NCBI GenBank assembly: GCA_002104985.1
Contig: MCGO01000023.1
Location: 310,001-374,000, forward strand
Reading direction: 5' to 3'
DNA: 64,000 nucleotides
DNA from: Rhizoclosmatium globosum
Taxonomy: Eukaryota; Chytridiomycota; Chytridiomycetes; Chytridiales; Chytriomycetaceae
Shown: positions 1-64,000 of the stretch, piece after piece
Layout of the letters: each line of letters starts with the position of its first letter
How positions within the stretch are numbered: position 1 is the stretch's first letter
Position numbers and translations under genes: made by a program
Notes under the pieces: model-generated
Told to the model about the DNA's origin: nothing
The model's input: only the letters and a program-made list of their open reading frames with translations
Database searches by the model: none

Positions 1-402
1 TACCGCAAGACTAGAGACCTCATAACAGATATATAGTAATTGGGTACAAAGTAAATTGATGGCTTAGGGGATAGATACTGAAAAGCACAACATATGCTAT
101 AAGATCACTGGTTATACGGGGAAAGGTTGGGCATTCAAGTTTTATTGCAAATTAACAGAGTACCTGATTTGGGATAAAACATGTCAAAGGTAAGGGGTGG
201 TTCCAAGTGGTTCTTTCCGACTGGTAATTTTTTTGACAATTTTCAGTCTGGCGGGATGGGGAAATGATGGCTATCCAGTTGGAACAGAAAAATAATAGTA
301 AAATATGGATAGCCAGGACATCATGTATATTTCAGCCGCTGTTGCTACTGAAGCTGCTGTGGCATTTACTGCAGTAATAATTGCCACTTCTGATGGCTCA
401 TA
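1..402. other. No gene recognised (left flank of the first transposon)
   Basis: AT-rich sequence without a convincing coding frame. The only open frame, from 305 to 496 on the plus strand, crosses the left terminus of the transposon at 403 and ends in its terminal repeat, so it is probably fortuitous. No RNA gene or repeat was recognised. Confidence 0.4.
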
Positions 403-865
403 CCGTATTTCGTGTGGTCATAAGGCACCCCCTTGTCATAAGGCACTGAAAATTTTCACTGTACCTTTCCATGGCAGCGAGACCTCCAGAAGTTGACGTC
501 GTTGGTCTTGCAATCAATGACCATGGTTGATCGTGTTCAATCCATAAAACATGTGGTGAAGTTGTCAGGGTTGGTAGCTATTTGGAGTTTGTTGAAGGAA
601 GGAACGGTTCAGAACAGCACGTCAAAGCCTTCCTGGTGAATACAGAAGGACGTGGATGTTGTGTTGGGCTTTTGCCTCGCTTCTTATTAGGATCTTTAGA
701 TCATTATGTGGGAAAGGTGTGAAGAGCTGCAGTACTTCATGCAACCAGTGAAAACAGGTCAATCAGACTGCTGTCGCATCGGAATGGTGGCATGGCAACA
801 TGTGTTCTACAATGTAACTGATGTTTCTTTATCAATAAACATAATCAACTGGTTGTATAGTTTGT

Positions 866-3848
866 TTAGTTTTCCTTCTCTCCTTCCTCTCCCTGCTCTT
901 CTTCGTCGTCTGCCTCAACATCCTCATCCTCAAAGAACACCTCATTTTCAACGTCCCTGTGCTCATCATACACATCACCAGAAGCAGCGGCTCCAAATTC
1001 CTCTGTATAATCATCATCAGGAACAACAGAGTCACTCTCAGTCGCATTTTCCCCCTTATCAGCCTTCAACGCATCAGCAGTTTCATTTGGATGTGTTGCC
1101 AAGTATTAATGATGGATCGAGGGGAGATAGTGGACCAAGCGTCAATCATAAATGAACGGATCTGATCCTGCCCAATTGCCGCGGTTGGATTATCCATGGA
1201 CCAAATGGTTTGAAGGTCAAACATACGATCTTTGAACGGCCGATTGATTCCAACGTCGCATGGCTATATGTGGTTGAATTTCAAGTTTGGTGTCAACCTT
1301 GAGTGAGTCGGCGATTCGAGCCCAAAGTCGGCAATCCCGACCCACCCCAAAAAACTTCCAGCTGCATTTACCGCAGAACCTGTCGAGATTAATTCCTCAA
1401 ATAAAGTGAAAACATTGTAAATTACGCAATGATATTATGATTAAGAAGGCTTAGGCCAGTCTGTTTGTTTTAATTAGTTAGGTCCAGGTTTCTAACTCAA
1501 CACTTCATCTTCAACAACGCACTGAGGCAGCTTTTTCCACTCATCTCATTCACACACATCAGATATCAACCATTTATTTATTGGATTTTATTGGATTTAA
1601 TGCAATTATCGTTGTCTCCTTTGAATAATAGACTGTTGTTTGAAACTACCACCAACTATTTTGGAATTGGCGCCTCTTCTGATAAGTTATTATCTATGCT
1701 CGTTGTTATTTTAACTATTTTATTTGATTAGTCGACAGTTTTAGGCTTTAAGCTATCTAGGAACTGTAATTATTTGGGTTATGACATTGTTACATTCTAT
1801 TCGGCTTTACTTCTGAGCCTCTTTATTTGAGAGCGTCCCATGCTGCGAATGATATAAACAAGTACTAATTAATAAATCTGTGGAAGCTGAGGATGTTATC
1901 TTGTTCTGGGGACCTTTTAGAAAATTGCATTTTTCAAGGTGATCTTCTTTCATGCACCAGCCGTTGAATCAGCGGTAATTACAAGCAATGAACTTATAAT
2001 AGTAATATTTATACAATTAAAATTCACAAATGTTAAACTGTAAGCCTGCACAATTTGTTTCAAGGAGTGGCTCTTGGAAGGGTTGGTAGCCACAAATCCT
2101 AGCTGCCTCAACGTTTATGCAGTTCTGCTGAGAGTGTGCGTGAATATAGTATAAACAATTAATAATACTTAGCGAAAGTTTGAAGTTTCTGCAATCAAAG
2201 CTTCTAGCGCAAATAATGGTTGATTTTTACAATTCTATCCCGTAACAATACGCACTTTCCTTACGTTCAAACGTCCTATACTTCTGAGGAGAGCAATATG
2301 TTTATATTTTAATACAATTTATATAATTTATTGGACTGTAAGAGATACGCCAGATGAACTGGACTTGTTTAAATTTTTTGTATCATTTTCAAGAGAGCGT
2401 AAAAGAAGGAGGAAGGCTCTGAGCTCCCTCTTATATATTTTAAAAGCATAAACTATTTATTTTCTTTTACTTCCTGCGTTTTTAGGTGGTTATGATAGCT
2501 GTGAGAGGAGCTATAAGCCAAGATGTTGCATTCAACATAAACCTGGCACTACTCCTCACCATTCTTTCCAAAGCACACATTCTTCTGCCATTTCATAGTA
2601 TTTTATATTATCTTTAATATTCACATAGTTTCGTGATACGAAATAAAACGAAAATGGAGTTATTCATTGTTTTATCAGTTTTCGAGTGGGCCGGGATTGC
2701 CGACTTTGGGCTCGAATCGCCGACTCACTCCTTCTCACCTGAGCTTTGGAGGTACATCCAGGAGGGATATGAAGCACAATAACATTGTGCTTCTCCAGTC
2801 TATTTACTGAGGACGCTATCATATGGACCTTGAACGAATCCAGAATGAGAATCAGTGGGGTGACTTCCTCTGCTGCCACTGGAGCAATCACCTTGTCCAC
2901 CCGCTCATCAAAAACCGCTGCATCACACCATGCATTTGCTTGAACTGTGAATAGTGCCTTGAAAGGCGATACCTACAGATGTGCATTCACGGTGCACTTT
3001 GGCGCTTTTCTTTCCTTTGAAAACAACAAAAGCCGGGAGGCAGCGACCAGTTGCAGTAACGGCCAACTTTGCAGTTGCACGGCTTCCGTGAGTTGTCTTT
3101 GGTTTTTTATGTTGACTATCTTGATTCCACGTCTAGTTATTGTGCGCTTGGCCTGGATATCAAATGGCACGTTTGTCTGATCCATGTTGATAACCCGATG
3201 CCAGGATACATTGTAGCGACGACGCCATTCTTTCACAAGATCCACAAAGTCCGAAACTTGAGCCGCGTCAACAACGGCATTTTGGGAAATGTGTGTACCT
3301 GCATGGTCTGCAAAGCCATTGCACTTCATAATTTGTTCAATATAGGAACGGACTCGATTCATTCATGATTGCAGGGTCTTGGCAGTTTGGAGCTCAGTTG
3401 TCTTACAAAAGAACAGATATTTAGCCATCACGTTGATAGCAATCATCCTTCTGGTAAGTGGCAATCCAGATACTTCGTGCTGGGTAACTAAATCCACAAT
3501 GTACGCACCAATAGTGTCCTTGTACTGCATGGGCGGACCTTTATGGAGTGTTCTCTTGGACTTGATTGACTTCGCAAGGTTTCCTTCTTGCTTGATCCAA
3601 CCCTGGAGAGCTGAGCGACCAACACCGTATTGAATCGCAGTTTGGCTGATATTGCCCGTCTCTCGGGCCTCCTTGATTGCAGCTTGTTTCAATCCAACAC
3701 TTGGAGTGTATCTCTTCTTATGTACACGCCCGTCCTCGCCGCATCTTGGTCCTAATGCACCACGACGAATCGGCTTTGATGTGGATGGAAGCATATTGGG
3801 GCTCACTGCCGTGGCGGCAAGAGCCAGAAGGTCCAAAGGACTTGCCAT
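866..3848 (-). pseudogene. Pogo/Tigger-like DDE transposase pseudogene
   Basis: Read from 3848 downward. An N-terminal helix-turn-helix region (ISQTAIQYGVGRSALQGWIK) is followed by a DDE core: first Asp in NMDQTNVPFD, a stretch reading LPAFVVFKGKK in a shifted frame, second Asp in LILDSFKVHM, then IPPGCTSKAQ. The third Asp, in PCDVGINRPFKDRM, lies near 1230-1260, on the far side of the nested element. The 1.43-kb element sits inside a 42-nt intron (GTGAGA...ATATAG) whose removal joins ...SKAQ to PCDVG... in frame. The gene has an in-frame TGA at 3363-3365 and two compensating frameshifts between about 3110 and 2970, so it is non-functional. An acidic tail (about 866-1102) may be its C-terminus in another frame. 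The family is confident; the exact C-terminus is not. Confidence 0.8.
1301..2730. mobile_element. 1.43-kb non-autonomous DNA element, copy 1
   Basis: Bounded by long inverted repeats starting GAGTGAGTCGGCGATTCGAG, about 45 bp with one mismatch, and flanked by a 3-bp duplication CTT. There is no coding frame of consequence inside. A second copy at 14302-15711 appears identical over the lines compared, except for a 20-bp deletion in its left repeat, so both moved recently. It lies within an intron of the pogo-like transposase. The 3-bp target duplication fits CACTA or PIF/Harbinger superfamilies, but neither the terminal bases nor the target (not TWA) match them clearly, so the superfamily is open. 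Confidence 0.85.
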
Positions 3849-4229
3849 TTCCGGACTTTTTTGAAAAATATAATATCAATTAAAAGAGAAACCTTCATTT
3901 AATCTTGTGTATCTCAATGTATAAGGCATGATATATTTGGTCATAAGGCACCAGGCAAATTTTTATGTACCTATGGGTGCCTTATGACCACACAAAATAC
4001 AGTATGATTGGCACTTGGAACGTGCCTCAGTTCAACACCTCTTCTCCACATGTGTTTCACAATGGGAAGAAGTGCACACCAACCACTTGTACGACACTGG
4101 CTGGTTTAAGAGAAACCTACGTTGTAGTCGAGCCTCATTTGAGTTCATTGTTGCTTGAATTGAAGAGAGGTGGGGGCCTACAAATAAGCCCCTTGGACAG
4201 AACGCCTGTTTCTCAATTCGGGACTGCAT

Positions 4230-4612
4230 TGCCGTTACCCTGCACTATGTAACTTCTGGAAACACACATGCCAGTGCCAGTTCTTTGTTTGGAATTTCCA
4301 ACTCGTGTATGTGAATATGTTCTGCAAGGGGTCAAAGGCCTTGTTCAAAGATTTCAACATGACACAATCCACTTGCCAACAACCAAGGAAGAGTGGCAGG
4401 AAATAAGCGATGGTTTTGAAGAATTGCACAAGAGATTCCAAACATCTTGGGGGCCACTGATGGTTCCCTTTTTCGAATTTGCCGCTTCGCAGACTTTCTT
4501 GGCTGGTATTGTTGGAAAGGATTTCTTGCCTTCAATATGCAGGCAATTGTGGATCACAAGATGCACTTTATTTCTTTCTTGCTGCGATCAGGAAGTTGCA
4601 GCTAAGAAGAGA
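4230..4612 (+). pseudogene. PIF/Harbinger (HARBI1-like) transposase remnant
   Basis: Two plus-strand frames together look like the HARBI1/DDE_Tnp_4 family. The first (4268 onward) contains IHLPTTKEEWQEISDGFEEL. After a frame change near 4450 the next frame reads GATDGSLFRI, then WKGFLAFNMQAIVDHKMHF, matching the family's first catalytic Asp (GAxDG) and its F/H-x-x-N-x-Q-A-x-x-D region with the second Asp. It ends at a stop near 4601-4603, so the third acidic residue and C-terminus are absent. It is broken by a frameshift and truncated. Flanking terminal repeats were not found. Confidence 0.65.
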
Positions 4613-4800
4613 AATGGAACGCGTAGACAAAGGCAATGATCAACATATCAGGCAACACCTCCAGCCCGGGCTCTACCGCCAAATCTTGAGTCAAGATTGC
4701 AGCAAGAGAAAATTGAATCTGCCATCTTGTCAGTTTTATCCGCTATTCTCTCGGCAAGCTGGATCATGGTTTTCATGGCTTCTGAATCACCTCCTGACTG

Positions 4801-5178
4801 CTAGTTCACCATACCTCTTCCAAGAGCCTCCAATCCCTCTTTCAATCCAGTTCCCAACAAAGCAATGGCAGGAACTAGTCCTTTCTTTCCTTTTGCAGAT
4901 CCCTCAATTACCTTCTCCCGCTCCGCTTGCTGCTTTTTGATTGTACTCTCCACTTCAGCAGAAGGAGTAAGAACCAAGAGATCATTGTCATCATTGTCAT
5001 CATTGTCATCATTGTCATCATTGTCATCATTGTCATTGTTGCCGTCAAGTTGGCGTCTGTAGTCGGTAAGGATGAGAAACGTAAAACCTGAAAGTACAAG
5101 AGACTCACTTGGGAAAGTATTCACTGCCATTGCCAATGTTGAAACTGTCATTAGATGACAGCTTCCACTTGAGAACAC
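4801..5178 (-). other. Open frame with Asn/Asp repeat, possible Harbinger partner ORF
   Basis: A 125-codon frame opposite to the adjacent Harbinger remnant. Its middle is an (Asn-Asp-Asp)n run encoded by a 9-bp microsatellite. The end (KKQQAEREKVIEGSAKGKKG and onward) looks like a genuine charged helix. Harbinger elements usually carry a second, Myb-like DNA-binding ORF beside the transposase, and this could be a scrap of it, but no Myb motif is visible. It may equally be non-coding. Confidence 0.3.
4983..5038. repeat. 9-bp microsatellite (TCATCATTG)n
   Basis: About six tandem copies of TCATCATTG in direct succession, read directly from the sequence. It lies inside a low-confidence minus-strand frame, where it encodes an Asn/Asp run. 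Confidence 0.9.
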
Positions 5179-5239
5179 TCATGGGGGCTTCTTCTGATTG
5201 ACCGTAAGAAGTATTTGCCAATCCCTTTTTGTCACCAAA

Positions 5240-8200
5240 GTATTCAACCAACACTTCCTAATCATCTGGTAGGTTATTGTAATTCCAAAGCATTCCATCT
5301 GCATCTTTCCAGACATGTCGGCAAATGTCTACAGTAGTGGGGGGAGAGAAAAACTTCTGTTAGATGAAGCCGTGATAAAAAACAAGACATTGGGTATGTT
5401 GGGCATGGAAGTCGTGTATTGCTCAGCAATCTGTGAATAACCAGAGGGCTAAGCAATTTGAAACCCAACCGGACAGAGAAAAACAAACCCCAGACAAAAA
5501 GAGGAAACAAAGCAACCTACCTAAACGTTAAAAAAGAAATTTCCCTATTCATATAATTATTGGGCCAAGTACTCTTGGTGTGTTGTTGGAAACTGGTGGA
5601 GCAAGGTTCATGGAGTTCAAGTGGTTTCAAGAATACCCAATCTAATCATATTAGAGAGTTACCCAAATACAATACAAGTGAAAGAAGTGCTTCTGACCAA
5701 ATTTTTCTTTCAAGCATCATGGACAATAATAAGACGTCTTTTGTGCATTTGCCAATGTCTGCTTTTAGAAAGGAACAATAACAAGGCATATTTTGAATGG
5801 ATACACCAAGGTCACAGGGGTTTGCACAAACGTTGCTTGATAGTTTTCTTTACAAACATTTCTTTTATTTAAAATACAAGTGTTCATAATATTATACACT
5901 GGCTTGTGTCTCATCTTATTTTGTAATTTGAGTCACAACCGTAAAGATGAGGTAATGCTTTTCTCTCTCTTTAATTTGCCATTCATGCCTTGCATATACT
6001 GATTGGTTGTGCTTAGAACTGTTGCCAGGAAGGGAAGTCATAACTGTTTGTTTTCAGAATTTGCACCAAAATTGTCGCACTAATTGAGGGCCGCAGCCCC
6101 ACCAATGAGGCAGTCAACCTTCTCCTAAAGGTCTTTGACACCATGAAAACCGCTTCTAGTGTAAAAAAGGTTGCTGTGAATCATGATCAAAATTGATAAA
6201 CTACAGCTTCGGTCAATTGCATCAGGAACAGCAAGCATGACTCCAAGCGCAAGGAAAAACAAGGGAGGATAAGGTTGAATAGTGTAGGATGGGAATGGAA
6301 GCGAAGGAAAATGAATCAGCCACTTCCAAAGAAGCATGAACCTGTCCAGCTATTCTCAATCAGACAAATGGAAAATAGTGCCCAGCTCCAGTGCCCTCAA
6401 CGCCAATTATATGGCATTTGTCTTAAATGCATAGGGAAGAGCAGAGGTGTTTTTAATGGCCATGTATCTTTCTGGCTGTAAGTCTGACTGATCTAACCAC
6501 TTCTAGATCTTGTTTTCCTCTTGCCTTTTGTCTTCAATCTAATACCAACATATTGTCGTTTTCCTTGAAATTTTTCATTTTGCGAGTTTGTTGCGAAGTT
6601 CCATCAGTACATCAGTTCCAATAGTTACTGTATTTGTTAAGAAACCCAACTAATACGACACAATATGTGATGATCAAATAATAAAGAACAAGTTATCATA
6701 AGAAGAACATGGAAATGACCCAAATGGACTTCCCCTTGAAACTGACTCCAAATTGACACAAATCGCTTTTAAGTTGAATAAAACACTTCATTGGACAGCT
6801 GTATGCTAACTGGTAAGCGCTGGGGAGTGCCTGGCTCAAAGTCGCAAACCTGAGGCCGTTGATCTCAACTACTATAGATCTGTTCTCTGTCACGGAACAT
6901 GGCAGAGTGCTAATACTTCTTGTACTAATGAATTCATATGTTCTCTTGCTATTGCGGCGGCTTGGATATCTGCCAAAGGTGGTGCTGTAGTGCTAGGCCA
7001 TCTCCGCAGTTTTGGGGGTTGCGGGGATGTTGAAAATCGCAAACGAAAAAAGCGAACAAAACCCGCAATAATAGACAATCAAGAATTCCTCACATTGCAT
7101 TTATGGCTCTGGAAGCACAACAGAGGACTTTTTCCTTGGCTAGAAGTCAAACCAGCAATCAACGCTCTCTGTCTGAAGCCAATAAGGCCGCTGGAGATGG
7201 CATTAACTTGAGATCTTACCTATCCCCTTGCTGTAGATGCCACCTTTCCCTGAATGAAGCCTCTGTTTCACGCACTTGAAAACATATGGAGAGCAATCAG
7301 TATTGCATCAGTTGGCAAGGCATGTTGGCATGTTGCACCTAAAATAGTTAGCAACCTCAGTCATTATAGATAGTGACCCCTCTTGTTGAAATTCATATCA
7401 AGGATTTCTATACAGGACTAAAACGTAGGTTTTTGATTAGAAGGGAATGAACACAGTCTTCAATTAATAAAAGTTAACTTTATTGCTACAAATATGCAAG
7501 GTCTGGATTTGAAGTTGAATTTGAATTTTGAAAGGGGCAACTTTTTCTCCACAGCGTTCTGGATTCCGTTTGTAGCGAGCAGAGGTGGGCTTCAATGAGG
7601 TACAAGTTGGAGCCCGCTGGCGCAAGCTTTTAGTGATTTTGGGTGAGTGTGTTGACTTGGTCGTCCCCTGTTCACTACCAGAGCCCCAATTTTTTCTCTG
7701 TCAGCATTTGAAACTTTGATCCCGCAGCACCTTCTCCCCCATTAGGAGTGGTTGAAAAGCAAGGTAGAGGTTTGCTTGGATTTGAAAAGCAGATTTTAGA
7801 CATTTAGTGGGCAAAACTCAAATTTTTTCTCTGTCAGCAAAGTAAAAACGCGAAAAAACGCTCTATTACACTCAAGCAACGTACATTTAAATGATATAGA
7901 CGTAATAATTATCCTTATGTGGCCTACAGTCCAAAAGTTATAAGCGTTTCCAAATCAAAACTCAAAACAAAACTCTACCATGCACCCAAAACACAAGATT
8001 CCAAGGCCACCTGAATTGGCGGGATTGCAAGTTGTACTGCAGACTGGAAGGAGAGAGAGACAAGGGAGGAGGAGAGGAATAAAGGTGAAGTAATCCGGAT
8101 TGCAGAATGTTGAATTGAAGGTTGGAGGGCTGGCAAGACACTGGACTTGAATAATAATAAACAAAGATCCAGAGTCAATGAATACAGACTCGAACTGGTT

Positions 8201-8780
8201 CAAAACAAAGGAACTAGTGACAATTGTGGGAGATCTTGACACCCGCGTTGAAAGAGTTCTCATATTGGCAAGTCACTTGTTCCCTTCAACTGCTTCAAAC
8301 CTAGAACCCTTTCATAAACCCCTTTTCATATGATATATTTTAGCAATAGCGTTGAAAGTGGGGATGCAACTTGACAAACAGCTTGACTTGTATTGGTTCA
8401 GGGCAGATGGATCCAGAGTTGGTTACTTACTGTGTCAAGAGTTGTTGGCTTGGAGTCCCGACTTTGATGTAAATGAGGTAGTATTCATTCGCAGAGACCA
8501 TTTTTCGATATTCTCAAGGTGATGACATTGTGAGTAACTACAATGAATATTGGTGTCATTAATAATCTAGTTTTTCTAATTAGAAAATCTGGTTTTATTC
8601 GCAACTCATTTCCCTCTTGCTTTCCTTCTTCCTTTCCACTCTTTTCAGAGATTTTAACGTGTACCAAGAAGCAGTTTATCAAGTTAACTTTGAGGGCGTC
8701 AGGTGGTTGAAGACCCATGTGTTGGTTCTTTTGCCTTTGATTCGTAATCAGTCCTCACACAGCAAGTTCCTTTTCAATTG
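5240..8780. other. 3.5 kb without a recognisable gene
   Basis: Open frames here are short, overlap on both strands and show no recognised motif. A stretch near 6055-6190 (frame reading EGRSPTNEAVNLLLKVFDT) looks coding-like and may be a relic exon, but no family was recognised. A 19-bp phrase ATTTTTTCTCTGTCAGCA recurs near 7690 and 7822 with no clear structure. Given the transposon remnants to the left, this is probably decayed mobile DNA. Confidence 0.4.
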
Positions 8781-8794
8781 ATTTGTCTCATCTA

Positions 8795-9519
8795 ATGTCA
8801 AACGAAACCCATTTGTACATTTCTTGGACGTCATCCGCTTCACGCAGGGTCCGCACGGCTGTCATCTTCAAACAAATTCCTCACAACCTCATTCCTATCT
8901 CCCTCGAAAACAACACACATAAGTCTGCAGCGTACCTGGAGAAGAACCCATCAGGTTATGTGCCTACACTGTATCATAATGGCCAATACCTCAGCCAAAG
9001 CCCTGCGATTCTTGAATATCTTGAAGAAGCGTATCCAAATCCCCCACTCCTTCCAAAAGACCCCTTTGCTCGTGCGCGCGTGCGTGAGCTCATGAATGTG
9101 GTGGTTTGTGATATCCATCCAATCCAAAACAAATGCGTCCTGGAGAAAGTCAGCGAGCTTCGCAAAACATCAGGTCGAGATGTCGAATTTGCTCAGTGGG
9201 CGATCCGAAAAGGTTTTACAGGTTTGATTGAATGGAGAATATTTCATCGACTCACTAAGTTAAGCGTTGGAAACGATGCTGGAAGGAACGATGGGAAAAT
9301 ATTCATATGGCGACGAGTTTTCAATGGCAGATATATGTATTGCTTCGCAATTCTATAATGCTGAGTAAGTTGAATTCAGTTTTTCTTCTCTAAGTTTACC
9401 CAAACAGGCGATATTTGGTGAACGTCGCCGATTTCCCCAATATCTGTACAATCATGGAGGCAATAAATAGCATGCCTTGTATTCAACAAACACATCCTTC
9501 AAGACAGCCTGTTGTCTGA
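8795..9519 (+). CDS. Glutathione S-transferase, zeta/maleylacetoacetate isomerase-like
   Basis: Three exons: 8795-9221, 9265-9364 and 9408-9519, joined across GT-AG introns of 43 bp each. The product is about 212 residues, the usual size for the family. The N-terminal thioredoxin-like domain has the S-S-A-S-R-R-V-R-T catalytic serine region typical of zeta GSTs, the cis-Pro in GYVPTLYHNG and the glutathione-binding QSPAILEYLEE. The C-terminal helical domain includes YSYGDEFSMADICIASQF. Family members isomerise maleylacetoacetate in tyrosine catabolism or conjugate glutathione, in cytosol or mitochondria. The start is the first ATG in frame. Intron 1 uses the acceptor TTAAG at 9264 because the one 5 bp upstream breaks the conserved helix. 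Confidence 0.85.
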
Positions 9520-9561
9520 TGGAGTCAATAAACAGAATTATTTTGAAATGAGAACTATGAA

Positions 9562-10599
9562 ATGAATGGCTGGTCTGGAAATTCCATTGTTCAACATTTT
9601 TGTATGGACTTGACGTCGCTAACGCCAGATCAATCTGAAAGAGTGCAGGAATCTAACCACTACTTTCTCATATGCGAATCAGTATTATCTGCTCTCGCGG
9701 CTATTCTAACTGCTGCTCTTGTCTTCTTTATCGTTTGCTTTGAAATTCCAGCCCGAGGTCATCGTCTCGATATCTCTACTGTTGCATCACCTCAAAATTT
9801 ACTTCTTGTCAGCCTGTTTTCTGTGCTATCAATGTACACTGGATGTCAGGCTGCCAGTTATATACCTGATCTATCTCCCAAATCAGCCTCTGTTTTGAGC
9901 AAAGTCTTTGTAACTGGTCCTATTCTTGCCGAGGCTTTATTTCTTTATTATTCATGGATCCGTTCAACTGTTGTGGTCCAGCTTTTGATTTCAGCAAATG
10001 CGTTCAGACGATTTCAGATCCTTGTTCGACTTTCGCCTTTCATATTCCTTCTTCCGATTAGTATTCAGTTTTTACCGCTTGGAAGTTGGTTGAATTTCCT
10101 GCTTTTGTGCTCGATGGGCCTGTGCGCGATTCTTTCTGTAACAATGGACCTTTTCTTTTCATACTGTTTCATGAAGCTTGAAGTCCAAAATAGGAACAAT
10201 AATTTAAGTGTACCCGCATTTTATTTCGCCATCTCACGGTATGGACTCGTAGTCTCTTTTTGTGGCTGTTTAACTATCTTGGTATACATCGCATCTCAGT
10301 TGGTTTACCTCAAATATGAAGCAAGTATTCCTCCAGAAAGTATTGAATATTGGATTATGAATTGTAGCTTGGCTGTGGTGCGGGATGCTTGTCTGTTTTC
10401 CATTCCTTGTGTACTGTTTTTCATGAAAATGGTACTTATCAAACCGAGCTTATTGACGGGACAATCAAGCGCAAAAAGCAAGTTATCAGAGTTCCTAAGT
10501 GAGAATCCAGCAGCCAGTACTGTTGCAAAAAGGAAAATGAGTGAGAGTATTCAAGGGCAACCATTAACTTTAAGGGAAGGCGAAGTCACAGCACACTGA
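9562..10599 (+). CDS. Seven-transmembrane protein of unknown function
   Basis: Intronless, 345 residues. Seven hydrophobic segments can be placed roughly at residues 36-60, 82-104, 118-140, 155-172, 178-200, 226-250 and 268-296. An extracellular-like N-terminus and a short hydrophilic C-terminal tail (Ser/Lys-rich, about 300-345) give a receptor-like topology. No DRY, NPxxY, retinal lysine or fungal pheromone-receptor motif was recognised, so GPCR status is only topological inference. It is 43 bp downstream of the GST stop on the same strand and converges with the aminopeptidase gene, whose stop lies 52 bp beyond its own. Confidence 0.7.
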   Translation: MNGWSGNSIVQHFCMDLTSLTPDQSERVQESNHYFLICESVLSALAAILTAALVFFIVCFEIPARGHRLDISTVASPQNLLLVSLFSVLSMYTGCQAASYIPDLSPKSASVLSKVFVTGPILAEALFLYYSWIRSTVVVQLLISANAFRRFQILVRLSPFIFLLPISIQFLPLGSWLNFLLLCSMGLCAILSVTMDLFFSYCFMKLEVQNRNNNLSVPAFYFAISRYGLVVSFCGCLTILVYIASQLVYLKYEASIPPESIEYWIMNCSLAVVRDACLFSIPCVLFFMKMVLIKPSLLTGQSSAKSKLSEFLSENPAASTVAKRKMSESIQGQPLTLREGEVTAH

Positions 10600-10651
10600 G
10601 CAAAAATAAAACATTCATTTCAAATCTTGTATTTTGGAAATAGTTAAATCT

Positions 10652-12732
10652 TTAAATTGGCCTTGTCTCCTTGAATAGCCATTTCAAGGCCATTTCATCG
10701 TTCTGCAACAAGGGAGAAATCTTCTCGTACACTTTTTCGTGATAGTTGTTCAGCCATTCGCGCTCAGTGGGGAGCAATAAGCTGATTTCGACCAACTTTG
10801 TGCTAATTGGAACCAAGGTCACATTCTCAAACCCAAGAGAACCCTTTCCGTCAAAATTGTATGGAGTAGAGACCTCCTTGACAATCATAACATTCTCGAT
10901 TCGGATACCAAAGTGACCATCATGATAGTAGCCAGGCTCATTGGTCACAGTATTACCACTTTGCAATGGGAATTCATTGTACGAAGCGAAACGTGTACCG
11001 ATTCCATGTGGACCCTCATGAACGTTCAAGTAGTGGCCAACTCCATGTCCGGTACCATGACGAAAGTCGAGGCCAGCACGCCATAAAGCCGTGCGAGCGA
11101 GAATATCGAGAATAAGCCCTTTAGTGCCGACAGGAAACACGGATTGATCGATTTGAATATGCCCCTTCAACACATATGTGTAAGCTTCTTTCTCAAATGA
11201 GGTAGGAGTGCCAAAGTGATGCGTTCTAGTGACATCAGTGGTTCCATCCAAGTATTGCGCCCCAGAATCACACAAATAAATCTCCTCAGGAGAAATGTAG
11301 CGACAAGTTTCTTTCCGTGGACTGTAATGCATGATGGCTGCATTTGATCCGGCTCCTGAAATGGTGTCAAAAGAAAGCCCAACAAAGTGCTCGCGTTGAG
11401 AACGGAACCATGCAAGTTTGTCAGCAGCATCAACTTCGGTGAGTGTCAAATTTTGATTGACCAAGAGCTCATTTTCAAGCCAGGCGAAAAATTGGCACAG
11501 AGAAGCACCGTCACGAACGTGGGAATCGCGGAATCCTTGGATTTCTGTTGCGTTTTTGATTGCTTTAAACAACGTTATTGGAGAAGTGGCTTCAGTGATG
11601 AAGTTAGGGCCACCAATAGCGTCTTGAAGAGCAAGCGAACAGGTTGAGGCGACCCAGAGCTTCTATTAACAAATAAGAGGAGAAAATTAGCCAATAGCGT
11701 ACCTTTTCGGTTGGATTTTTGCCAAAAAATGCCAAATCGTCAAAGATTTGACTATATGGACGAATTTCAACAATTGAACCAAGTGATGTCTTGGCGTCTT
11801 CAGTCAACTTGGATTCATGAATGTAAAGAATCGCAGTCTCAAGTGTGATAAGTGCATACGCAAAAAATACAGGATTGCAGGCGACATCACTTCCGCGCAA
11901 GTTGAACAGCCCTATAATAACATCAGTGCCTAAAACTATGCAGCCATGGGAGACTTACAAGCGATTTCATCCAATCCAGTTGCAATAAATCCCCAGGTTC
12001 CCTTCTTACCGATTTCGTCACGGACATCCTTCAGTTTGTCTTCAAAACACTTTCCAGCAAACTGAACAGGAAGTGGCTTGACTTCATTCATGGGGAATCC
12101 TGGACGTTCTGTACCCCAAACAAGGTCGACCAAGTTTTCAGTCACAGAAACAAGTGTGTGTGAAGCTCGTTTCAATGATTCTGCCAGAGTTCTGGAAGCA
12201 GGGAGAGTCACAAGCTTCGGGTCGATTCCAACCTTCGAGTTTGGCTCAAGAACCTGGGAAATAATATTTAGGGTTGTGCGGGACTCGGGAGAGGTATGGG
12301 AGGTGAACCTTGTTGAGCCATTCCTCTTTTGTTACAACACCGGGAAGCCCGGCCTTTTGCAAGATCCAGTTCGAATCAAGTTCTTGCGATGCCTGGAGAA
12401 AGTATCTTCCGTCGGTCCAGAGCGCAGCTTCCTTGAGCGTCACAACAGCCAGGCCTGGGTTCAGAAGTGGTGTGAGTAAGGGTTAACAGCTTAGCAAGGA
12501 GGCAGGGAAACAGACCAGCAGAGCCAGTGAATCCGGAAATGAATGCACGTCTTCCATCACAGGCGGCAATGTATTCACTCTTTCAATAATGTTAGCCGTT
12601 TGTCCGTTCTACTCTAATATGTACTTGATGAGCATCCTCCGACGGAACAATATACGCGTCAATTGCATGCTGCTGCATCGCTTCACGCAGCGCAGTAAGC
12701 CGGCTAGTGGTGGCGCTCTCCGTGACAGTCAT
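10652..12732 (-). CDS. Xaa-Pro aminopeptidase (M24B), copy A
   Basis: Six exons on the minus strand: 12732-12625, 12579-12516, 12454-12309, 12253-11959, 11911-11703, 11662-10652, giving 610 residues, typical of cytosolic XPNPEP1-type enzymes. It removes N-terminal residues followed by proline. N-terminal creatinase-like domains (with the NLRGSD motif) precede the pita-bread catalytic domain. Metal ligands are visible: Asp in LCDSGAQY and TTDVTRTHH, His in [19 protein letters not shown], Glu in NEPGYYHDG and IRIENV. All five intron positions match copy B at 39204-41342. Exon 2, intron 2 and part of exon 3 are almost identical to copy B, while introns 1 and 3 have diverged. The start is the first in-frame ATG, matching copy B in context. 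Confidence 0.92.
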
Positions 12733-13004
12733 TTCAAGAAGGGTTTTGGAAGCGGAACGGAAGCCGGAAGATTGCACGTTTTTCTCCCATTCGCTCAACC
12801 CTGAGAGATCACATGATTCCGACGCAATGAATAAAATATATCGGGACTTCTGTCCAATAGAACTTCATTTTACTCTGGTAATGCGTGCGCCAAAGGGTTG
12901 TTCAATTGAACTTTATTCTCGCAATATAAGAACTCATTCACATTAACATACGTCCACGAGAAACTTAAACTTCGATGAAGATATTGAAGATTCCGGTGTT
13001 AAAG

Positions 13005-14290
13005 CTAAAATGAAGATGAGTCAGAATCTGACTCGTATTCCGTCCATCTTGATGGTCTCATGTGTTTAAAAACGCTGTTTCTGAAATGGAACTCTACCAG
13101 CCTTGGATGTGGTCTAGTGCCCTCAGACCACCAGCAAGTTCCATCTGAACGTTCTCTCAAGTGTTCATCAAGTTGAATACCATCCAAGTCCAAAAACTGG
13201 GTTGTGATGGCAACAACATAATAATGCCCATCACGTAGAACAAAACTGAAGAAGCCTTCGTCAAATGCTGCTGCCAGGCCTATTTCCAATAGAACCCCAT
13301 TCATAACACCATTGATGCCTTGAGGAAGAAGGGGAATAAGTTGCTGAATGTGACTTGGAAGATGCTCTTTGTGATTAGTGTCATGCCACCAGTCTTGTGC
13401 AAGGATATGCGTTGCCTTCACATTAACATACTTCCGTGTTACAACACAATGGCTATCACGAGCAATTATGTTTTCCCGAAATTGACTGCTTTGCTTCAGG
13501 AATTCATAGTCATTTGATGTGATACTTTCAGTGTCTTCAGCTGCAAGAGTTTCTACTCGAAGTTTTTTTGAAGCTGGAATATAGTTGGGACTATTGAGGT
13601 GTTTCATCAATCTGGATGTGGGCACAATGGGCAATCCTATTCCTTCAATCCTCAACTCAACGCCATCCGTTGGTAAAAAGTAGTAACGACCAGGACGCAA
13701 AATCCCAGCAGATTCCAGCGAGTAGACTATAAATTGGTCGTCCTGCTTTTGCTTCATTATAAATTTGGAAACGTCCAAATTGCCACAAACAATTTGAAGA
13801 AAGCGCAAAATAATGGACCAAGGTCTTCCAAGTTTTATAGATGGGACGGGGTTCATATCATCAACTGAACTGTAAATGGCAATCACAGGAGTGTAATTGT
13901 CATTTATAGGGCTGGCCAATTCACTTAATGCAGCGTAAGCTTGAGAAAGACTTGATTAATATTTGCGAAGAAAACGACAAAGAGATTACCAATACGACTC
14001 CTGTTCGACACAACCAGAAAGAATGGATTATCTATAGCGGCCCCATAGTCCCCAACTAGAGTATGAAGTTTGAGCGCCTTCTTTGCATCGGCAACGGCTA
14101 CTTTGTTTAAGAAAACTGTCAAATCGGAGGCGTCGTTGTGTTTGAGCTTGTTCTTGTTCTTCTCCAAAATGGAGTCTTTCAAGTCTGCAATATCCACCTG
14201 GCGACTTATCATCACTCTGTCAACGTCGGCAGCAGCGAAGGCCGGCTCCCCGCTGTTGTCAACAAGGACGTACCAAACGCTTTGAATCAT
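13005..14290 (-). CDS. Crinkler-type (CRN) protein with HNH-like C-terminal domain
   Basis: Two exons: 14290-13990 and 13939-13005, intron GTAATC...CTCAAG (49 bp), 411 residues. Residues 1-100 form the ubiquitin-like CRN header (WYVLVDNSGEPAFAA, then DLKDSILEKNKNKLKHNDAS), closely similar to Crinkler B at 34213. The C-terminal half contains RDSHCVVTRKYVNVKATHI, the spacing of the fungal HNH_2 nuclease family (Cys-x-Val-Thr followed by a helix with Ala-x-His). Known: CRN proteins pair this header with variable, often nuclease-like, effector domains and occur in oomycetes and chytrids. Whether it is secreted or acts internally is unknown; no signal peptide is seen. The 1.4-kb mobile element ends 12 bp upstream of the ATG, so the original promoter is displaced. 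Confidence 0.75.
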
Positions 14291-14301
14291 TTTCCAGGAG
14301 T

Positions 14302-15711
14302 GAGTGAGTCGGCGATTCGAGCCCACCCCAAAAAACTTCCAGCTGCATTTACCGCAGAACCTGTCGAGATTAATTCCTCAAATAAAGTGAAAACATTGTA
14401 AATTACGCAATGATATTATGATTAAGAAGGCTTAGGCCAGTCTGTTTGTTTTAATTAGTTAGGTCCAGGTTTCTAACTCAACACTTCATCTTCAACAACG
14501 CACTGAGGCAGCTTTTTCCACTCATCTCATTCACACACATCAGATATCAACCATTTATTTATTGGATTTTATTGGATTTAATGCAATTATCGTTGTCTCC
14601 TTTGAATAATAGACTGTTGTTTGAAACTACCACCAACTATTTTGGAATTGGCGCCTCTTCTGATAAGTTATTATCTATGCTCGTTGTTATTTTAACTATT
14701 TTATTTGATTAGTCGACAGTTTTAGGCTTTAAGCTATCTAGGAACTGTAATTATTTGGGTTATGACATTGTTACATTCTATTCGGCTTTACTTCTGAGCC
14801 TCTTTATTTGAGAGCGTCCCATGCTGCGAATGATATAAACAAGTACTAATTAATAAATCTGTGGAAGCTGAGGATGTTATCTTGTTCTGGGGACCTTTTA
14901 GAAAATTGCATTTTTCAAGGTGATCTTCTTTCATGCACCAGCCGTTGAATCAGCGGTAATTACAAGCAATGAACTTATAATAGTAATATTTATACAATTA
15001 AAATTCACAAATGTTAAACTGTAAGCCTGCACAATTTGTTTCAAGGAGTGGCTCTTGGAAGGGTTGGTAGCCACAAATCCTAGCTGCCTCAACGTTTATG
15101 CAGTTCTGCTGAGAGTGTGCGTGAATATAGTATAAACAATTAATAATACTTAGCGAAAGTTTGAAGTTTCTGCAATCAAAGCTTCTAGCGCAAATAATGG
15201 TTGATTTTTACAATTCTATCCCGTAACAATACGCACTTTCCTTACGTTCAAACGTCCTATACTTCTGAGGAGAGCAATATGTTTATATTTTAATACAATT
15301 TATATAATTTATTGGACTGTAAGAGATACGCCAGATGAACTGGACTTGTTTAAATTTTTTGTATCATTTTCAAGAGAGCGTAAAAGAAGGAGGAAGGCTC
15401 TGAGCTCCCTCTTATATATTTTAAAAGCATAAACTATTTATTTTCTTTTACTTCCTGCGTTTTTAGGTGGTTATGATAGCTGTGAGAGGAGCTATAAGCC
15501 AAGATGTTGCATTCAACATAAACCTGGCACTACTCCTCACCATTCTTTCCAAAGCACACATTCTTCTGCCATTTCATAGTATTTTATATTATCTTTAATA
15601 TTCACATAGTTTCGTGATACGAAATAAAACGAAAATGGAGTTATTCATTGTTTTATCAGTTTTCGAGTGGGCCGGGATTGCCGACTTTGGGCTCGAATCG
15701 CCGACTCACTC
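14302..15711. mobile_element. 1.4-kb non-autonomous DNA element, copy 2
   Basis: Appears identical to 1301-2730 apart from 20 bp lost from the left inverted repeat between two CCCA tetramers, which suggests slippage. It is flanked by the 3-bp duplication AGT (14299-14301 and 15712-15714). There is no internal coding frame. Its left end is 12 bp from the start codon of Crinkler A, which is transcribed away from it, so any promoter activity in the element would drive that gene. Confidence 0.85.
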
Positions 15712-15714
15712 AGT

Positions 15715-16459
15715 GTGCACAAAGTTGGAAGAAATTTTGAAACGAGGAGCGAATGGCAATGCAGCTTCGCCGAGATCTGGATGAATTTCATTCCTTAGTT
15801 TGCTACACTTCCTTTTTCCTTTCTTTGTGCAGCATTGGGTTACGGCGAGTCCGGAAGTGTCCCTTGGAAGCCCAATTTATTGATCTTTCTTTCACGACAC
15901 TTTGATTGCTTTTGCACTATTCCTTTTTTCTACTTGAGACGTCAACGAGCTCCACACTTTCCCTCGCCACTCAATTTGCTCCTCGATGAAGTTCGTTCGC
16001 CGCGTTCCATTAGTTTCCCTTATTCCCGAAGAGCACAGTGGAAAAAGTAAATTGGTAACTTCTTCTATCCAATTTCTGGAATATTGGTACTCCGTCGCAT
16101 TTTCTAGCCTTTTTTCATTCCACTTTGCTCAAGAGAAACTTGAACTTTGGTGGTGATACGGAAGATTCCAGTTTGAATTGATCATGTTTGTAGTTCCGAC
16201 TCTGGGGAACCAGAAGAACTGTATAAAATCGAAGGGGGTTTCGATGGTTTAATATGTTGTCTCAAGCACAAATTTCAAGAAGATTAAGTGGACCGTATAA
16301 CCTTGGAAAGCAACTGTTGCATTTTCGTGGAAATTTCGCATCCTTCAATTTGATTCAAGCCTCTGTTGTAGAGTTAACTGTACTGTCATCATACGTTTCC
16401 CAAAATTCCCAAATCCAAATAAATAATTCAAACGCAAGGAAGCTTTATTTTGTTCTTTA
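15715..16459. other. Intergenic region between mobile element and alpha-kinase gene
   Basis: No supported gene. Two plus-strand frames (15835-16050 and 16254-16553) have no recognised motif, and the second overlaps the last exon of the alpha-kinase gene in antisense. The original promoter of Crinkler A probably lies just to the right of 15714. Confidence 0.4.
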
Positions 16460-17896
16460 TCAATTTGGGGTCGTAACTGTGTTTGTTGCATCAATCCAAA
16501 TTGGTTTCACAGTGGTTATCTTCAATGCCTTGCAAATACTATTGCATTCATGATTCTCAAAGAAGCCCCGGATTCCCAATTCTCCCAAGTTTGTTTCTCC
16601 ATATGCAGGCAAAAAATTAGTGCGTTCAATTCCAATGAAGAGAATCTAATCATAATACAAAAAAAGAGTTAACATGGTGGTTCAAATGCTGATAATGGAC
16701 TCACAGCGACATCTGTAAAGAACGGCTTGTTCGATGATCCTTGAATATCCGCCAATAACAGATTTGAAGAAAGAGTAGTGGCTAAACGCTTGAGCAATAT
16801 CACTGACAGGGCCATGTTCGCAAACGAATCCATCATTGCTGTTGTACTTTGCAAAATCCCCATCGATTTGTTCATCCACCAACCAATACTTTCCCAGCCT
16901 CTCCATTTCTTTCAATGCCCCATACTCTGATGGAACGTTATTCAGCAAGAGGGCAACACTTTTAGTGAATACAACAGGAGTGCAGAATCCACTTGTGTCC
17001 TCGTTGAAAGCATGTGCAACTGCGTTAGCTGTTCGCAAACAGTTCAAATCCGCTTTCAAATTGGCGAGGGTGTTTTCAGATTGAACTTGGGCGGTTTTAA
17101 AAACGACGGGATTGTATTTTGAAAAGATTGGAGTGTCGAGAACCTGGTTCAACCACGCGTACTTGATTCCTCCGGCCCGGCGATCTTGTCGTTTGAGCCA
17201 AGGTACGACACTGGATTCAGGAATTTCAGTTTCCGTCCAACCAGTTTGGCTGAAGAATCCCAGTTTGACAGAAGACGATACGCAATGACTTGTTTCTGCG
17301 ATCAAGTTGGGTATGTTTTGAGATATACCGTTGTTGGGATTAACTGGTGGCGGATTCTGAGTTCGTCCAACGAAGGCAACAGAGGGTGTCACATAACTTT
17401 CGATATATAGCACTGAGAGTCTTTGGTCTTCATGCAGATGGCAGAATCCATTATTACTTCCGGGTTTTTTACATTGCTCGAATTTTTTAGTCATTCCTGC
17501 ACAGCGCAGAGTGGCGAAGTTGTTTACGCTTGAATTAACGCGTCTCTGCTCCACATGATAGTGACAGAATCCGTCGTATGTTCCGTAATTTCCACAAGGA
17601 AGTCCTTTGACTGTCATTCCCATGCAAGGTGCAGACAAAGGGGTCCGAGTCAATTGGGTCAAGGTCTTTGGAATCACATTGCGAGATTGACCAATGTGCA
17701 GATAACAATACCCATGATGAGTTCCTGCATTCTTACAATGGAGACCCTTGACAGTGAATCCCCTGCAATCTGTCGTTCCAGATTGATTGACCAGTGTCAA
17801 TACCCAGCTTCCTGTTTTGTTGTGCAGGTGACAAAAGCCGTTATAAGTTCCTGGATTCTTGCAACGGTAGCCTTCGTTGGTGTGACCTTTGCACAT
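16460..17896 (-). CDS. Zinc-motif/alpha-kinase (MHCK/EF2K family) protein, one frameshift
   Basis: Exon 1 is 17896-16705, the intron is 16704-16646 (GTGAGT...GATTAG), and the last exon is 16645-16460. The N-terminus has four C-x8-C-x9-C-x2-H modules (for example CKGHTNEGYRCKNPG then FCHLH), probably zinc-binding. The C-terminal half is an atypical alpha-kinase: VVFKTAQVQ with the candidate catalytic Lys, YWLVDEQIDGDFAKYNSNDG, QAFSHYSFFKS, LLLADIQG, FFTDVAV, and a C-terminal NLGELGIRGFF...HECNSIC zinc site. Between FFKS and LLLADIQG (near 16750-16770) the frame changes by one base, so it is either a recent pseudogene or a sequence error. Start: first in-frame ATG, just before the first zinc module. 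This domain order was not recognised from a named protein. Confidence 0.75.
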
Positions 17897-18044
17897 TGCG
17901 TCAGCAGTCGCGAAAGAGTTGGTCTGCGTTTGAATCACTAAAAACGTCGAGTGGCTCGAAGTTTTTTTAATCAGTATAAAAGTAGAAAGTGATAGTGAAC
18001 ATGCAGTTGTTTTTTAAAAAAGCAGACAGACAACTGGAGAAAGG

Positions 18045-21000
18045 ATGGATCTGTACGACGAATTCGGCAACTACATTGGGCCGGAGCTTGACGAAGACTC
18101 TGACATTGAGAACAACGAAGCGGAGGAAGAGCAAAACCACGAACGGGAACGGGAACGGGAACAGGCACAGGATGCGATGGAAGAAGGTGCGTTCTCGAGT
18201 GAAGCAGCGCTGCTCTGACACGTTCAATCAGACGAAGAAGAAGCCGAAGTCGCTACTGATTCACTTGCGCTGCTTTCGCGGAACCAACTTCGAGTCGATG
18301 GTTTGTTTTGTTTTGTTTTGGAGGATTGCCTTTGGTGGGATGCGTAGTTCTGTCTCACTGACTTCAATACAACCAACCAACCAACCAACAACCAAACAGG
18401 ATCGTCAACAATCTCAAATCAAATTGTGCTCCACGAAGACAAAAAGTACTATCCAACCGCAGAAGAAGTGTACGGCGAAGGTGTCGAAACACTGGTCCAG
18501 GACGAGGACACACAGCCCCTCTCGCAGCCAATTGTTGCTCCTCCGAAACAACCAAAGACCCACGTGCTCGAAAAGGGGCTTCCAGTGACAACCTTTGACA
18601 AGGGCTTTCTCACGGACCTCCAACACCATCCCTCACACATCAGAAACATTGCTCTCATTGGTCATTTGCACCACGGAAAGACCAGTTTTGCAGATTTACT
18701 CATTCATCAAACTCATGAAGTGTCTTGGGCTCCCGGCTCGGACACGCGTTACACCGATACTCATGAACTCGAACGTCATCGTGGTCTCTCCATCAAATCT
18801 ATGCCAATCTCTTTGGTGCTTCCTGACCTCAAAGGGAAATCTCATTTGATTAATCTCTTGGATACTCCCGGACACGTCAATTTCTCGGATGAAGTTACCG
18901 CAGCTCTTCGTCTCGCCGATGGTGCTGTTGTTGTTGTAGATGTTGTCGAGGGGGTTAGTACTGTCTTCTATGAGTGAGATCATGACTGAGAGAATGAAAG
19001 CTACGACTGAGATCATGACTGAGATCATGACTGAGAGAATGAAACCTACGAGTGAGATCATGACTGAGAGAATGATACCTACGAGTGAGATCATGACTGA
19101 GAGGGTAACGAAACCTACGAGTGAGAGGAACGAGTGAGAAATATCTAACGGGCGGGCGCGAAAAACATATTGAAATGGAGGAATAGCGAGCGAAGCGAGC
19201 AGAGAAACCGACGGAGTCGGTTCAACGTCGAAAAATACAAAAGTGAGCGGACTCGCGGGAGGCGAGACGAGCGTTTGGAACTGTCTTGCGCAGCGAACAA
19301 ACTTGCGGAGTGAGTAGAAAGACATTGACCTCCAGATACTTCTTATTGAGCGAGGAACGAACGCAATATGGCTTGTGTTATGCAGTATGACAACTTTGTA
19401 AGCACAGCGAGCGAACTTCGTGGAGTAGCGCGACCAGTAGCAAGAGTACGAGTATCCTACGCCACACTAACAACAAACCGAATAGGTTATGGTCAACACT
19501 GAGAAACTGATTCGTCATTTGGTGGCTGAACGTATTCCAATCACTTTGGTTGTCAACAAAGTCGATCGTTTGATTCTGGAACTCAAGCTTCCTCCAGCAG
19601 CCGCCTATTTCAAGCTGAAACACACTATTGAAGAAGTCAACTCTGTATTATCGTACGTTAACTTCATGCACCACCTGTCATAGACCCTAACCTCTATGTT
19701 ATAGTCAGTGTCCTGGAGGTGAAGACATGCGAGTCTCTCCAGAGCTTGGGAATGTTTGTTTTGCGTCTACTCAAATGGGATGGTGTTTCTCACTGCGCTC
19801 ATTCGCAAAAATATATTCGGACAACAACGACTCTGCCTTTGACTTCCAAGAATTCGCGAAGCGCATGTGGGGTGATATTTATTTTGACGGCGCCAAACGA
19901 ACATTCCTTCGCAAACCGATCTCCTCCTCCTCTAAGCGCACATTTGTACATTTTATCTTGGAGCCCCTCTATAAGTTATATGTGCAAGTTTTAGGAGAGG
20001 ATACCAAAGCTTTGGGTGCCAGCCTGGCGTCCCTTGGTATTTATTTAAAGCCAAGTCAATTGACGTTGGATATGAAGCCCTTGTTGACTCTTGTGTGCCA
20101 AGAATTCTTTGGAAATGCTGGAGATGGATTTGTCGATATGGTCACACGGCATTTGCCCTCACCTCTCGAAAACGCTGTGACGAAAGTCAACCACATTTGG
20201 ACTGGATTGGAAGCAGAAGGTGGCGAATACTCGGAGGAGATTTTAGAAGCGATGCACAAATGTGATCCTAAAGGTCCATTGATGATTCATGTGACAAAGT
20301 GTTACAACAGTGTGGATATGAGTGAATTTGAAGTATTTGGGCGTGTGATGAGCGGAACTGTTAAGGACGGTATGAGTGTTCGAGTCTTGGGAGAGCGCTA
20401 CTCTCCAGAGGATGAGGAAGATATGGTTGTCAAAGATGTTGCGGGATTAAGTGTCTATCAGTCTCGATACAAGATCAAAGTTACGTCTGTTGGTGCTGGA
20501 AACTGGGTGTTGTTGAGTGGCGTTGATGCATCGATTGTCAAGACTGCCACTATCACGAATGTGACACCAACAGACGATAATCCAGTTCACATCTTCAGGC
20601 CTCTGCGCTTCAATACTTCTGCGGTGCTCAAAATTGCCGTAGAGCCAGTCAATCCAACCGAACTCCCAAAAATGCTGGATGGACTCAGAAAAGTGAACAG
20701 AAGCTATCCAATTCTCGAAACAGAAGTTGAAGAGTCTGGGGAACACATCTTGCTGGGTACTGGAGAGCTCTACCTTGACTGCGTACTTCACGACCTTCGT
20801 CGCCTCTATTCTGAAATTGAAATCAAAGTGTCTGATCCTGTTGTGAGATTTGCAGAAACTGTTGTTGAAGTTTCGAGCATCAAGTGTTTTGCTGAGACTC
20901 AAAACAAAAAGAACAAGCTGACCATGATCGCTGAACCATTGGAGAAAGGGATTGCTGAAGATATTGAAGGATTGAGGATTTCAATGAAAATGCCAAAGAA

Positions 21001-21879
21001 GGAATTGGAGAGTGTGTTTATGAAGCAGTATGATTGGGACGTGTTAGCGAGCAGAAATGTGTGGGCGTTTGGACCAACCGAAAATGGGCCTAATGTGTTG
21101 GTGAATGATACTTTGTCAGATGTGAGTGCTGATTTATTCAATCTTCGTCAACTAATATCAATGATGTTTAGACTGACAAGAAAATCTTGAATGCTTCGCG
21201 TGATAACATCGTCCAAGGTTTCCAATGGGCTGCTAAGCAAGGTCCACTCGCCGATGAGCGTAAGTATTCCTGGAATTGAATCGCGCAAAACACTCATATT
21301 TTTTTCTTAGCGATCCGAAATGTGAAGTTCAAGATCATTGATGCAACGATTGTTGGAGGTCCAATCCATAGCGGAAGAGGCCAGATCATCCCAGCTGCCC
21401 GAAGAGTGTGTTACTCATCGTTCTTAATGGCCTCTCCGCGTCTCATGGAACCAGTGTATTATGTTGAAATCCAAGCACCTGCAGACTGTGTCGCTGCCGT
21501 TTACCTTGTCTTGGCCCGTCGCCGTGGCCATGTCACTCAAGATATTCCTAAGCCAGGTTCTCCACTGTATACTGTGAAAGCTTACATCCCAGTCATTGAG
21601 TCATGTGGGTTTGAAACTGACTTGCGTACACACACACAAGGACAAGCATTCTGTCAACAAGTATTTGATCATTGGCAGATTGTTCCAGGAGACCCATTGG
21701 ATAAGGGTATCGTCTTGAGACCACTCGAGCCTGCTCCTGCTCAACATTTGGCAAGAGACTTTATGATTAAGACAAGGAGAAGAAAGGGACTAAGCGAGGA
21801 TGTTGCTGTTACCAAGTTCTTTGACGATCCAATGTTGATTGAGTTGGCAAAACTTGAAGGTGGTATCTTGGGGTTGTGA
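18045..21879 (+). CDS. SNU114: U5 snRNP GTPase Snu114/EFTUD2
   Basis: Seven exons: 18045-18186, 18232-18300, 18400-18953, 19486-19652, 19705-21121, 21172-21259, 21311-21879, total 1001 residues (human 972, yeast 1008). It is an EF-G-like GTPase of the U5 snRNP and tri-snRNP, working with Brr2 and Prp8 in spliceosome activation. The N-terminus starts [20 protein letters not shown] with an acidic region. The G domain shows GHLHHGKTS (P-loop), [11 protein letters not shown] (switch II) and VNKVDRL; EF-G domains II-V follow. All junctions keep frame. Intron 3 (18954-19485, 532 bp) is several times longer than the others and contains a minisatellite. Intron 2 carries a (CCAA)n run. No frameshift is seen anywhere in this gene. 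Confidence 0.95.
18969..19138 (+). repeat. Minisatellite inside SNU114 intron 3
   Basis: Imperfect tandem units of about 33 bp built on GTGAGATCATGACTGAGAGA and AATGAAACCTACGA, about five copies, followed by purine-rich sequence containing GCGAGCGAAGCGAGC. It lies wholly within the intron. Every unit offers a possible 5' splice site, GTGAGA, so it could affect donor choice. Confidence 0.85.
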
Positions 21880-22034
21880 CGAGTATAATGAAGAAAATGA
21901 TATTGGCATAAACTGCAATTTTCTTATTGTGATTTATTGCGACTATTTGGATTACTTGAGTTGAACTGTATGAAGATGCCTTATTTGAACAGCTTTATTC
22001 AATGTCTGCTGCTGCTGCCGAACGCATTAATTGG
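21880..22034 (-). pseudogene. Severed 3' end of Crinkler B
   Basis: Directly left of the retrotransposon's target-site duplication, the minus strand continues the Crinkler B frame for about a dozen codons, including an alanine run, to a TAA at 21995-21997. With the retroelement and one GCTC copy removed, this tail joins Crinkler B in frame. The remaining sequence to 21880 is the short convergent gap after SNU114. Confidence 0.75.
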
Positions 22035-22038
22035 GCTC

Positions 22039-23531
22039 TGTAACAAGCAACCAACGAGTACGAATAGATGGATGTAAATAATTAATTTAACTTGTCAACT
22101 GTAGCCGTTGATGCTTGTATATAATAAAAATAGATTCGATTTCTATTGTTCCCAATGGTAGTATGACGACTAGCAATGGGTTAAGATGGGCAATGATGTG
22201 TTGGCGTTCCTAATTCTTTTAGTCGAGTCAGCGAACTTAAACTCGGAGCAGCGGTGTATTGAATGAGAGGGAGAAACCTTTTAGTCGAGTCAGCGAACTT
22301 AAACTCGGAGCAGCGGTGTATTGAATGAGAGGGAGAAACCTTTTGTGCACGAAGTTTGACGTTAACAACGTGTAAAGGGGAGCAGTAAATGGGAGAGAGT
22401 GTAGAACCTTTTAGTCGAGTCAGCGAACTTAAACTCGGAGCAGCGGTGTATTGAATGAGAGGGAGAAACCTTTTGGTTTGATTGTGTTTGTGTAAGTTGA
22501 GAGGGGAGCAATAATATAACAAGCCGAAGCTTCTAACCTTTTGTGCACGAAGTTTGACGTTAACAACGTGTAAAGGGGAGCAGTAAATGGGAGAGAGTGT
22601 AGAACCTTAATAAGGTATAACGCGTTCAGTCCAATTTGTTTCCAACGGCAACTCAAATCAATAAACACCTTTTAGTCGAGTCAGCGAACTTAAACTCGGA
22701 GCAGCGGTGTATTGAATGAGAGGGAGAAACCTAATTAAGAGCAGCGCAACGCTTAAGATAAGAAACTGCAATAACTTCCTAATTTATTAAACGAAAATAC
22801 CTTTTGGTTTGATTGTGTTTGTGTAAGTTGAGAGGGGAGCAATAATATAACAAGCCGAAGCTTCTAACCTAGTGACACTCCACCAATCAGAGATGTTCAA
22901 CACTCTCACTGTCTCATACCTTTTGTGCACGAAGTTTGACGTTAACAACGTGTAAAGGGGAGCAGTAAATGGGAGAGAGTGTAGAACCTGGAAAACCAAA
23001 GGTATAAAGAAAGATAAGAAACTGATAAGAGTATAAGACCGCCAAAACTCCACCTTAATAAGGTATAACGCGTTCAGTCCAATTTGTTTCCAACGGCAAC
23101 TCAAATCAATAAACACCTAACGTTCCCAGTCCATCAGTTTCATAATGAACCCTCAAAATCACACCTTTTAGTCGAGTCAGCGAACTTAAACTCGGAGCAG
23201 CGGTGTATTGAATGAGAGGGAGAAACCTGAGGATCGCAACGAATAAGAAAAACGCCGATAAGGAAACAAGAACCCAATGAACAACACTCCACCTAATTAA
23301 GAGCAGCGCAACGCTTAAGATAAGAAACTGCAATAACTTCGAAGAAAGAAAAAAAAGAAAGGGGAAAACGGGAAAAGCAACAAAGAAGAAAATCCCGACA
23401 ATTCCCCATTATCCCTTACGTACGGTCCAAATTGGACGAACACGCGCCTGAGCACGCACCCATCAAAACAAGGTGAGAATTATTCGACTTGGTATTACCG
23501 ATAGTCGATTGTTTATTCGAAGCTTGTAACA
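22039..23531 (-). repeat. 3' LTR (1493 bp), internally repetitive
   Basis: Sense order on the minus strand of block units, all ending AG: E (23340-23293), u1, A, u2, D, u3, B, u4, C, u5 (to 22779), then E, A, D, B, C (22778-22470), then A, B, A, A (22469-22216). Blocks are A 62, B 68, C 68, D 63 and E 48 bp. Segments u1-u4 (66, 48, 66, 51 bp) each start GT, end AG and occur only in the first series. The last 43 codons or so of Pol run into this LTR. Confidence 0.9.
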
Positions 23532-26500
23532 GTTCCTTTGAGCCAAGTGGCAACGTCGCGTCGCCCCCTGACGCGGAGATAATATGGTTGAGCCTTATAC
23601 TAACATTTTCTTGAAACTGGATTTGGTTGACAAACTGTAAATCACTGAAGTCATCCAAATCCTCAAAAGGATCCATAATTTTAGCAGACAATATACTAGC
23701 AAAGATAGAATCTTGAGACTCAGCATCAATTTCTTCATTCAGGAACAATGTATCAATATTGAAGACCATCGGCGGATACCATAACTTCAAACGATCACCA
23801 GAAACAGGACGTCGACGTAGTCGTCCATCAAATTCACGCAAGATATAAGCACCCTCAAGTACTTCAGCAATAATATACGGTCCAAACCAGGCGTCTTTCC
23901 ATTTTCGACGGTGTTGATCATGTAAATTCGAGTCAAACACTAATACTGGATCCCCGACACAAAGCCTTTTCTCACGAATTTGTTTTCTGTATTTTTCATT
24001 ATAATATTCGGCACCACGTTGTCTGTCACGCTCGATTTGTTGTTTGATTTGAAGTAAATCTGATGCTCTGCAGTCCAACACTCTTTCTCTTGCAGCAATT
24101 AATTCATGCAATGTCATGGTTTCTTTGAAGTTAACAACAGCAAATGAACTGAATTCCAGATCTAAATGTAAGACTGGTTCCTGTCCAAAGCCAATATAAT
24201 AAGCAGACTCTCGTCTGAAACTTGTAGTAATATTTGTAGCAAAACAGAAGGACGACAAACGGTCGACCCATTTCTTTGGATTATCACGACAACCTCTCGC
24301 AATAGCAGCGACCAACGGAGCATGACGACGTTCCCCTGGTCCAAGCCCTTTGTGATTATGAGGTGCAATTAGTGATATATCAATGTGATAACGATCATAG
24401 ACTTCTCTTGCTTTCTTTGAAGACATTGTTGACTGGTCAAAGAATAATCTAGACGGCAAACCAAAACGATGGAATACATTCTTGATAGTCCAATCCAATG
24501 AGCTCTCCCAATTTTGTAACTTAAAACCTTTCGCCTCAACCCATCCGCTGATACCTTCAGTCATGTGCCAAAGATTAATATAACCGTTTCCAGTGACTGG
24601 CATTGTAACCCAATCACCGTACCAAACAAGCCACACAGACGAAGGAGTTCGCGACGGGTTTAACTTTTCTTTCTCTTGATCAAATCTTGAACGTTGACAT
24701 GTGTCACATCTTTTACAGTACTCATAAACATCCTTCCGAAGAGTCTTCCACCAAAACCGGAGCTTCAACTTAAGATACGTCGCCTCAAAAGCAAAGTGAC
24801 CTTCGTCATGCGCATCTCGAATTAATTCCAGCTGAGTGATACGTCTAGTAATAACTTGTTTCGGAAAAGAGTCTTCAGACCTCTTGTAAAGCACACCATT
24901 TCGTAAATAGAACTGAGCAGCCATCTTGCAGAGTCGCTGGATTTGCTTTGCAGTTAACTCGTCTGAAAATACTTGCTCATCTAAATATTTAGCCACATGT
25001 TTCAAATCATTGTCCTCGTCATAGGTTTCCCGTAACGTTGCGGCTCGGACATTGATTCTACAATAAACCATGGCTGCATCCAATGCTGCATCAATAGCAT
25101 TATCTAACTCCGCATTATCATTTTCTTCTTCATCCACAGACTTATCATACATTCTTGACATAGCATCGGCAAGATTCTTATCAGTACGAACAAATTCAAA
25201 GCTGATTGGAAACTGGTGAATATACGCAATACTTCGCTTCATATGAATATCAATATTTGCAGGATTATTGAGCATTCCACGAATATAGCTTGCGTCCCCA
25301 CGAAGTACTACTTTTGGTGCAAGACAGATCTGAGGTTGAGCGCGCATCAAACCCAAACAGCATGACTCAAGTTCTAACTTTGGAATTGACCACTCACGTT
25401 GTTCTTTAGACCAAATAGAACCAAAATTATGAGACGGTTGGAACTTCCTATTCTCATTTTCTTGACCCAAAATCTGACAGTTAGCTTTACCGCTCGCATC
25501 AAAGTACAAGATTGGTGGTCTTAAATCAAAAGCATCATAATTGAGGTTGATACGTACAGGAGCTGTTAACATGGCTGTTTTGAGTGCTTCAAACGCCTCC
25601 TGTTGTTCAAATCCCCAATACCAAGTTACACCTTTCCGCAGAAGTTCGAAAAGTGGACATGTAATATGTGAGAATCGAGGAATGTACATACGATAGAACT
25701 GACACATTTGTAACATAGAACGTAATTTATCAACACCTTTTGGGACTGGATATCGAGCCATAACATCCAACTTTGAAGGATTAATATAACGACCTTCAGA
25801 CGAACATACAATGCCTAAAACAATGGCTTTTGAAACACCAATTTGAACTTTGTTGTTGAACGTAAGACCTGTTTCAATGGCTCGATCACACATATATTTC
25901 ACCACATGACCTAATTGTTGAACTTCAGAACGGATACCGTCAATTACAGGACTGATTGGTCCAATTCCTGCATATACTGTAAGATCGTCTTGAAGTCCTC
26001 GAACGTCTCCATTACTCGGAGCAACAAATTCCATAGATGTAATACGTTGGCCAACTTGTGCAGAATTAGTTTGTCCTTGAGACAAACCGGTAGGGCGGAT
26101 CAAACCAATTGGAGTATTAATTGCTGAGATATCGCGACACTTTGGCATAACTAAAATCTGATCAAAGTACGACTCAAAATCAAAGAGAGCCATCAACGAA
26201 TGACCTGCGATTTCTTCAGTTTGAAACTCCATATATGGCATAGTACCAACGTCTCTAATAGTAACAGCATTTCCACGTTGACCATCACAAATCGGACGGA
26301 TACTACCATTTTTCTTCAAGACTGGCCACCAACGATTTGAATACGGTGAATTACAAAACTCATGACATCCGGCTTCAATCCGCTTGTTGAAGTAATCAAT
26401 GACTTTCTGTGCCATACTTTTTGGAACAGGTGGTGCCTTATCTTTCCACGGGACGTGAGGAATAGTATGTATTTCTACCGGTGCTCCCTTGTAACAGCCA

Positions 26501-27647
26501 ATTTCCAAGAGATCCATAGAAAACGCGCCTCGACGAACACGAATAATATCTTTGAGATACTTAATTTCCAAATTGGTAAGTTTAGCCTCCTTGCGACAAT
26601 CACGGAAACAAAACTCCAACTGCTCTTCAGTCCAATCTGGCAAAACTTTTCCTCGTTGCGATATCCATTTTAACGGTTTGAATACATCAGCTCCGCCTGG
26701 TACCTGCATTGCAACCGGCTTTACTTTTTCGGCAACAGTTTTGGCTTTGCGAACGTGGACATAATCACTCGCAATAGACAATTCACATATAACTGGAACG
26801 TGATCAGATCCAAGCATATGATAACCGTGATAACATTGTTTGACAAGTATTGAAGTTGAAACCCAAATACCATCGAAGCGAGCTCCCACGTTCCCGCGAC
26901 GATTGTAATGAAGCCAAGTTGTAAACTCTACTGCTTTTGGGTGTAATACACGATAGCAATCACGAAGTTTTAATGTTAAATCTCGTAAATAAAGTCGTTC
27001 ATTATACTTAAATCCAGACGATATTTGTTGAATCATGGACGGATGTATATCACAAGACTCTTGTGCACTATTGAAGTCAGCACACAGAATAACACTTTGA
27101 TTCTCTTGTAATAGTTGGTTTACACGAGTTAAGACTGCTCGACTAAACTCTTCTTTGAACGGTAATCGACTGTCATGATGACGACTCGCATTAACCATAT
27201 ACACATTCAAAATAGTTGTAACGCCAACAGTAACTTCTAAATAACGACCTTCACATTGGTCTTCATTTAAACCTGGCAAAGATTTGACGATTGAAACTGG
27301 CTCCACAAATCTGGATTGTTTGATTCCAGTCAACACGCCATTTCTACGTTTCCCAAAACCCAACGAATTGAAAGGGAATTCGGAATGATAGACATAATAC
27401 TCAGAGAAATCTAAACTTCGAAGTTTTAGCAACCTTTCTTCGTCCAACTTAGACTCTTGAATACAAATTATGTCGAAGGACAACAACTCCCGAATATTAT
27501 CCTCAGACATATAACGAGCAACATTTCTCACTGAATTGACGTTCCAAGAAATAACAGAGATTCTTGAACTTTGCCCAGGCATCAATCCAGTTGACGACGT
27601 AGTATTTAGCACTTTCAGTTTAACGGCCAGCTGCTCTCTAGCCTTTA
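23416..27647 (-). CDS. pol: Pol: EEP endonuclease, reverse transcriptase, RNase H, integrase
   Basis: About 1400 codons in the -1 frame relative to Gag. Numbering from 27612: residues 18-280 are an exonuclease III/AP-endonuclease (EEP) domain with ISWNVNSVRN (metal-site Asn), IQESK (Glu53), CADFNSAQ (Asp179/Asn181), TTWLHYN, RFDGIW (Asp247) and GSDHVPV (Ser-Asp-His 269-271). RT follows at about 400-560 (WWPVLKKNGSIRPICDGQ, LFDFESYFD, LQDDLTVYAG with the Asp pair), then RNase H (YFDASGKA), then integrase with an H-x3-H...C-x2-C zinc site (DAHDEGH, CKRCDTC) and DDE core (GDWVTMP, FFDQST, GPGERRH). All catalytic residues expected of each domain appear intact. No aspartic protease is seen. The C-terminus is encoded within the 3' LTR. 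Confidence 0.9.
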
Positions 27648-30600
27648 CTGAAAATCCGCCGAATCATCGTCTTCCTTCCCTGGACGGCGACGATTAACAT
27701 CAATGCGAACTCTTGGATCATGAATATTCGCAACTTGTACATTGACATTCTTTTTACGATCTGGACTCTTGAGATTAGCCCAACAATTTCCATCGTCGTC
27801 AAATTTGACGTTGACGTTTGCAGCAAACCAGAACGGCATTCCAGCCAAAGCATAGAACGACGGTTTCACACCCTCCGGCAAAGCTGGTAAAACCCAAGAT
27901 TTCTGCTTGTACTTAAAACTAGCGACCTCCCAAGTCGAATTTTGTACAACGGCAGCAATCACAGTCTTTCCATTATTCGCTGCGACCATAATCAAATGAA
28001 CGTCTGAAATCAATTCATTGACCGAGGCACACAATGATGCAATCTCCCACTGCACAAAGTTTGAGTCGGAACAGCTATCAAGTGGAACTTCATACAACGT
28101 AACAATGCCTTGAAACAATACATTCTTCAATCCAATTGATGGATACGTACTATACTGTGTCTCTGGATCAAGTCGACGCTTAAACTCATTTGCATTTGTA
28201 TTCAACGACGAATATGAATAACTCATGTAAGTATTATCTTCTGATTTGATAACTGGCTTACGACTTTCCATACGATCCATGGCTTTCAAGAGATCTGCAT
28301 ACTCTTGTGGCGACACCATTGTTTTATAATTAGCTACGAAAATATTACACATTGAAGTTGGAATGTCTTCAACACGTGTTGGATTCATAAAATACTGTCG
28401 TGTTAAATCGCGCTCCAATTCCAAAGTTAGAATCTGATTCAACTGAGCTGGAATAGGAGTGGTTGTTGGCTGCGACGCTTTACTTGTCTGCTCATCCAAG
28501 TATTGACGTTCCATTGTTGTTAAATTGCCACACCCCCGACTGAACGTTGAACTCAACTGCATAAGTTCAAGAAACGGAATAGTGACGTTGATGCTTTTAA
28601 GTATGTCATCAATGACCTGCTGATCTGTTTTACTCGTTAACTGCTTCTTAACAAGCTTGTACGGTCTACGATGAATTTCTGGCTTTGTTGTCGGTTGAGT
28701 TTCCGGCTTACTGGCTTCCTTTGAAGGCTGCGAACTTCCAGATGTATTCGGTTGCGCTGGCTTTGTCGTTGGATCAAACAGCTTCTTTACAAGTTGTGGA
28801 ACAACTGTTGACGTCGGCTTAGATGGACCTCCGGCTTTGGCAACTGATGGTTTCTCTTGAACTATTTCAGTTGGCCTTGAACGTAACTTCATTCGATCAC
28901 TATCGCCCTCAGCATTATCTTCTGCTCGACGTTTGATCCAAGCTTGAATTTCTTGATATTCCTGAGCGATTTTATCACAGGTATACGGTCCCCCATTACC
29001 GACCCCGCGATTAATCATAGAATTATACGTTTCATCGATTTCAAATTGAGTTACTTCTTCACCACACATTTCGGTAAAGACGTCCACAATAGATGCAAGC
29101 TCCTCTCCACTATCATCCAAAAACAAGAACTTATCGTCGTACCCCTCAAATACAACGGGTTCATAAATCAAGGATGAATAGGCTGGATTAATTTTGATGG
29201 CATTGACATGGATTTCATCGTCCCATTTGTCATTCAGTAGACCCGACGAAGTTGTCCTCTCATCCCACGGTTGATCGACAACATTAATTGTAAACATTCT
29301 TGACTCCGCTGGTTTCAATTGACGAATACGAATTAACTCAGATGCAACCTCAGGTACAGTATAATTATCATATTTAACTCGACGATAAAGAGACTCGAGC
29401 GTTTCAATGATTTCACGATCAGTCACTGGTGGATCAAGTTCAGGAAAGAATGCCACGGCTCTCATAAGACATCCATTAAAATTAAATCTTAAAGTATTTG
29501 TTGAGTACGGACTTCCAATATATGGTACACAATAAGCGAAACGGAAAACTGGATGTATCTTCAAGCTGTACATGATTGCTTTTAGTTCTTCCTGTTTGAA
29601 ATACTCATATTTGTCCTCCCAAACAGTTTCTTCAACAATAGATTCATCGTCCGAAGCGTACCCGTAAACACTCGTTTTGTGAACGTGAAACATATTCGTA
29701 GTAGTAGCAACTGGTTTCAACTCCCTTGCCCTCGTATCAAGGATAAGCTGACGTTGACCACCCTTTCCAAAATAAGTTTGTTTCATTTCAGCGTCTTTGT
29801 AATATACAGCCATTTGGTCGTTCTCATTTCTCTTGACTGCAATCGGCCAGTTGTTCACGTCCTTATCATGATTCAACTGCTCACACTTGTTAAGTTGAAA
29901 GACTTTGCCAGGATGCTCCGTAGTTCCTGTAACTTTGTCACAATACTTGCACAAGAATGGTTTCTTCGGAGGAATGGGCTTCTCCAAAGTACCCGAAAAG
30001 AACAACTTCATTTTCTCCATTAATTCCGCAACTTCGTTTACGTCTGGAGTAGATACTGGCGTCGGCGTTGATGCAGACGCTGGCTTTTTAGGATCCTGTT
30101 TTGGTTTTGTTTCCTTTGAAAGCTCCTTAGTTTGGGTCTTCTGCGAATCAGTCTTCTCGGATTTCGACAAATTATCCGGCTTTGAGGACTTTGCAGCAGT
30201 TTTAGTATGTTTGTGTTTCTTTGTAATTTCTGGCTCGGAATCACTCGACGACACTGCGGCTTCTTCCAATTCAGAATCGTCCGAGTCGAAATACTCGTTT
30301 CCAGTTCCTTTAGATAGAGACGATGCTTTGCGATCCACAATATCCATCTCATTAATGACTCTACGAAACTTCTCCCAATCGTATTTAATCTTTCCACCAG
30401 CACCCAAAATCTGATGAAGAATGTGCTTTCTTTTAATTTCGTCGAACGCTTTCAAGAATGTGTTGATTTTCTCGTTGTCCAATGGAACAGATACTTCATC
30501 CATCATTGCAAGTAGACGTTCAAACTCGGCTAAATATTGACCCGACGGTTGTGGCTTCCGCTGTTGTCGATAGGCAAACGCGGTAAGTGTTTCTTGAGTA

Positions 30601-30875
30601 ACAATAACATCTTGATCCGCAAACTCAGTAATAATCCACTTTTTGACTTCGTTGAATGTTGGCTCGACGTCATTCTCTTCAACGAATACTTTGACCCACA
30701 ATTCATACTTTGCATTCACGGCTGGAGAAAACTTTCCAGTCATATAACCAAGTTTCTTGGAATTGGTGTCAAATCCCAATTCACCACACTTCTTACGGAC
30801 GAACTCAACAAAGTCCGTACCTCTTGGACCCTTGAAGTCCTTATCTTTAAAACGCTCCATAACTGACTTGCCCAT
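27645..30875 (-). CDS. gag: Gag-like protein, 1076 residues
   Basis: ATG chosen at 30875 (MGKSVMERFKDKDF), just inside the 5' LTR boundary; an ATG at 30926 lies in the LTR. Residues about 80-200 resemble retrotransposon Gag capsid (RQQRKPQPSGQYLAEFERLL, then FLKAFDEIKRKHIL). A Ser/Lys/Thr-rich linker follows, then a Cys/His cluster (CKYCDK...CEQLNH) that may bind zinc. The remaining 700 residues are unusual for Gag. FLFLDDSGEELASIV has a D-S-G triad in a hydrophobic setting that might be the missing protease, but the flap and second half are not recognisable. The frame ends TTTCAGTAA at 27645. Its length, roughly two to three times a normal Gag, suggests extra domains. Confidence 0.75.
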   Translation of the reverse strand: MGKSVMERFKDKDFKGPRGTDFVEFVRKKCGELGFDTNSKKLGYMTGKFSPAVNAKYELWVKVFVEENDVEPTFNEVKKWIITEFADQDVIVTQETLTAFAYRQQRKPQPSGQYLAEFERLLAMMDEVSVPLDNEKINTFLKAFDEIKRKHILHQILGAGGKIKYDWEKFRRVINEMDIVDRKASSLSKGTGNEYFDSDDSELEEAAVSSSDSEPEITKKHKHTKTAAKSSKPDNLSKSEKTDSQKTQTKELSKETKPKQDPKKPASASTPTPVSTPDVNEVAELMEKMKLFFSGTLEKPIPPKKPFLCKYCDKVTGTTEHPGKVFQLNKCEQLNHDKDVNNWPIAVKRNENDQMAVYYKDAEMKQTYFGKGGQRQLILDTRARELKPVATTTNMFHVHKTSVYGYASDDESIVEETVWEDKYEYFKQEELKAIMYSLKIHPVFRFAYCVPYIGSPYSTNTLRFNFNGCLMRAVAFFPELDPPVTDREIIETLESLYRRVKYDNYTVPEVASELIRIRQLKPAESRMFTINVVDQPWDERTTSSGLLNDKWDDEIHVNAIKINPAYSSLIYEPVVFEGYDDKFLFLDDSGEELASIVDVFTEMCGEEVTQFEIDETYNSMINRGVGNGGPYTCDKIAQEYQEIQAWIKRRAEDNAEGDSDRMKLRSRPTEIVQEKPSVAKAGGPSKPTSTVVPQLVKKLFDPTTKPAQPNTSGSSQPSKEASKPETQPTTKPEIHRRPYKLVKKQLTSKTDQQVIDDILKSINVTIPFLELMQLSSTFSRGCGNLTTMERQYLDEQTSKASQPTTTPIPAQLNQILTLELERDLTRQYFMNPTRVEDIPTSMCNIFVANYKTMVSPQEYADLLKAMDRMESRKPVIKSEDNTYMSYSYSSLNTNANEFKRRLDPETQYSTYPSIGLKNVLFQGIVTLYEVPLDSCSDSNFVQWEIASLCASVNELISDVHLIMVAANNGKTVIAAVVQNSTWEVASFKYKQKSWVLPALPEGVKPSFYALAGMPFWFAANVNVKFDDDGNCWANLKSPDRKKNVNVQVANIHDPRVRIDVNRRRPGKEDDDSADFQ
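27651..27657 (-). promoter_or_regulatory. Candidate -1 ribosomal frameshift site GGATTTT
   Basis: Sense-strand GGATTTT ends 5 nt before the Gag stop. The -1 frame is open only from the TGA just upstream, so any shift must happen within about 15 nt. The heptamer resembles the non-canonical G-GAU-UUA type known from retroviral pro-pol junctions. An alternative is splicing, since TTTTCAG also looks like an acceptor. Confidence 0.5.
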
Positions 30876-30892
30876 TTTAATAATAGAAATAA

Positions 30893-30910
30893 TTTGGTAC
30901 GCTCGCCAAC
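30893..30910 (-). promoter_or_regulatory. Primer-binding site of the retrotransposon
   Basis: Immediately after the 5' LTR in sense orientation is GT then TGGCGAGCGTACC. The TGG matches the complement of a tRNA 3' CCA end, spaced 2 nt from the LTR. I could not assign the tRNA from memory. Confidence 0.55.
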
Positions 30911-32829
30911 TGTAACAAGCAACCAACGAGTACGAATAGATGGATGTAAATAATTAATTTAACTTGTCAACTGTACACCGTTCACGGTATTTAGTGTCCA
31001 TGAATAATTAGTGTCGATTCATAATTAGTGTCGTCGACACTATTTCATGTGTGGACTAGCCAACCGCCCATCCCGCCGAAAATCGACACTTATTCATGTG
31101 TAACTTCTTATATTTATTTAAGATAATTCAGCTTTTGTTTCATTACTTCATCCATAGTAATAAAGCGAGGAGTCCGATGGAAATGAGGAAGATGCTTGAA
31201 TTATGTTTGGCTGTTGCGGATGTATTGACAACTTATATTTATTGAAGAGAATGAAGAAAGAAGTGTTACTTGACTTGAACATAATTTACTGTCTATTCAT
31301 AATTAGTGTCGACGACACTATATCCTGTTCCGACCTACTTATCAAGGGGTTTTGGTTGACACAGTAAATAGTGTCGTCGACACTAAATACCGTGAACGGT
31401 GTAGCCGTTGATGCTTGTATATAATAAAATAGATTCGATTTCTATTGTTCCCAATGGTAGTATGACGACTAGCAATGGGTTAAGATGGGCAATGATGTGT
31501 TGGCGTTCCTAATTCTTTTAGTCGAGTCAGCGAACTTAAACTCGGAGCAGCGGTGTATTGAATGAGAGGGAGAAACCTTTTAGTCGAGTCAGCGAACTTA
31601 AACTCGGAGCAGCGGTGTATTGAATGAGAGGGAGAAACCTTTTGTGCACGAAGTTTGACGTTAACAACGTGTAAAGGGGAGCAGTAAATGGGAGAGAGTG
31701 TAGAACCTTTTAGTCGAGTCAGCGAACTTAAACTCGGAGCAGCGGTGTATTGAATGAGAGGGAGAAACCTTTTGGTTTGATTGTGTTTGTGTAAGTTGAG
31801 AGGGGAGCAATAATATAACAAGCCGAAGCTTCTAACCTTTTGTGCACGAAGTTTGACGTTAACAACGTGTAAAGGGGAGCAGTAAATGGGAGAGAGTGTA
31901 GAACCTTAATAAGGTATAACGCGTTCAGTCCAATTTGTTTCCAACGGCAACTCAAATCAATAAACACCTTTTAGTCGAGTCAGCGAACTTAAACTCGGAG
32001 CAGCGGTGTATTGAATGAGAGGGAGAAACCTAATTAAGAGCAGCGCAACGCTTAAGATAAGAAACTGCAATAACTTCCTAATTTATTAAACGAAAATACC
32101 TTTTGGTTTGATTGTGTTTGTGTAAGTTGAGAGGGGAGCAATAATATAACAAGCCGAAGCTTCTAACCTAGTGACACTCCACCAATCAGAGATGTTCAAC
32201 ACTCTCACTGTCTCATACCTTTTGTGCACGAAGTTTGACGTTAACAACGTGTAAAGGGGAGCAGTAAATGGGAGAGAGTGTAGAACCTGGAAAACCAAAG
32301 GTATAAAGAAAGATAAGAAACTGATAAGAGTATAAGACTGCCAAAACTCCACCTTAATAAGGTATAACGCGTTCAGTCCAATTTGTTTCCAACGGCAACT
32401 CAAATCAATAAACACCTAACGTTCCCAGTCCATCAGTTTCATAATGAACCCTCAAAATCACACCTTTTAGTCGAGTCAGCGAACTTAAACTCGGAGCAGC
32501 GGTGTATTGAATGAGAGGGAGAAACCTGAGGATCGCAACGAATAAGAAAAACGCCGATAAGGAAACAAGAACCCAATGAACAACACTCCACCTAATTAAG
32601 AGCAGCGCAACGCTTAAGATAAGAAACTGCAATAACTTCGAAGAAAGAAAAAAAGAAAGGGGAAAACGGGAAAAGCAACAAAGAAGAAAATCCCGACAAT
32701 TCCCCATTATCCCTTACGTACGGTCCAAATTGGACGAACACGCGCCTGAGCACGCACCCATCAAAACAAGGTGAGAATTATTCGACTTGGTATTACCGAT
32801 AGTCGATTGTTTATTCGAAGCTTGTAACA
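30911..32829 (-). repeat. 5' LTR (1919 bp including a nested MITE)
   Basis: Same block architecture as the 3' LTR. Without the 426-bp MITE and its extra TA it is 1491 bp. Differences from the 3' LTR that I can see are one C/T substitution (near 32337 versus 23038) and two single-base length changes in A runs. It supplies the stop codon of the interrupted Crinkler B gene at its right edge. Confidence 0.9.
30976..31401. mobile_element. 426-bp MITE with TA target duplication
   Basis: Perfect 23-bp inverted termini beginning CACCGTTCACGGTATTTAGT, flanked by TA at 30974-30975 and 31402-31403. It is absent from the other LTR, so it arrived after the retrotransposon. Interior non-coding, with repeated short palindromes such as AGTGTCGTCGACACT. 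TA duplication and size point to a Tc1/mariner-type MITE; its termini are unlike those of the pogo-type element at 403-4002. Confidence 0.92.
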
Positions 32830-34213
32830 GCTCTGTTTTTCTGAATGAAGGACCTTATCATTGCCTTAACATCATCATCCCTATCCATCTCAGGGTCGGC
32901 ATCCTCATAAGTTCTTTGATTACGAATATCTTTAAGTTTGACAGCAGAAAAATTGTATCTTGATGTGTCTTGACTCTTGTGTTTACGTTTTTTGCCTTGA
33001 TTACTATCAAATTCGTCAACGTCCTCGTCCACAAAATCAACTGGTTGGAGTTCAAAGTCACAGCGATCTAACATTTGTTGTACTGCCTTTAAATATCCTT
33101 GGATAAGGCCAATAGCTAAGTCGATGTCCAAGTTTTGGGACGAGCTGATAACGTTTGAATATAAATTCAGTAAAATAATAATTGTCACTTTATACATACC
33201 AAAGAACTTTACGGCCTGATCGATTTTGAATCCATAGGATTTTCCAGGAATACATTAAATCAGTTACTACCGCTAGAACGGGGTAGCTCGATATTGAATC
33301 AGCTGCGAGCAGCTCTAATTCCGTTTGCTTCAACTTCATATCCTTATTTGAAGGTTTACGAAGCTCGAATAGGACATGACAGTTGTTCACACTTCTTGCA
33401 GGAGCATCCGTCGATGATATCAAGCAATCTGCGTTGCCTATGAACCAAGTTTAGTTCAAGTTTGTCTGCTCCTTTTTTGAATTACATACCTTTGAGAGAA
33501 AATTCATCATTGAATGATGTTTCGAGACTGGAATCCTCAAGGTCGCCGTCATATATTTGCAGAGGAAAAAATTCCCCGAATTTCTCTCTGATAAATGACA
33601 AGTATGCATTCTTGTTCACTGGTGAATCTTCCTCGGAATTCTGCCAAACAAATGCCTCGTTTCCCGATGTCAGGTATTGCGACAACCTTGGAATCACAAA
33701 ATCAGCCGTCAAAATATCTAAATCTTTGAGAAGATTTTCTCTGAAACTAGGGCTGGCGCTGGATATTGAAGTGGCCCTGGGTGTCTCATTCAATTCAATG
33801 AAACCCTCTCGCACTCTTGCTGGAATCGCAGATAGAATACGATCAATGATATCATCCGGAAGAAGCACTAAAACAATCGATCAGGATTTGTTCTGTGGTT
33901 AATAAGCTAACCTACCGGGGTTCTTTGGATTTGGTACAACCACATACAATAGCGTATCCTCAGTTTTACCCTTGTCCATCACTGGAGAACTAGCTTTAAG
34001 CATCTTTGTAAGGTCGGTAACGTCATTTTTGTTTAAGAAGACCTTCAGATCGGAGGCGTCATATTGTTTCAACTTGTGGTTCTTGTTCTTTTCCAAAATG
34101 GACTCCCTTAAGTCTGCTATAATAGACTCGCTACTAATCTTAACCCTGTCGTTACTAACGTAATCGAAGGCTGGCTCACCAGAGTGGCCGACAAGTGTGT
34201 ACCAGACGTTCAT
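32811..34213 (-). CDS. Crinkler-type protein, C-terminus altered by retrotransposon insertion
   Basis: Four exons: 34213-33916, 33867-33490, 33437-33200, 33144-32811; 415 codons to a stop that lies inside the LTR. The first 100 residues are the CRN ubiquitin-like header (WYTLVGHSGEPAF, DLRESILEKNKNHKLKQYDAS). The middle contains VLFELRKPSNKD followed by ELELLAADSISSYPVLAVV, the look of a PD-(D/E)XK nuclease-like fold with Glu-x-(Lys/Arg), as seen in many CRN proteins; this is inference. The C-terminal part is charged (VDEDVDEFDSNQGKKRKHKS), possibly nuclear. The native last dozen codons now sit at 21995-22034. Whether the product still works is unknown. Confidence 0.75.
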
Positions 34214-34265
34214 TTTTTTTTTTGAAATTGATTTATGAACATTATTAGACAATTATTAAGTTTGA

Positions 34266-37200
34266 TTATGCTATAATTCCTTTTCCAGCTACAACTTTCA
34301 CCTTCTTTGTCTGCTCTGATATCGGTCGCTGAGGCAGTACGTCCGATTGCGGTTTCGACAGTTCCTTCAACTGCAAAGATCTGGTATTCTCTTTCAGGGC
34401 AATACTCCCCTGTTTCGGCTCAAGATCTTGACTTTGTTTCAGTCGCTGTCGTTCTGCTCTGGCTTCCCGAATTTGCTGTTGGATTTCACTGCGTGCTTCT
34501 CGAATGGTTTTTGCTTGAGATTCGTGGGTTACTTTCGTAACTGCAGCGGCTGTACTTGTTTTTACCACTTGTGGTACAGAAGACGGAAAATTAGTAGTGG
34601 CGATAGTTTTTTGGACAGGGACGACAGGTTTTCGAGGTTTCAATGGGGAGTCAGTAGTGGAAAACTCAGAATCATCCGAAGAATCGTCAGTTGTGCAGTA
34701 AGAAATTCCGCTAGCAGCGCGCGATGAATTTGAGAATGATGTTGGTGCTTGAGGTTGCAGGGTTCCTGTATCCGCTTGCTTTGAAGGATTTGGTTTTGAA
34801 GAGTTTGTCGATTTGTTGATTTCACGAATTTTTGTACTATTGAGAGTTTGTTGTGAGTTTATCAAAGTATCAGTACTGGATTTCACGCTCGTTTGGCTGT
34901 GTGACACGAGTGACTTTGGTTGTGTCGGAAGTGTTGGCAGTCTGAAACTTGAAGTGGCTGGTTCTGAAACAACCTCGCAAGACTCGCCGACACTAATATT
35001 CATACGAGAAACTGTTAGATTGGAGATATTGTTGCAAGGTTACTTACGTCGAACTCTGTCGTTTTCCTAACAACCTTGGAAACAAAAGCCCTGACTTAGG
35101 TGGCTCCTTTACAGCTGGTATTTCAGCCTTCATCTGCCTCGATAGCTGTCTTTCCTGCCTCACTGATTCGTCTGATGATAGGTCTTCACTGTTACTTCCG
35201 TTTTGTCGCTCCAAAAGTAAATCAGTTGTTGCATCGCTTCCACTGCTACTATCACTTCCACTGGACATTGGCTTCACATTCGTTTTCGCTTGCTTTAATT
35301 TTGAATAGTATTCTAGCAGCTTCTCTGGAATCGGTACATGCTTTTGATCAAGCATATCGCGTTGAACTGTTGTAATAGTTTCAAGTAGGCTTAATTGCGA
35401 TAAAAATGAAGAATATTCCGACTCTTGCTTTTTCAGTTTGGCTTCGAGAATTAATTGGGCCCCTTCAAGTTTTAAGTCTTTCATGGGTGTCAGCTATAAT
35501 TTCTTTGAACAAAACGAAACTCACTTTCCATTTCTATAAAATGTCCTTTTATCCGTGCTTCCAAATACTTCTGGCTTTGGCTATCTAACGACCTCGGGAA
35601 GGTCTTACAACATCCCGTCGATATTTAGCTGAACCACACAGTTGATTTCACTCACCTGACTGATGCTTTTAACTTTTTCGTCCAATTCATCCACTTTCTT
35701 CACCATTCCTTTCTTTACACCTCGAAGTTTGATCGCTTTCTGCTCGTATCTAGCAATCTTTTCTTCTAACTTGCTATTCTGTCCCAACTGCTTCACCGCC
35801 TTTCTGGCGGACGCAATTTTGTCCATCGCGGCCGTCAACTTCATATTTACCGCATTAGCACTTTTTTGGAGCGACTTCCGCTCTTGAAAGCACTCCAACA
35901 AGAAGTTTTCGAGTTCGCCCAACATAGAACTAACGCCTGTTGATGGTTTCGGTCCATTTGCTGTTCCCATGTATCTAGACTGAATTCCGTGTGGTTTTGA
36001 TAGATTTGAGTCACTTAGTCGTTGGAGTACGTTGTTTGGCGCGTTATTGGCCTTCTTTGGTTTTGACGTGGATGAGGTAGTCAGTTCGATTGCCGACTTC
36101 TGCGCAATTAGCTTTGATTTTGAAGCGACGCTGGTAAGAGAAAGGGGCTTGGGTATTGGAATCGGTGCCTGCTGTATAACCTTGTTTTTGATGGCTCGAG
36201 CTCTGCTTGCGTATTTCAACGTATTTAGAGTTTCTTCAAAATTGGAAGATGTCGGGCTGATATTTGCAATCATGACTGTTTTGCAATTTCCTCCCAGTGA
36301 ATCCTATGAAACTGCTCAGTACTACCAAAGTTGGAAGAGTTTACCTTCAACAGGCGCGTTAGCTTCGAATCTCGATAATTGACGTATTTTCCATTGCTCC
36401 CTTCTTCTGTAAGAGCATTAATGCAGTTGCCGAGAGCAAGAAGGGATCGGTTGATGCTTGCTCCTTCAATCATCCGCATCCCTCGATTTTTTGTATCGGC
36501 TGCTCGCTCAGACCCTGCAAGATCGATCATTGACAGCTTTCCACTTTGCTCGGTATATTGTCCTTTCTTGTTACAAGTTCGTTTGGCCACAAATATCTGA
36601 AAGTGATGGGGGTCAATTATGTGTTCTTGATTCAACCTTAGTATTAAATACCTGTAATACAGCATGAGACCGGGACGAAGCTTCATTTGCTCCAGTCGCT
36701 TCTTGAGTTCGATTCAAATTCCCCTTTTCAAGCCACTCCAACACATCAGCAGCAGTTTTAGCCTCAACGCGCTCAATTCCTGCTACCACACTCCCTCGCA
36801 ACCGATCTTCCCACAGCTCCAAGTAGTCTGGACGACCACTCAAAAGATCTCGAATGTTTTCATTGTATATTTCGAGGTAGGAAAGTGTTACTTTGAAGCT
36901 TTGTGTGACGGCATTGGGTCCATTTGTAGTTTGTGCTCGGGTTGATTTCCCAATTTGAGAAAATAGGTGCTCAAGAGTCAATGGCATTACTCCGGGGTTT
37001 TCTTGTGTTCCCAACATGGTGTAAGTTTTACCAGCTCCGGTTGCCCTGTTGCATACCATAAACACAATTAGCACATGACATCGACGAAGTCAACAACAAT
37101 ACCCATAAGCGAAAACAGTCGTATTAAATCCTTGCAGAACAAAATCTACAAGCCCTTTAGTCGTTCCCTCAAATACATTGACTTGACTGGCTGTCTCAGA

Positions 37201-37483
37201 AAACACACAATCAAAGTCATATGTTTTTTCACGGGGCCGATCTTGTCGCAACACGTCTTGTGCATCACTAAAGTCCGTTACAGAAAGTGACGTTTTGCTT
37301 ATTGGTTTTATGACTGCAATTGTGCTTTCCTTGCTTTCCTTTGTGGTGAGGGGACGAATACGAAGCGCCACCTAAGAAAAAATGTATCGAATTTAGCGTT
37401 ACAAATTTAGAATATCGGGTCGGCTTAACCAATATCGAAGAGACTGTTGACTTTGGAGGAACAGCAGGAAACGCTGACGCCAT
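34266..37483 (-). CDS. Kinesin-8 motor protein (Kip3/KIF18-like)
   Basis: Exons: 37483-37430, 37371-37103, 37045-36652, 36596-36345, 36303-35656, 35603-35525, then about 35493-35048 and 34992-34266. The motor has [20 protein letters not shown] (P-loop), [27 protein letters not shown] (switch I), [12 protein letters not shown] (switch II) and [12 protein letters not shown]. The ATGAGKT P-loop plus [11 protein letters not shown] favour kinesin-8, plus-end-directed motors that shorten microtubules in mitosis. A neck and coiled coil follow (about 370-600), then a Ser/Thr-rich tail. The join between the exons ending at 35525 and starting near 35493 does not keep frame with a plausible intron (31 nt), so a small sequence error or an unseen splice is likely there. 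It is divergent from the small membrane-protein gene at 37761. Confidence 0.88.
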
Positions 37484-37760
37484 TTATGGAAAGGGTTCGC
37501 TTTTGTAAATAGGGCCGAGTAGCCCTCACAATCAAACGATGGTATTTTTGGATAGTGTTGGTGGTTTGAGAGAGGCTAGCCTTGAGAGCTGAGAGCAAGA
37601 GGGAGTTGATGTGGGTTTGCGCGTGATTGTGATTTCCTCAAAGAATGTACTATGTGACTTATCCATTGTTCCCATCATACGTAGTATAATGAAAGTGAAT
37701 TGACTGCTTTCTCTTTGTCTTCCTCTCTCTCTTCTAAAAACTCAATCAGAAACTGTAAAG

Positions 37761-38183
37761 ATGTCGTCCAAGTCCACACTACCGAAAGCACTGAAGCAGC
37801 GATCCAAGGAAGCTGCTTCCCAACAACAGCAACAAAGCCAAACCAATCCATCATCCTCAACATCAACGGCAGCACCAGCAACTACGTCGCCCCCCGCACC
37901 AAAGAAACACAATCCATTTGAGAAGGCCGAATCAGGGCTCTTTATCCTCGCATCAGTCATCTTCTGGCTCTACGTGGTTGGTTGGGTGACGGGTAAACCA
38001 ATTCTGGGTGTTCTGTTCACGGATCCAGTCAGGACGTTGTGGGAGGTTCTGTTAGGTCCCTTCAAAGTGATTGGTACTGCAATTGGCGTTGACGTTGAGG
38101 CGAAGCTGTTGTCAACATTTGGATTTGGGGTTGAGACTGTTTTGGAAACTGTTGTGAAGCCGGCTGTGCATGATGAGTTTTGA
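37761..38183 (+). CDS. Small membrane protein, unknown
   Basis: 140 residues. Positively charged N-terminus, Gln/Ser/Thr/Pro-rich region to about residue 50, then KHNPFEKAESGLF leading into one clear membrane segment (about 60-80, LFILASVIFWLYVVGWVTG), followed by an amphipathic C-terminal part (about 85-140). No family recognised. It may sit in ER or mitochondrial outer membrane. The start ATG follows a pyrimidine-rich leader. First of three small single-span membrane proteins in a row. Confidence 0.65.
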   Translation: MSSKSTLPKALKQRSKEAASQQQQQSQTNPSSSTSTAAPATTSPPAPKKHNPFEKAESGLFILASVIFWLYVVGWVTGKPILGVLFTDPVRTLWEVLLGPFKVIGTAIGVDVEAKLLSTFGFGVETVLETVVKPAVHDEF

Positions 38184-38373
38184 GATGTATTATGGAGTGA
38201 AGGGCCGATTGAAGCTATGATGAGATATAAAGTAGATTTGTATGATTTGATATCGATAGATTAGGTAGAATTGGATGTTTGATATGGCTGTGCCTCGTGG
38301 AGGTTGAATTGACATTGGATTGGAAAGCTGGAAAAGCAATATCGAAGAACTCACCCCGAAACACTCTCTGATC

Positions 38374-38571
38374 ATGGCCAAGAAAGACGTCAACAACACT
38401 GCAGCTGCTGCCAAAGGTGAAACCAAGGATACCAAGACAGAGGCGACTGTGACCGCGGACAAGAAGGAGGAGAAGGAGGATAAGCTGTCAGAGGCCGACA
38501 TGAAACAGCTTCTTATCTGTCTCGGAATCTGTGTGCTCTGTGTAGCACTCAAGGCTTTCTTGGGTTACTAG
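38374..38571 (+). CDS. Tail-anchored-like small protein, paralogue 1
   Basis: 65 residues: Lys/Glu/Thr-rich cytosolic part followed by a C-terminal segment MKQLLICLGICVLCVALKAF. The same pattern (Q-V-L-I-C-V-G-V-x-I-L-C-V-V-V-K-M-F-L) recurs in the next gene, so the two are tandem paralogues. The single C-terminal span with almost nothing after it predicts a tail anchor. No named family recognised. Confidence 0.6.
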   Translation: MAKKDVNNTAAAAKGETKDTKTEATVTADKKEEKEDKLSEADMKQLLICLGICVLCVALKAFLGY

Positions 38572-38772
38572 ACGGCAACTGGATGTATATAATCACTGTC
38601 ATATCTATTGGGTTGGGGGATGGAGGGTTTCGTTCGCCACTTCTCAGCTGAAATAAACTGCCACTTGTTCATTTCAATCACCTGTCTGTCATTTCTTAAC
38701 GTCGTCTCGCATTTCTTAGAAGTTGATTGAATCTGACCCACGAAATTTGACAGTCATTGATTGCGATCAAAG

Positions 38773-39048
38773 ATGCCAGCAGCTCAAGAGACCATCGATT
38801 CAACGACAGAATCAGAATCCAAGAACGTGATCAAGGCTGCCGATAGAGTTAGGGCTGAAGCCAAGACTTCATCAGGGAGGGACACCGTCGAAACAGACCC
38901 AATCTTCACAGAAAAGCAATGGTCGCAAGTGCTCATCTGTGTTGGTGTAACGATTCTATGTGTGGTAGTAAAGATGTTCCTGCAAAGTCCGTTGTTTGCC
39001 AAAAGCAGGAAGCTGGTTGGAATGCCAGCAATGGGAATGGACGATTGA
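38773..39048 (+). CDS. Tail-anchored-like small protein, paralogue 2
   Basis: 91 residues. Charged N-terminal half, then FTEKQWSQVLICVGVTILC and VVVKMFLQ matching paralogue 1, plus an extra 20-residue C-terminal tail (RKLVGMPAMGMDD). Spacing to paralogue 1 is about 200 bp, same strand. The conserved Ile-Cys-x-Gly-x3-Leu-Cys-Val core suggests function in the span itself, perhaps helix pairing; this is inference. Confidence 0.6.
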   Translation: MPAAQETIDSTTESESKNVIKAADRVRAEAKTSSGRDTVETDPIFTEKQWSQVLICVGVTILCVVVKMFLQSPLFAKSRKLVGMPAMGMDD

Positions 39049-39203
39049 ATTGAGTGACAAGCATATAAAATAGACCCGACCTTAAACAAAATAACTCAAA
39101 TAAAGTGTAAATCCGCACGATTTATTGCATCGGGGCGGAACCGGATGAACCCTTTCCTCGTTCCGAATCGCCACACAACTTTTCCTTTTCCCAAACCAAA
39201 CAA

Positions 39204-41342
39204 ATGACACCCGCAGCCGCCACCTCAACCTTTGTGAACACAACGAGTCGTTTGGCTGCTCTGAGGGCCGTGATGAAAGCCCGCGCGATTGATGCGTACA
39301 TTGTTCCATCGGAGGATGCTCACCAGGTTTGTTTGAGTTTAGTGGTGCGATCAAAGCAGGGCTAATACTCTCTTGTTTCCTAATTCAAGAGTGAATACAT
39401 TGCCGCCTGTGATGGAAGACGTGCCTTCATTTCAGGATTCACTGGCTCTGCTGGTCTGTTTCCCTGCCTCCTTGCTAAGCTGTTAACCCTTACTCACACC
39501 ACTCGTCAACCCAGGCCTGGCTGTTGTGACGCTCAAGGAAGCTGCGCTCTGGACCGACGGAAGATACTTTCTCCAGGCATCGAAGCAGCTTGACTCAAAC
39601 TGGATCCTTCAAAAGAGTGGTTTGGCTGGTGTCCCAACAAAGGAAGAGTGGCTCAACAAGGTACATTTTACCTAATAGACACCTTACGCGTGATTCGATA
39701 TTGTCTAACTCGACTCAAATTAAGGTTCTTGAGCCAAACTCGAAGGTTGGAATCGACCCGAAGCTTGTGACTCTCCCTGCTGCCAGAACTCTGGCTGAAT
39801 CATTGAAGCCAGCGTCCCACTCTCTTGTTTCTGTCACTGAGAACTTGATTGACCTCGTTTGGGGTGCAGAACGCCCAGGCTTCCCTATGAATGAAGTCAA
39901 GCCTTTGCCAGTGGAATTTGCTGGAAAGAGCTTTGAGGAGAAGCTCAAAGATGTGCGCGCCGCTATTGAAAAGAAGGGTACCTGGGGATTCGTCGTGACT
40001 GGATTGGACGAAATTGCATGTGAGTACTGACTGTCTAATGTTGCAGCGCCGAGGCTGATATCATGATGTTGAAGGGTTGTTCAACTTGCGTGGAAACGAT
40101 ATCGTCTGCAACCCAGTTTTCTTTGCCTACGCCTTGATTACACTTGACTCTGCGATTCTCTACATTCATGAATCCAAGTTGACTGATGCCACCAAGACTT
40201 CCCTCACTTCAACTGTCGAAATTCGTCCATATGATCAAATCTTTGTTGACTTGAAGACTTTTGCCGAGTCCAACTCTGAGAAGGTCAGCTTAAAGAAAAT
40301 ATGATGTTAACTGGTATACTGACTCGAATATTAGAAATTGTGGGCTGACTCTCGTTGCTCACTCGCTCTCCAAGACGCTCTCGGCGGCCCCCACCTTCTT
40401 ACTGAAGCCAGATCCCCAATCACAAACTTCAAGGCTATCAAGAATGCCACCGAAATCCAAGGCTTCCGTACCTCTCACATCCGCGACGCTGCTTCCCTCT
40501 GCCAATACTTTGCCTGGCTCGAAAACGAGCTCCTCGTCAACAAGAACCTCAACATCTCCGAAGCCGAAGCCGCTGATAAACTCGAATGGTTCCGTTCCCA
40601 ACGTGAACACTTCGTCGGACTCTCCTTCGACACCATCTCTTCCACTGGATCCAACGGCTCCATTATCCACTACAAGCCAGAACACGGATCCTGCAAACTC
40701 ATTTCTCCTGACGAAATGTACCTCTGCGACTCTGGAGCACAGTACCTCGATGGAACAACGGATGTGACAAGAACACACCACTTTGGAACCCCAACTGCTT
40801 TCGAGAAGGAAGCCTACACCCGCGTCTTGAAGGGACACATCCAAATCGACCTCGCTGTCTTCCCAGTCGGTGTGAACGGTTACGTTCTTGACGTGTTGGC
40901 CCGTACAGCGTTGTGGCGTGCAGGACTTGATTTCCGTCACGGCACTGGCCACGGTGTTGGACACTACTTGAACGTGCATGAAGGCCCTCACGGAATCGGA
41001 ACGCGTATTGCGTACAACGATGTTCCGTTGGAGGCTGGTATGACTGTTACGAATGAGCCAGGATACTATGAGGATGGAAAGTTTGGTATTCGTATTGAGA
41101 ACGTGATGGTGGTCAAGGAAGCCAAGACTCCTTATGATTTCGGAGGAAAGGGTTCTCTTGGATTTGAGCACCTCACTGTTGTTCCCATTAGCACAAAGTT
41201 GGTTGATGTCAGCTTGTTGTTGCCTGAGGAGCGTGAATGGTTGAACAACTACCACGTTGAAGTGTATGAAAAGGTTGCTCCGCTATTGAAGGATGATGAG
41301 TTGGCCTCAAAGTGGCTCTTCAAGGAGACTAGACCAATTTAA
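39204..41342 (+). CDS. Xaa-Pro aminopeptidase (M24B), copy B
   Basis: Six exons: 39204-39326, 39390-39453, 39515-39660, 39725-40019, 40075-40283, 40335-41342; 614 residues. Same domain order, metal ligands and intron positions as copy A (10652-12732), which is on the opposite strand 27 kb away. Motifs: [53 protein letters not shown]. In intron 4 a TTGCAG at about 40041-40046 could act as an earlier acceptor, but frame and copy A support 40074. Coding third positions differ between copies over most of the gene, so the duplication is old, except for a near-identical stretch at 39390-39582. Codon choice in exon 6 is C-rich and suggests higher expression. Confidence 0.93.
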
Positions 41343-41554
41343 GTCCTTCATGTGACAAATAAAAATACAATACAATACAAAAACGTTGCTCTTTCGTTTT
41401 CGATATATATCGAATACACGCCATCGTTCTGAAATCAGTGTTAAATCGCCCCTATTTCATGTGACAAAATAAAGGACAAAATGAATGACAAATTTATCCA
41501 TATCCATTTATTATAGAAGAAGTCACTTCACATGAACTGAAAAGAATCCCTGAA

Positions 41555-42078
41555 ATGTCCACAAACACTCTCACACTATCTCTTCTCTCCGACACATACA
41601 CAATTGCCAAGTGGAAGCCTGCAGCAATCGTCTCCCTCTGGCCCCTTCTTCTTCCGTTGACTGAACCAAAGACTCCAAAAAGCTTCTTCTCGCTTTCAGT
41701 TACGCACGAAGAAGCATCACTCGTTGTTCCACACCAAATCGTTGCCAATCTTCAGTCGCAGCTTGAACTGAAAACAAAGGACTTTCCGTTGAGCACCGAA
41801 GAAGGTTTGGGTTCACTCTCATAAGCTATCAACACTGTCAGTATGCTAACCAACCAATCATAGGCTATGCTGCATTCATGGTGCACGGACCCCTCGACTT
41901 TGCCCTTGTTGGAATTCTGGCTCAGTTGACCACAGCCCTCGCGAAAGAGAGCATCAGTGTTTTTGCTGTTTCAACCTTCAACACAGATTACATCCTCGTA
42001 AAGAAGGACAAGGCTCAAGCTGCAATCGATGCATGGAAGACACACTCAAATTCATTCGCAGTCAATATTATTCAATAA
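41555..42078 (+). CDS. ACT-domain protein (CASTOR/ACT_7-like)
   Basis: Two exons: 41555-41804 and 41864-42078, intron GTTTGG...CATAG, 154 residues. The first half (LTLSLLSDTYTIAKWKP, SFFSLSVTHEEASLVVP) and second half (FMVHGPLDFALVGILAQL, ISVFAVSTFNTDYILVKKDK) form the paired ACT-like fold of small amino-acid-binding regulators related to CASTOR proteins. Function in this organism is unknown; ligand sensing is inference from the family. Third-codon C enrichment resembles copy B of the aminopeptidase. Confidence 0.8.
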
Positions 42079-42270
42079 CTGAATTGCTAATAAACGGAAT
42101 TCAATCAGTTATCTTCCTTGTGGCAAAGTCGTAATGCCTTCATCAAAACCAACGCCTTTTGGATCAGCTTCCATCTTTACACACAATACGCTTTAGAAAT
42201 CAGATCTCGAAAAAACAGGTATTTATTTTGCCATTAAGTTGCACCTCCCACAGTTAGAGCGAGAGAAAAT

Positions 42271-43478
42271 TTACTTGGCCTTGGTAATAGCCTCGACATC
42301 AGCGATAGTCTGGGTAAGGATGCTAGACTGCATGCGTGGGTCGCTCAACTCAGCACGGATCTTGTTGATGATGGTCTCGGCCATCAACTTCTGCTCAGCC
42401 TCACGGACACCAGCCTCGTGACGGACCCAGGAGTCCAAGACAGACTTGACCTCGTTGGTGTAGGCGACGCGCTGCTTGAGCTCGTAAGCCTCAGCCTCGA
42501 GCTTGGCAATGTCCTGATTCGCTGTATTAGTTTACTGTTCGTTGAATGTGAAAGATGAAAGGGGGTTGCTGCATCGACTATCAACGCGACATTCCAGAAA
42601 GATGCTTCCCTCTTACTGTCCAATTATAACGACAGGTCTTTAACCTCTTCCATCCCAGACCTTCATATCCATCCAGGTCCCCAAACTCAAATCCATTATC
42701 GCATTCTCCACCTCTCCATCAAATAATTTCCAATCTCCTCGCATTCCTTTTTCGCCACTTGTTCCTGCATCCAACATTCGCTTCCAAGACCAAGAGCCAT
42801 ATTCACCTTGGAGATCTCAAACAAACCCTTGGTAACCTCAACAGCGTTACCAAGCTTTCCAATGTGATCAATTCTCTCCTTAACGACAGCACGGTGTTGC
42901 TCACGAGCAGCAGTCAAAACGTTACGGATGGTCTACATTGAAAAATGCATAAGTTCAAAAAAAAACGAACCCACACCAAAACAAATAAGACACTCACGTT
43001 CTGCTTGTCAGTAAAGTACTGAACGAATCCCTCCTTTCCTCCTTGGTACCACAAGTAGTAGGCACCAAAGATGGTAGCAACCTCAAAGACTTCACCGTCG
43101 AGGACGTAGATCTCCTTGCTGATAAGGTAAGCAGCGATGGAGGAGGAGAGGAGGACGGAAGCGGCCTTGGCGGCTGGGGTCTCTCCAGGGAAGAGGTTGA
43201 TGAGGGACTGAGCCTGGGAGGCTGGGGTTGGCTCTGTTTTTTTCGATGATGATGGCGGATTGGTTATTTTCGATGTTTTGTAGATGATGTTTGATGGGGG
43301 GTTATTGAGTGTACCAGTGGAGTAGGCGCGGAGAGCAGCTGGTCTGAGGAGGGTTGTTTGATGATCCAGTTCGCGTGATGAGTGAAGGAGGGAAGAGTGA
43401 GGCGATTGAGCGTGTAGTTGAATTGCAGATTGTTGATTGAATTGGCATGGATTGAAGCAAGACAGGATTATTTGAAGG
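42271..43478 (-). CDS. ATP4: Mitochondrial ATP synthase subunit 4 (b), ATP4
   Basis: Exons on the minus strand: about 43400-43315 (start not certain), 43233-42998, 42932-42807, 42513-42271. The reading includes LLRPAALRAYSTE (mitochondrial presequence end), then FPGETPAAKAASVLLSSSI, YVLDGEVFEVATIF, EGFVQYFTDKQN, IRNVLTAAREQHRAVV, EVTKGLFEISK, AEAYELKQRV, LDSWVRHEAGVREAEQ and a C-terminus ending EAITKAK. This is the peripheral-stalk b subunit linking F1 to the membrane sector. The last intron is long (293 bp). No ATG in the RPAALRAYST frame is visible close upstream: one at 43457-43459 reads in a different frame, so an extra intron or a sequence error in the presequence exon is likely. Confidence 0.88.
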
Positions 43479-44023
43479 AGGATGGATCAGAAGACAGTTA
43501 GCAACACTCGTTCAATCCAATCCAATCCAAAGCACGAACCTCATCACAGCTGGGGCAAAACGAGCCACAGAGGCCTGGGAAAGGCGGGACGAGACAGAAG
43601 CTGTTGATTGGGTTTGGTTTCGGGTTAGTTGTTGGCGACAGATCGAACGTGGTTGATGCGCCAGTGAATCAAGTGTTCCTGATCCAATAACTCTAATTCA
43701 ATGTCATCGTCTAGTTCCTTGTTCCTCGAAAGTGCAGCCAGAGTCGAGTCTGAACAACGTACCCAAGAGGGAAGCTCTCATTTTTGTGTGTGAAGGTGAA
43801 AAACTGCAAAAAGGAACAACCAACAACTTTACTCCCGATAGATCCAACTAACTCCTTCAATTCACTAAACAAAACAAGAAGTAAAAATCAGTGTATTATG
43901 TATCAAAATGGCATGGGCCTTCTTTTATTTGACAAAAAGGAAAACACCCATTCACACAATTGCCGCCCCCCAAATAGTTTCCCCCACACATGTTATACGC
44001 GTTCAAATAATTTGAGATATATT

Positions 44024-44850
44024 TTAGGCCTTGGCAGCTGGGTTAACCTTCTTTCCATCCTTGATGCGGAAACGCTGTGGTGGGGCACGGTTGCGACGCT
44101 CCTCAACGGAACGGATACGAACAACCTTTCCGTGGATGGCGCAGGAGACACAGTAGTGGATCTTGAGGTACATCTTTGGGAGAGCGTACTCTATTGTATG
44201 GCATATTTAGATGGGATGTTGTTGATTGGTTGAGGGATTGGGAAGAGTTGTATGGTATCAGGTCCATTCATAATCCAGCATCGATGAACCCATTCATTAT
44301 CAAGATCGGAGTTATACAGATTTGGTTTTTTGCATAGGTATAGTCCCATTTGGATCAAAAATACGCACCCTCGTAGACGGAAGCATCAGCCATGTCACGG
44401 ACGGCAGCAGCCTCAATCATGTTACGGATCATGAAACGCTTGATGGCCTTGTCCTATTTGAGTGAGAGACGCAGTTTAGCATGCATGGTTTGGAGACCCG
44501 TGTGCGAGGGGAACGAACCTTTGGAACGCAACGGTAGCAGTTGGAGCATCTAACTGGCTTAACGTGTCCACGACCGTTCTTGTTACGTCCGTTGTTTCTT
44601 CTCTTGACAGTCTGTTGATTGAATAACGCTTTAGTTCCGGGTTCTTCTGATTGGATTGATGTGTGATGGCTTCAAGGGTTGATGGTTCCAGTCCACACAC
44701 TCAGATCCAGCCTCGCAGATCGAGCAGTCTTCGACCAATTTCATTCATTCTCGATACGTTCACAGTTGCGGCACACCGAGCACGTCGTTTTGAACAGGTC
44801 CAACGAGGATACGGGCGACATGGCATCCACCCTCTCCGACTTCGACTCGC
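44024..44850 (-). CDS. RPS26: 40S ribosomal protein eS26 (RPS26)
   Basis: Exons seen: 44611-44519, 44453-44369, 44190-44024. Product reads [71 protein letters not shown] and ends KKVNPAAKA. The C-x2-C...C-x2-C zinc site of eS26 is intact. The initiator exon is probably just the ATG (as in many RPS26 genes) somewhere within 44612-44850; I could not fix it. Introns are 65-180 bp. Confidence 0.9.
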
Positions 44851-45084
44851 CATCTGAGCAGACCCAGCCTCCCTGGTCCCGCTAAACACAGTCCAACAGA
44901 GTCTCCTATCGGAACTGATGCGTCATTTGAAGGCGATGGTTGATGGTGATGGGTGTACGAGGCGGGATGGAGGTGGTGGTGGTGGAAGGGGTCACCGAAC
45001 CATCTTAGTTGGGGAAAAAGGAGTTGGCCAAAAAGCAGAACAAACACCCTCAACTCGCACAGTCAACTAGTACATAACACCAAA

Positions 45085-46358
45085 TGGACTTCTTTACTCG
45101 CCTGGATCATCGATATGCCCTGGCTCCAATGGTACACAGCTATCCCTCTTGATGTCCATCACACTGCTAACTTGCTTCAGGTAGACCAGTGCGACCTCCC
45201 TTCAGAATCCAATGCAGACTACACGGTGCGACAATCATCTACCCCAAATGATCATCGCCGAAAAGTACCTGTCAGATCCCGAGTACAGGAAACAGGTCTT
45301 TGATCCGGCAGAGGCGATGGAGACCCGACCATCGATAGACCTCTCGTTGTCCAGATTGCTGGAAACGATAACATCTCTTGTTACAGTGTGCACAGTCTCT
45401 TGAGCCATACTGTGACGCGATCGATTTCAATATGGGGTACCGTACCTTTGTTCGTTGGAATCATTCTTCTTTTAAACACCACAACAGATGTCCGCAACAA
45501 CGTGCCGTCGATGGTGGACACGGATCCTCATTGCTTCCAGTCAGTCAATGGCCTCTCGTTGCTGAAATCGTGTCGCACTTGTCGCAGAATCTGAAGGTTC
45601 CTGTATGGTGCAAACTTCGACTTGTTGCTGGGAACAAGAGCTTGACACACAAACTCACTGCTTTATTAGCTGATAATGGTTGCAAATTGGTCACGTTACA
45701 TGGTACACTCCATCTTGCCTCTCACCGCAACTGGAAAATCACTCACAACCATTTTAGCTCGATATGCATCTGTGACGCGGAGACGACAAGGTTTAGCCGA
45801 CTTAAATGAAGTCAAAATACTGAAAGATGTGGTTACTTCGATACCGATTCTATCAAACGGGAACGTCCGAACACTCCAAGATGTGACCAAAAACTTGGAG
45901 TTTACAGGTGCAGACGGAATCATGGTTGGCGAAGCACTTTTAGCAAATCCTTGGTTGTTTGAAGGAAAAGAAGCTGATTCAGTTGGCATAATACGAGGTT
46001 GGTTCCTTGATAAGTTCACCCTACTTCAAGTTCAACTAACATATTATCAGAATACCTCGACATCTGTGCAAACGTTCACGCGGATGCGTTCTCGATACCT
46101 TCCGTTCGTCAACATATTCGTAACTTTCTGAGGGCAAAGTGAGTTCCACTCCTTCATTACGGATGCCAGATTCATCTTCTTGACACATTCAGCGTTAAAT
46201 CATCCAATACCAAGTTCAAGGACGCGTTGAATTCTGCGGAAGATATTGCACAAATAATAAGAGTGTTGCAAGAGTTTTCATTCTTTCCTTCTGAATATTC
46301 CCCCGAAGGAGTGCTGGCCATCACTTCGCCTGAAGTGCCAGAGAAGTTGGACAATTAG
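45085..46358 (+). CDS. tRNA-dihydrouridine synthase (Dus) with four frame losses in exon 2
   Basis: Exons 45085-45132, 45182-45437, 45488-45702, 45758-45997, 46051-46138, 46193-46358. An FMN enzyme reducing uridines in tRNA D-loops. Motifs: ALAPMVDQCDLP, ATIIY, PMIIAEKYL, PLVVQIAGND, CDAIDFNMG then CPQQRAVDGGHG (catalytic Cys), VPVWCKLRLV, RYASVTRRRQGLADL, ILSNGNV, TGADGIMVGEALLANPW. Exon 2 needs four single-base restorations (near 45201, 45245, 45332 and 45403) to stay in frame; exons 3-6 are clean. The motif set is closest to Dus1-like enzymes, not proven. Confidence 0.82.
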
Positions 46359-46558
46359 AGGAGCCAATAATAAACAGTTTAATGTGAAGAAAGTTTCTTA
46401 TCCTTTTTGTTGCGGCGACTTCCAGTTCTTAGATTTGAAAGTCAAAACCCAGCAACTTTCTGTCATCCTCTCTAACGGCGCTGGTTTTCAATCAAAAGCT
46501 CAACAATGAAGCCCAAGCCCCCAACAGAATCTTGGCACACTCAAAATTTACTTGCAAA

Positions 46559-47295
46559 ATGGCCTTCCCAAAGCTGCCCACCCTCAATGAGCTCAAAGCA
46601 GCGAAACCAATCACTCCAGATGAATTGAGCACCGTGCGCGAACTCCCAGTGGAGCCAACCTGGTACAATGGGCCAGCGTCCAAGACAATCAAGCGATACC
46701 TCGTCATCATCCCAGTTTACTTGGTTTTCGCATTTGTGATTACATTGTCTTGAACAAGTAAGTTTTGTTCTTAATAGATCCGTCGGAAACGAAGCAGTTC
46801 TGTTAAATTGCCCTTGTTACTAAGTTACCCAATTTAGTGCTCGTGGCATCACTGTATTCAACCCACTCTCCATCTTTTCCCTCATTGATATTGTCGTAGT
46901 CATCGGCTTCAACATCTTGGGTTATCGCGCTGTCGAGCAGTTGGTTCCAGGTGAGCCTCAATGCTTGTTCAATTTAAACAACCCGCCACCTCATTAACTC
47001 ACTCAAATCACCAGAATGGATGGTGCTATTCATCTACTACTACATCATTTGGGGTATTGTTAAAGTCGTCTGGGTGATTGTTTACTATGTCGTTCTCTTT
47101 GACTCGACTTTGCCAGCATCACTTCAAGGCTCTACACATGTTGATCAGTTGAAGATTACGGGAATCACTACTGGAGTTGTCATTCCGATCATTTATATTT
47201 ACTGGATCATCAATAGAGCATACCTTCCCTTCAGGGAGTACGCCCTTGAGATTCGTAAGGCTGTTGAAGCCGCGAAGCCGTCTGAGTCTGTCTGA
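46559..47295 (+). CDS. Four-TM membrane protein, unknown
   Basis: Exons 46559-46757, 46838-46950 and 47015-47295. N-terminus MAFPKLPTLNELKAAKPITP, then hydrophobic segments YLVIIPVYLVFAFVI, IFSLIDIVVVIGFNILGY, WMVLFIYYYIIWGIVKVVWV and GVVIPIIYIYWII. The first exon loses frame by one base at ATTAC near 46739; restoring one T gives ..VLNN joined to ARGITVFNP across intron 1. An upstream ATG exists at 46506 in another context. Function not recognised. Confidence 0.65.
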
Positions 47296-47479
47296 ATGCT
47301 TCAAAATTGACAGTGTTTTGTTGTTTTAGAAAGAAATGAATTGTAGCATTTTAGTGAAGTAAATGGATACTGTGCCTTGCTATGATTGAAAAGATGGAAT
47401 ATTTCTTTGTTCCACGTTTGGTTTTAGAATGTTTTAAATTTCAGGGAAGCAGGTTCAAAAGAATTGATTGAAAGATTGA

Positions 47480-48961
47480 ATGAGCAACCTTCCTCCAATG
47501 ATTGGCGGCTTTGGTACTGCCGACGCCCCCCTTTGTAACGCATTCTCACAGTTTTCTTTGAACAGATGGAAACATGGATCTTGATGCACTCTTGCACAAA
47601 TATGGTGAGTGGCGCTAAGTGCAACTGCTCTTTGTGCCATTGACCTCACCACCGATCAACGCAGCCTCGGCTTCGAAGGGAATCTTTGAGAATGCAAGCT
47701 CTCTGCTTGAAGCGCATGATCTGGTAAGCTTGTGTTGTGGGAACTGGTGAACTCCTGACCAGTCCAATTTAAACAGGGGGCAAAACGACTGTTGCTGATG
47801 AAGTCAATCGATGAAAAAAGATTGATCAATCAGAATCGATACGCAGAGAGGATCCTAAAGGTGGAGCGAGGATTGGCCACTGCTTCAGTTGAGTGTTAGC
47901 AGCTTTTAACAGCTTATCTAACTTTTCTTTTATAGAGTATCTTTACACCAAACAGAGTTTGTACATTCAATTCGACGTAGTAATACTGAAATACTGCTTA
48001 GAACGCACTCAAGGCGAAGTATACGGAGGAACTTGAAGCTGTGAACAGAGACAAGGCCGTGCTTGAACAATCGATTTTGGTAGACCAAAACGAGTTAAGA
48101 GAACTTGAAGCGAGGATTCATAAATTGAATGGAACTAATGGTGGAGTTTCATACCAAGCTCCCCATTTGCTTTTGGACACGATCAACAAGATTCTCTCCA
48201 TCAAGCGAGACTCTGAGGAACAATATTACTCAAGAATCTTGGACAGAGCTATCAAACAGTTTCATAAGGTGGTTTTTTGTTATCAGTCATAGTCAACTAA
48301 ACTGTTGAAAGCTCACCACAGAGGCAAACAGTATTCGAGCTGCCATTAAATCTGTCGAACGTGGTTATAACTTGATGAAGTGGGACACGTATGTTAGTTC
48401 CGATAATCCAGCAGCTTTGGAAGACATGTTTTTCGCTCTCCATTTTCTCGATCTTGCCCATTCCTACTGGCCAAAACTGAAAAGAGTTGAGTTTCCACCA
48501 GCACTTGAAAAGTTTGTATCATACTTGACTTTCACTACATTTAACCCTGTTTCTACTTCAAAAGCTCTAGAAATTCGTTCGCTAATGCATCAGCTCGGCT
48601 TCAAATTCTTCAAACCCATATGATTGAAACCAAACGCGTACTCCTCTCGGACCAAAGCGAAAACCAAGGGCATCTTGAAACCACTCGTGCGAATTTAACT
48701 ATTCTTGGCGATCATGTTGCAGCTGTACGTCTTCGCGTTTTGGAAACCAGTGTTCAGTCGATTGGAATCCATGGGCGAGTTCATGTTTCAGGGGCTTCGA
48801 GGCTCATTTTCAAGCAAGACGCTCTTCTTTTGAATGCGTTCATGAATGGAGATGCAATCGCAGATAGTGAGGAAGTTGTGGGCATCGCTGTCGGCCAATT
48901 GTATGCGGACCTGGGTCCCGTTTCTGACTTTGTTGCCACTTTACCGCCTTCTTACGATTGA
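47480..48961 (+). CDS. Coiled-coil protein, unknown, one frame loss near 48610
   Basis: Multi-exon: MSNLPPMIGGF (47480-), NMDLDALLHKY, KGIFENASSLLEAHD, LLLMKSIDEKRLINQNRYAE, then a helical exon 48005-48269 (LEAVNRDKAVLEQSILVDQ), another at about 48323-48610 (IRAAIKSVERGYNLMKWDTY), and a last stretch 48612-48961 (ANLTILGDHVAAVRLRVLET...DFVATLPPSYD). The last two join only if one base is restored at TTCAAACCC near 48613. Heptad-like helices throughout suggest a structural or complex-forming protein. No family recognised. Confidence 0.6.
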
Positions 48962-49105
48962 ATGAGTTAATAACATGTACATCATTATTTTAATGAGTGT
49001 GGCTCGTTTTCGCACTTCCAAAACCAATTTTGGATTGGAAGCACGCGCCATTCCATCACACTCAAAAAACAGCGCAAAAAGGGGCCACACTTCGTAACTC
49101 TTATT

Positions 49106-50820
49106 ATGCAATCCCAACCAACCATATCCGCCGCATATAATGCCCAAATGGCAGTGGAATCCGAAAAGCGCTGGAAATCGTTCGCTAAACTAGATACTGC
49201 TGAACTTGGTTGGTTTCACTTGCGCTCGGTCATTGTAGCTGGAACTGGATTCTTCACTGATGCATACGACATCTTTGTTATTTCACAGGTATATACTTCT
49301 CTCTCTTTGAGTATTTCATTTCGGCTTGAGTTTGGGTAGTGAGTGGGTCCAGTGTCTAATTTACTCTCGCAGGCCCTCCCGATGATCTACACAGTCTACT
49401 ATCCTGAATATAATGTGACTTTTACAAGTAGCTATCCCGGTGGTAAGCACTTGGATGCCTGGATGAAAGCATCAACATCGTGGGGTAACCTTGTCGGCCA
49501 AATTGGATTTGGTATCCTTGCAGACAAACTCGGTCGTAAAAAGATGTATGGAGTAGAACTAATCATTATGATTGTTTGCACAATCGGCTCCTGCTTGGCG
49601 GCCCCAATTTACAGCCTGAACATCTTGGTTATCCTCTCTGTCTGGCGTTTCTTCCTTGGAGTTGGAATCGGAGGAGACTACCCCATGTCCGCCATCATCA
49701 CTTCTGAATTTGCTAATGTTCAATCCCGTGGATTTCTCATGGCTTCTGTCTTTGCCATGCAAGGTGCTGGTATCCTACTTGGAGGAATTGTCTATTATGC
49801 CACTCTTGAGGGAATGACAACATTGATCCAAGCTGATTACAGGTCAATTGACATTGTCTGGCGTCTTGGTTTGGGCATTGGTATTATTCCAGCAATCATT
49901 GCGCTTTACTTCCGATTGACAATTCCGGAGACTCCACGTTACACTGTCGATGGTACTGGATTCGAGATACTTTTATTACGAAGCACTAACGCTTTTCCTA
50001 AAACGCAGTCATTGGTGACACGAACAAAGGTACTTCTGACATCGATATGGTTCTCCAATTGAACAAGGTGAAGGAAATCAGCACCACCTGGAATCAAGAC
50101 GAAGTCGCTGTAGCCAACACCACCACAAAGAACAACTCATGGTCTGGCTTTAAAGAATATTTTTGCAAATGGCAAAACACCAAGACTCTGATCGGAACGG
50201 CATATTGCTGGTTTGCACTTGATGTTGCCTGGTACAGCCTCCAGCTCAATCAGTCGACACTCTTGAAAACAATCGGCTACACCCCTGACTTCAATGCTGG
50301 CGCATGGGCCTATTTTCGCCAAAGTGCTATCGGAAACTTGATTATTGCCGTTGGAGGCAGCATCCCTGGCTACATTGTCTGTATTCTATTGATTGAGCGC
50401 CTAGGCCGCAAGAAAATCCAAATCATCGGGTTTGTCATGGTTGCTATCTTGTTGGCAGTCTTGGCAGGTCTTTGGAACACAATTCAAGGCCAGCGAGAAG
50501 GATTTCTCGTGCTGTACATTTTGGTTCAGTTTTTTATCCAGTTTGGCCCAAACACCACCACTTTTGTAATCCCCGGTGAAGTATTCCCCACTCGTTTTAG
50601 ATCTACCGCGTTCGGTATTTCTGCAGCTGCTGGAAAGGCTGGGGCGATTATTGGGATTCAATTGGTTGGGCCAAGTAATGATTCCAACCCTGCACTCCCT
50701 TTATGGATTTTTGCAGGTGTCATGCTTTCTGGAGCATTGGCAACATTTCTTCTTCCTGAAACTAAGGATAAGACCCTCGAAGAACTGTCTAATGAGGGGG
50801 AAGTTATTATTGGTGCTTGA
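49106..50820 (+). CDS. Phosphate permease, MFS PHS/PHO84 family
   Basis: Exons 49106-49288, 49373-49952, 50009-50820; 524 residues, all junctions in frame. Twelve membrane segments with a central loop (about 250-300). PHS-family marks: GTGFFTDAYDIFVI in TM1, GILADKLGRKKMYG, VGIGGDYPMSAIITSEFA, IPETPRYT, LIERLGRKKIQ and PGEVFPTRFRSTAFGISAAAGKAGAIIG, ending PETKDKTLEEL. Proton-coupled import of inorganic phosphate at the plasma membrane; some relatives carry glycerophosphodiesters, so the substrate is inferred. Confidence 0.92.
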
Positions 50821-51005
50821 CTTTCATTTAGACCTCTTGACATTTAGTTTCCTCCATTTATGCCCAGCTTACTATTCAGTTTTGAAATAAAGAAAATTAG
50901 GTAGAGAATTATATTCCCGTGAGCAAGTGTTCTGGAACAAACACTTTGCCATTGTTTCAAACCACTGAGTTCATTCACCTCCCAACGACATCTACCGATA
51001 TAATC

Positions 51006-54000
51006 ATGGAATCTCCTCAAAGAGAAAGAAATGATTTGCCGCAGTCTTACAATATGCGTCGCACAAAACATCCAAATCAACACATACTCGCAGAAACGTC
51101 CCAACAACTTGCGCAGGCCCTCAGGAACCTTGATTTTGGGGTAAGGTGCCAGACTTCCGACTAATATGAACTTCGCATTAAACGCAAACTGCAGGATAAA
51201 CACTTACCTCCCACAACGTCACTTCGTGCTTTGGTATGGCAAGGAAGGGTTACACAGCTTCATCAAAGCTTTCAGCTTTCAAGCTCCTTTCAATCTGCAT
51301 TTACTGGGGTCTTTAAATATTTGGTTCTTCTGACAGATTGCCTTGTGGTTGCGAAACCTCTCGAGCCGTTAACCATAGATACAGGCGACAAGATGCAAGT
51401 GGGGAACATAATTCGCTTTTCTGACTTAGAGGTCACACAAGTCGGAAACTTTAGAGGTATTGTTTTATTTCAAAGGTCTACGTCGTTAAGAATGTTTACA
51501 GAATACCGAAATGTTCTTACTTTTATGTTTGACGAAACAACAACATTTCAAATATCGATTCCCTCCACAAGCGAACTAAACAGCCTTCTGTCTCAGCTGG
51601 AACCAAAGAACGTTATTTCACCAATTTCACAGCAATGCGTACCAATGTTCGATGAGATTCAGGTAGAAGATATAGGTAATTACATTAACCCTTTCCAAAT
51701 AGATTATTAAAATGTTATCAGATTCTAACCTCGAAGAAGATGGCGATTCAACCGATGGCCCAGATATGCCAACAGATGCTGAAATCCGAAACTTGTTAAA
51801 CAACGCAACAATATCAAACTCAACCGATCTAGCATTGTCATCGACTACAGCGGTATTCGGTGATGATTCCCGTTCTGTTCACCCAACAGTGAAATTGCAT
51901 GAGACAGAGTTTACACATCCTCCAACAGACGTTGAACTTGATGAAATCTTAAAAATGGCTGCGAACGTTGAAGGGCTTTTAGATTTGATTTCTCCATCGA
52001 CCGGGTTTTCAGGAACAATAGATTCACATACTGTAAAAGCTTTGCAAAAAAGGGCTCCAAGTCCAGTTGTCAGTCATTCAAATTCACGGGCACATCGTAC
52101 ATCTGAAATACCTCTACTTCAAACCAATAATACGCCACTGTCGGCGAAGGCGTCAAACGAAATGAATCGGCGGGCTCATGGTGATATTACATTAAACCCT
52201 AATGGAGAATCAGATTCTAAAGAACGAAGACCCTCGAAAGTCCGCTTCACTGACTCAGAAGCAGCAAAAAGAGATTATGACAAGCCATGGAGTAGAAATT
52301 CCGCTTCATTCACCAGGGCGTCCAGATCCGTTTCGCCTGTGGGAAAAAATCAGACAGAAACGGCTGTCGTTGCACCAAAAAGCACGAGTTCTCGCAGACA
52401 CTCTGAAAATTCAAAACAGCACAAAGTTATTATATCTATCAATGTGGAAGAACGTGATACAAAGACAACTCGATCTCGTTCAACTTCAGTAGAAAGTCCA
52501 GATAAATTGTCTTCGTCAAGACAATCATCAGATTCAAAGATTTCGCAATCTTTTAAGATGACAAAGCCTCAGTCTCCCCAACTCTTCAACCCTGTCCAAC
52601 AAGTCAAAATCAGGCCCTTCAGCGATCCGGATGCATATGATGCATCAATTTCAGGTTCGTTTGTCTCGAAAATATTCATTATCTGATGTGATAGTTGTAG
52701 ACTCATCACGCGATTCTTTATCCGATTCTAAACGACCAAATAAAAGCCACCTGGGAAGCTCAATATATCAAGATCTTCAAGGACATTCAACTCGACCATC
52801 GTTGGGCGCCAATACAATTACTCCTGATCCGAGTCCTAGGCCAAAATGTAACACGAATATCGACCATGACTCAACACAATCAAAAAGCGATGGGCGTCGA
52901 AAATCTTCGGTCTCCCAAAAGCAAAACTCCACAATAAAACCATCGACTCCAGTCAAAAAACCTGCTTGGAATGGAACATCAGCGACAGTCACTCGAAAGT
53001 CATTTGATGAAGCACGAGCTCAAACCGAGCGACGATTAAGTCGCGCTTCAACGCCAACATCCTCAAAAGCGAGCATTTTCGTGCAGATTCCTCATTCAAA
53101 ACCTGCCACTCCTTCTACAGGAGAACGAGAAAGAGGAAGAAGTACAACGCCTCGGCCAACCACACCAAAAACACCGGTGCAGAAACCACAACCACAAGAA
53201 ATAGCTTCATCGCCGTCCTATATGAGACCAACAAAATCTTCGCAGACGCGATCCGTATCTAACTCAGTGGTCCAGAATGTTTCTGAACAACCCAAAGGAA
53301 GCGAAGATAATTTCATAACTCCACAAGGAAGCTTCAATCAAATTGAAACAAAAAACTTAAGCTGGAAATCTTCGCTTTCGAAGTCTCCATTGCGCTCATC
53401 AGCACACTTTGAACCAGCATTGTCACAATCTGAATCTAAGCCCGTCAAGTCAATCCTGCGACCTGAAACACCACAAAAACAGCAGTCATACACAAAACCA
53501 AACGATTACACATCGTACAGTGGAATCCCAGTTTCGAAAGTTGGAAACCAAAATGTCCAGGATTCGGTACACATGAATCGCCCATCTTCCATTTCAACTC
53601 AAGTAAGACAAAGTACTGCTTCATCGTCTTCTTCTCAGAAACAATCCAATATTGCCTTGTACAACCAAGGTGAGGCACAGCATCGAGACCGATACCAACG
53701 CCGGAGAAGCGAAAGCGAAGCCAGTCCAGGAAGTGGTAAAATCGGGAAAATGACTCGAGCATTAAGCGTTGATGTCCGAAAGAAGCCGCCAACGACACCT
53801 GTCCCACAGAAAGCGTATATGTCACCAACTGTTGCATCCCAAAGACGGTCAAAAGAATTCCTCTCAGAAGATTTCGACAATAATGTGGAATATCTTGATG
53901 AAGCAAAACATTCTCGACAGTCTTCGGTGAGAAGTCAGGATACTGGTTCGACTGTGCGTTCTCGAAATCCAAGCATCAAGGGACTTAATGAGCCCAGATT

Positions 54001-54034
54001 ACCAGGAAAGAAAGAAAAACCAAGATGGCAGTAG
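51006..54034 (+). CDS. Large Ser/Pro-rich protein with N-terminal PH-like region
   Basis: Exons 51006-51140, 51195-51675, 51722-52654, 52695-54034; 962 residues, junctions all in frame. Residues about 45-200 (ALVWQGRVTQLHQSF, FKYLVLLTDCLVVAKPLE, VLTFMFDETTTFQISIPS) have the alternation of a PH-like beta sandwich, as in lipid-binding or RhoGEF-associated domains; this is inference. The remaining 750 residues are disordered, Ser/Thr/Lys-rich, with many basic S/T-P and R-x-x-S sites (STPTSSKASIFVQIPHSKPA) typical of phosphoproteins of the cytoskeleton or cell cortex. Not matched to a named protein. Confidence 0.7.
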
Positions 54035-54108
54035 GAAGGGAAACTGACGTTTGAAGCAATGAAGCATATCATTATTATTTATTCCTATACACAAAATAAA
54101 ACGCGCTA

Positions 54109-57100
54109 TTAAAGCCGTACTGTTCCACACATACTGCAAGCGTTCTCATGTGCTCCATTATTGAAAGTGCATGACGAACAACTCCAATCCTTCAACCCCT
54201 CCATCGACATCTGCAACACTCTTTCCATCTCTTCATCTTCGTCGTTTATCAGCGGCCTCGCATCATTCATAGCGACATCAGCATCAGGTCCTTTGGTAGC
54301 AACTCCATTTCCAAAGCCCAACAAATTGGAACCAGCAAATCCCATTTCCTTTGACTGACCAGTGCGACCCATTTCATCATCATCAAACATCCAGCTTTTC
54401 TTCTCCGTCAGAAGCTTTACTTCAAAGACATCTGATGGATCTATTTCGAGTGCTTCGATTTTGAGGTTGTTGATGGTGAGTTCTTGACCGCGAAGATATA
54501 ATTGCTGGTGAATCGGAGGTACACTCCATTTGTCGGAGATCTATTTAAGCTTGGTCAGGGCTGCATACGTTTAAGAACAACTCACGTAAGTCTTCAAATC
54601 CAGCACACTTTTAGATTTATCAAGCCGAAACTCAAGCCACTTCTTTTCTTGCAATCGACGGCTTTGTCGCGCTGGAGTAACGTTTGACGCGGACTGAAAA
54701 GATGAAGCAGGTGCTTTTCGTTTTCCATTACGTTGTGGCGACTCTGTCAAATCAACTGGGCCATCCTCATTTTCATCCTCCTTCTCCGAAGCCAGCTTTT
54801 TCGCAGCTGGGGGAGAAGAGCTCTCCGAAATATTTCGGATTTTGATGAGAACATCTTTCTTGCTCCTGAATCTGTTTATGTCCATCTCTTAAGCACTGAG
54901 TTCACTGATTGGGATCTTTGTTACCTTTCCAATTTACATTCCCCGCAGACTTCCGGATATAGTTTGATAAACGCACCCCCATCAGGCTTCGCCTTTTTGG
55001 TACCTTCGATAATAAGATTCGTGTCATACCACTCATGCAGGTAATCCCAATCCGATTCGTTCAAAATCGCAAACTTGAAAGGGGATTTTTCTCCATCGCT
55101 TCCAAATGGATCAAAGCTTAGGTTTGAGTGCTCGCACAAGAATACTTTGTTATCAATTTCTCCTGGAGGGTCAACTTGGTTTGGGTCTTTGAGGAAACGA
55201 CGCCACTTTTCGATGAAAGCTATATCGTTTTTAGTATTTGGTCCTCCACGTAAAAAATAAAAATAAAACACGAACCTCCTGAAACAATGTAAAACTCGGT
55301 TAGTTTAGTCCCGATCGTAGTTGTCAAGCCCTTCATATCCGCCAGCTTCTTTAGCTTGGCCTACATTAAAACGAGGTTAAGGAAGGCTTCACTTCTTTAA
55401 ACACAAAAAATCACTTTTTCAAAAGCTGCCTTCTCACGCATTGCAGTTTTATCTTGAATTAGTTGCTCATGGTTTCCCTTACAAGTTCCACATTCCACTC
55501 GGTCGATTTTCGGCAAAAGCTCCAATTCGTTGTTAAGAATCAGTTTCAAGATATTAAATTCCTGAAGAAACGAAATTTAAACGAGGGGTTATAATAAAGT
55601 CACAAATAAACCTGTTGCGTGATTAATGTGCGACTCCTGATGTTCATGCTCAAGTTCCCATGTGGACATAAAACATGTCCCAAATATGGATCTGATGTAG
55701 GGGATGGCATTGTTGCATTTGAGTCCTTGAAGTTTGGGTTCTTCTTTTGAAATTCTACAAGATTTAAAGGAATCAGATCGACGAAAATTGAATCCGACTA
55801 CCAACCGTTCAGCCATGTACTTGACACCCAGCATTCATCAGGCGAGTCTTGAGCTTGCTGAGCCTCTGAAATATTACAGTTAAGAAGCAATCCAATTTCC
55901 TTATTACACAAACCTTTAAACATGGCCAAATTCTCTAAATGACTTGACGCAGACTTTCGTTCTGTAATACAACATCATCAGCGATACTAGTCGCGATTCT
56001 TCCAAAAATTAATCGTACCACCAAGAACAGATTCAGCGCAGTCCTCGCAGAAATCATCTTGAGTCAATTTTGGATTGAAACTGAATCCGTTATCCATCAA
56101 CATTTCGGCAGCATCCTTAATCGCGCGATAAAGTCGGTCAATTCATTTTCGGTGGTAGAGAGAAAAGAACTCACCACACTAATCCGTTTCGCTCCATTCA
56201 TTTTACGGAAATTCAACTTTCCATGTTCACACACTAAATCTGTATTATCGAATTCCTTGATAGTGGCTACCAAAGGTTTGCTGCCTTCAGTTTCGGGTTC
56301 TTTTCCCTTGTCGCCTTCTAATTCCTTTACATCTTCCCATTCGTCATCTGGCGGTACAACGCCCTCTCGAAACCATTCTCGAAGTGAATCTGAGTCGACA
56401 TAGTAGGAAGGTTCGTCATTGCTTGACACCTGCCCCTTGGTAACCAAGGTAAGACGAAGATTCTTCATTTCCTCGAATTCTTTGGCTAGAGCGTCTTGGC
56501 TGAAGTAAGAATTTTAAGTATGGATTATAAAGGAATATTAAATCGGCGTACCGCTTAGCAAAAGCATTTTTCTCTGCTTCAAACGTTGCATTCATGGCTT
56601 GTATTTGTTCCATCAAGGAAGAAGGCGGTTGACAATCGCCCATTGATTTCGAGTATGTTTCCACTCAGATTCTCGAGTGTATATCAGCATATACGCGACG
56701 GATGAGGTGAATATTCTTTCAGGGTGTTAGCGCGGCCAAACCATTCAACCAGGAAAACTGACTCACTTGCCGCCATCTCCGTCCGAAGTATCGTCTACCC
56801 TTCTCTTCTCAACGCGCGCCTTTTCCTTTTCCTTCCCCCTCTTTCGTTTCCCCACACTCTCCCCAACAACAACAACCTCATCATCCTCTTCATCGCCTTC
56901 AAAAATTTCCACCGCAGGCCCAGTCTCAACAACCTCAAACCCCACATCCACTTCCCGCGTAACAGTCTCGTCATTCAGCGTAAACCAATCCCCACTCCCC
57001 GGATCCCGAATCCTCGCAATGAAATGCCCCGCGTACGCACTAGACCCTTTATGCAACAACGCCCCCGTCAAGACATACTTTCCATCCTCCGAGTCCTCCA

Positions 57101-58512
57101 CACCACCACGTTCACAATACCGCGCCATATCAAGCCTTTCAGGGAACGCAATACTCGTCTTGACTTTCCGTTTCGTCTGTTTCTCAACGTCGTACACGAA
57201 CCGGAGGAGCTGGATGTTGAGGATGGGAGGGAGTTTTTCGAGACGGAGGTCACGCGTTGCAGGTTGTTTTGCGTTGCAGTCGCTGCAGAACCAGAGGTTT
57301 TTGGGGTCGTCAAGGTGTTCGTGGGATAGGTAGGTGGAGGAGAGGGAGTCGGCGAGGGTTCCTTTTTCGGTGATGCTGAGTTCGAGGTCGCGGAAGGGTT
57401 CGGAGCGGGGGTTTGAGGTTTTGCAGGTTTTGCAGGTTGTTGTGTAGCGGAGGGTCCTTCAAAGAGTGTTGGGATGAGATGTTGGATATGGGGTTGAGTC
57501 TGGGATGAGAGAAGGGTTTCCATGGTTGATGTAAAGAGTTTACTGAATCTGTTTGGAGGTTATTAGCGTAGTTATCTTGAATGATATACGTGACGAACTC
57601 TTGAGCATCTTGTTGAATGCCGGAATCGATCTTAAGGGAATCCACAAATTGGCGTGGATCATAGACGTTTTTGGATCCGTATTGCATGTATGCGAATACG
57701 ACTTGCAGGTTTCGAATGATCGCGTCGGCGTTCTGCAAGTCAATTAGATTTGATATCGCTCTGTCTGAAAAGGCAGAGAATTCCATAACGTTTGTGCTTC
57801 CAGTATTCCAGATGAATGTGATTCATGACTCACACTCTCCTCAATCACGCCCAATATCACATCCCCAAAAGACAGGCTCGCTCCTATTAAGTTGACACAT
57901 ACTTGATCGCAAAGACCCATTTGATATTGATAGACGGCGGCACGGAACGGAACCGTGTGAAACCAAAGTTGAAGGAGGGTATTCAAGTAGCACGTTGCAG
58001 CCAAGTTCTTGAGTCCAATCGGCAGATTCCCCTTCCGTTCCAGCGATTCAACATTATTATTCGAATCCAGTGATCTGTTTGCGATCTTGATGAAGGCGGC
58101 CTTTGCATCTGGAACGCCGTGTGAGTACGTGTACGACCACCACCAACACGAACACCTACTATTCGCGGACCACTTTGCGAGTGAAAAGCATCTGAGGCAA
58201 TTTGGGTTTGTTTTGCACTTTGACGGATTGCACAAGTTCGCCGGGATCCCTTTTGCGGCTTCTTTTTCGCTTTCGAATTCGGGTCGTCGTTTGAAAGAGA
58301 ACAGAAGAATCCGGTGAGAAAGAGGGTTTTGAGGGACTGGATTTGGTTTGTTTGGTTTGAATAAGTGGGACTGGATTCGATGGATTTGATGCTCACCCCG
58401 TCGCCTTCACTCTGACTCAGACTCAGTCCGACTTCAGCGGTCCTGGAACGGCTTTGCTGCTGCCACTCGCCGCCTTGGATTCAAAGAAGTCGCTCAGGCT
58501 CGTCTGCTGCAT
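54109..58512 (-). CDS. USP48: Ubiquitin carboxyl-terminal hydrolase 48-like (USP48)
   Basis: Large minus-strand gene with many short introns; exon ends only partly resolved. N-terminus near 58512 (MQQTSLSDFFESKAA), zinc-like NLCNPSKCKTNPNCLRC, Cys box GLKNLAATCYLNTLLQLWF, QQDAQEF, FEGPLRYTTTCKTC, WFCSDCNAKQPATRDLRLEK, LNIQLLRFVYD, His box HKGSSAYAGHFIARIRDP with WFTLNDETVT. Then DUSP-type repeats (for example LCEHSNLSFDP...WYDTNLIIEG), a ubiquitin-like segment (QQLYLRGQELTINNLKIEAL) and a C-terminal RanBP2-type zinc finger W-x-C-x2-C-x10-C-x2-C (54112-54190). The Cys box matches USP48 more than other USPs. Frame between 58512 and about 58330 needs one base. Confidence 0.88.
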
Positions 58513-58591
58513 CTCTGACAACTTCAACATAAACTGGCGGGTTCTATCGCGTACTTTTATCAATTATAAAACAAGACAAAATAAATACGAT

Positions 58592-59889
58592 TTAGTTGTC
58601 AGAAACTTTGAATTCGTTTGCTGGTTGTAACGCCATTCCTCCTTGACCCCCCAATGTAACTTCGCTATGAGCCCGTCCTGCCTCAATACCACCAGCTTCA
58701 CTTGTACCCAACACAATAGCAAGCTTGCGATTATAAAAGCTTCTGCACCACGTGCAAAATAGACAAGTCCCAATAACACGGCACTTCAATCAAGGGCCCA
58801 ATGACAGCACTAAAAGCCTCCTTGGAATCAATGCCATACGTGGCAACTGCCACCGCAATAGCTAACTCGAAATTGTTCCCTGCAGCAGTAAAACTTTGGT
58901 GACGGCGATAGGATATGGGGACTTTGTAATGTACAAGGACGCAACAAATGTTCCCGAAAACAGAATGGCAAAGTAGAGCAACAGCGGAACAGCGGTTCGA
59001 AGTGCGTTTGGAATATTGTGAATAATGGTGTCTCCCTGTTATTATTTTAAGTTAAATACTCGTCGTAGATGAGATAACCTCACTTACTTGTAAAACAAAC
59101 ATGACAACAATCGTGTACAACACCCAATCAGAGCTTGTGGCCCAATAAAAGGCAAAAACTTGTTATCGTACCAGTCCTCCCATTTCGTCAAGTGACGAAG
59201 TATGAATCGAGTCACCATTCCACCAGCTAATGGAATGCCCAAGAAAATGAAGACAGAACGAACAGTCAGCCACATGGACACCATCCCTCCATCCGATCCA
59301 CTAATCGTCACCGACAAGAAATACACAACAGGGCCGTACAAGAACAACTGAATAAACGCGTTGATGGCAACAAGAATCGCACACCATTCACTATCCCCAC
59401 ACGCCAGTTGATTCCAAATCAGAACCATGGCGATACATCGAGCCGCCCCAATCATGATTACACCCGTCCGTTCATGTGGGAGATCCGGAAGTGTGGCCCA
59501 CGCAAGACCCGTCATAATCAACGGCGCCACAATAACATTGATCAAGAGAGAGAAGAGAATGACTTTCTTTGCGTCTCGGTGCGAGAGGATCGAGTACAGT
59601 GATTCGTACTTGACTTTGCTGTTCCAAGTTTATCAATGTGTCAGCAGTTTTCACTCGACACTACCACAGTTTAAAGCCAACTTTGCACTCACCAGAGCAC
59701 TGGATACATCATCCACAGAAGACCGACAAAGATGGGCACAGATACATCGGCAATCGAACCAGAGTTGAGGTTGGTTGCGGCAGACGGGACATAGTGGCCA
59801 ATCAGAGTGCCGAGAACCATCGCAAGGAGAATGTTGACAGGAAGAAGGCGGTCCAGCCAGGACAGCTGCACTTTGGTCGTCTCTGACAT
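58592..59889 (-). CDS. ACR3: Arsenite efflux transporter ACR3
   Basis: Minus strand, from [28 protein letters not shown] fold: [47 protein letters not shown], then the ACR3 signature [17 protein letters not shown] with the As(III)-binding Cys, [15 protein letters not shown] and [15 protein letters not shown]. Extrudes As(III) (and often Sb(III)) at plasma membrane or vacuole. The frame is lost by one base at GGG near 59128, TTTT near 58891, CC near 58789 and TTTT near 58736; otherwise all motifs are present. Introns: one near 59620-59690, one near 59039-59088. Confidence 0.9.
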
Positions 59890-60059
59890 ACGATTTAGGG
59901 GTTATTCGAGGCAAGATCGTTTCTGGCTTGTTGCGATTTTTGCTACTGAAATTACACATAATCATAAAATCAGAAATATCAATATATCAAATCACCATTC
60001 TGTATCACTGTATCATTATTAGTGTGATATCACGAGTCGTCGAAGGATGTTGTTGGCTC

Positions 60060-60545
60060 TGTTGTGTCATCGGAAATCAGCCTTGTGCTTGTGCCTAGTA
60101 GCAAAGGGAGTGAAGCACAAAACATTCTTATTCATGACAAGGTACATATTTATTTCATTGTGCTAAAACTCAAACGCTTTCAGGTAGGAAGTGTTCACCT
60201 GAGTCCAGAACTTCATCACATTCCACAAGCTTTTCATAATTCATTGCATTGTCGCCCATATTGAACAGCTGCCTTGTCACAAAATGAAATATTGCTCTGC
60301 AGGACCGTAGATACGCTGCATCAACTTCCACATGCCAGAGCCATGGCATCAGTCAATTTTTGGGCATCCAAACCCCACTCAACCATGAAAGGAACGAAGA
60401 TTGTGTCGGTTAGAGACTGCTGCTGCGGCCAGAAGAAACTCAAGGTTATGATCATAATCAACGTCAAGGAGGCGGGAATACAGGTGTCGAAGAATGCTGA
60501 GTAAAGAATCTCAATCATTTTTGCTTCGTTCGAGTTTCCTGGTTA
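60060..60545 (-). CDS. Small hydrophobic hypothetical protein
   Basis: A frame from 60518 (MIEILYSAFFDTCIPASLTL) has one membrane-like stretch (LIMIITLSFFWP) then ALACGS and a stop. In another frame the sequence continues with FNMGDNAMNYEK, so an intron or frame error may split a longer gene. No family recognised. It may be real but is the weakest gene call here. Confidence 0.3.
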
Positions 60546-60622
60546 CGATGTCGCCATCCACAAATCGAAAATCAAAAATATAACACGATTTTATGATTTC
60601 TTTTTCTAATCTGTTCAGTCCG

Positions 60623-62846
60623 CTACTTTCCAATGGGTTTTGCAATAACCAGTTTCCGAAGATTGTAATAAGCTAACCCAATCAACGATATCATAATCAA
60701 CAGTAAAATCAAACAGCAATGAGTAACATTCAGCTGTTCGTCTCCAAAAAGACTGTCAATGAGCTTATCACCCGCTGAAGTTCCCCCCAACTGGGAACGA
60801 ATTGCACCTTCAAAGGCGTACTTCATAGGCGAGACATATTTGATCCAGCGGAGCCACACTGGAATTTGAGAAGTGTTGACAAAGAATCCCGAAAAAAGCT
60901 AATAGTTGTATTTAGAATCGGAATTGCTTACAGCAGCAGCATTGACTCACCATCATTGGCATCAAAATCAAAGGTACAGCCAAAAGAGCAACTTCCAAGT
61001 TTGGGAAAGAACATGCACAGCACACTCCAATGGAGAATCCAACAAACGAAGCAAGAATAACAATTCCAATCAATGTAAAGTACCTCCCAACATCGTTAGA
61101 CATTCCGACCATGAAGTAAATGACTGTGATTTGCGCCCACGGGAACAAATTTGGAGTGGAATCTCAACTCCTACTTTGGTCAAGAAGTATGCAGGGAGCG
61201 AGTAATATCCTGCTCCATATTCGCGCATAAAGACGTGTTTCGCTTTTCCAAACACCATAAGGTTTTCCTTCGTTGATTGTTAGCTGTTTCATCATTCTGA
61301 AAGAAGACTACCAACCTGACTAACACTGAATATACCGTTGATGCTGACAAAGAACAAAACACCCATCGCATTCTGCAAGGCTACATTTTCTGCTTGTCCG
61401 TTTTGTTTGAGATAAATCAAACCAATGATTATCCCAATAACGGTATATTGCACTGTTCGTTGTCTCAAAATCATGGGATTCCTGAAACTGTTTCTACTCT
61501 CTCGCCCCAATAGGTACATGCACTGCGTCCCAAAACTCGCCAAAGTACGTTTTGCATCTTCCGAGATCCCTGCAGTACAAGGCGCCTCCACAGCAGCCGT
61601 AATCAACTTACAAGCATCACTTTCAGGCCAAAGTCCCAACAACCGCTCAATACGGTCGCGATTACTTTCTCCATCGACGCGCTGTACGAGTACTTCCACA
61701 CTTCCGGATTCTTCTTGCAGAGGGATCAAACTCAATTCGTCTTCGTTGTTGACAATGTGGTAAAAGAAAAAGTCGGCGGGGTTGCTGGTTTTGGGGCACG
61801 GGTAGCCCACGCGTTTGAAGTAAGCGATGGCGTCGTGTGCAGGTCCTTGTACATGATTCTTCCGTCCGCGAGGAGAAGAAGGTCGTCGAAGAGATGGTAG
61901 ATTTCCGAGGAAGGTTGGTGAATGGTTGCGACGATTGTGCGGCCGTCGTTATGAGCGATTGATCGAAGAGTTTGGATGACAGAGAACGCAGTGAAAGTGT
62001 CGAGACCAGAGGTTGGTTCGTCTAAGAAGAGAACTTGTGGGTTGGTTACCATTTCCTGGTTGAAGAACGAAGAGTCAGATGAGTAATATAATAAAAAGGA
62101 AGGATGAATACCATAGCCATGGCACAACGTTTTCTTTCTCCACCACTAACACCTTTGATGTGCGTGTCTCCGATAATGGTATCGCGACACTTTCCAAGAT
62201 TTAACTCTTCAATGATTTGATTCACGCGTTTTGTTCGTTCTTCAGGAGACACAGATTTAGGGAGACGCAAAGTTGCACTCATAGTGATTGCTTCCGTGAC
62301 AGTCATTGTGGAGAGAATGACATCGTCTTGGAATACAAACCCTGAGATGTCCTTCATTTGAGAGCCGGTGACAGGAACTGAGTTGACGGAAATTTGGCCT
62401 GTCTGAGATCCAATTTTCATTTCGCCAGCTGACGTGAGTCAGTCGTCGATCTTGTTGCGTTAATACTCACCAAGCAAGTTGAGGAAACTGGTTTTACCAG
62501 CGCCTGACGCGCCCATCACGGCTGTGAAGCGTCTTGGTTTAAAGATCTAGATTGTAATGTGAATATGATTTGCTTTGAAGAACTGTGAACTTACGCCTGT
62601 GATATTCTGAACAAAATGGGACGAAAGGATTCCGCCATATCGTTAGCAAATTAAGATCGTGATTCAAGTATACAAACCTTGAGGATAGTTTTCTCCGTGA
62701 CTACCTGAGCATAAGGGATGAATCAGACGTTGTATTAGGCTCGGCTTGGCGACACGCACCTTCTTCCGCCCTTCTTTGCTTGTTATCGGAACTGTGAAGC
62801 ATAGGTCTTTGAAAACAATCTGGCATTCTGCAGCTGTTGATCCCAT
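60623..62846 (-). CDS. ABCG (WHITE-type) half-transporter
   Basis: Minus strand from [20 protein letters not shown] at 62846. [12 protein letters not shown] (Walker A), [17 protein letters not shown] (Q-loop), [13 protein letters not shown] (signature), [12 protein letters not shown] (Walker B), [21 protein letters not shown]: six spans with [70 protein letters not shown], ending [10 protein letters not shown]. Half-transporters dimerise to move lipids or xenobiotics. Introns are short; one carries a (GCT)n run at 60940. Frame losses of one base at AAGGA near 61845 and ATTTG near 61152. Confidence 0.9.
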
Positions 62847-62960
62847 GAGCGAGTGGTTTCAAAGAAGGATTTGTCAACAATTAGGATTGTCAAAGACCAG
62901 TTGTGAAAAACAGATTAAACAAAGTATACATCTATTGGGTATATGACGGCGGTGCCGCTT

Positions 62961-63469
62961 CTATCTCGAGTGCAAACTTCTCAGAGCTTCTTCAATTCTC
63001 AGCCGTTCCCCAGTTCGCTCGATTTTAAGTACATTTGCAATCTGCTCAATTGATATCAGCATCAAACCCTCCCATCAATATCTTCTTTGTATTATTATTT
63101 GTGAGAAACATTCGGTGAAACGTACATCCTCACCAATGACACACTGGCGGTCCTTTGGCTGCCTCCATTATTTAAAACCCATCGAGCCACAAATGCAGCC
63201 GACCAAGTCACGGGATTCGATGACATAGCAGCGCCAGGCTCTTTCTTCTCTTGAAAAATTTCTGGTGACAGTTGCTGAAGCTGATGGATTCCGTCCCAAA
63301 TGGATGGTTTGCGTTCATTCTCTGATTGTTCTGACAATATGGTTACTTCATTCGGTGCATCTGACAACACGCTGGTTTCATCTGGCGACTTTGTCGTAAT
63401 TGGTCGATGCTGTTGGTCCTGAATACAGGCCCGGAGCATCTGGACAGGAATAGGAATCTTTTTCGGCAT
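62961..63469 (-). CDS. SAM-domain protein, member 1
   Basis: Minus strand from MPKKIPIPVQMLRACIQDQQ at 63469. After a Ser-rich linker: VTWSAAFVARWVLNNGGSQR (SAM helix 1-2), an intron around 63140-63090, then DIDGR and LMLISIEQIANVLKIERTGE, RLRIEEALRSL, the last SAM helices. Needs one base restored at GTTTG near 63065. SAM domains mediate protein-protein or RNA contacts. The neighbouring gene encodes a close relative. Confidence 0.7.
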
Positions 63470-63627
63470 TAATAAAAGGATACAGTCCTTGGGGCTGGCA
63501 TGGTATCATCGACTTGACGTAGCCTAGAGCTGTTATTTCGGCTGAAATACTTGACAATTCTCATTTCAGCCCATAAGTCATGAAAAATAGTATTGATAAG
63601 AATAGGGTATCAAATATTTCAGAAGTT

Positions 63628-64000
63628 TTAAAAGTAAGGGGTATACGATGGTGGATTCGCGTCTTGCTCTCCACACAGCTTTTCATGCGCCTCTTCAATT
63701 CTTAATCTCTCCCCTGTCTTTTCAATTTTCAATACAGTCACTATATCTTGGCTTCTGATTCTCATCAGAGCTCGACCGTCAATGTCCTCCTCCAGAGCTA
63801 CGTCTGCAGTTTTTGGCTTCCGCCACTGCTCAAGATCCAGGCCGCGACAGCTTTTGTCGACCAGTTTTGCGGATTTTGTGGTCTCTCTCTTGGCATGGAC
63901 TGCTGTTTGATGTTGTTGACGATGGTGGCCTGCATTTCTTGGAAGATGGAACCTTTTCGTGAACGAGCCGGGGTTGATGAATCTGCTTGGAGGGGATCCA
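63628..64000 (-). CDS. SAM-domain protein, member 2 (runs off the right edge)
   Basis: Minus strand, entering from beyond 64000. STKAVAAWILSSGGSQK, TADVALEEDIDGRALMRIRS, QDIVTVLKIEKTGERLRIEE and AHEKLCGEQDANPPS to a stop at 63628. The SAM domain is continuous except for one frame change in the AAAGC/AAAACT region near 63800-63815. Strong similarity to member 1 in the last helix (KIE-R/K-TGERLRIEEA) shows a tandem duplication. Confidence 0.7.
   Translation of the reverse strand, partial: GSPPSRFINPGSFTKRFHLPRNAGHHRQQHQTAVHAKRETTKSAKLVDKSCRGLDLEQWRKPKTADVALEEDIDGRALMRIRSQDIVTVLKIEKTGERLRIEEAHEKLCGEQDANPPSYTPYF

Follow-up and report, generated by a model that had tools for sequence, protein, structure and literature searches.

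What is an AP-type endonuclease doing in the Pol of an LTR retrotransposon that also has an integrase? The question is raised by a 64,000-nucleotide stretch of Rhizoclosmatium globosum contig MCGO01000023.1 (hereafter the window), in which a first-pass annotation proposed that both enzymes belong to one LTR element. Both domains do lie in a single Pol frame, within an element whose features, in window coordinates, are as follows.

22035..22038, plus strand: target-site duplication GCTC, left copy
22039..23531, minus strand: 3' LTR, 1493 bp, with the Pol stop inside it
23416..27612, minus strand: Pol ORF, in the order EEP-RT-RNase H-integrase
24325..24948, minus strand: integrase, zinc domain plus catalytic core (Pol residues ~889-1096, approximate limits)
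25123..26751, minus strand: reverse transcriptase and RNase H (Pol residues ~288-830, approximate limits)
26800..27552, minus strand: EEP (Xth/APE1-family) domain (Pol residues 21-271)
27645..30926, minus strand: Gag ORF; its protein begins MGKSVMERF, from the ATG at 30875
27651..27657, minus strand: GGATTTT, likely -1 frameshift site at the Gag-to-Pol junction, from the frames read
27825..28082, minus strand: by eye, a degenerate retropepsin-like stretch that closes Gag, with LDSCS at 28059-28082 and a GMPF motif at 27825-27845
30896..30908, minus strand: probable primer-binding site TGGCGAGCGTACC, starting with TGG, two bases off the LTR end
30911..32829, minus strand: 5' LTR, 1919 bp, with TG...CA ends, interrupted by a nested insert
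30976..31403, no strand assigned: nested insert of 426 bp, whose terminal inverted repeats are exact over 23 bp, plus a duplicated TA
32830..32833, plus strand: target-site duplication GCTC, right copy

The element is an integrase-type Ty3 LTR retrotransposon with an Xth/APE1-family nuclease within its Gag-Pol polyprotein. Reverse transcriptase, RNase H and a zinc-finger DDE integrase are read in one frame (RVT_1 and rve fall below the Pfam cut-off), the residues of all three are intact, and the element sits among Ty3-type rows in the RT-RH tree. The two LTRs are 99.79% identical (blastn, 5' against 3'), which agrees with the earlier suggestion of recent activity with the EEP intact; the nested insert is missing from the 3' LTR and is therefore younger than the element. 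No tRNA matching the primer-binding site was found with two search patterns. The Gag ORF is without a Pfam match, and its putative protease region departs from the retropepsin D-[ST]-G motif, reading LDSCS in the window, MDKGS in C412 and LDQGS in C13, each followed by a GMPF motif (read by eye; no Pfam match); the group-B element C43 has DTGA. The likely frameshift site GGATTTT resembles the pro-pol site of MMTV.

The kinship of the nuclease was established from both fold and sequence. The domain inside the Pol frame shows an Xth/APE1 fold and also a full-length sequence match, so that the EEP fold first proposed for it is upheld, and it retains the core catalytic residues N, E, Y, D/N, D and SDH of Xth/APE1. 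The window EEP matches the Xth family at E = 4e-24 and LINE-1 at E = 0.007, while a LINE of the same genome, taken for comparison, matches LINE-1 at E = 7e-12; a LINE-type endonuclease identity was rejected on this kinship. Matches to E. coli ExoIII (structure 1ako) and to APE2 are weak (about 3e-5 and 4e-5, respectively). Foldseek and VIA gave no LINE endonuclease among the best 50 matches listed, a result that excludes nothing. Three EEP matches considered as candidate host Xth genes proved not to be Xth-like by phmmer.

These relationships bear directly on a model in which the EEP opens chromosomal DNA, either to prime synthesis there or to let the element enter independently of integrase, in the manner of a LINE. 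LINE endonucleases do belong to the same fold superfamily, and 19 of the 83 EEP matches in this genome are LINE-like EEP-RT pairs without an integrase. The EEP tree also leaves room for such a link: a grouping of group A with LINEs is not rejected (p-AU 0.242, with long LINE branches), and group B is placed with LINEs at weak support (92/56). This tree has 82 rows, with the near-copies C347, C368 and C90 dropped, and the program gave a warning about meeting long branches, among them that of the window row with B_C130. The insertions themselves tell against the model. Target duplications were read in eight elements, and five of the seven EEP-bearing copies among these have exact 4-bp duplications, with TG...CA ends and with words that differ from copy to copy (GCTC, GGGG, GAGG, CTGG and ATGT); the exceptions are C411, whose duplication is imperfect, and C43, which has none and could be counted in favor of another entry route. 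A short duplication, of 5 bp, also flanks C77, an element that has no EEP. The insertions thus look integrase-made, and the window's element, with LTRs and a 4-bp duplication, differs from the insertions expected of LINE-like target priming, which lack LTRs and have variable duplications. The target nicking or alternative entry route favored in the first-pass annotation is therefore not supported, and with the EEP closest to Xth/APE1 rather than to LINEs we consider it improbable.

If the EEP does not serve entry, does it serve the element at all? In the 56.9-Mb genome, 46 of the 60 matches to the integrase zinc domain (H2C2) lie near an EEP match that is on their own strand. The remaining 14 do not, and four EEP-less Ty3 families were read (C77, C365, C388 and C264); the existence of such matches and families implies that the EEP is dispensable for the life cycle in general. 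One could accordingly view the domain as a captured fragment of a host gene without function, a reading to which these EEP-less matches lend something, as does C384, a decayed group-B copy that lost its EEP by deletion. (C384 resembles a natural EEP-less variant, but is a deletion copy of a group-B family with broken frames.) Passenger status is nonetheless largely refuted and hardly credible: synonymous change in the EEP is saturated and amino-acid changes are few, indicating strong purifying selection, 43 columns are invariant in six EEP sequences, five of which are only 32-36% identical to that of the window, and a relative in a second species, Chytriomyces confervae, also has the EEP. Of the three outcomes that the first-pass annotation had named as counting against it, none was observed: the fold is EEP, the domain is retained in other copies and in relatives, and it evolves under constraint.

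The arrangement of the domains varies. The 83 EEP matches comprise 34 RT-EEP-IN, 4 EEP-RT-IN, 10 EEP plus IN without an RVT_1 match (the window family falls here), the 19 EEP-RT pairs without IN, and 16 EEPs alone; these are tallies of matches and not of elements, with C245 and C366:50k each split in two, and were drawn from all 83 EEP matches, all 60 H2C2 matches and the 73 of 132 RVT_1 matches chosen as relevant. The EEP lies ahead of RT in the window's subgroup. In group B and some of group A it comes after RNase H, and the interval between RNase H and integrase is where most EEP-integrase pairs have it. The RT-RH tree places the EEP carriers in two separate Ty3 lineages and rejects a single clade (p-AU 7e-20), and with it one origin for all EEP-bearing Pols. 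For the EEP domain itself, the EEP tree does not reject a single origin (p-AU 0.365), so exchange of the domain between Ty3 lineages is possible. The EEP-first elements form one clade in the RT tree (support 100/99; 42 rows, consisting of P0001, 25 of the 38 database proteins P0002-P0039 and 16 from this genome, near-copies dropped); they are split on the best EEP tree, where a single clade is not rejected (p-AU 0.208).

Relatives of the domain were also sought more widely. A search with the group-A EEP alignment, in a length window that leaves out full-length Pols, returned 58 short PF03372 proteins, several of them named exodeoxyribonuclease III and one (P0076) fused to other domains. A database search with the group-B EEP, by a method that depends on 5-residue words in common and on similar protein lengths, gave no match, and a scan of viral contigs with the group-A alignment found no relative.

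The residues around the active site give some indication of substrate. At three positions that we take to be relevant to AP sites (F266, N174 and W280 in APE1 numbering), the element sequences depart from APE1: all 13 element rows have T at the F266 position, where the five cellular rows have F, Y or W, the N174 position is other than N in 11 of 13 element rows, and the W280 position is A, M or F in all seven group-A rows. The window EEP has T and A at the F266 and W280 positions of the abasic pocket, which is thus not APE1-like, and for this reason it is not termed an AP endonuclease by activity. The pocket is not taken as defining the whole Xth family, F266 being variable among cellular rows as well.

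The altered pocket in group A would leave room for another substrate, and both ExoIII and APE1 act to a lesser degree on RNA and on RNA:DNA hybrids. The EEP might accordingly remove RNA at primer or polypurine junctions, or nick RNA:DNA hybrids, in aid of RNase H, which it follows in group B and some of group A. We consider this unlikely, given that the window RNase H keeps its catalytic residues, leaving nothing obvious to replace, and that in the window's subgroup the EEP is at the opposite end of Pol. Less likely still is an EEP that is freed from Pol and directed at host DNA repair, silencing or chromatin. Accessory domains with supposed host roles are known in or beside Pol, such as the chromodomain and the m6A demethylase domain reported in orchid Gypsy elements (PMC9289625); there is no sign of a host target here, and the core catalytic residues kept are of nuclease type.

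The reading that we prefer, while rating it somewhat short of probable, is that the Pol-borne EEP rids the element's cDNA of abasic sites and tidies its 3' ends. Reverse transcription products can bear uracil, abasic sites and ragged ends, and reverse transcriptases are generally held to be without proofreading. Made as part of Gag-Pol and carried in the particle, the EEP would act on the element's own cDNA, cutting abasic sites and stripping 3' ends that are blocked, mismatched or extended; the cleaned cDNA would then allow sound strand transfer and synthesis and provide 3'-OH ends for integrase. Because the APE1 abasic-pocket residues are changed in the window's subgroup, strict AP-site cutting seems the less likely activity for its members and 3'-end trimming the more likely. 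A broader and rather doubtful extension is a guild of chytrid Ty3 elements with their own cDNA quality control, in which Xth-type proofreading or repair within the particle, by 3'-5' removal of mismatched or blocked ends and by cutting abasic sites, would have been gained twice or passed between lineages, and relocated in Pol. If the EEP is active, these would be natural retroelements with cDNA repair built into the replication machine, and the related families with and without EEP on the RT tree offer a comparison for error rate and integration. For annotation, an EEP beside an RT does not prove a LINE.

Among known systems, the Ty3/Gypsy elements (Metaviridae) share the RT-RNase H-H2C2-DDE integrase order, the TG...CA LTRs, the 4-bp duplication and the overlap of Gag and Pol frames at a likely frameshift site; the chytrid elements differ in having an Xth/APE1-type nuclease in Pol, placed either ahead of RT or in the interval that separates RNase H from integrase. 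The Xth/APE1 AP endonucleases share the fold and the core catalytic residues, whereas the element nucleases are fused into a retroelement polyprotein, with F266 and mostly N174 changed in both groups, W280 changed in group A, and the group-A loop ahead of the G-x-R-x-D motif shorter by two residues. LINE retrotransposons with an apurinic-like endonuclease also have an EEP superfamily domain ahead of RT; in contrast, the present elements have LTRs, a Ty3-type RNase H, an integrase, short integrase-type duplications and an EEP far closer to Xth/APE1. The first-pass annotation knew of no LTR element with both enzymes. This holds insofar as no description of such elements turned up in a literature search that had most subscription papers and Repbase outside its reach, but it needs qualifying for the Kuafuorterviruses of animals, LTR elements in which sporadic and perhaps host-derived Exo_endo_phos domains are reported in a passage that gives neither placement nor conservation (PMC11673190). 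The bdelloid rotifer LTR elements Juno and Vesta likewise have a captured nuclease, a DEDDy (DnaQ-like) exonuclease, which is reported to have been gained at least two times by LTR elements and to be shared between retroelement groups (PMC5408684); theirs is of another fold and encoded by a separate ORF3, whereas here the domain is within Pol. A parallel in purpose may be the retroviral dUTPase of non-primate lentiviruses and betaretroviruses, likewise a DNA-hygiene enzyme in a Gag-Pol or Gag-PR precursor, if the EEP indeed serves such hygiene. Pfam gave no dUTPase match at E <= 1 for either the Pol or the Gag of the window's element, and the proteins are unrelated and differ in chemistry, so the likeness is one of position and supposed purpose only: the lentiviral dUTPase occupies the interval between RNase H and integrase, the same slot in which most EEP-integrase pairs of this genome carry their nuclease.

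The minus strand of the window carries one LTR retrotransposon, in a genome of 56.9 Mb. Its outer ends read TG...CA, and its parts are as follows.

22035-22038 and 32830-32833: flanking repeat GCTC
22039-23531, minus strand: 3' LTR
23416-27612, minus strand: Pol open reading frame
27645-30926, minus strand: Gag open reading frame
30911-32829, minus strand: 5' LTR
30976-31403: nested insert in the 5' LTR, 426 bp, bounded by exact inverted repeats of 23 bp and a TA duplication

The Pol frame and the end of Gag overlap at GGATTTT, likely a -1 frameshift site, and the GTG start of the listed Pol frame is therefore probably unused. Pol runs on into the 3' LTR, its stop codon falling 116 bp inside (23416-23531). 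A retropepsin-like region with a degenerate active site, followed by a GMPF motif, is found at the end of Gag in the group-A elements, the Ty3 lineage to which this element belongs (27825-28082 in the window); the site reads LDSCS here, MDKGS in C412 and LDQGS in C13. The first-pass annotation had the two LTR copies differing by about one base; blastn gives 99.79% identity over 1433 columns (one mismatch and two gaps). The nested insert is younger than the retrotransposon and, judging from its TA target, looks like a non-autonomous Tc1/mariner-type element. Repeat units of 81, 74, 85 and 67 bp form an interspersed array in each LTR (22203-23232 and 31502-32531). The family has two more copies, C411 and C347, both with an interrupted Pol frame, and blocks of the LTR arrays are missing or rearranged in C411. 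The adjoining host gene (19727-21190) resembles, by eye, a translation-factor-type spliceosomal GTPase (Snu114/EFTUD2).

The AP-endonuclease-type domain (EEP) is matched by the Pfam model Exo_endo_phos over its full length at Pol residues 21-271 (E 7e-16), and its catalytic residues are exactly those first listed: N24, E53, D179, N181, D247 and S269-D270-H271. The catalytic residues of RT, RNase H and integrase, picked by eye from known motifs, are likewise present in this frame, with 34 residues between the last D and the E of integrase. Pfam further matched Integrase_H2C2 and RT_RNaseH_2, with the rve and RVT_1 matches below cut-off.

The arrangement is common in this genome, which holds at least 83 EEP, at least 60 H2C2 and at least 132 RVT_1 matches. 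For 46 of the 60 H2C2 matches there is an EEP match no more than 4.5 kb away on the same strand; the other 14 have none in that range. In a neighbourhood table that took in 73 of the 132 RVT_1 rows, the 83 EEP matches fall between RT and integrase (34), before RT with integrase behind (4), beside integrase without an RVT_1 match (10, including the window, C347 and C411, with EEP first), in LINE-like settings (19) or alone (16). The closest protein to the window Pol outside this genome, from Chytriomyces confervae (40% identity over 89% of the query), gives matches to EEP, RT, RNase H and H2C2; its EEP stands first and is missing the start of the domain. None of 38 other proteins matching the window Pol carries a PF03372 annotation. 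The C412 copy adjoins frames that appear by eye to encode WD40 repeats and perhaps a NACHT/STAND part (C412:14501-20000, plus strand).

In an RT-RNase H tree of 42 rows, 13 of them with EEP, the elements with EEP in front (window, Chytriomyces, C412 and C301) form one clade (100/99), whose sister (97/91) comprises C383, C13 and C397, with EEP between RNase H and integrase; together these are group A. C43 and five further rows, which have the EEP in the middle, make up group B, which is placed elsewhere; EEP-less neighbours stand beside both groups. Forcing all 13 EEP-bearing rows into one RT clade costs 148 log-likelihood units (p-AU 7e-20). The 82-row EEP tree, which carries a long-branch warning, recovers group A (100/99) and group B (100/100) as one clade each, and does not reject a single clade of both (p-AU 0.365). 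Because the RT rows split while a joint EEP clade is not rejected, the EEP was either captured twice or captured once and handed between Ty3 lineages, with a relocation within group A in addition. A decayed group-B copy with the EEP segment deleted lies at C384:148701-150900.

The domain has evolved under constraint. The EEPs of C43 and C214 differ at 136 of their 181 synonymous sites and at 68 of the 668 nonsynonymous ones; nonsynonymous change is 0.102 in the EEP, against 0.074 in RT-RNase H, 0.057 in integrase, and 0.203 and 0.134 in two linkers. The C401-C246 pair gives a dN/dS of 0.18, the window-C347 pair differs by two synonymous changes and one nonsynonymous, and synonymous sites are saturated in the remaining six of the eight EEP pairs. 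Six group-A EEP sequences have 43 invariant columns in common, the other five being 32-36% identical to that of the window.

Could the nuclease open the target DNA? Flanks were read in eight elements, seven with EEP and one (C77) without. Exact 4-bp duplications flank the window element (GCTC), C412 (GGGG), C13 (CTGG), C203 (ATGT) and C368 (GAGG); that of C411 is one base off, none was found at the flanks of C43, and EEP-less C77 has a 5-bp duplication, TGGAT. Short duplications of this kind are what integrase leaves, and their words vary from copy to copy. Nicking of target DNA by the EEP is therefore unlikely, and the alternative entry route first suggested for it is unsupported for the same reason. 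In C368 (90809-101585), Gag and a second partial EEP are inverted relative to Pol between the matching 4-bp end duplications; this is an inversion inside the element that may have arisen while it was being reverse-transcribed.

The literature searched, with Repbase and most subscription papers outside its reach, yielded no description of such elements, and priority is for that reason not certain. Within that literature a single remark bears on the question: Exo_endo_phos is said to be only sporadic in Kuafuorterviruses (PMC11673190). A fungal survey with one chytrid describes complex LTR elements with many additional domains, EEP not being named among them in the accessible portion (PMC3248453); accessory domains named elsewhere are the chromodomain and a DnaQ-like exonuclease (PMC6338049). 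A fungal screen attributes Exo_endo_phos to LINEs (PMC10799480), and in a DNMT paper it appears in the legend of a Symbiodinium figure (PMC5890265). Early-diverging fungi, Rhizoclosmatium among them, are the subject of another study, and a term search of its main text found no mention of EEP (PMC8778642).

We think that the nuclease may act on the element's own cDNA. Indirect support comes from the chemistry of its family, from partner enzymes that are intact, from the constraint, from the occurrence in two lineages and from a retroviral parallel. The nuclease would take off 3' ends that are blocked, mismatched or extended and would cut abasic sites in that cDNA, so that sound ends are presented to integrase; rival readings have it act on RNA:DNA hybrids or nick the target. 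The parallel we draw for a role on cDNA is with retroviral dUTPase, which occupies the Pol slot between RNase H and integrase in the lentiviruses that bear it, the longer betaretroviral form being a product of the Gag-PR precursor (PMC4531489). Bdelloid rotifer LTR elements are reported to have likewise captured a nuclease, a 3'-5' exonuclease gained at least twice, but carry it as a separate ORF3 (PMC5408684).
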